Of a DNA stretch of 20,466 nucleotides, positions 1 through 20,466 are shown piece after piece; the stretch's first letter is position 1; every line of letters starts with the position of its first letter. A program made the position numbers and the translations under genes. The notes below the pieces were generated by a model. That model was not told the origin of the DNA and made no database searches. It saw only the letters and a list, made by a program, of their open reading frames with translations. Source of the DNA: a virus; IMG/VR virus record IMGVR_UViG_3300023178_000329, positions 1 through 20,466 of that record. One strand, written 5' to 3'.

Positions 1-78
1 ACTCTGTCCCGAGAGCTGCTTGACGGCTCTCGTGGCATTGACTTTGCCAGACAAGTGCTCGCTCAACTAAGGAGATAA
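1..78 (+). CDS. 3' end of an unidentified phage gene (5' truncated by window)
   Basis: An open frame runs from base 1 to a TAA at 76-78 and encodes the last 25 residues of a protein, ending in AQLRR. It is judged real because the stop abuts the next start exactly (TAA then ATG at 79). The AAGGAG ribosome site of the next gene (69-74) lies inside this tail, as is usual in a phage operon. The fragment is too short to name a family. It is leucine- and arginine-rich, so a helical C-terminus is likely. Confidence 0.5.
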   Translation, partial: TLSRELLDGSRGIDFARQVLAQLRR

Positions 79-477
79 ATGTCAGAAGAAGATGAAAAAG
101 AATTATTTCTTTCAGACGATGCGCTGTTGGCGCTAGTCAGCACGCTAGCCACCGAGGTAGTTCGTTACGGCGAGGCCGAGTCGACGCTTCTCGATAACAA
201 GAAGCTTTCTGATGAAGACGTAGTAATCGTGATGAAAGCCAATACATTGCTGACTGTATTTGCAATGTTCTTGGTCAAGGTGGTAGAGTCTAAAGATATC
301 GACATGGCAACGAAAGTTGTCGAGGCATGGATATCCCCATCCATTCAGGACATGGTTCAGATAGCCTTCGCTGAAGAGATACAGGATGCTGCCGAAGTCG
401 TGACTCAGGGCATTTCAAACCTTGAGGACATTGCGAACAAGGAGACAGGTGAGCCACCCAACGAACAAGGCGATTGA
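79..477 (+). CDS. Acidic hypothetical protein, 132 aa
   Basis: The ATG at 79 is preceded by AAGGAG four bases upstream. The product is strongly acidic at both ends (MSEEDEKE at the start, GEPPNEQGD at the end), with a mainly helical and partly hydrophobic middle (around residues 48-66, TLLTVFAMFLVKVVE). That stretch contains charged residues and is more likely a buried helix than a clear membrane span. I do not recognise the family. It is first in a tight plus-strand series, and its last 29 bases overlap the GTG start of the Cas4-like exonuclease. Co-expression suggests a role in DNA replication or recombination, but this is inference from position only. Confidence 0.75.
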   Translation: MSEEDEKELFLSDDALLALVSTLATEVVRYGEAESTLLDNKKLSDEDVVIVMKANTLLTVFAMFLVKVVESKDIDMATKVVEAWISPSIQDMVQIAFAEEIQDAAEVVTQGISNLEDIANKETGEPPNEQGD

Positions 478-1210
478 AGAAGTAATCTTTGACGCCATCG
501 TCAACGCTCCACGCTCGCTGCAAAAGACAATCGGCCCAAGTGAGATTGGTGCTGATTGCGTCCGCTGCCTAGCTCGCAAACTAATGGGCGTCGAGAAGAT
601 GCCGATAGACTCAATCGGGGACATGCCTTGGTTGCCGTTCATCGGTACCGCTGTCCACGCTCAGCTCGAAGAAATCTTTAGAGCAGCCAACGATAAGCAA
701 GAAGAAGTTCGTTGGCTTATCGAAACAAAGCTTCCTATTGGTCAGGTTGGCGGTGTCGAAATCTGGGGGTCATGCGACCTCTTTGACAAGGAGACCGGCA
801 CTGTCATCGACCATAAGGTTGTGGGTGCGACCAAGCTAAAGTCGCTACCCAAAAAAGGCCCAGGCAATACCTACAAAATACAGGCTCACCTGTATGGGTA
901 TGGCTGGACTAAGCTCGGCTTCGAGGTCAACGAGGTGTCTGTGAAGTTTTATCCTCGCAACGACATCTCGATGAACTCGGGCTACTTCTGGTACGAGAAG
1001 TACGATGAGAATGTGGCAATTGAGGCTCTTGACAGAGTGAACAAAATCTATGAGGAGGCCTCCCAAGCTAAAGACTTGGACGAGTTCCTCAAGATATGCG
1101 CCACTTCCGAGGATTGTTTCTCGTGCCATGATTACCCACCGCTGGACGATGGTCAGTCTTTGTATGAAGACGACATGTTCGCCCAACCCACCCCTTACAA
1201 CAAAAGATAG
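449..1210 (+). CDS. Cas4/RecB-like PD-(D/E)XK exonuclease
   Basis: Predicted DNA exonuclease of the PD-(D/E)XK superfamily, 253 aa from the GTG at 449, which has AAGGAG at 439-444. A TTG at 422 would add nine residues but has no ribosome site. Visible motifs: an SEIGADCVRC segment near residues 31-40, a His in GTAVHAQLEE (about 70), an active-site Asp in GSCDLF (about 110), the Asp-x-Lys of VIDHK (121-123), and a YKIQAHLYGY segment with the usual Gln and Tyr (about 142-151). Cysteines at about 37/40 and 217/223/226 could hold an Fe-S cluster, as in Cas4 and AddB. In actinophages this type often sits beside the replication primase and is thought to resect DNA ends for recombination. The function is inferred from motifs; there is no CRISPR array nearby. 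Confidence 0.85.
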   Translation: MSHPTNKAIEEVIFDAIVNAPRSLQKTIGPSEIGADCVRCLARKLMGVEKMPIDSIGDMPWLPFIGTAVHAQLEEIFRAANDKQEEVRWLIETKLPIGQVGGVEIWGSCDLFDKETGTVIDHKVVGATKLKSLPKKGPGNTYKIQAHLYGYGWTKLGFEVNEVSVKFYPRNDISMNSGYFWYEKYDENVAIEALDRVNKIYEEASQAKDLDEFLKICATSEDCFSCHDYPPLDDGQSLYEDDMFAQPTPYNKR

Positions 1211-1218
1211 GAGACGAA

Positions 1219-1797
1219 GTGACTTACTTCGAAGATAACTTCTCCCAGCCTGCAGCAGGCAGCACTTTCCGCCCTGCAGACTACCAAGGTCACCTATTGC
1301 TAGTGTGGCCAACTGAACACCGTACGGGCATCAAGACCGACTACGGCGAGAGCGATGCAATCGCTGCCCGTGTCGTCGTGCTCGACGGCGAGAACGGATA
1401 TGAGGAGCACGACAACGTGCTGTTCTTCCAGTCCGCTCTGATTGGTACGCTCAAGCCATCCGTTGGCAACAGCAAGCCAGTACTAGGCCGACTAGGTCGA
1501 GGCACAAGCAAGCCCGGCCAGTCAGCTCCATTCATCCTTACTCCGTTTACGGAAGAGGACGCTCAGGCTGCACGTGCATACTTTGCACAAGACCAGTTTG
1601 ATGCGCCAGCAGAAAAGAAACCTGCTGCCAAGTCCACTCCAAAATCCAAGGGCAAGTCAGGACTCTCTGGCTATCCAGCGGACAAGGTAGACCTCGCCAA
1701 GAGCCTCGCAGCTTCAGGTGTATCTGCCGACCAGATTGCTCTGGCCACTCAAATACCTCAGGACATCGTTGAGTCGGAAGTTCTAGAGCTAATCTAA
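1219..1797 (+). CDS. Putative single-stranded-DNA-binding-like replication protein, 192 aa
   Basis: Starts at the GTG at 1219 with AGGAG at 1209-1213, only eight bases after the exonuclease stop. The first 120 residues alternate short beta-type segments (HLLLVWP, AARVVVLDG, NVLFFQSALIGTLK) and a VLGRLGRG segment. From memory, this pattern resembles an actinophage family sometimes linked to OB-fold ssDNA-binding proteins. A basic Ala/Lys/Ser linker (about 134-152) leads to a C-terminal helical piece (about 153-192, with GVSADQIALATQI) that looks like a helix-turn-helix or UBA-like fold. Its place between a nuclease and a primase-helicase fits a role in binding or presenting single-stranded DNA. 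It could also be an unrelated accessory protein. Confidence 0.55.
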   Translation: MTYFEDNFSQPAAGSTFRPADYQGHLLLVWPTEHRTGIKTDYGESDAIAARVVVLDGENGYEEHDNVLFFQSALIGTLKPSVGNSKPVLGRLGRGTSKPGQSAPFILTPFTEEDAQAARAYFAQDQFDAPAEKKPAAKSTPKSKGKSGLSGYPADKVDLAKSLAASGVSADQIALATQIPQDIVESEVLELI

Positions 1798-1799
1798 TT

Positions 1800-1808
1800 T
1801 GCTACACT
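1800..1808 (+). promoter_or_regulatory. Candidate extended -10 promoter ahead of the primase-helicase gene
   Basis: TGC followed by TACACT (1803-1808) fits an extended -10 element (TGn plus TAnnnT). No good -35 hexamer stands 16-18 bases upstream. Transcription would begin near 1815, exactly where the 11-bp hairpin starts, about 57 bases before the GTG at 1872. This is a pattern match only. Confidence 0.3.
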
Positions 1809-1814
1809 AGGGTA

Positions 1815-1850
1815 GACCCCGAGAGTTTCGTCTCCTTTTCTCTCGGGGTC
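1815..1850 (+). terminator. 11-bp perfect hairpin between ssDNA-binding-like and primase genes
   Basis: GACCCCGAGAG (1815-1825) pairs perfectly with CTCTCGGGGTC (1840-1850) around a 14-base pyrimidine-rich loop. It lies 17 bases after the TAA at 1797 and 21 bases before the next start. It may be a terminator or attenuator for the upstream genes, but the tail after the stem (ACTCTCTTCT) is not a clean U-run. It could instead be a 5' leader structure if the extended -10 at 1800-1808 is used. Confidence 0.5.
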
Positions 1851-1871
1851 ACTCTCTTCTAAGGAGTTAAA

Positions 1872-4361
1872 GTGAACGACAGACCCATTCTGGAACTGTT
1901 CACGAGGCTAGGAAAAACCGAGGCAGACAAGATAACCGTCTGCTACTTTGGCCCCCAAAATTCGTGGACTTCTAAAATGCTTCCGCTATCTAACGCGGAT
2001 ATCTTTGCCCAGACGCTAACCGCTAACGGCATGAACGTCTATACGATGGTCAACTCTGTAGACGAATCAACAATTACTTCAAACAACACCCGAGGTGACG
2101 TCAACGACATCACTAGGCTGAACGCCCTGTGGGCTGACCTCGACTTCAAGGACGAGGGCATCAATGACGAGAAGACAGCTCGGGAAGTTATAGCAGCACT
2201 ATCAGACATTTTAAATTGCCAGCCTGTAGCCGTTGTCCATTCTGGGCACGGCCTTCAGCCCTACTGGGCTGTCGAAGACGGCGAAGTTGATGACCTCAAC
2301 CGCTCCATGGTTGCCGGAATCTCTCGCAGGTTCGGTCAGCTTGTCCAGAGAACGGCAGAAATCTTTGGAGGCAAGGTTGACAATGTGTCAGACCTACCCC
2401 GTGTTCTCCGTGCTCCAGGTACAATAAACCACAAGGACGCAAGCAATCCCGTCGATGTGAAGGTTGAGTTCAATGACCACACCTACCCACTACAACTATC
2501 CGAAGTTGTTGAGGCGCTCGAATCGTACGGATTTGTATCTGACAACACGACTGTTGGTGAGTTTGTCGTTGTATCGCCACCAGAAGATTGGCGAGTTGCG
2601 TCAGAGGACTGCTCGTGGACTCTATCACTTGTGGATACCATCGATAAGGCTAAGCCCAAGGCGCGTCATCCCTGGCTTGTATCAACGGCAATTAAACTCT
2701 ATGCTTCTGTCAGGCACGGCTGCTTCACTGAGGATGGGTTTACTGAAGCGTCTAAGCTTGTCGAAGCAAAGTTCCTAGACCTACTAGACTCTGGCGAGCG
2801 CCGCAAGCCGAACCCAGGTGAGGTTCAGACAGCGTTCCGCTGGGCAAAGCAACTCGTATCTACCTTCGATGAAGCCAAGGTTGCAGCAGAAGTCCGTAAC
2901 CACGTACACAAGCTTCACCTCAGTTCGGTTCCCGACCTCCCAAAAGAGCGCAGCTCCGAGCACTCAGCTACAAACGGTAGCTTGGCCTTGTCCACTCAGC
3001 CAGCAGAAATCGTGCTGCCAATGGACTCGTTTAAGTACACCGATGTCGCAAATGCTGAGCGACTAGCTGACGCTGCACGGGGCAAGTACATTTACGTCCC
3101 AGAGCTGGGATGGCACAAATGGGACACAGGCTCATACAAGCTGGACAGCTCCCGAGGCATCGAGAGGCTCGCCGCCGAAACGGCGCTCGCTTTCGGAGCG
3201 AAGGACGCCTCTAAAGCTGGCCTTGACTGGACAAAAAGGTCTTTGTCTCGAGCCTCTATCAACAGCGCTGTCGGCCTAGCCGAAGCTGTTCCGGACATCA
3301 TCGTCGAACCCCACATTCTAGACAACAACCCCACAGAACTTTGTACGCCAAATGGAATTGTAGATTTGGCGACAGGCACCCTGCGTGATGCTGACCCTTC
3401 CGAGGACTTCAATACCATGCAGACGGCTGTGTCGCCAGCCAAGTCAGCCACGCCCAAATGGGAGGAGTTTCTGAAGCTCGTCATTACTGACGAAGACAGA
3501 ATTTCTTACATACAGGAGCTTCTGGGCGTGGCCCTTATTGGAGAGGTCAGGTGGCACGTGCTGCCAGTTCTCGTAGGTGTCGGTGCTAACGGTAAGTCAA
3601 CCTTGCTTGACATTGCTGCAAAGGTGCTTGGCTCATACGCCAGAACAATGCCTGAGAACTTCTTGCTAGACAGCAACACAGTGCAGCACTCCACAGAGAT
3701 TGCAAACCTTCGTGGTGTTCGACTAGCCATTGCCTCTGAGACAAGACCAGATGGCAGGTTCAATGAGTCACGAGTCAAGATGCTGACAGGTGGAGACATT
3801 ATCTCTGCACGTAAGATGTACAAAGACTTCTTCGACTTCAAACCTTCCCACACTCTGTTCCTTGCTCTGAACCACTTGCCATCCGTTCGTTCTGGTGGCT
3901 CTGGTTTCTGGAGGCGACTAAGGAAGATTGACTTTAGCTACCAAGTACCCGAGGCACTACAGAAGCAGGGCTTGGCAGAAGAGATTGTAAAAGAAGAGGG
4001 CGCTGGGGTTCTAGCGTGGATGATTGAGGGAGCTAAGCGAGTTCTTGCACAAGGACTTACTGAGCCTAACTCTGTCAAGCTAGCTACTACCGAGTACCGC
4101 TTCGAGGAAGACCACATCTCCAAGTTCATCGAGGACTGCGTGCAGCAAAACGCTCTCGCCTCTGTCACTTCCTCCGACTTGCTCCACGCATACAGACAGT
4201 GGTGCCAAGCAGAAGGAGAGACTCCAATTGCTATGACTCCGCTTATCCGTGAGCTTCGCATGCGACTTCCTATCTCCCCAATACGAGGAGCTGGTGGGCG
4301 TCGAGCATACAGTGGAATCTTCCTCTACAGAGTAGAATTTGGAAGAGATGACGAAGAGTAA
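1872..4361 (+). CDS. Replicative DNA primase-helicase (PrimPol plus D5-like SF3 helicase)
   Basis: Large bifunctional replication protein of 829 aa, starting at GTG 1872 with AAGGAG at 1861-1866. The N-terminal half carries archaeo-eukaryotic primase marks: the catalytic acidic pair in WADLDF (D89, D91), the SGHGLQPYW segment (about 124-132), and the RVLRAPGTINHK segment (177-188). The C-terminal half is a D5/P4-type superfamily 3 helicase: Walker A GVGANGKST (569-577), a Walker B-like RLAIASE (617-623), a sensor LALNHLP (664-670), and a WRRLRKIDF arginine segment (680-688). A further helical C-terminal part probably binds DNA. It should synthesise primers and unwind the phage replication fork. 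It is the core gene of this block; its 3' end overlaps the HNH gene by 14 bases. Confidence 0.93.
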   Translation: MNDRPILELFTRLGKTEADKITVCYFGPQNSWTSKMLPLSNADIFAQTLTANGMNVYTMVNSVDESTITSNNTRGDVNDITRLNALWADLDFKDEGINDEKTAREVIAALSDILNCQPVAVVHSGHGLQPYWAVEDGEVDDLNRSMVAGISRRFGQLVQRTAEIFGGKVDNVSDLPRVLRAPGTINHKDASNPVDVKVEFNDHTYPLQLSEVVEALESYGFVSDNTTVGEFVVVSPPEDWRVASEDCSWTLSLVDTIDKAKPKARHPWLVSTAIKLYASVRHGCFTEDGFTEASKLVEAKFLDLLDSGERRKPNPGEVQTAFRWAKQLVSTFDEAKVAAEVRNHVHKLHLSSVPDLPKERSSEHSATNGSLALSTQPAEIVLPMDSFKYTDVANAERLADAARGKYIYVPELGWHKWDTGSYKLDSSRGIERLAAETALAFGAKDASKAGLDWTKRSLSRASINSAVGLAEAVPDIIVEPHILDNNPTELCTPNGIVDLATGTLRDADPSEDFNTMQTAVSPAKSATPKWEEFLKLVITDEDRISYIQELLGVALIGEVRWHVLPVLVGVGANGKSTLLDIAAKVLGSYARTMPENFLLDSNTVQHSTEIANLRGVRLAIASETRPDGRFNESRVKMLTGGDIISARKMYKDFFDFKPSHTLFLALNHLPSVRSGGSGFWRRLRKIDFSYQVPEALQKQGLAEEIVKEEGAGVLAWMIEGAKRVLAQGLTEPNSVKLATTEYRFEEDHISKFIEDCVQQNALASVTSSDLLHAYRQWCQAEGETPIAMTPLIRELRMRLPISPIRGAGGRRAYSGIFLYRVEFGRDDEE

Positions 4362-5010
4362 AGAGACCTGTCTTGCATGTAAAGCTGGCTACCATGATGA
4401 GTGCCAAGAGATGTGGGACGCCAACCTTGCAGAAGACGCATTTTGCTGCTGCAATGGCGCTTTCTCAATCGATGGAGGAAAGGGGCCGGTAGATGCGGTT
4501 CAGGAAGAAATCGAAGCCTACTTCGAAGGCTATACTGGGTCGAAAGCTTTGGATGAATATGCTGACCCTATTTCTACTGGGCGCAAAGAGGCAGCTAAAA
4601 AGTTCCCTATCAATCCAGGGATGGTCTGCGAATGGGCCTGGCTTCGTTACGCTGGCGGAGGTGTTGAACCAATCATTGGCTGCCCAGGGCATCCTGCTGA
4701 GGCTATACACCACGGCCCCGATAAGAACACGATGCGCAATGTTGAGGGAAACATACACCGTATTTGCGCTGAATGTCACAATCGTTGGCATGGTGCAAAT
4801 GATAAATATTACGGGGAAAGACCAGTCACAGAGGATGGGAAAGTCGATGCTTCTGTTCCATTCTGGCCTTTAGACGACGACGGTACCCCAATGGAGCCAA
4901 TCCCCCACGACACAGTCACGCTAGCTCCAGACGAAGAAGTTCACGCTGAGGACAAGAGAAGGCGGGACGAGGCTCGTCGCCACGGTAGTTTGCCTAAGCT
5001 CGACGATTAG
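4348..5010 (+). CDS. HNH endonuclease with N-terminal cysteine knuckle
   Basis: 220 aa from the ATG at 4348 (a TTG at 4339 would add three residues). It overlaps the primase-helicase end by 14 bases. The C-terminal half holds a zinc-supported HNH nuclease: Cys 94, GCPGHP with Cys 112, a His pair in AIHHGPDKN (about 121-122), then NIHRICAECHNRWHG with the Cys pair 140/143 and His 144/148. The N-terminus has a separate Cys-His cluster (CLACKAGYHDEC near 8-19, then a CCC run near 33-35) that looks like a small zinc knuckle. The last 40 residues are acidic and then basic. Phage HNH proteins may be homing nucleases or help process DNA for packaging; which applies here is open. The end meets the minus-strand phosphoesterase convergently with a 17-nt overlap. 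Confidence 0.85.
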   Translation: MTKSKETCLACKAGYHDECQEMWDANLAEDAFCCCNGAFSIDGGKGPVDAVQEEIEAYFEGYTGSKALDEYADPISTGRKEAAKKFPINPGMVCEWAWLRYAGGGVEPIIGCPGHPAEAIHHGPDKNTMRNVEGNIHRICAECHNRWHGANDKYYGERPVTEDGKVDASVPFWPLDDDGTPMEPIPHDTVTLAPDEEVHAEDKRRRDEARRHGSLPKLDD

Positions 5011-5980
5011 CCTTAAAGCGCTTCCCTCTAAACCAAGCTTCACCGTCCTGTATCTGGACAAGCTCAATGAACGGCTTATCGCCTTCAAGGACTACTACAG
5101 CTACGCCTTGCTGCCAGTTCTCTTGGTGCCTCGCTGGCGACCCGTCCGTATGCGTGCTGCTGCCAAATGAAGGCACCGCTCCATCTGTTCGGCAAAGGCA
5201 GCCAGGGCTGACGGCGATGCTTCGGATAGCTTCATCACGGTTGAAGACTGTTTTGGATTGGATTTCCAAACGATGTGAGTGCCCGAAGATGGTACTAATG
5301 TGAGGTTCAGCATTGGTGTACGCTGCTGCTGTTGACCCGTTGCTTCTTGCTTTTGTTCCGTGGATTGCTCTGAGCGTAGGGGTGAGCCAGTAGGCTCCTG
5401 CGGGGTACGCGTCAATGTACTCAACTCCAATCTCGTCTAGCCGCAACAGGTAAGGAATACTCATTACCGGCAGCTCGTCCATGTTTGCTCGCTTTAACCC
5501 CCAGGCTGCAGCAGAGTTCGTTAAGATAAACTTCTCCATACGGCGGTCGTGGTTACCCTCGATTAGCACCATCTCTGCCTTTGGGCCAGCAGCAGCTCGC
5601 TGCTCTTGAAGGAACAGATGCCCACGGTCGATTGCCTTCTGTGTCGTACCGGCAAAAGCTGGCTCCTGCTCAAAGCGACCTTGAGACGGTAAATCTAAAA
5701 AGTCTCCAAGGTTTATGACGTAATCAACCCTGTCAGTTTCTTCGAGGTAGGCGACAATCTGCAAAGCCACGTCCATGGCAGCTTCGTCGTGAAAGGTGTC
5801 CCAACCTTTATCAAAAATATGCCTGTACCCAATTTGAGGGTCAGGCAGGGCTACAGCAACCTTGTGTTTAGTCTTATAGGTCTTAGGCTCCTTGGGAGCG
5901 TTTATCATCACAGGCTGGGCTTGATGAATCAAGTCCCACTTAGGTTCTGGCTTTAGGCTACCCAGCATAATGGCAAGCAC
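4994..5980 (-). CDS. Calcineurin-like metallophosphoesterase
   Basis: 328 aa from a GTG at 5980; an in-frame ATG at 5968 would give 324 aa, and neither has a strong ribosome site. The metallophosphoesterase motifs appear in order: DPQIG (D47, Q49, the first motif with Gln in place of the usual His), GDFLD (92-96), GNHDRR (142-147), HGTK (207-210) and GHSH (233-236). A two-metal phosphodiesterase or phosphatase centre is therefore likely. The family includes SbcD/Mre11-type nucleases and many phage enzymes with unknown substrates. It is the last gene of the minus-strand block and overlaps the upstream helix-turn-helix-like gene, which suggests the two work together. It may act on nucleic acid, but the substrate cannot be read from sequence. 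Confidence 0.88.
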   Translation of the reverse strand: MLAIMLGSLKPEPKWDLIHQAQPVMINAPKEPKTYKTKHKVAVALPDPQIGYRHIFDKGWDTFHDEAAMDVALQIVAYLEETDRVDYVINLGDFLDLPSQGRFEQEPAFAGTTQKAIDRGHLFLQEQRAAAGPKAEMVLIEGNHDRRMEKFILTNSAAAWGLKRANMDELPVMSIPYLLRLDEIGVEYIDAYPAGAYWLTPTLRAIHGTKARSNGSTAAAYTNAEPHISTIFGHSHRLEIQSKTVFNRDEAIRSIAVSPGCLCRTDGAVPSFGSSTHTDGSPARHQENWQQGVAVVVLEGDKPFIELVQIQDGEAWFRGKRFKANRRA

Positions 5981-6188
5981 ACTTCTTTACTCTGTGCCTG
6001 CGAACTTGCGTTTCCGTAGCCTTAAAGCCCCTCTCAGTAAGGGACTCAGCTAGGCCGTTATTCGAAAAACGCCTATCGTCCAAGGCATTTACAAGGATTT
6101 CTAGGTCAGCTGAGTCGAGCTCTTCAGCAGCCTTCAGCATCAAAGAGCAAATGTGTTCTCTCTGTTTAGGTGCAAGTCCTTCTAACAT
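5958..6188 (-). CDS. Small helix-turn-helix-like protein, 76 aa
   Basis: ATG at 6188 with AAGGAG seven bases upstream on the minus strand. The product is all-helical in appearance. The C-terminal half (FSNNGLAESLTERGFKATET near 43-62, then QVRRHRVKKCACH) reads like a helix-turn-helix in which the second helix carries a basic HR segment, followed by a Cys-x-Cys tail. Such proteins ahead of a metallophosphoesterase seem familiar from actinophages, but this is recollection and was not checked. It overlaps the phosphoesterase start by 11-23 bases depending on the start chosen, so translation is probably coupled. A DNA-binding partner or regulator is the simplest guess. Confidence 0.7.
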   Translation of the reverse strand: MLEGLAPKQREHICSLMLKAAEELDSADLEILVNALDDRRFSNNGLAESLTERGFKATETQVRRHRVKKCACHYAG

Positions 6189-6219
6189 TCAAGTTCTCCT
6201 TAAAGGTTTGCTTGAATGT

Positions 6220-6248
6220 ACTATAACAGCTACTTTGACTTTTTTCTA
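6220..6248 (-). promoter_or_regulatory. Candidate minus-strand promoter for the HTH-phosphoesterase pair
   Basis: On the minus strand, TAGAAA (6248-6243) stands 17 bases from TATAGT (6225-6220), which is preceded by TGT, giving an extended -10. A start near 6213 would leave a short leader before the ATG at 6188. The -35 half lies inside the end of the preceding gene. The -10 matches five of six consensus bases and the -35 four of six. Confidence 0.4.
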
Positions 6249-6472
6249 GACTTCTTCACTGCTTTGACTTTTTGCTCGGCAGTTAGCTCGGTGCCCTCTG
6301 GACGCTCAAAGGGAGTTCCGTCTTGGACAAGACCGTCTCCATCGCCATCTGTAGCGTCAGACTTGTAGCCGCTAGTGTCCACTTCCTCGACTAGCTCATA
6401 TGGGTACAGACCCACGTAACGAGCTGGAAGCTCCTTGACGACTCCTGTTACTACGTTTCTTAGCTTAGGCAC
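6230..6472 (-). CDS. Small protein with DGDGDG calcium-loop-like motif, 80 aa
   Basis: Start chosen at the GTG at 6472, because GGAGGAG lies just upstream on the minus strand and the start overlaps the preceding stop by eight bases. The longer open frame to 6727 has no such support and would run through the preceding gene. The middle of the protein holds DATDGDGDGLVQDGTPFERP (39-58), an Asp-rich loop like an EF-hand or dockerin calcium loop. The C-terminus is lysine-rich (KAVKKSRKKSK). From memory, a DGDG...QDGTPFERP pattern recurs in small actinophage proteins and in tail-associated ones. It lies in the tail gene block, so a virion or assembly role is plausible, but I cannot name one. Confidence 0.65.
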   Translation of the reverse strand: MPKLRNVVTGVVKELPARYVGLYPYELVEEVDTSGYKSDATDGDGDGLVQDGTPFERPEGTELTAEQKVKAVKKSRKKSK

Positions 6473-6773
6473 TTGGCTCCTCCTCTGGGGCTGGTATCCA
6501 CTGTCCGTTATAGTCATCTGCAACCCAAACTGTGCCATCCTCAGGCGGAGGGTCGCTTGGCATTGGAAGCACAAGGGGCCTATCTGGGCCAGGCCCTCCA
6601 GTGCGCTGAGTTGGGTCTTCTCTGTGAGCCGCAAAAGCAACAGCCCATTCGGTCGCCTGCTCTTCACTTTCCCATGGAGTTCCGTCCGGCCATGTGGGCT
6701 GATGCGCGAACAGGACGCCGTCATCAAAAATAGTTAGCCCGTTTTCTGGACTAAATTCACTTGAAATAGTCAT
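6465..6773 (-). CDS. Small tail-associated hypothetical protein, 102 aa
   Basis: ATG at 6773, sharing an ATGA four-base overlap with the stop of the large receptor-binding gene, so it is translationally coupled to it. It is acidic and Pro-rich. The first half has a PTWPDGTPWESEEQATEWA segment (about 26-44), and the end has GTVWVADDYNGQWIP. Small acidic proteins coupled to a fibre or spike gene are often fibre chaperones or assembly factors, and the WP-DG-PW pattern followed by a helix is reminiscent of such proteins. No domain is firmly recognised. A minor virion protein is the alternative. Confidence 0.65.
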   Translation of the reverse strand: MTISSEFSPENGLTIFDDGVLFAHQPTWPDGTPWESEEQATEWAVAFAAHREDPTQRTGGPGPDRPLVLPMPSDPPPEDGTVWVADDYNGQWIPAPEEEPSA

Positions 6774-9202
6774 TCGACCACCTTAAATTTGGTTGAAAGA
6801 AGCTGAAATAAGCTGTATGTTTGCCAATTCAAATCGTAATAATCGCTGGCCCCAATGTCTAAACCTCCAGGAACCGAATCGTTGGCACGCGATGTTACTT
6901 GAAATAGTCCAAACTCAGATAGGCCTTGATTTTCGCTATCTCCTGCGCCAAATGACCTTTGTCTAGTAACTCTGGAAACTAGAGAACCATCACCGCTCAA
7001 CAAGTCGATGCGAGTGCCCCCTGTGGTGTCTGTACTAACCATAAAGTAATAGGTACCTAACACTGCGATTATTTCCGTTCTCGCAGTGAAGCTGAAGGTA
7101 TACCAGTTGCTTTGCAAGATGAAGCCATCTGGCGTCATCTCTGCTCGGTAAACATTCGAGCCACTCATTCCATGGAAGTAGCATTTTCCATTTACGATTC
7201 TGGGCCCAAGAGAATAATAAGTGCTACTCCAGGTACTACCGGTTCCTACCTCGCTCAACTGCTGAAGAGTACCATCGCTAGTTGCTACCGTTACATATGC
7301 ACCGTAATTCTGGTTTGCCCCCCAAAGAGCATAGACTTTTTCGGGGTCGTCAGGGTCAAAAGCAGGATAATTGAAATAAGCGTTACCACCTGAGTACTCA
7401 GTAAAGTTATTCCCATCATAATATCCGCCAGGATGGCTGCTGTTGTAGCCAGAAGAAAATAGATACTTTTCATTTGCTATAAACTGGTAACTGTAGTACC
7501 AGTTGGTGCTTTTGCTGCTGCCTACATAAGTAGACCCATTCCACCAGTAGCGGTAGTCGCTGTTGGAAGCCCATTGGCTGACGTAAAAAGCTTGCTCTTT
7601 TGGGTACCAGCAAAGGCTTTGTTTGCTGGTACCACTCCAGTAAATAATTCGCCAAGTTCTACCGTAGTCAGCACTTAGGCAGTCCCTATTGTCTCCGGAT
7701 AATGCGCAGATAAACTGACCTGTAGGGTCAGAAGCCACACGATTACTGTACAAGGGGCCGTTGTACTTTGGCGCTGCAAAATACACATCGTTATCATCAA
7801 CGTGGAAAATGTGCGGAGGATATTCCGAATAACCCGCAATGCCAGCTATGTCACCGTTTCTGTCCTTGAAGGTTACAGAATTACCGTAAACGGTAGTGGC
7901 AAGGCTGCTTTCATAATTGTATTGACTTGTGTGGTTTACTTGAGTAAAGGTACTCGAAGAAGTTGCATACGCTGCCTTAACGCCAGTTGTGTAGCCAGTC
8001 ACCATGACCACAGTCTTGCCGGCAGTTACTTGAGGCTGTGCGCAATAAGTCCCCGTGGTGCTGGCAATAAGACGGCTAGTCCAAGCTCCGCCCAGTGTGT
8101 CTGCGGTGTAAACTTTGTTGTCGTTGATTTGCGTTGTAGTCCAAAAGTCACCCACGCTGTTGTAAACAGGCTTAAACCATGAAGCGGTAGACGGCATCGA
8201 CCAGTCGCTAAAGCTAGCGCCATTATCAGTGGAGTATTTTATGACGTTGGCGGCGTTGCTACCCGCCCTTAAGAATACAACACCATTTTCAACGTCTAAA
8301 ACTTCATAGGTACTGGTACCAACGGCTGCTCCCTGGCTCCAGTTAAGGCCATCATCATCCGAATAAAAAAGGTCTGTATCCGTATTTGAGAATACGTAAT
8401 GGCGACCGTTTACTCCGACACTCGGGTCATATTCAAAGCTAAGAACGCCGCTAGAGGCCAAGCCTGAAATAGTGATAGTGCCGCCGGCTGAGTCCCAACC
8501 AAAAATATTTTCGTCAGCGTTGTAAACATATCTTTTTATCTGGTTGGTGTTAGCAGTGTGTGCAGTAAGAAGAGAAGTGTTACTTACGCTGAAATCACCA
8601 TAAGTCGTATAACCATAATCGTAATCCCCAGTAGACCCTGTGTAGCCATAGTGGCGCTGCCGATAGGTGCCGTCATTTTTGTCGTACCCGATTATCCAGC
8701 TGGTACTTCCAAAATTGGTTAGGCCGCGGTTGAAGAACACAAAATTGTCATTTTCTTTTACCCTGCCATTCATCGTAGTGAATTGAGGATATTCGCTGTA
8801 GTGTTGGTCCCACACCAAATGCCCGTAGCCCTCGTAAGAAAAAAACTTTAGCGAAGCAGGAGTGGCCGCTACATCAAATTGGGCAATTGTAATAAAGCCC
8901 CCAGTTACGCCCGAAAAGAAAAGCTTGGCAAAATTTCCTGAAGCTGCTAAAGAAAACCCGCTTTTACCTGCAGCATCAAGAGTTACAGTGCTAAGGGGGG
9001 TTGGCGTTTCGTCGGCATTGACTCCCGAAATTGAAACAGAATCCCCCGCAGCGCCCTGAATATCAATCCAATAAGTTTGTCCCGAGGCAATATCGACAGA
9101 TATCGTGCCAGCGCCATTTAAGCTTGCAGCAGCAAGCACCGTCCATCCAGTGTCGGTTCCACCGGCCCCGCCCGCTCCGGGCTTAAATGTACTTACTGCC
9201 AT
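6770..9202 (-). CDS. Large receptor-binding tail protein with Asp-box beta-propeller repeats
   Basis: 810 aa from the ATG at 9202, sharing a TAATG junction with the preceding gene. Residues 1-115 form a Gly/Ala-rich beta domain that could attach it to the virion. The centre carries Asp-box motifs of the sialidase/BNR type: SDDDGLNW (281-288), STDNGASF (324-331), SADYGRTW (510-517) and a variant near TADTLGGAW (366-374). This suggests a six- or seven-bladed propeller. The region about 540-615 is unusually rich in Tyr, Trp, Asn, Ser and Gly. A separate beta domain occupies about 690-810. The likely role is host surface or glycan recognition at the tail tip. No sialidase catalytic set (Arg triad, Tyr/Glu pair) can be assigned, so enzyme activity is unproven. 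It is the largest gene of the minus-strand block. Confidence 0.8.
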   Translation of the reverse strand: MAVSTFKPGAGGAGGTDTGWTVLAAASLNGAGTISVDIASGQTYWIDIQGAAGDSVSISGVNADETPTPLSTVTLDAAGKSGFSLAASGNFAKLFFSGVTGGFITIAQFDVAATPASLKFFSYEGYGHLVWDQHYSEYPQFTTMNGRVKENDNFVFFNRGLTNFGSTSWIIGYDKNDGTYRQRHYGYTGSTGDYDYGYTTYGDFSVSNTSLLTAHTANTNQIKRYVYNADENIFGWDSAGGTITISGLASSGVLSFEYDPSVGVNGRHYVFSNTDTDLFYSDDDGLNWSQGAAVGTSTYEVLDVENGVVFLRAGSNAANVIKYSTDNGASFSDWSMPSTASWFKPVYNSVGDFWTTTQINDNKVYTADTLGGAWTSRLIASTTGTYCAQPQVTAGKTVVMVTGYTTGVKAAYATSSSTFTQVNHTSQYNYESSLATTVYGNSVTFKDRNGDIAGIAGYSEYPPHIFHVDDNDVYFAAPKYNGPLYSNRVASDPTGQFICALSGDNRDCLSADYGRTWRIIYWSGTSKQSLCWYPKEQAFYVSQWASNSDYRYWWNGSTYVGSSKSTNWYYSYQFIANEKYLFSSGYNSSHPGGYYDGNNFTEYSGGNAYFNYPAFDPDDPEKVYALWGANQNYGAYVTVATSDGTLQQLSEVGTGSTWSSTYYSLGPRIVNGKCYFHGMSGSNVYRAEMTPDGFILQSNWYTFSFTARTEIIAVLGTYYFMVSTDTTGGTRIDLLSGDGSLVSRVTRQRSFGAGDSENQGLSEFGLFQVTSRANDSVPGGLDIGASDYYDLNWQTYSLFQLLSTKFKVVE

Positions 9203-9534
9203 TATGCAATCTCGCTTCCGAATGCTTGGAACGTAAGGGCATCAGCCGTGCCAGACTGCACGGTGATTACATCTGTGGCTGCCAAGGTGATACCAACTGT
9301 GACAGCAGTAAAGTCGTTTGCGGTAACTGAGCCGTCGTACACTAGCGCATTGCCAGCAGCTGCAGCAGCTCCGGCAACTCGGACGAAAATTCGGCAGGTT
9401 GCGTCGGTGGCAGTGACATTGCTTACCACAATTGTGGAAATCACCGCCTCGGTGCTAGCTGGGACGGTGTACAGGTCAGCGTTTGCGGTGTCAGCAGGTG
9501 CTGCCTGTCCTAGTACTTTGTATGTAGTTGCCAT
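9202..9534 (-). CDS. Small virion-structural-type protein, 110 aa
   Basis: ATG at 9534, with TAATG junctions on both sides. It opens with MATTYKVLGQAAPADTANA and LYTVPAST, a pattern I associate with a family of small phage structural proteins that occurs near tail fibres. The rest is an Ala/Thr/Val-rich beta sandwich-like sequence (ISTIVVSNVTATDATCRIFV, then ITVQSGTADALTFQAF). There is no signal peptide, membrane span or catalytic motif. Its place between a fibre-base-like protein and the large receptor-binding protein suggests a connector or decoration protein of the tail fibre. The exact role is unknown. Confidence 0.7.
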   Translation of the reverse strand: MATTYKVLGQAAPADTANADLYTVPASTEAVISTIVVSNVTATDATCRIFVRVAGAAAAAGNALVYDGSVTANDFTAVTVGITLAATDVITVQSGTADALTFQAFGSEIA

Positions 9535-9821
9535 TAGCTTCCCATCAACATGAAGTGATTTTCAAGACCTGGAGGTGTGTAGTCCGTAATGTCTGCCATA
9601 ACGTGAGTGTGAGCAGAAGGGGTGAAGGTGCTGGGCACGTTCTCCAGCTTTGACCAGTCGGTTGCGTAGCCCAAAGAAGTCCAGGCGGTTGAGCCATCAC
9701 CAATCTTAAACTGAAGAGTGTCAGTCTCAACGCCGATTTCACCTACTGAAAGAGTAGGGTCGGCGCTAGTCCATTCGGCGGCTGTTCCTCGCCGCTGTTG
9801 CATCAGATTTACTGCAGGCAT
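9534..9821 (-). CDS. Tail-fibre base-like protein (Mtd/hyaluronate-lyase N-terminal-like domain), 95 aa
   Basis: ATG at 9821 with a GGAAGG site upstream on the minus strand. The segment QQRRGTAAEWTSADPTLSVG (8-27), followed by EIGVETDTLQFKIGDGSTAW, is the classic phage fibre N-terminal pattern seen in Mtd-N/hyaluronate-lyase-N-type domains, which fix fibres to the tail. After it comes SAHTHVMADITDY, a His-x-His link that in longer fibres leads into the shaft. Here the protein ends about 20 residues later (PPGLENHFMLMGS), so only the attachment part is present. It may act as a stand-alone adaptor, or be a shortened fibre whose tip is encoded by a neighbouring gene. Confidence 0.75.
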   Translation of the reverse strand: MPAVNLMQQRRGTAAEWTSADPTLSVGEIGVETDTLQFKIGDGSTAWTSLGYATDWSKLENVPSTFTPSAHTHVMADITDYTPPGLENHFMLMGS

Positions 9822-9857
9822 TAGACCTTCCTAGGGGACAAGATAATTCTACACCAT

Positions 9858-10445
9858 CTATAGCTGAACGTGGTATACACCAGCTATGTGAAAATTATCT
9901 GCTATGTCGAGGGTAACAGGCACATTGTAGGTAAAAGGGACGTCGCGCCCGTTAGAAGCAGTGCTGTAAAGCTTTAGTACATCAGACCCAGCATCAACGT
10001 GGCCGCTGATTGCGTACTGGTCACTGCCCGAAATGTCGTGGAGGCACCCGTCGCGCACTAAGAAAGCGTGGTCTGCAGCGAATGGCAGGGTTAGGTAGTA
10101 CTGCCCGCTACCGAAGCTTGTGATGTTGTCGAAGTCCACGTCAATCTGGAAGTGGCACAGGTTGCCAAAGATGGTGTAGCTGCCGGTAATCAGCGGGTCG
10201 CCAGTAAACGTTGGCTGGGTGCCATCTGTCCCGCCCAATGGAACGTAAACAGTGTCGCTGGCTGGGTCAAGGTCGGAAAGCTTTATCTTGTGCGAGTCTG
10301 TTCCGTCGTGACGGTGACTTCCTGGACTAGCCTGAAAAGCTTCTGGGCCTAGTGTATGATGTATAGCAGTAATGCCACTATCTACGTCCGTTACTAACGG
10401 CTCATTAGATTGCTGCAGATTTCGGTCGCGAGGTGAAAGTGGCAT
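9858..10445 (-). CDS. Tail fibre / minor tail protein with beta-rich C-terminal tip, 195 aa
   Basis: ATG at 10445, with no clear ribosome site. It is the first gene of the minus-strand block. The N-terminus (MPLSPRDRNLQQSNEPLVTD) leads to SHRHDGTDSHKIKLSDLDPA (43-62), a His-x-His fibre linker. From about residue 80 on there is a single beta-rich domain (SYTIFGNLCHFQIDVDFDN, YYLTLPFAADHAFLVRDG, and the end NFHIAGVYHVQL) of the jelly-roll-like kind often found at the tips of small phage fibres. It is a probable fibre or collar fibre of the virion. The start is 24 bases from the divergent resolvase-like gene. Confidence 0.75.
   Translation of the reverse strand: MPLSPRDRNLQQSNEPLVTDVDSGITAIHHTLGPEAFQASPGSHRHDGTDSHKIKLSDLDPASDTVYVPLGGTDGTQPTFTGDPLITGSYTIFGNLCHFQIDVDFDNITSFGSGQYYLTLPFAADHAFLVRDGCLHDISGSDQYAISGHVDAGSDVLKLYSTASNGRDVPFTYNVPVTLDIADNFHIAGVYHVQL
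10332..10360 (+). promoter_or_regulatory. Candidate rightward promoter for the packaging and head genes
   Basis: CTGAAA (10332-10337) and TATGAT (10355-10360) are separated by 17 bases, matching four and five of six sigma-70 consensus positions. The site lies inside the oppositely oriented fibre gene, about 110 bases before the ATG at 10470. Since the divergent gap is only 24 bases, a promoter for the rightward genes would be expected to sit in such a place. Confidence 0.35.
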
Positions 10446-10469
10446 GAAATAACTTTAGCAGAGGAGACC

Positions 10470-10904
10470 ATGAGTAAGGCTAAAGCAATAGGGACTCGCG
10501 CAGAAACTGCTGTACGAAATTATCTTCTATCAGTTGGGTACTCAGAGCTGGATGCGCACAGAAATGTGCTTACTGGCTCTGAAGACCAAGGAGACGTATG
10601 GCTCAGAGAAGCCAAGTGGGGTCTTATCGTCTTTGAAATCAAGGGCGGCAAAATGGCTAAGAACGCTAGCCATGAACAGTGTGTTAGGTGGCTTGAAGAA
10701 GCCGAAAGAGAGAGGGATAATGCTCAAGCCAATTTTGGCTTTGTTGTTACTCAGCGGGCTGGTGTGGGTTACCCACGTGCTGGCGAATGGTGGGCGTATG
10801 CCAGACTGGATGACGTACTTGCTCTATGCGGGAACGATTCTCGTCTTTACCCCCATGTCGTTAGGCTTAGCCTTAGGGAGCTAGTAGACCTAATAAATGC
10901 CTAG
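10470..10904 (+). CDS. PD-(D/E)XK nuclease, Holliday-junction-resolvase-like
   Basis: 144 aa, ATG at 10470 with GAGGAG just upstream. Motifs of an Hjc/VRR-type PD-(D/E)XK nuclease are visible: GTRAE with Glu12 in the first helix, an Asp in QGDVW (D42), and the Glu-x-Lys of VFEIKGGK (E56, K58). A helix with Glu and Arg residues and a beta strand FGFVVTQ follow. Such enzymes cut branched DNA. Directly before the large terminase, a role in resolving replication branches before packaging is reasonable. The gene shares an eight-base overlap, ATGCCTAG (10897-10904), with the terminase start. The name is by motif and context; a different structure-specific nuclease is possible. Confidence 0.78.
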   Translation: MSKAKAIGTRAETAVRNYLLSVGYSELDAHRNVLTGSEDQGDVWLREAKWGLIVFEIKGGKMAKNASHEQCVRWLEEAERERDNAQANFGFVVTQRAGVGYPRAGEWWAYARLDDVLALCGNDSRLYPHVVRLSLRELVDLINA

Positions 10905-12411
10905 GCAACAGAAGATAAATCCAGCCGAGCTGCTCTACCAGATGTCGGAGCAGATTCGCACGACATCTATCATGCCTAATCTAAACCGCTACAAGCCTCA
11001 CCAAAAGCAAGAAGACTTCGCAAAAGACCAGCACAAGCACAGGCTGTACATTGGGGGTAACCGTTCCGGTAAGACCGTTGCTGGCGTGGTAGAGGATATT
11101 CGCTACCTAAAAGGTGAGCATCCACACCGCAAAGTTCCAGAAGCCCCTGTCCGTGGCCGTGTAGTTGGGGTTGACTTTGCCTCTGGTATCGACAAGATTC
11201 TCTTGCCTCAGTTCGCTCAATGGACGCCAAAGAGCCTGCTAGTCAATGGCTCTTGGGAGGACAGCTACAGCAAAGAGCGAAGAGTCCTAAAGCTTGAAAA
11301 CGGCTCCTTCGTCGAGTTTATGTCCTACGACCAGGACTTGCAGAAGTTCGCTGGAACCTCTAGACATTTCGTCCATTTCGACGAGGAGCCGCCAGAATTA
11401 GTGTACGACGAATGCCGTGCTCGTTTGGTCGATACAAACGGAGATTGGTGGATGACGCTAACTCCAGTTGAGGGTATGGAGTATATCTACGAGCAGGTGT
11501 ACTTGCCAGGCAAAGAAGGCCACGACCTGTTCGGCGTTACCGAAGTAGAGATGTCGGACAACCCCTACCTAGAGCGTTCAGCAATCGAGGAGTACCTTGC
11601 CTCCCTAACGCCAGAGCAACGAGCCATTCGTGAAAAAGGGCAGTTCATTCAGGTTGGCGGTGCCGTCTTCAAGGACTTTAACCAGCTAACCCACACCATA
11701 CCGCCGGAGCACTTCAAGCTGACGCCTAAGCACCGCATATATGTCAGCGTGGACTACGGCTGGCGCGACCCTACTGCAATTCTTTGGCACGCAGTCGCCC
11801 CCAACGGCCACATCGTTACTTTCGCTGAGCACTATCAGTCCCACATGACTATTGCAGAGCACGTCGAGGTCTTCCATAAAAAGAACGCTGAGATGGGAAT
11901 CCAGCCTTACCTTGTGGTTGGAGACCCAGCACTTGCTCAAACAAACGGCATGAAGGGCACTAGCTATCAGCAGGAGTTCAACTTGCACGGGATGAATATC
12001 ATCATTGACATTATTCCTAAGAAGATTGGTGTTGGTCTAAACAAGATGCAGCAGTACATGAAGACCAACCCCAACACGGGCAAGCCGTTCTGGCAGGTTA
12101 CAGACGACTGTCCCAACCTGATTTCTGAGCTAGGAAAACTTAAATACAAGCGGCGTGCCAACAGGCAGCAGGAGTTCACGCTAAACAAACTAGAGGAGAT
12201 ACAAGACAAAGATAACCACGCATTTGATTCATCAAGATACTTTTTTACACTTATGGATGACTTGACACCTGATACGATAAAGGGACTAAAGGAGAGACTT
12301 ATGGACTTTGATGATACGCCTCCAATAGCTCAGTTCGATAATCGAAGAGACCCTGGCTATTCGGGATGGAAGTTCAGGTCATCCTCCGATGATGCTGTAG
12401 GATGGGAATAA
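10897..12411 (+). CDS. terL: Terminase large subunit
   Basis: 504 aa packaging motor. The N-terminal ATPase has Walker A GGNRSGKT (53-60), Walker B HFVHFDEEP (157-165) with catalytic Glu, and the coupling motif TLTP (187-190). The C-terminal RNase H-like nuclease shows three acidic residues: D286 in YVSVDYGWRDP, D343 in LVVGDPA, and D444 in NHAFDSSRYF. All expected active-site residues are present, so the protein appears intact. It would recognise concatemeric DNA with a small subunit, drive it through the portal and cut it. No small terminase subunit is identifiable in the window. The start overlaps the resolvase-like gene by eight bases and lacks its own strong ribosome site, which implies coupled translation. 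The stop forms a TAATG junction with the next gene. Confidence 0.95.
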   Translation: MPRQQKINPAELLYQMSEQIRTTSIMPNLNRYKPHQKQEDFAKDQHKHRLYIGGNRSGKTVAGVVEDIRYLKGEHPHRKVPEAPVRGRVVGVDFASGIDKILLPQFAQWTPKSLLVNGSWEDSYSKERRVLKLENGSFVEFMSYDQDLQKFAGTSRHFVHFDEEPPELVYDECRARLVDTNGDWWMTLTPVEGMEYIYEQVYLPGKEGHDLFGVTEVEMSDNPYLERSAIEEYLASLTPEQRAIREKGQFIQVGGAVFKDFNQLTHTIPPEHFKLTPKHRIYVSVDYGWRDPTAILWHAVAPNGHIVTFAEHYQSHMTIAEHVEVFHKKNAEMGIQPYLVVGDPALAQTNGMKGTSYQQEFNLHGMNIIIDIIPKKIGVGLNKMQQYMKTNPNTGKPFWQVTDDCPNLISELGKLKYKRRANRQQEFTLNKLEEIQDKDNHAFDSSRYFFTLMDDLTPDTIKGLKERLMDFDDTPPIAQFDNRRDPGYSGWKFRSSSDDAVGWE

Positions 12412-12941
12412 TGGCTAGAACATTTAGACTGGTTGAGCGCGGGCAATATGCCCCGCATCGCTGTATTGTCACGGGAATAACGGGTAAAGCCGATACTCCG
12501 TTGATTGATTTGGGTGCTGAGCCTGAGTACTATGGAAGGGTGTACTTGAGCTACGGAATCCTTGCGGCGCTCGCAGACCAGTTTGGTTTTGCGACACCAG
12601 AAGTAGCAAATGCGCTACGCACAGAAAACGAACAACTGAAAAAGAGACTAGACCGCGTACCTGCGGTGACCGAAAGGCTTGTAAATGACATTAGAGACAT
12701 CTCTATTAGTGTTACTGCTGACCTTCTTAGTGAGCCTACCCCTGTCGTTCTGGCTGATGACAAAAAGCCTGAACAAAGCAACGCAGGGGCTAATCTCGAC
12801 TACTTTGGAGACGACAAACCTCTTGAAGACAACAGTGAACCTGCTGTCGTCGAGAGACCCGCTAGCGTTCCAGCAAATAATGGCAGCAAGCGGAGTACCA
12901 ACAGCACCAAACCCAGAACAGGCAGTTCTGGTAAACGATAA
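12411..12941 (+). CDS. Hypothetical protein, 176 aa, with overlapping disordered tail
   Basis: Start chosen at the ATG at 12411, which shares TAATG with the terminase stop; an in-frame ATG at 12402 would add three residues. The first 60 or so residues look folded (RLVERGQYAPHRCIVTG, EYYGRVYLSYGILAALADQF). A short coiled coil follows near 65-80 (RTENEQLKKRLDRV). The C-terminal third is Ser/Asn/Pro/Lys-rich and probably disordered. That part is encoded by the same bases (12685-12941) as a second gene in another frame, which explains its odd composition. I do not recognise the family. Its place between terminase and portal suggests a packaging or head role. Confidence 0.7.
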   Translation: MARTFRLVERGQYAPHRCIVTGITGKADTPLIDLGAEPEYYGRVYLSYGILAALADQFGFATPEVANALRTENEQLKKRLDRVPAVTERLVNDIRDISISVTADLLSEPTPVVLADDKKPEQSNAGANLDYFGDDKPLEDNSEPAVVERPASVPANNGSKRSTNSTKPRTGSSGKR

Positions 12942-13008
12942 CTATCCTGAGGTAGATGAAGATGAGTATGATTTCGACGCCGTCCGAAAGGAATATGGCA
13001 TCCAGTGA
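12685..13008 (+). CDS. Small membrane protein overlapping the previous gene out of frame, 107 aa
   Basis: ATG at 12685 with AAGG seven bases upstream (GAAAGGCTTGTAAATG). 257 of its 324 bases are shared, in the +1 frame, with the preceding gene. The sequence looks like a real protein: one membrane helix (about 7-26, LLVLLLTFLVSLPLSFWLMT), a Lys just after it, an amphipathic stretch (QGLISTTLETTNLLKTTVNL), an SSRDPLAFQQI motif (about 56-66), and an acidic tail YPEVDEDEYDFD. From memory, similar one-span proteins with a S-K/R-DP-x-x-FQ motif lie before the portal in other phages. Its last 14 bases overlap the portal start at 12995. A membrane or assembly role is possible; a holin is not supported. 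Confidence 0.7.
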   Translation: MTLETSLLVLLLTFLVSLPLSFWLMTKSLNKATQGLISTTLETTNLLKTTVNLLSSRDPLAFQQIMAASGVPTAPNPEQAVLVNDNYPEVDEDEYDFDAVRKEYGIQ

Positions 13009-15034
13009 CCTAGTCGCTGAACTTGAAATTGAAGTTGAAGAAACGGCCAACACTGGCCTTCTTGACGATGCAGCGCTCAAGCAGCTGCAGGATTCTAAGA
13101 AGGGCAAGAAGCTCGTCGACTACCTAAAGAAGGAATACCAGAAGTCGAAGGACGCCAAGCAGTGGCGTGTACGTCAGTGGTACATGAACATGTCCTTCGA
13201 GCGTGGTAAGCAGTACGTGGCCTGGGACTCGACCAAGAGTGGCTTGTCCCAGCTCCCACGTGGCGACAAGAACACGCCAAGAATTACCATCAACAAGATT
13301 CGCCCTATTGTCAGGACGGAAATAGCTAAGCTGACCTCGCAGAAGCCCACCGCTGTCTGCCTGCCAGCTTCGAACGATGTAGAAGATGTATTTGCTGCTA
13401 CTGCCGCTACACAGGTCTGGGACAGTCTTTATGACCGCCTCAACGTAGGGCGTAGCATGCGCCTAGTGGCCAGAGACGTTTCTGTCCTTGGTTTGGGATA
13501 TCTCAAGGTCTACTGGGACTCAGGCAAGTATGACGAATGGAGCGACCAAGAAGGTGACGTCTGCATTGACCACATTTCTCCATTCAACATCTTTGTCCCA
13601 GACCTATCAATCGTTGAGCACGACGAGCAGCCATACGTGTTGCACGTTTACACAAAGCCAATTGAATGGCTAAAGATGACTTACGGCGACCTTATCCCAA
13701 AGGACAAGCAGCCTACCGTCGTTGCAGCAACTGAGATTGCCGACATCTCTTCTGCACTTGACATTAGAGAGAACAACAGCAAGCCAGACGCTAGCCTTGT
13801 TATTGAGGCGTGGGTAAAGCCAGGAACTACCGAGCTTCTTCCTCAGGGTGGCTACGTCACAATTGTTGACGACATCATCGTTGAGGCTTCGCTCACAGGC
13901 TTCCCTGCAGGCTACAAGAACTACCCAATCGTTAAGTTCGAGCACATCCCAAGCGGACAGTACTACCCAGCTTGTGTTATTGATGATGTGATTCCGCTGC
14001 AGCGTGAGGTAAACAGAACCCGCTCTCAGCGCATTCAGGCCAAGAACATGATGGCTAAGCCACAGGTTTACTACCGAGAAGGTTCGCTGACTGTCTCAAA
14101 GATAAACACATCTCCGGGACAGTACATCGGAGTTCGCCCAGGGTTTGAGTACCCAGCCGCAGCTCCAATGCCACAGCTACCTCCTTACGTGTCAGAGGAG
14201 CTGCAAGCTCTAGACACCGACCTAGAGAACATCTCTGGTCAGCACGAAGTCTCAAAGGGAACCACACCTCCAGGAGTTGAGGCAGCTACTGCTATTGCTT
14301 ACCTGCAGGAGCGTGACGACAGCTACCTTGCACCTACTTTCGCATCAATCGAAGAGGGCCTTTCAAGGACAGCAAAGTGCGCCCTGATGCTTGCTGCCGA
14401 GTACTGGACTGGCGAGCGCACGGTGAAAGTTGTTGGAGACAACAACGGCTTCTCAGCTGAGATGTTTAGCGGTGCAGACATAGCGCGTGGTACCGACATC
14501 AAGATTGAAGCAGGCTCCGCACTACCAACATCAAAGGCTGCCAAGCAGTCATTGGTAATGGACATGATGCGCCTTGGCCTAGTTCCGCCAGAAGAGGGAC
14601 TTGAGCTTCTAGACATCGCTACCCTAAGCCGTTACACAGACAACCGTGGCACTCGCCCAGATGAGCTGCGTGCTCAGCGTGAAAACGTTATGTTCAAGGC
14701 TCTAGGTGAAATGGACGTGATGCGTCACTACCAGAGATGGCAGCAGGGCGTCGAGCAGGGTAACCCTGAGATGCTCAACCCAGACACTGGTCAGCCACTG
14801 AAGCCACCAGCAATCATCCCAGTAAACAAGTGGGACAACCACGCTGTTCACATTCAGGAGCACGACAACTTCCGCAAGAGTCCTGCGTACGACTTGCTAA
14901 GCAACAGCCAGAAGGCCGAGCTAAACAAGCACATCGATATGCACGAAATGGCACTTGCTGCTCTGCAAGCTGCTCAAATTCAGCAGATGCAAATGGGCGC
15001 AATGCCGCCACAACAGGCAAAACCACAACAGTAA
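12995..15034 (+). CDS. Portal protein (P22-like)
   Basis: Start set at the ATG at 12995 (679 aa) with AAAGGA close upstream. In-frame ATGs at 12956 and 12962 would add up to 13 residues that look non-conserved. Recognisable portal features are a basic wing region (KEYQKSKDAKQWRVRQWYM), the NKIRPIVRTEIAKLTSQKPT segment (about 100-119), VNRTRSQRIQAKNMMAKPQV (in the clip/stem region), and a long Gln/Met-rich helical C-terminus (QAAQIQQMQMGAMPP) like the barrel helices of P22-type portals. It would form the dodecameric ring at one vertex through which DNA enters, and dock terminase and adaptor. It is followed nine bases later by the scaffold gene. Confidence 0.9.
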   Translation: MASSDLVAELEIEVEETANTGLLDDAALKQLQDSKKGKKLVDYLKKEYQKSKDAKQWRVRQWYMNMSFERGKQYVAWDSTKSGLSQLPRGDKNTPRITINKIRPIVRTEIAKLTSQKPTAVCLPASNDVEDVFAATAATQVWDSLYDRLNVGRSMRLVARDVSVLGLGYLKVYWDSGKYDEWSDQEGDVCIDHISPFNIFVPDLSIVEHDEQPYVLHVYTKPIEWLKMTYGDLIPKDKQPTVVAATEIADISSALDIRENNSKPDASLVIEAWVKPGTTELLPQGGYVTIVDDIIVEASLTGFPAGYKNYPIVKFEHIPSGQYYPACVIDDVIPLQREVNRTRSQRIQAKNMMAKPQVYYREGSLTVSKINTSPGQYIGVRPGFEYPAAAPMPQLPPYVSEELQALDTDLENISGQHEVSKGTTPPGVEAATAIAYLQERDDSYLAPTFASIEEGLSRTAKCALMLAAEYWTGERTVKVVGDNNGFSAEMFSGADIARGTDIKIEAGSALPTSKAAKQSLVMDMMRLGLVPPEEGLELLDIATLSRYTDNRGTRPDELRAQRENVMFKALGEMDVMRHYQRWQQGVEQGNPEMLNPDTGQPLKPPAIIPVNKWDNHAVHIQEHDNFRKSPAYDLLSNSQKAELNKHIDMHEMALAALQAAQIQQMQMGAMPPQQAKPQQ

Positions 15035-15043
15035 GGGAGCAAT

Positions 15044-15913
15044 ATGTCTGACGACGAGCTAACACTAGACGATGTAACAGAGGACATTGAGCCTCAACTA
15101 GACGACGAAGAATTGGAGGAAGTTGACAATTCTGAGGAAGATGCTGAAGACGGAGACGATACTGAAAAAAGCAATCCAGCGTGGGACGAACTTTACGAAG
15201 TACTTCCTAAGTCTTTGCATGGCATGGTTCAGCCAGTTATCGAGAAGTGGCAATCAGGCGTTGATTCGGAGTTTGAGAAGATTGCCCCATACCGCAAGTT
15301 CGCGGACGCTGGCGTCAACCCTCAAGTTATCGAAGCGTCGATGGAGCTGGCCAAGCAAGTAGCTAGCAACCCTAAGGCTGTCTACGACGAGCTAGCTGAG
15401 CGCTACGGATGGCAGCAAGCCTCCGCAATGGTGCAGCAAGCTGTCTCTGATACAGAGGATGCAATCGAAGACGCAGAAGAGTCAGACCTTTTCGAGGACG
15501 ACGAAGAGACAAGCGGTGAGCTAAAGGCCCTGAAGGCTGAGCTTGACGCTCTTAAGTCAAACCTTGCAGAGCAAGAAGAGGTCGCTTATCAAGCACAGCT
15601 ACAAAACGAGATTGAGGATTCTCTTGCCGCAATCAAGAAAGAGGCTGGCGACGTAGACGAAGAGGCCATTGTCCGCAGGGCAATGCTTCTTGCTGACGAC
15701 TACCCAGACGCTGAGATTGACCAGCTTATTAATGCTGCTTATGAACAGTATTCTGGCGAGCTTGAGAAGATGCGCTCTAGCGTGAAGAAGGCCCCAAAGG
15801 TGGCAGGTGGTAACGCAAACAAGGTGCCAGCAACGCCTCCTAAGACGCTTTCGTCTAAGGAAGACCGCGTTAGCGCCATTGAGGACATTGTAAAGCGCAC
15901 CCTGAATCTGTAA
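15044..15913 (+). CDS. Capsid scaffolding protein
   Basis: 289 aa, ATG at 15044 behind AAGGGAGC. Placed directly between portal and major capsid genes, the standard position of a scaffold. The first 45 residues are extremely acidic (DDEELEEVDNSEEDAEDGDD). The middle is helical, with a long coiled coil (about 165-205, ELKALKAELDALKSNLAEQ). The C-terminus is basic (VKKAPKVAGGNANKV, then EDIVKRTLNL), as needed to bind the capsid protein. It should guide procapsid assembly and then leave or be degraded. No protease gene is visible nearby and no protease motif is recognised within it. Confidence 0.85.
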   Translation: MSDDELTLDDVTEDIEPQLDDEELEEVDNSEEDAEDGDDTEKSNPAWDELYEVLPKSLHGMVQPVIEKWQSGVDSEFEKIAPYRKFADAGVNPQVIEASMELAKQVASNPKAVYDELAERYGWQQASAMVQQAVSDTEDAIEDAEESDLFEDDEETSGELKALKAELDALKSNLAEQEEVAYQAQLQNEIEDSLAAIKKEAGDVDEEAIVRRAMLLADDYPDAEIDQLINAAYEQYSGELEKMRSSVKKAPKVAGGNANKVPATPPKTLSSKEDRVSAIEDIVKRTLNL

Positions 15914-16021
15914 AGATTTACATTTCTAGTGTGATAAACTGCTGAATAGTAGTGAGTACGGCCATTTATGGCTAGGGCGAACGAAGTGAAGACCTTATTT
16001 ATCTAAGCACTAGGAGTGTGA
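15914..16021 (+). promoter_or_regulatory. Leader region ahead of the major capsid gene
   Basis: This 108-base gap is the longest non-coding stretch in the window. TGT-GATAAA (15930-15938) is a weak extended -10 candidate, and TTTACA (15917-15922) resembles a -35 but is only ten bases away, so the two cannot form one normal promoter. A small palindrome GCCATTTATGGC lies near 15961. The region ends with AGGAG (16012-16016), five bases before the ATG. A dedicated capsid promoter or structured leader is plausible, not shown. Confidence 0.3.
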
Positions 16022-17269
16022 ATGTCCGAAGGACAGAATCTCGCTATTGCCAACGTCATCCTGAAGGATGTCTACGGCGACATTAACGAGCAGATTAACA
16101 ACGCAACTCCTGCGCTGGATGGTATTAAGTCAACCGCACGCAACATTACTCAGGTTGGTGGTCTCGGTGTCAAGTTCGTTGCACACGTAGGCCGTAACAC
16201 TGGTATTGGCGCACGCGCTGAGGACGAAGACCTACCAGAGGCAGGAAACCAGCAGTACGTCGACGGTCAGACCGGCCTCAAGAGCTTCTACGGCTCTGTC
16301 CGCCTGACTGGTCAGGTAATGGCTCAGGCTAGCCAGAACTACCAGACCTTCGCAGACGTAACTGCAGAGGAAATCGAGCGCATCCGCGACGACATTGCAA
16401 AAGACCAGAACCGCCAGGTATTCGGTGACGGAACTGGAACTCTTGCATCCATCGCTGTAGCTCCATCCGCATCTACCACCGTAACCATGGACGTCGTCAA
16501 GTACCTACACGTAGGTATGCGCGTTGACGTTGTAGACGTTTCCGCTACTGGAAGCAGCTCAACCCCAACCGTCCTAAACACTGGTGGCTACCTAACCATC
16601 ACTGGCATCAACAAGACCACAAAGGTCGTTACCTTCGACAGCGCAGTAACTGCTGCTGTTGGTGACGCCATTGTTCGTTCGAACTCAACCGCTTCTTCAG
16701 TTGTAAACAACTGGCGCAAGGAGTGGACTGGCTTCGACGCTATCGTTGACGACAGCTCGACTCTCCACGGAATCGACCCAGCAACCACCCCAGCATGGGC
16801 TGCTCACCTACGTGACATCTCTTCTGGTGGCGTTGCTCAGCAGATTACCGAAGAGGACATGATTGGTCTTGTGACCGACATTGCCGAGGATGGCGACAAG
16901 CCAGACGTAATCTGGACAGACCACGGTTCCTGGAACGGATACTGGAAGGCTCTGGAGGAGAAGCGTCGCTACGTAAACAAGGTTGACCTAGATGGTGGTA
17001 ACCGTGGACTTGGTTTCGCAACCATGTTCGGTGACCTGCCATTCAAGGCTGACTTTGACGCCCCAGAGGGCAAGATGTGGTTCATCAACTCCTCAAAGGT
17101 AAACCTCAACACCAACCGCGGTTGGGAGTGGATTGACGAGGACGGCTCCAAGTGGAAGCAGGTTCCTCGCCGTGACGCATTCATTGCTTACCTACGCAAC
17201 TACTCTGAGATTTCGACCTACCGTCGTAACACTCACGGTTGCATCACCGGTATTGCACCAGGCGTCTAG
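16022..17269 (+). CDS. Major capsid protein, with putative inserted beta domain
   Basis: 415 aa, ATG at 16022 with AGGAG five bases upstream. It follows the scaffold and looks like an HK97-fold coat protein: an N-terminal helix (ANVILKDVYGDINEQINNAT), an E-loop-like region with GARAEDEDLPEAG (63-75), a spine helix (TAEEIERIRDDIAKDQNRQ, 114-132), and a C-terminal P/A-domain (VIWTDHGSWNGYWKA, then FGDLPFKADFDAPEG and VPRRDAFIAYLRNY). Residues about 142-222 form a separate Thr/Val/Ser-rich beta-type insertion (MRVDVVDV, LTITGINKTTKVVTF, GDAIVRS) compatible with an accessory surface or stabilising domain. There is no protease-type delta domain at the N-terminus, so maturation without cleavage is likely. 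The gene has its own leader and a terminator-like hairpin after it, consistent with high expression. Confidence 0.88.
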   Translation: MSEGQNLAIANVILKDVYGDINEQINNATPALDGIKSTARNITQVGGLGVKFVAHVGRNTGIGARAEDEDLPEAGNQQYVDGQTGLKSFYGSVRLTGQVMAQASQNYQTFADVTAEEIERIRDDIAKDQNRQVFGDGTGTLASIAVAPSASTTVTMDVVKYLHVGMRVDVVDVSATGSSSTPTVLNTGGYLTITGINKTTKVVTFDSAVTAAVGDAIVRSNSTASSVVNNWRKEWTGFDAIVDDSSTLHGIDPATTPAWAAHLRDISSGGVAQQITEEDMIGLVTDIAEDGDKPDVIWTDHGSWNGYWKALEEKRRYVNKVDLDGGNRGLGFATMFGDLPFKADFDAPEGKMWFINSSKVNLNTNRGWEWIDEDGSKWKQVPRRDAFIAYLRNYSEISTYRRNTHGCITGIAPGV

Positions 17270-17282
17270 TAAATAACCAGCG

Positions 17283-17312
17283 AAGGGGCGTAGGATAATA
17301 CCTGCGCCCCTT
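17283..17312 (+). terminator. Rho-independent-like terminator after the capsid gene
   Basis: AAGGGGCGTAGG (17283-17294) pairs with CCTGCGCCCCTT (17301-17312): 12 pairs including one U-G wobble, around a six-base ATAATA loop, with TTT at the end. It begins 14 bases after the capsid stop at 17269 and ends 18 bases before the next start. The U-tract is short, so partial termination is likely, which would set a high capsid-to-downstream ratio. Confidence 0.7.
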
Positions 17313-17330
17313 TACTCATAAGGAGAGACA

Positions 17331-17798
17331 ATGGCCATTGAGTATTTAAATCAAAAAAACTCTATCCCTGACCTTAGCGAGCTTGACAGGTTGCGGGACG
17401 TGCCGCCAAAGGCTTACCGTCTAGCAAGGATGCTAGCGGACTATGACCCATCTATTTACATCAAAAAGCTTGGGCCAGGACACCCTCAGTTTGATAAAGA
17501 CCGCCCATACAGCATCGTTGTAGCAGGCGATAAAGACCGTTACGTCCTAAAAAACTTTGCAGAATGGCAGCTAGACGAGCGAATTATGGCAGAAATCATT
17601 CAGTCAGACGTCACAAATGCAGGCATGTCAATTAGCGACATGGAGGCCCTAAATGCTGCAAACGCCATGATGAAGGCAAAGGAGCGCGAAGAACTCGACG
17701 CTGAGCGCAGGGAAATGGCCAGAGATGTTGCTAAACTAGGATTTACGAAGAACTACGCTCGCCATAACGGAAAGTTGCTATTCGACCCAAATGCCTAG
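17331..17798 (+). CDS. Hypothetical virion-region protein, 155 aa
   Basis: ATG at 17331 with AAGGAG six bases upstream. The first half is mixed (DVPPKAYRLARMLADYDPSI, then a beta-like RPYSIVVAGDKDRYVLKN). The second half is a long charged helix (about 107-130, NAMMKAKEREELDAERREM), likely coiled coil. The end is basic (YARHNGKLLFDPNA). I do not recognise a family. It overlaps the adaptor gene by eight bases at an ATGCCTAG junction. Lying between capsid and adaptor, it may be a minor head protein or an assembly factor. Confidence 0.65.
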   Translation: MAIEYLNQKNSIPDLSELDRLRDVPPKAYRLARMLADYDPSIYIKKLGPGHPQFDKDRPYSIVVAGDKDRYVLKNFAEWQLDERIMAEIIQSDVTNAGMSISDMEALNAANAMMKAKEREELDAERREMARDVAKLGFTKNYARHNGKLLFDPNA

Positions 17799-18450
17799 AG
17801 ATTATTACACAAGGACTGGCGATGACGTCGCAACTGACGTCAAGCGCATCTTTGGCGATGAGGCTCTTGTAGAGCTAAAGAACACAGACATCTTGCGCTG
17901 GACTAACGCAGCTCAGCGAGAGATTGCATCAAGCCACACCGTGCTAAAGGGCAAGGCTAACCACAACTTGGTAGAGGGCCAAAGCCTTTACACCATTCCG
18001 TTGGACAGTCCAGTTGCTCAAGTTCAGGGAGTACACATTGAGGGCATCCCGCTAAAGGGCGTAAGCTTCCAGACAGCGCAGGAGACCATTCTCAAGGACG
18101 ACCCGGAGCTAGAAAGCAAGGGCGAGCCTAAGATGTGGTACGAATGGGACGGCGACCTGTACATTTACCCCGCCCCAGCAGACACCGTTACAGACGGCTT
18201 GACTCTTTACTATCTCGCGTACCCTGCAACTTTGACCGCACTGAGCCAAACACTTGGCGTTCCAGACCGCTTCTACAATCAGATTGTGGACTACGTACTA
18301 GCTCAGGCGTACCGACTAGACGAGAACTGGCAGGCGACTGCATACCAAGACGCACGGTTCCGCGACTCAATGAACAGACATCTTGCAAAGGAAGACATTG
18401 TAGATAGCCAGTTCTACCCCACAAAGGTAGTTCTGCCAGAGGATGAGTAA
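17791..18450 (+). CDS. Head-tail adaptor-like protein
   Basis: 219 aa, ATG at 17791, without its own ribosome site and overlapping the previous gene by eight bases. The N-terminus has the helical adaptor pattern (DVATDVKRIFGDEALVELKN, then ILRWTNAAQREIASSHTVLK). A beta-rich middle follows (EGQSLYTIPLDSPVAQVQGV, YEWDGDLYIYPAPAD, TLYYLAYPATL), then helices with FYNQIVDYVLAQAYRLDEN (about 167-185). This matches the layout of P22 gp4/SU10-type adaptors, which bind under the portal and connect it to the nozzle. Assigned from layout and neighbours; there is no catalytic signature. The stop shares TAATG with the nozzle-like gene. Confidence 0.65.
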   Translation: MPRDYYTRTGDDVATDVKRIFGDEALVELKNTDILRWTNAAQREIASSHTVLKGKANHNLVEGQSLYTIPLDSPVAQVQGVHIEGIPLKGVSFQTAQETILKDDPELESKGEPKMWYEWDGDLYIYPAPADTVTDGLTLYYLAYPATLTALSQTLGVPDRFYNQIVDYVLAQAYRLDENWQATAYQDARFRDSMNRHLAKEDIVDSQFYPTKVVLPEDE

Positions 18451-20012
18451 TGGCTAGAGAAGGTCTTGTTATTGAAGACTTCTCGGGTGGTCTAAATAAC
18501 GTAGTAGACCCTTCGCTAATTGCCGAGAACGAGGTCGCAGACCTCCGCAACCTAGTTATTTCTAGGACTGGCAAGCTAATCAGCCGCCCACCAATCTATA
18601 AAGTTGCCGACTATCCAGTCACTGTAGCCTCCGCTAAGGCGTTGGGGTATTACCGCAACGAGGACAGTGTGGTCTTTCTTGTCGTTGCGACGGATGTCGG
18701 CACTTACATCTATGACTTAGTTGCCGACACTTGGACACTTGTCTGGGCCTATGAAGCACTAGACATCGCCGTGTACGCAGAGCGCCTGTATCTAATTAAC
18801 GACACCCAAGGGGGCGGATACTGGTCAAAGGTTGCTGGCACGTACCAGTGGACAGACGTGGCAGCAATGCCAGAGGGTAACCAAATACACTTTACGAAAG
18901 GCAGACTCTATGTTTCTAGTAGAGCTAACAACAACACCTCGACCCTTAGGTACAGCGCTATTGACAGTATTGGTCTTGGCACCACTATTGATGACTGGCC
19001 TAGCGATAATTACATTGATATCAATGAGGGCGACGGAGACGAACTCATTAAGATTATCGAGGGCAATAGCGAACTTTTTCTATTCCGCTCAAACTCGACT
19101 TACCGACTGGCTTACAGCGCTTCGGCAGACCCGTCGCTAGGAACCCTTACAGCAATGTCGCACAACATTGGTGCGGATTGCTCACGCAGCGTTGTAGAGT
19201 TCGAGAACACTCTCGCCGTACTGCACGCCGGTACTTTGTACCAGTTTGCTGGCTACAACTTCTACCCATACAACCCATCGAACAAGGTTGAGTTTAAAGT
19301 TCGAGAAGGCTTTACTGGCCAGAAGCAGGGCGTTACAAAGGTAGGGCAGTACTTGTTGGTCTGGCACCACGGCTACATGTATTCTTACGACACCGATACA
19401 GGACTATGGTCTGAGTGGGAGTCCGACACAGGCGCTGCTCACTTTATCGAAGCCCCTCGTGGAACTTTCCTAGATTCTGCTGCTGTTCCTACGGCTTACG
19501 GTGTGCCCCACACCGATTACGCTACTCAAGGACTGCTGAAATTTGCTATCGAGTATCCAGAAACAGGCACTGAAACAATCAGGTGCCAGGTTGTCACAAG
19601 GACTTACGACATCGGACAGCCGTCTCTATTTAAGAGGCTATTTGGCTGGGAGCTGCTAGTAGTAGCAGTTAACTGGCTCGAAGGTGGCCTTACGCCTATC
19701 GATGCTTTCCGTGACATAGAAGAAATTATCACTTGGGAGGAGCTGCAAACCTACACTTGGGAAGGCGCAGAAGCTGCAAGCATCGCTTGGCTGCCCGAGG
19801 GAGCTATCGAGCCTGTCATTGTTACCGGCTTCAGGAGCGACAACCCTCGCCCCCGTGTAGTTAAAATTAGCGGTAAGCAGACCTTTAAGCGAGGCTACTT
19901 CACTATTAGGTTCCAGAACGACGGCACTGCAAGCACCGCACCTAGCCGTCTTGACGGAATTGTTCTTTACCTCACAAACGGAAGACGCATGGCACAAGGC
20001 AGGACAGCATAA
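18450..20012 (+). CDS. Tail nozzle-like / packaged-DNA stabilisation protein (beta-propeller)
   Basis: 520 aa, ATG at 18450 in a TAATG junction. The opening VIEDFSGGLNNVVDPSLIAE and ADLRNLVISRTGKLISRPP is the typical start of short-tail nozzle or tubular proteins (P22 gp10/T7 gp12-like). A series of beta repeats follows (VVFLVVATDVGTYIYD, HFTKGRLYVSSRA, NSELFLFRSNSTYRLAYSA, GQYLLVWHHGYMYSYDTDTG), consistent with a propeller. The last third is a further beta domain with a WEELQTYTWEG pattern. It would extend the portal-adaptor channel, hold packaged DNA in place, and carry fibres. The next gene begins in a TAATG overlap. Confidence 0.78.
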   Translation: MAREGLVIEDFSGGLNNVVDPSLIAENEVADLRNLVISRTGKLISRPPIYKVADYPVTVASAKALGYYRNEDSVVFLVVATDVGTYIYDLVADTWTLVWAYEALDIAVYAERLYLINDTQGGGYWSKVAGTYQWTDVAAMPEGNQIHFTKGRLYVSSRANNNTSTLRYSAIDSIGLGTTIDDWPSDNYIDINEGDGDELIKIIEGNSELFLFRSNSTYRLAYSASADPSLGTLTAMSHNIGADCSRSVVEFENTLAVLHAGTLYQFAGYNFYPYNPSNKVEFKVREGFTGQKQGVTKVGQYLLVWHHGYMYSYDTDTGLWSEWESDTGAAHFIEAPRGTFLDSAAVPTAYGVPHTDYATQGLLKFAIEYPETGTETIRCQVVTRTYDIGQPSLFKRLFGWELLVVAVNWLEGGLTPIDAFRDIEEIITWEELQTYTWEGAEAASIAWLPEGAIEPVIVTGFRSDNPRPRVVKISGKQTFKRGYFTIRFQNDGTASTAPSRLDGIVLYLTNGRRMAQGRTA

Positions 20013-20236
20013 TGTACAACATGGGCGGAGCGGGATTTAACAAGTACGCTGCGGGAGCTAAGCGCTACGGAATCGGCATTATTGGGCCAAATACGGGCAT
20101 GAAGCTAAACAAAGAGGGATACAAGGAAAGAAGCGCTAAGCAACGTGCAAAGAACGCTGCAATGCTAAAATGGGTACAGGGCAAACGCGGCGCTCGCTAC
20201 TTCGCCAAACCCTCGGGACAGATAGGTAAGAAATAA
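20012..20236 (+). CDS. Small basic hypothetical protein, 74 aa
   Basis: ATG at 20012, in TAATG junctions at both ends. It is very basic, with Gly-rich starts (MYNMGGAGFNKYAAGAKRYG) and a helical Lys/Arg segment (KEGYKERSAKQRAKNAAMLK, about 33-52), then GKRGARYFAKPSGQIGKK. The composition suggests nucleic-acid or membrane contact, perhaps an ejected or minor virion protein. No family recognised. The tight coupling with the nozzle-like gene supports it being real. Confidence 0.6.
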   Translation: MYNMGGAGFNKYAAGAKRYGIGIIGPNTGMKLNKEGYKERSAKQRAKNAAMLKWVQGKRGARYFAKPSGQIGKK

Positions 20237-20466
20237 TGGTACTAGGGCCAATTATTCCAGGCAAGCCTACGCCTGCAAAACCTGTCGCACGCTACATCCC
20301 AGCAGGGGCTAATGACACGGCACGTGCTCGGCAAGAGCGCCAAAATCAAGCAGCTATAAAAAAGGGAATTATCCCCAAGCCAACCAGAACAACCCTCGGC
20401 ACGGGCAGTATTGAGAGCAAGTCCGCAAACACAGCAGATGGAACGACGTACAGAAAGCCAAAGACC
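20236..20466 (+). CDS. Unknown protein, N-terminal 77 aa (runs off window end)
   Basis: The ATG at 20236 overlaps the previous stop by one base (TAATG) and the frame stays open to the last base of the window. The visible part is Pro/Lys/Arg/Ala-rich: MVLGPIIPGKPTPAKPVARY, then a basic helix (RARQERQNQAAIKKG) and a Ser/Thr-rich stretch (RTTLGTGSIESKSANTADGT). It looks disordered, as in the lead-in of a larger virion or ejection protein. Size and function are unknown because the gene is cut. Confidence 0.55.
   Translation, partial: MVLGPIIPGKPTPAKPVARYIPAGANDTARARQERQNQAAIKKGIIPKPTRTTLGTGSIESKSANTADGTTYRKPKT

Follow-up and report, generated by a model that had tools for sequence, protein, structure and literature searches.

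The window, a stretch of 20,466 nucleotides corresponding to positions 1 to 20,466 of the virus record IMGVR_UViG_3300023178_000329, contains two genes that share 257 nucleotides in different frames of the same strand, between the genes for the large terminase subunit and the portal protein. We will use the terms U and M for the upstream and the downstream gene, respectively. From the comparison with related sequences, both are almost certainly real genes. Constraint on the shared DNA is split, with U constrained over approximately the first 17 codons of M and M constrained further on. The pair is a new conserved overprinted pair that includes a new protein family, in an arrangement of a known kind. 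A preliminary description of the window had proposed these two frames in the terminase-portal interval as plausible genes, and both open reading frames are present there. The features of the locus are as follows:

10897..12411, plus strand: terminase large subunit, 504 aa (PHROG phrog_2, 8.7e-28; Pfam Terminase_6N)
12411..12941, plus strand: gene U, 176 aa, with an N domain, a long helix and a disordered tail (open reading frame, homologues, AlphaFold2)
12672..12676 (give or take a base or two), plus strand: AAAGG, the Shine-Dalgarno (SD)-like site for M, inside the U codons for Thr-Glu-Arg-Leu
12685..13008, plus strand: gene M, 107 aa, predicted single-pass membrane protein (open reading frame, relatives, selection signal)
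12685..12941, plus strand: U/M overlap, 257 nt, with U in frame 0 and M in frame +1
12685..12735, plus strand: stretch of the overlap in which the constraint is on U, at the end of its conserved helix, over the membrane helix of M (omega)
12736..12941, plus strand: stretch of the overlap in which the constraint is on M, over the disordered tail of U (omega)
12956..15034 (start 12956 or 12998), plus strand: P22-like portal protein (PHROG phrog_156; Pfam P22_portal, 6.5e-22)

The gene order is terminase, U, M, portal. The ATG at 12411 is the likely start of U because it forms a TAATG junction with the terminase stop codon; an alternative in-frame ATG at 12402 would give a protein of 179 aa. Both possible starts of the portal reading frame fall within the 3'-terminal part of M, and the M/portal overlap covers 12956-13008. 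The first ~14 residues of this frame (MKMSMISTPSERNM) may be a by-product of the conserved acidic C-terminus of M in the clade of the window, and the true portal start may be 12998.

Relatives were collected as 128 partly redundant loci with a portal match, obtained by portal-based scans and from annotated phages; some of the pattern scans were defeated by the divergence of M and of distant portal alignments, and other portal queries were used there. Profile searches with both proteins, as suggested in the preliminary description, detected M in 114 of the 128 loci and U in 115, and the absence of M homologues that had been named there as an argument against the pair was not seen. Ten of the 14 loci without M begin inside or just before the portal gene, two have distant outgroup portals, and the last two (L042, which is ctEqG8, and L126) carry U with an overlapping +1 reading frame that has no membrane helix. 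U homologues are found in every ingroup locus that has upstream DNA, and U and M always co-occur in the sampled lineage, with the membrane-less reading frame in the place of M in L042 and L126. The 78 distinct M proteins are all encoded in the +1 frame relative to U, with overlaps of 74-332 nt (median 188), at least 150 nt long in 68 of the 78 pairs. Since the overlap is present throughout the portal tree, it is, as judged from these sequences, ancestral to the sampled lineage and not recent. Bacterial genomes scanned with the portal yielded no relative, and hence no prophages.

The membrane-less reading frame of the ctEqG8 clade (L042:3664-3948, L126:3218 onward) keeps an acidic tail. It is possibly an M that lost its anchor, and the hhalign comparison with M (E 0.025, probability 2%) is only suggestive. 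In some close relatives of the window, L016 (3130-3450) and also L017, L018, and L020, an extra basic reading frame of ~106-118 aa (MGIMASGAWQRKAGKNPKGGLNE...) lies directly 5' of U and takes the place of the terminase end seen in other relatives.

The ATG of M at 12685 is preceded by AAAGG at a distance of ~8 nt. In 65 of 77 loci (84%, an inflated value since the starts were partly picked by their SD), an SD-like 4-mer precedes the M start by 5-15 nt, compared with 9% elsewhere in the same U phase and 7% before other start triplets. The start codon of M is ATG in 68 of 78 cases. The U residues encoded at the SD site vary by clade (TERL, EGV, KEL, EEL, REG), while the purine-rich site itself is kept. 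Judged by sequence only, the second frame has an independent translation start, in agreement with the good ribosome-binding site that had been noted for it.

The strongest evidence for M comes from the pattern of substitutions. In the region that encodes U alone, the divergence at U codon positions 1/2/3 is 0.33/0.25/0.57 in clade A, 0.26/0.20/0.53 in clade B, and 0.19/0.18/0.53 in clade D. In the overlap, the corresponding values are 0.33/0.20/0.18, 0.33/0.18/0.14, and 0.34/0.19/0.15, so that the slowest position is the U third position and the fastest is the M third position, which is the U first position. The U-synonymous distance in clades A/B/D is 0.71/1.06/1.58 upstream and 0.22/0.20/0.24 in the overlap, a 3-6-fold reduction, and the U-nonsynonymous/M-synonymous changes rise from ~0.2 upstream to ~0.6 in the overlap. 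This is the measurement of synonymous-site constraint that had been proposed for the two frames, and it places the M frame under purifying selection. M is taken to be a real, selected gene because U-synonymous divergence falls in the overlap and the M third position becomes the fastest. In six clades, the omega of M (dNN/dNS) is 0.15-0.41. Applied to non-overlapping controls, however, this +1-frame estimator returns 0.50-0.95; it is biased low, which makes M omega values around ~0.3 less remarkable than they first seem and tempers their weight as evidence. The robust signal of selection is the lost U-synonymous change and the shifted constraint, not the M omega.

M could also be a functionless open frame that arose by chance inside U and is conserved as a by-product of U. 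In the window alone, the +1 stretch stays open in 3.6% of the synonymous-codon shuffles of U (P = 0.036), which is only mildly surprising, and in some relatives an open +1 frame is likely by chance; across the relatives, the open frame is far beyond chance. The substitution pattern refutes this explanation and leaves it with next to no probability: the suppression of U-synonymous change falls exactly within the overlap, the variation at M positions is mostly at M third positions, the conserved sequence of M continues beyond the point where U ends, and the SD and the DPxxFQ motif are conserved in the 78 proteins. The relatives, the SD, and the suppressed U-synonymous change bear out the two frames of the preliminary description as real genes.

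The split in constraint is seen when the overlap is divided along its length. Over M codons 2-17, which cover the end of the conserved helix of U, the omega of U is 0.27 [0.07-0.85] in clade A and 0.37 [0.12-0.79] in clade B, and both intervals lie below 1. From M codon ~18 onward, the omega of M in clade A is 0.12-0.39 and that of U is 0.90-1.65; in clade B, the omega of M is 0.01-0.29 and about 0 in the last part. U is more constrained over the first ~17 codons of M because the membrane helix of M overwrites the end of the conserved helix of U. The AlphaFold2 model of U agrees with this split, being confidently folded to residue ~107 and disordered after it. The overlap would be tolerated as a result of this division: the last conserved helix of U lies over the membrane helix of M, whose sequence may vary provided that its hydrophobicity stays, and the conserved soluble part of M is paired with the disordered tail of U, where the identity of the amino acids may be of little importance.

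The tail of U has a pLDDT of 44-58 after residue ~110, which agrees with its earlier description as low-complexity. It had also been called Ser/Asn/Lys-rich, which is roughly right; family-wide, the richest residues are Ser, Ala, Asp, Gly, and Pro. Simulations in which only M is selected introduce stops in the U frame in an average of 12/15, 16/19, and 8/11 tips, never in fewer than 3, and the observed number is 0; the compared stretch was the part inside all U genes, which gives a mild bias. Because the U frame is open in all tips although M-only simulations bring in stops, the tail is probably kept as a disordered Ser/Ala/Asp/Gly/Pro-rich segment, the exact sequence of which hardly matters. 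Long tails are dispensable or variable, since U proteins that end soon after the helix exist in the Microbacterium phage Shocker, L113-L115, and L064/L066/L067, with overlaps of 74-98 nt. It has to be considered whether M is the only gene in the shared stretch, with the U tail an unselected and inconsequential read-through. The near-neutral amino acid change of the tail in clade A, its predicted disorder, and its different length among clades would all be expected from such a read-through. It is nevertheless unlikely, given the open U frame in every tip, a U end that is nearly fixed within clades (the overlap is 251-257 nt in clade A), and a tail whose composition is regularly rich in Ser, Asp, and Pro. 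A better fit is a disordered linker or spacer with selection acting on its composition.

The direction in which the overlap formed is suggested by the same observations. In simulated prokaryotic overlap formation, 3' extension of the upstream gene is the commoner route (PMC3887535). The tail of U is near-neutral and is short in some clades, and there is a good probability that it is a secondary extension, most likely formed by U reading through into M. The preliminary description regarded M as the older frame and the U tail as the newer one. This holds for the tail from M codon ~18, where U is the partner free of constraint, as an overprinted extension should be, but not over the first ~17 codons of M, where U is the more constrained. 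Which of the two whole genes is older is not decidable here, because U and M always occur together in the lineage.

The U protein begins with MARTFRL and has a zinc-ribbon-like N domain, a long helix at residues 63-107, and a disordered tail from ~108 in the AlphaFold2 model. CxxC...CxxC zinc ligands, the kind looked for in a zinc-ribbon (ClpX-ZBD-like) protein, are found in 43 of 78 relatives; they are absent from the U of the window and have been lost in several clades. In the U homologues without zinc ligands, the surrounding sequence pattern (the 12411-12680 region of the window) is kept. The U of the window has no convincing PHROG or Pfam family and no PDB sequence match, and a fold search found no significant PDB match and one viral match (A0A898KB96, E 1.6e-4, 175 aa), which is probably the U homologue of the Cellulosimicrobium phage DS1. 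A tblastn search against annotated phages gave a weak match to halovirus HCTV-1 (E 6e-3), which is non-syntenic and antisense and was rejected as chance. The resemblance of U to a small terminase subunit, with its DNA-binding N domain, oligomerising helical core, and C-terminus that contacts the large subunit, is loose and architectural only, and the terminase small subunit is absent among the PHROG and Pfam matches of U. The U homologue of the Arthrobacter phages is phrog_37518, annotated as gp13 in Jasmine, where an unannotated M homologue overlaps it by 329 nt. Compared with the window, Jasmine has a longer U and a longer M; its U has no zinc cysteines, and M is not in its record.

The M protein has the features first noted for it, one N-terminal hydrophobic helix, a DPxxFQ motif (within SSRDPLAFQQ), and an acidic C-terminal tail. 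A strong N-terminal hydrophobic stretch is present in 76 of 78 M proteins, and in 68 of 78 the residues directly following it carry more positive charge than those before it, which predicts an N-out topology with the acidic C-terminus in the cytoplasm. In the AlphaFold2 model, M is a single long helix interrupted ahead of the DP motif; the global confidence of this model is low (pLDDT 70, pTM 0.33). The M of the window has no tblastn match among annotated phages, no PHROG match, and no PDB sequence match; its Pfam matches are weak, sub-threshold, and to unrelated families, and no PHROG family common to the M relatives was found.

We propose that U and M are genuine late genes of a podovirus lineage that would be translated independently from one operon message, M by means of a separate ribosome-binding site that lies within U codons. 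M may be an inner-membrane protein made beside the portal that anchors or chaperones portal or prohead assembly at the membrane. T4 needs gp40 for the assembly of its portal (gp20) at the inner membrane (PMC9958956). M would share with gp40 only this proposed role of helping portal assembly at the inner membrane, and no gp40 homology was found through the PHROG and Pfam family matches of M. The role in portal or head assembly is based on operon place, topology, and this analogy, and is suggested here tentatively as a possibility that falls short of being probable. The explanation as a whole, in which two overprinted genes with split constraint include a gp40-like assembly helper, has about an even chance of being correct. 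It is rather improbable that M founds a new family of membrane-anchored portal or prohead assembly factors, overprinted on U since both products work jointly at the portal; should this be so, membrane-linked head assembly of the T4 kind would be more widespread and hidden by gene callers that reject overlaps. The Pagevirus gp3 (phrog_14137; Bacillus phages Page, Pascal, and Pony) is a small helical protein in the same terminase-portal slot, with a hydrophobic N-terminus and an NPFE-AQ motif reminiscent of the DPLAFQQ of M. However, Pageviruses have no U gene and no long overlap, and homology of M to gp3 was rejected by profile comparison (hhalign probability 0.3%).

Other functions of M have to be weighed against the assembly role. 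M is a small, single-pass membrane protein, and in the two-component spanins Rz/Rz1 of the lambda and P2 type, the classic overlapping phage pair, two proteins are likewise made from overlapping same-strand frames, often +1, with the second gene frequently unannotated (PMC6139136). M might thus be a lysis protein, either holin-like or the inner-membrane member of a spanin pair with U. The outer-membrane lipoprotein partner of a spanin is not found in U, a soluble protein with a folded zinc-ribbon-like domain and a long helix and, by inspection of its sequence, with no signal peptide or lipobox. Nor does M resemble an i-spanin, which has its C-terminal part in the periplasm, as the charge pattern in 68 of 78 M proteins predicts a cytoplasmic C-terminus. 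On the predicted topology and the nature of U, a spanin identity was rejected as unlikely. The hosts of the isolated relatives are Gram-positive actinobacteria, for which a spanin is unnecessary, and M lies between terminase and portal. A holin role is unlikely in Jasmine, where a holin is annotated beside lysin A, far from M, and a lysis function overall is very improbable.

Blocking of DNA entry is a common activity of small phage proteins anchored in the membrane, and M may be a membrane-bound superinfection-exclusion or DNA-entry factor merely sited in the head operon. The strict linkage of M to the portal over the lineage and its co-conservation with U suggest a head or packaging role instead, and leave exclusion or entry with a small share of the probability. 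Podoviruses also have internal proteins with a function at the membrane in ejection, and M is encoded beside the portal, as might be expected of a minor portal- or core-associated virion component that is ejected into the membrane at infection. M is, however, small and lies away from the large candidate ejection genes, and this function too is doubtful.

Gene M is largely missing from public annotations. It is unannotated in all eight matched Arthrobacter phage records (Brad, Adat x2, GurgleFerb, Nellie, Casserole, and Jasmine x2) and in DS1; the M frame of Brad is at 6914-7369. In Shocker, it is annotated in a 5'-truncated form starting at 3631 of L041 instead of 3532, just past the end of U, and the membrane helix is lost from the annotated gene. 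In the Jasmine record KU160650 (L039/L129), the gene numbers skip 14 between U (13) and the portal (15), where M lies. Long overlaps are suppressed by gene-calling programs (PMC6139136, PMC3887535). The earlier remark that such overlaps are rare in phage structural operons has to be read with this caveat, M itself having been overlooked in most annotated relatives that were examined. A whole small-protein family has thus been missed or truncated. Few overprinted pairs have substitution evidence for both frames; this one, which is long, conserved, and on a single strand, joins them from the head operon, where such overlaps have seldom been looked for. It shows how DNA can be shared: a constrained stretch of one protein is placed over a stretch where the other is tolerant, and partway along the two exchange roles. 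The cultured phages Jasmine, Brad, Shocker, and DS1 carry the pair, and its expression and function are testable there.

Elsewhere in the window, the minus strand at 4994-9858 encodes a calcineurin-like phosphoesterase and several long open reading frames (810 aa, 195 aa), which sit between the early genes and the terminase.
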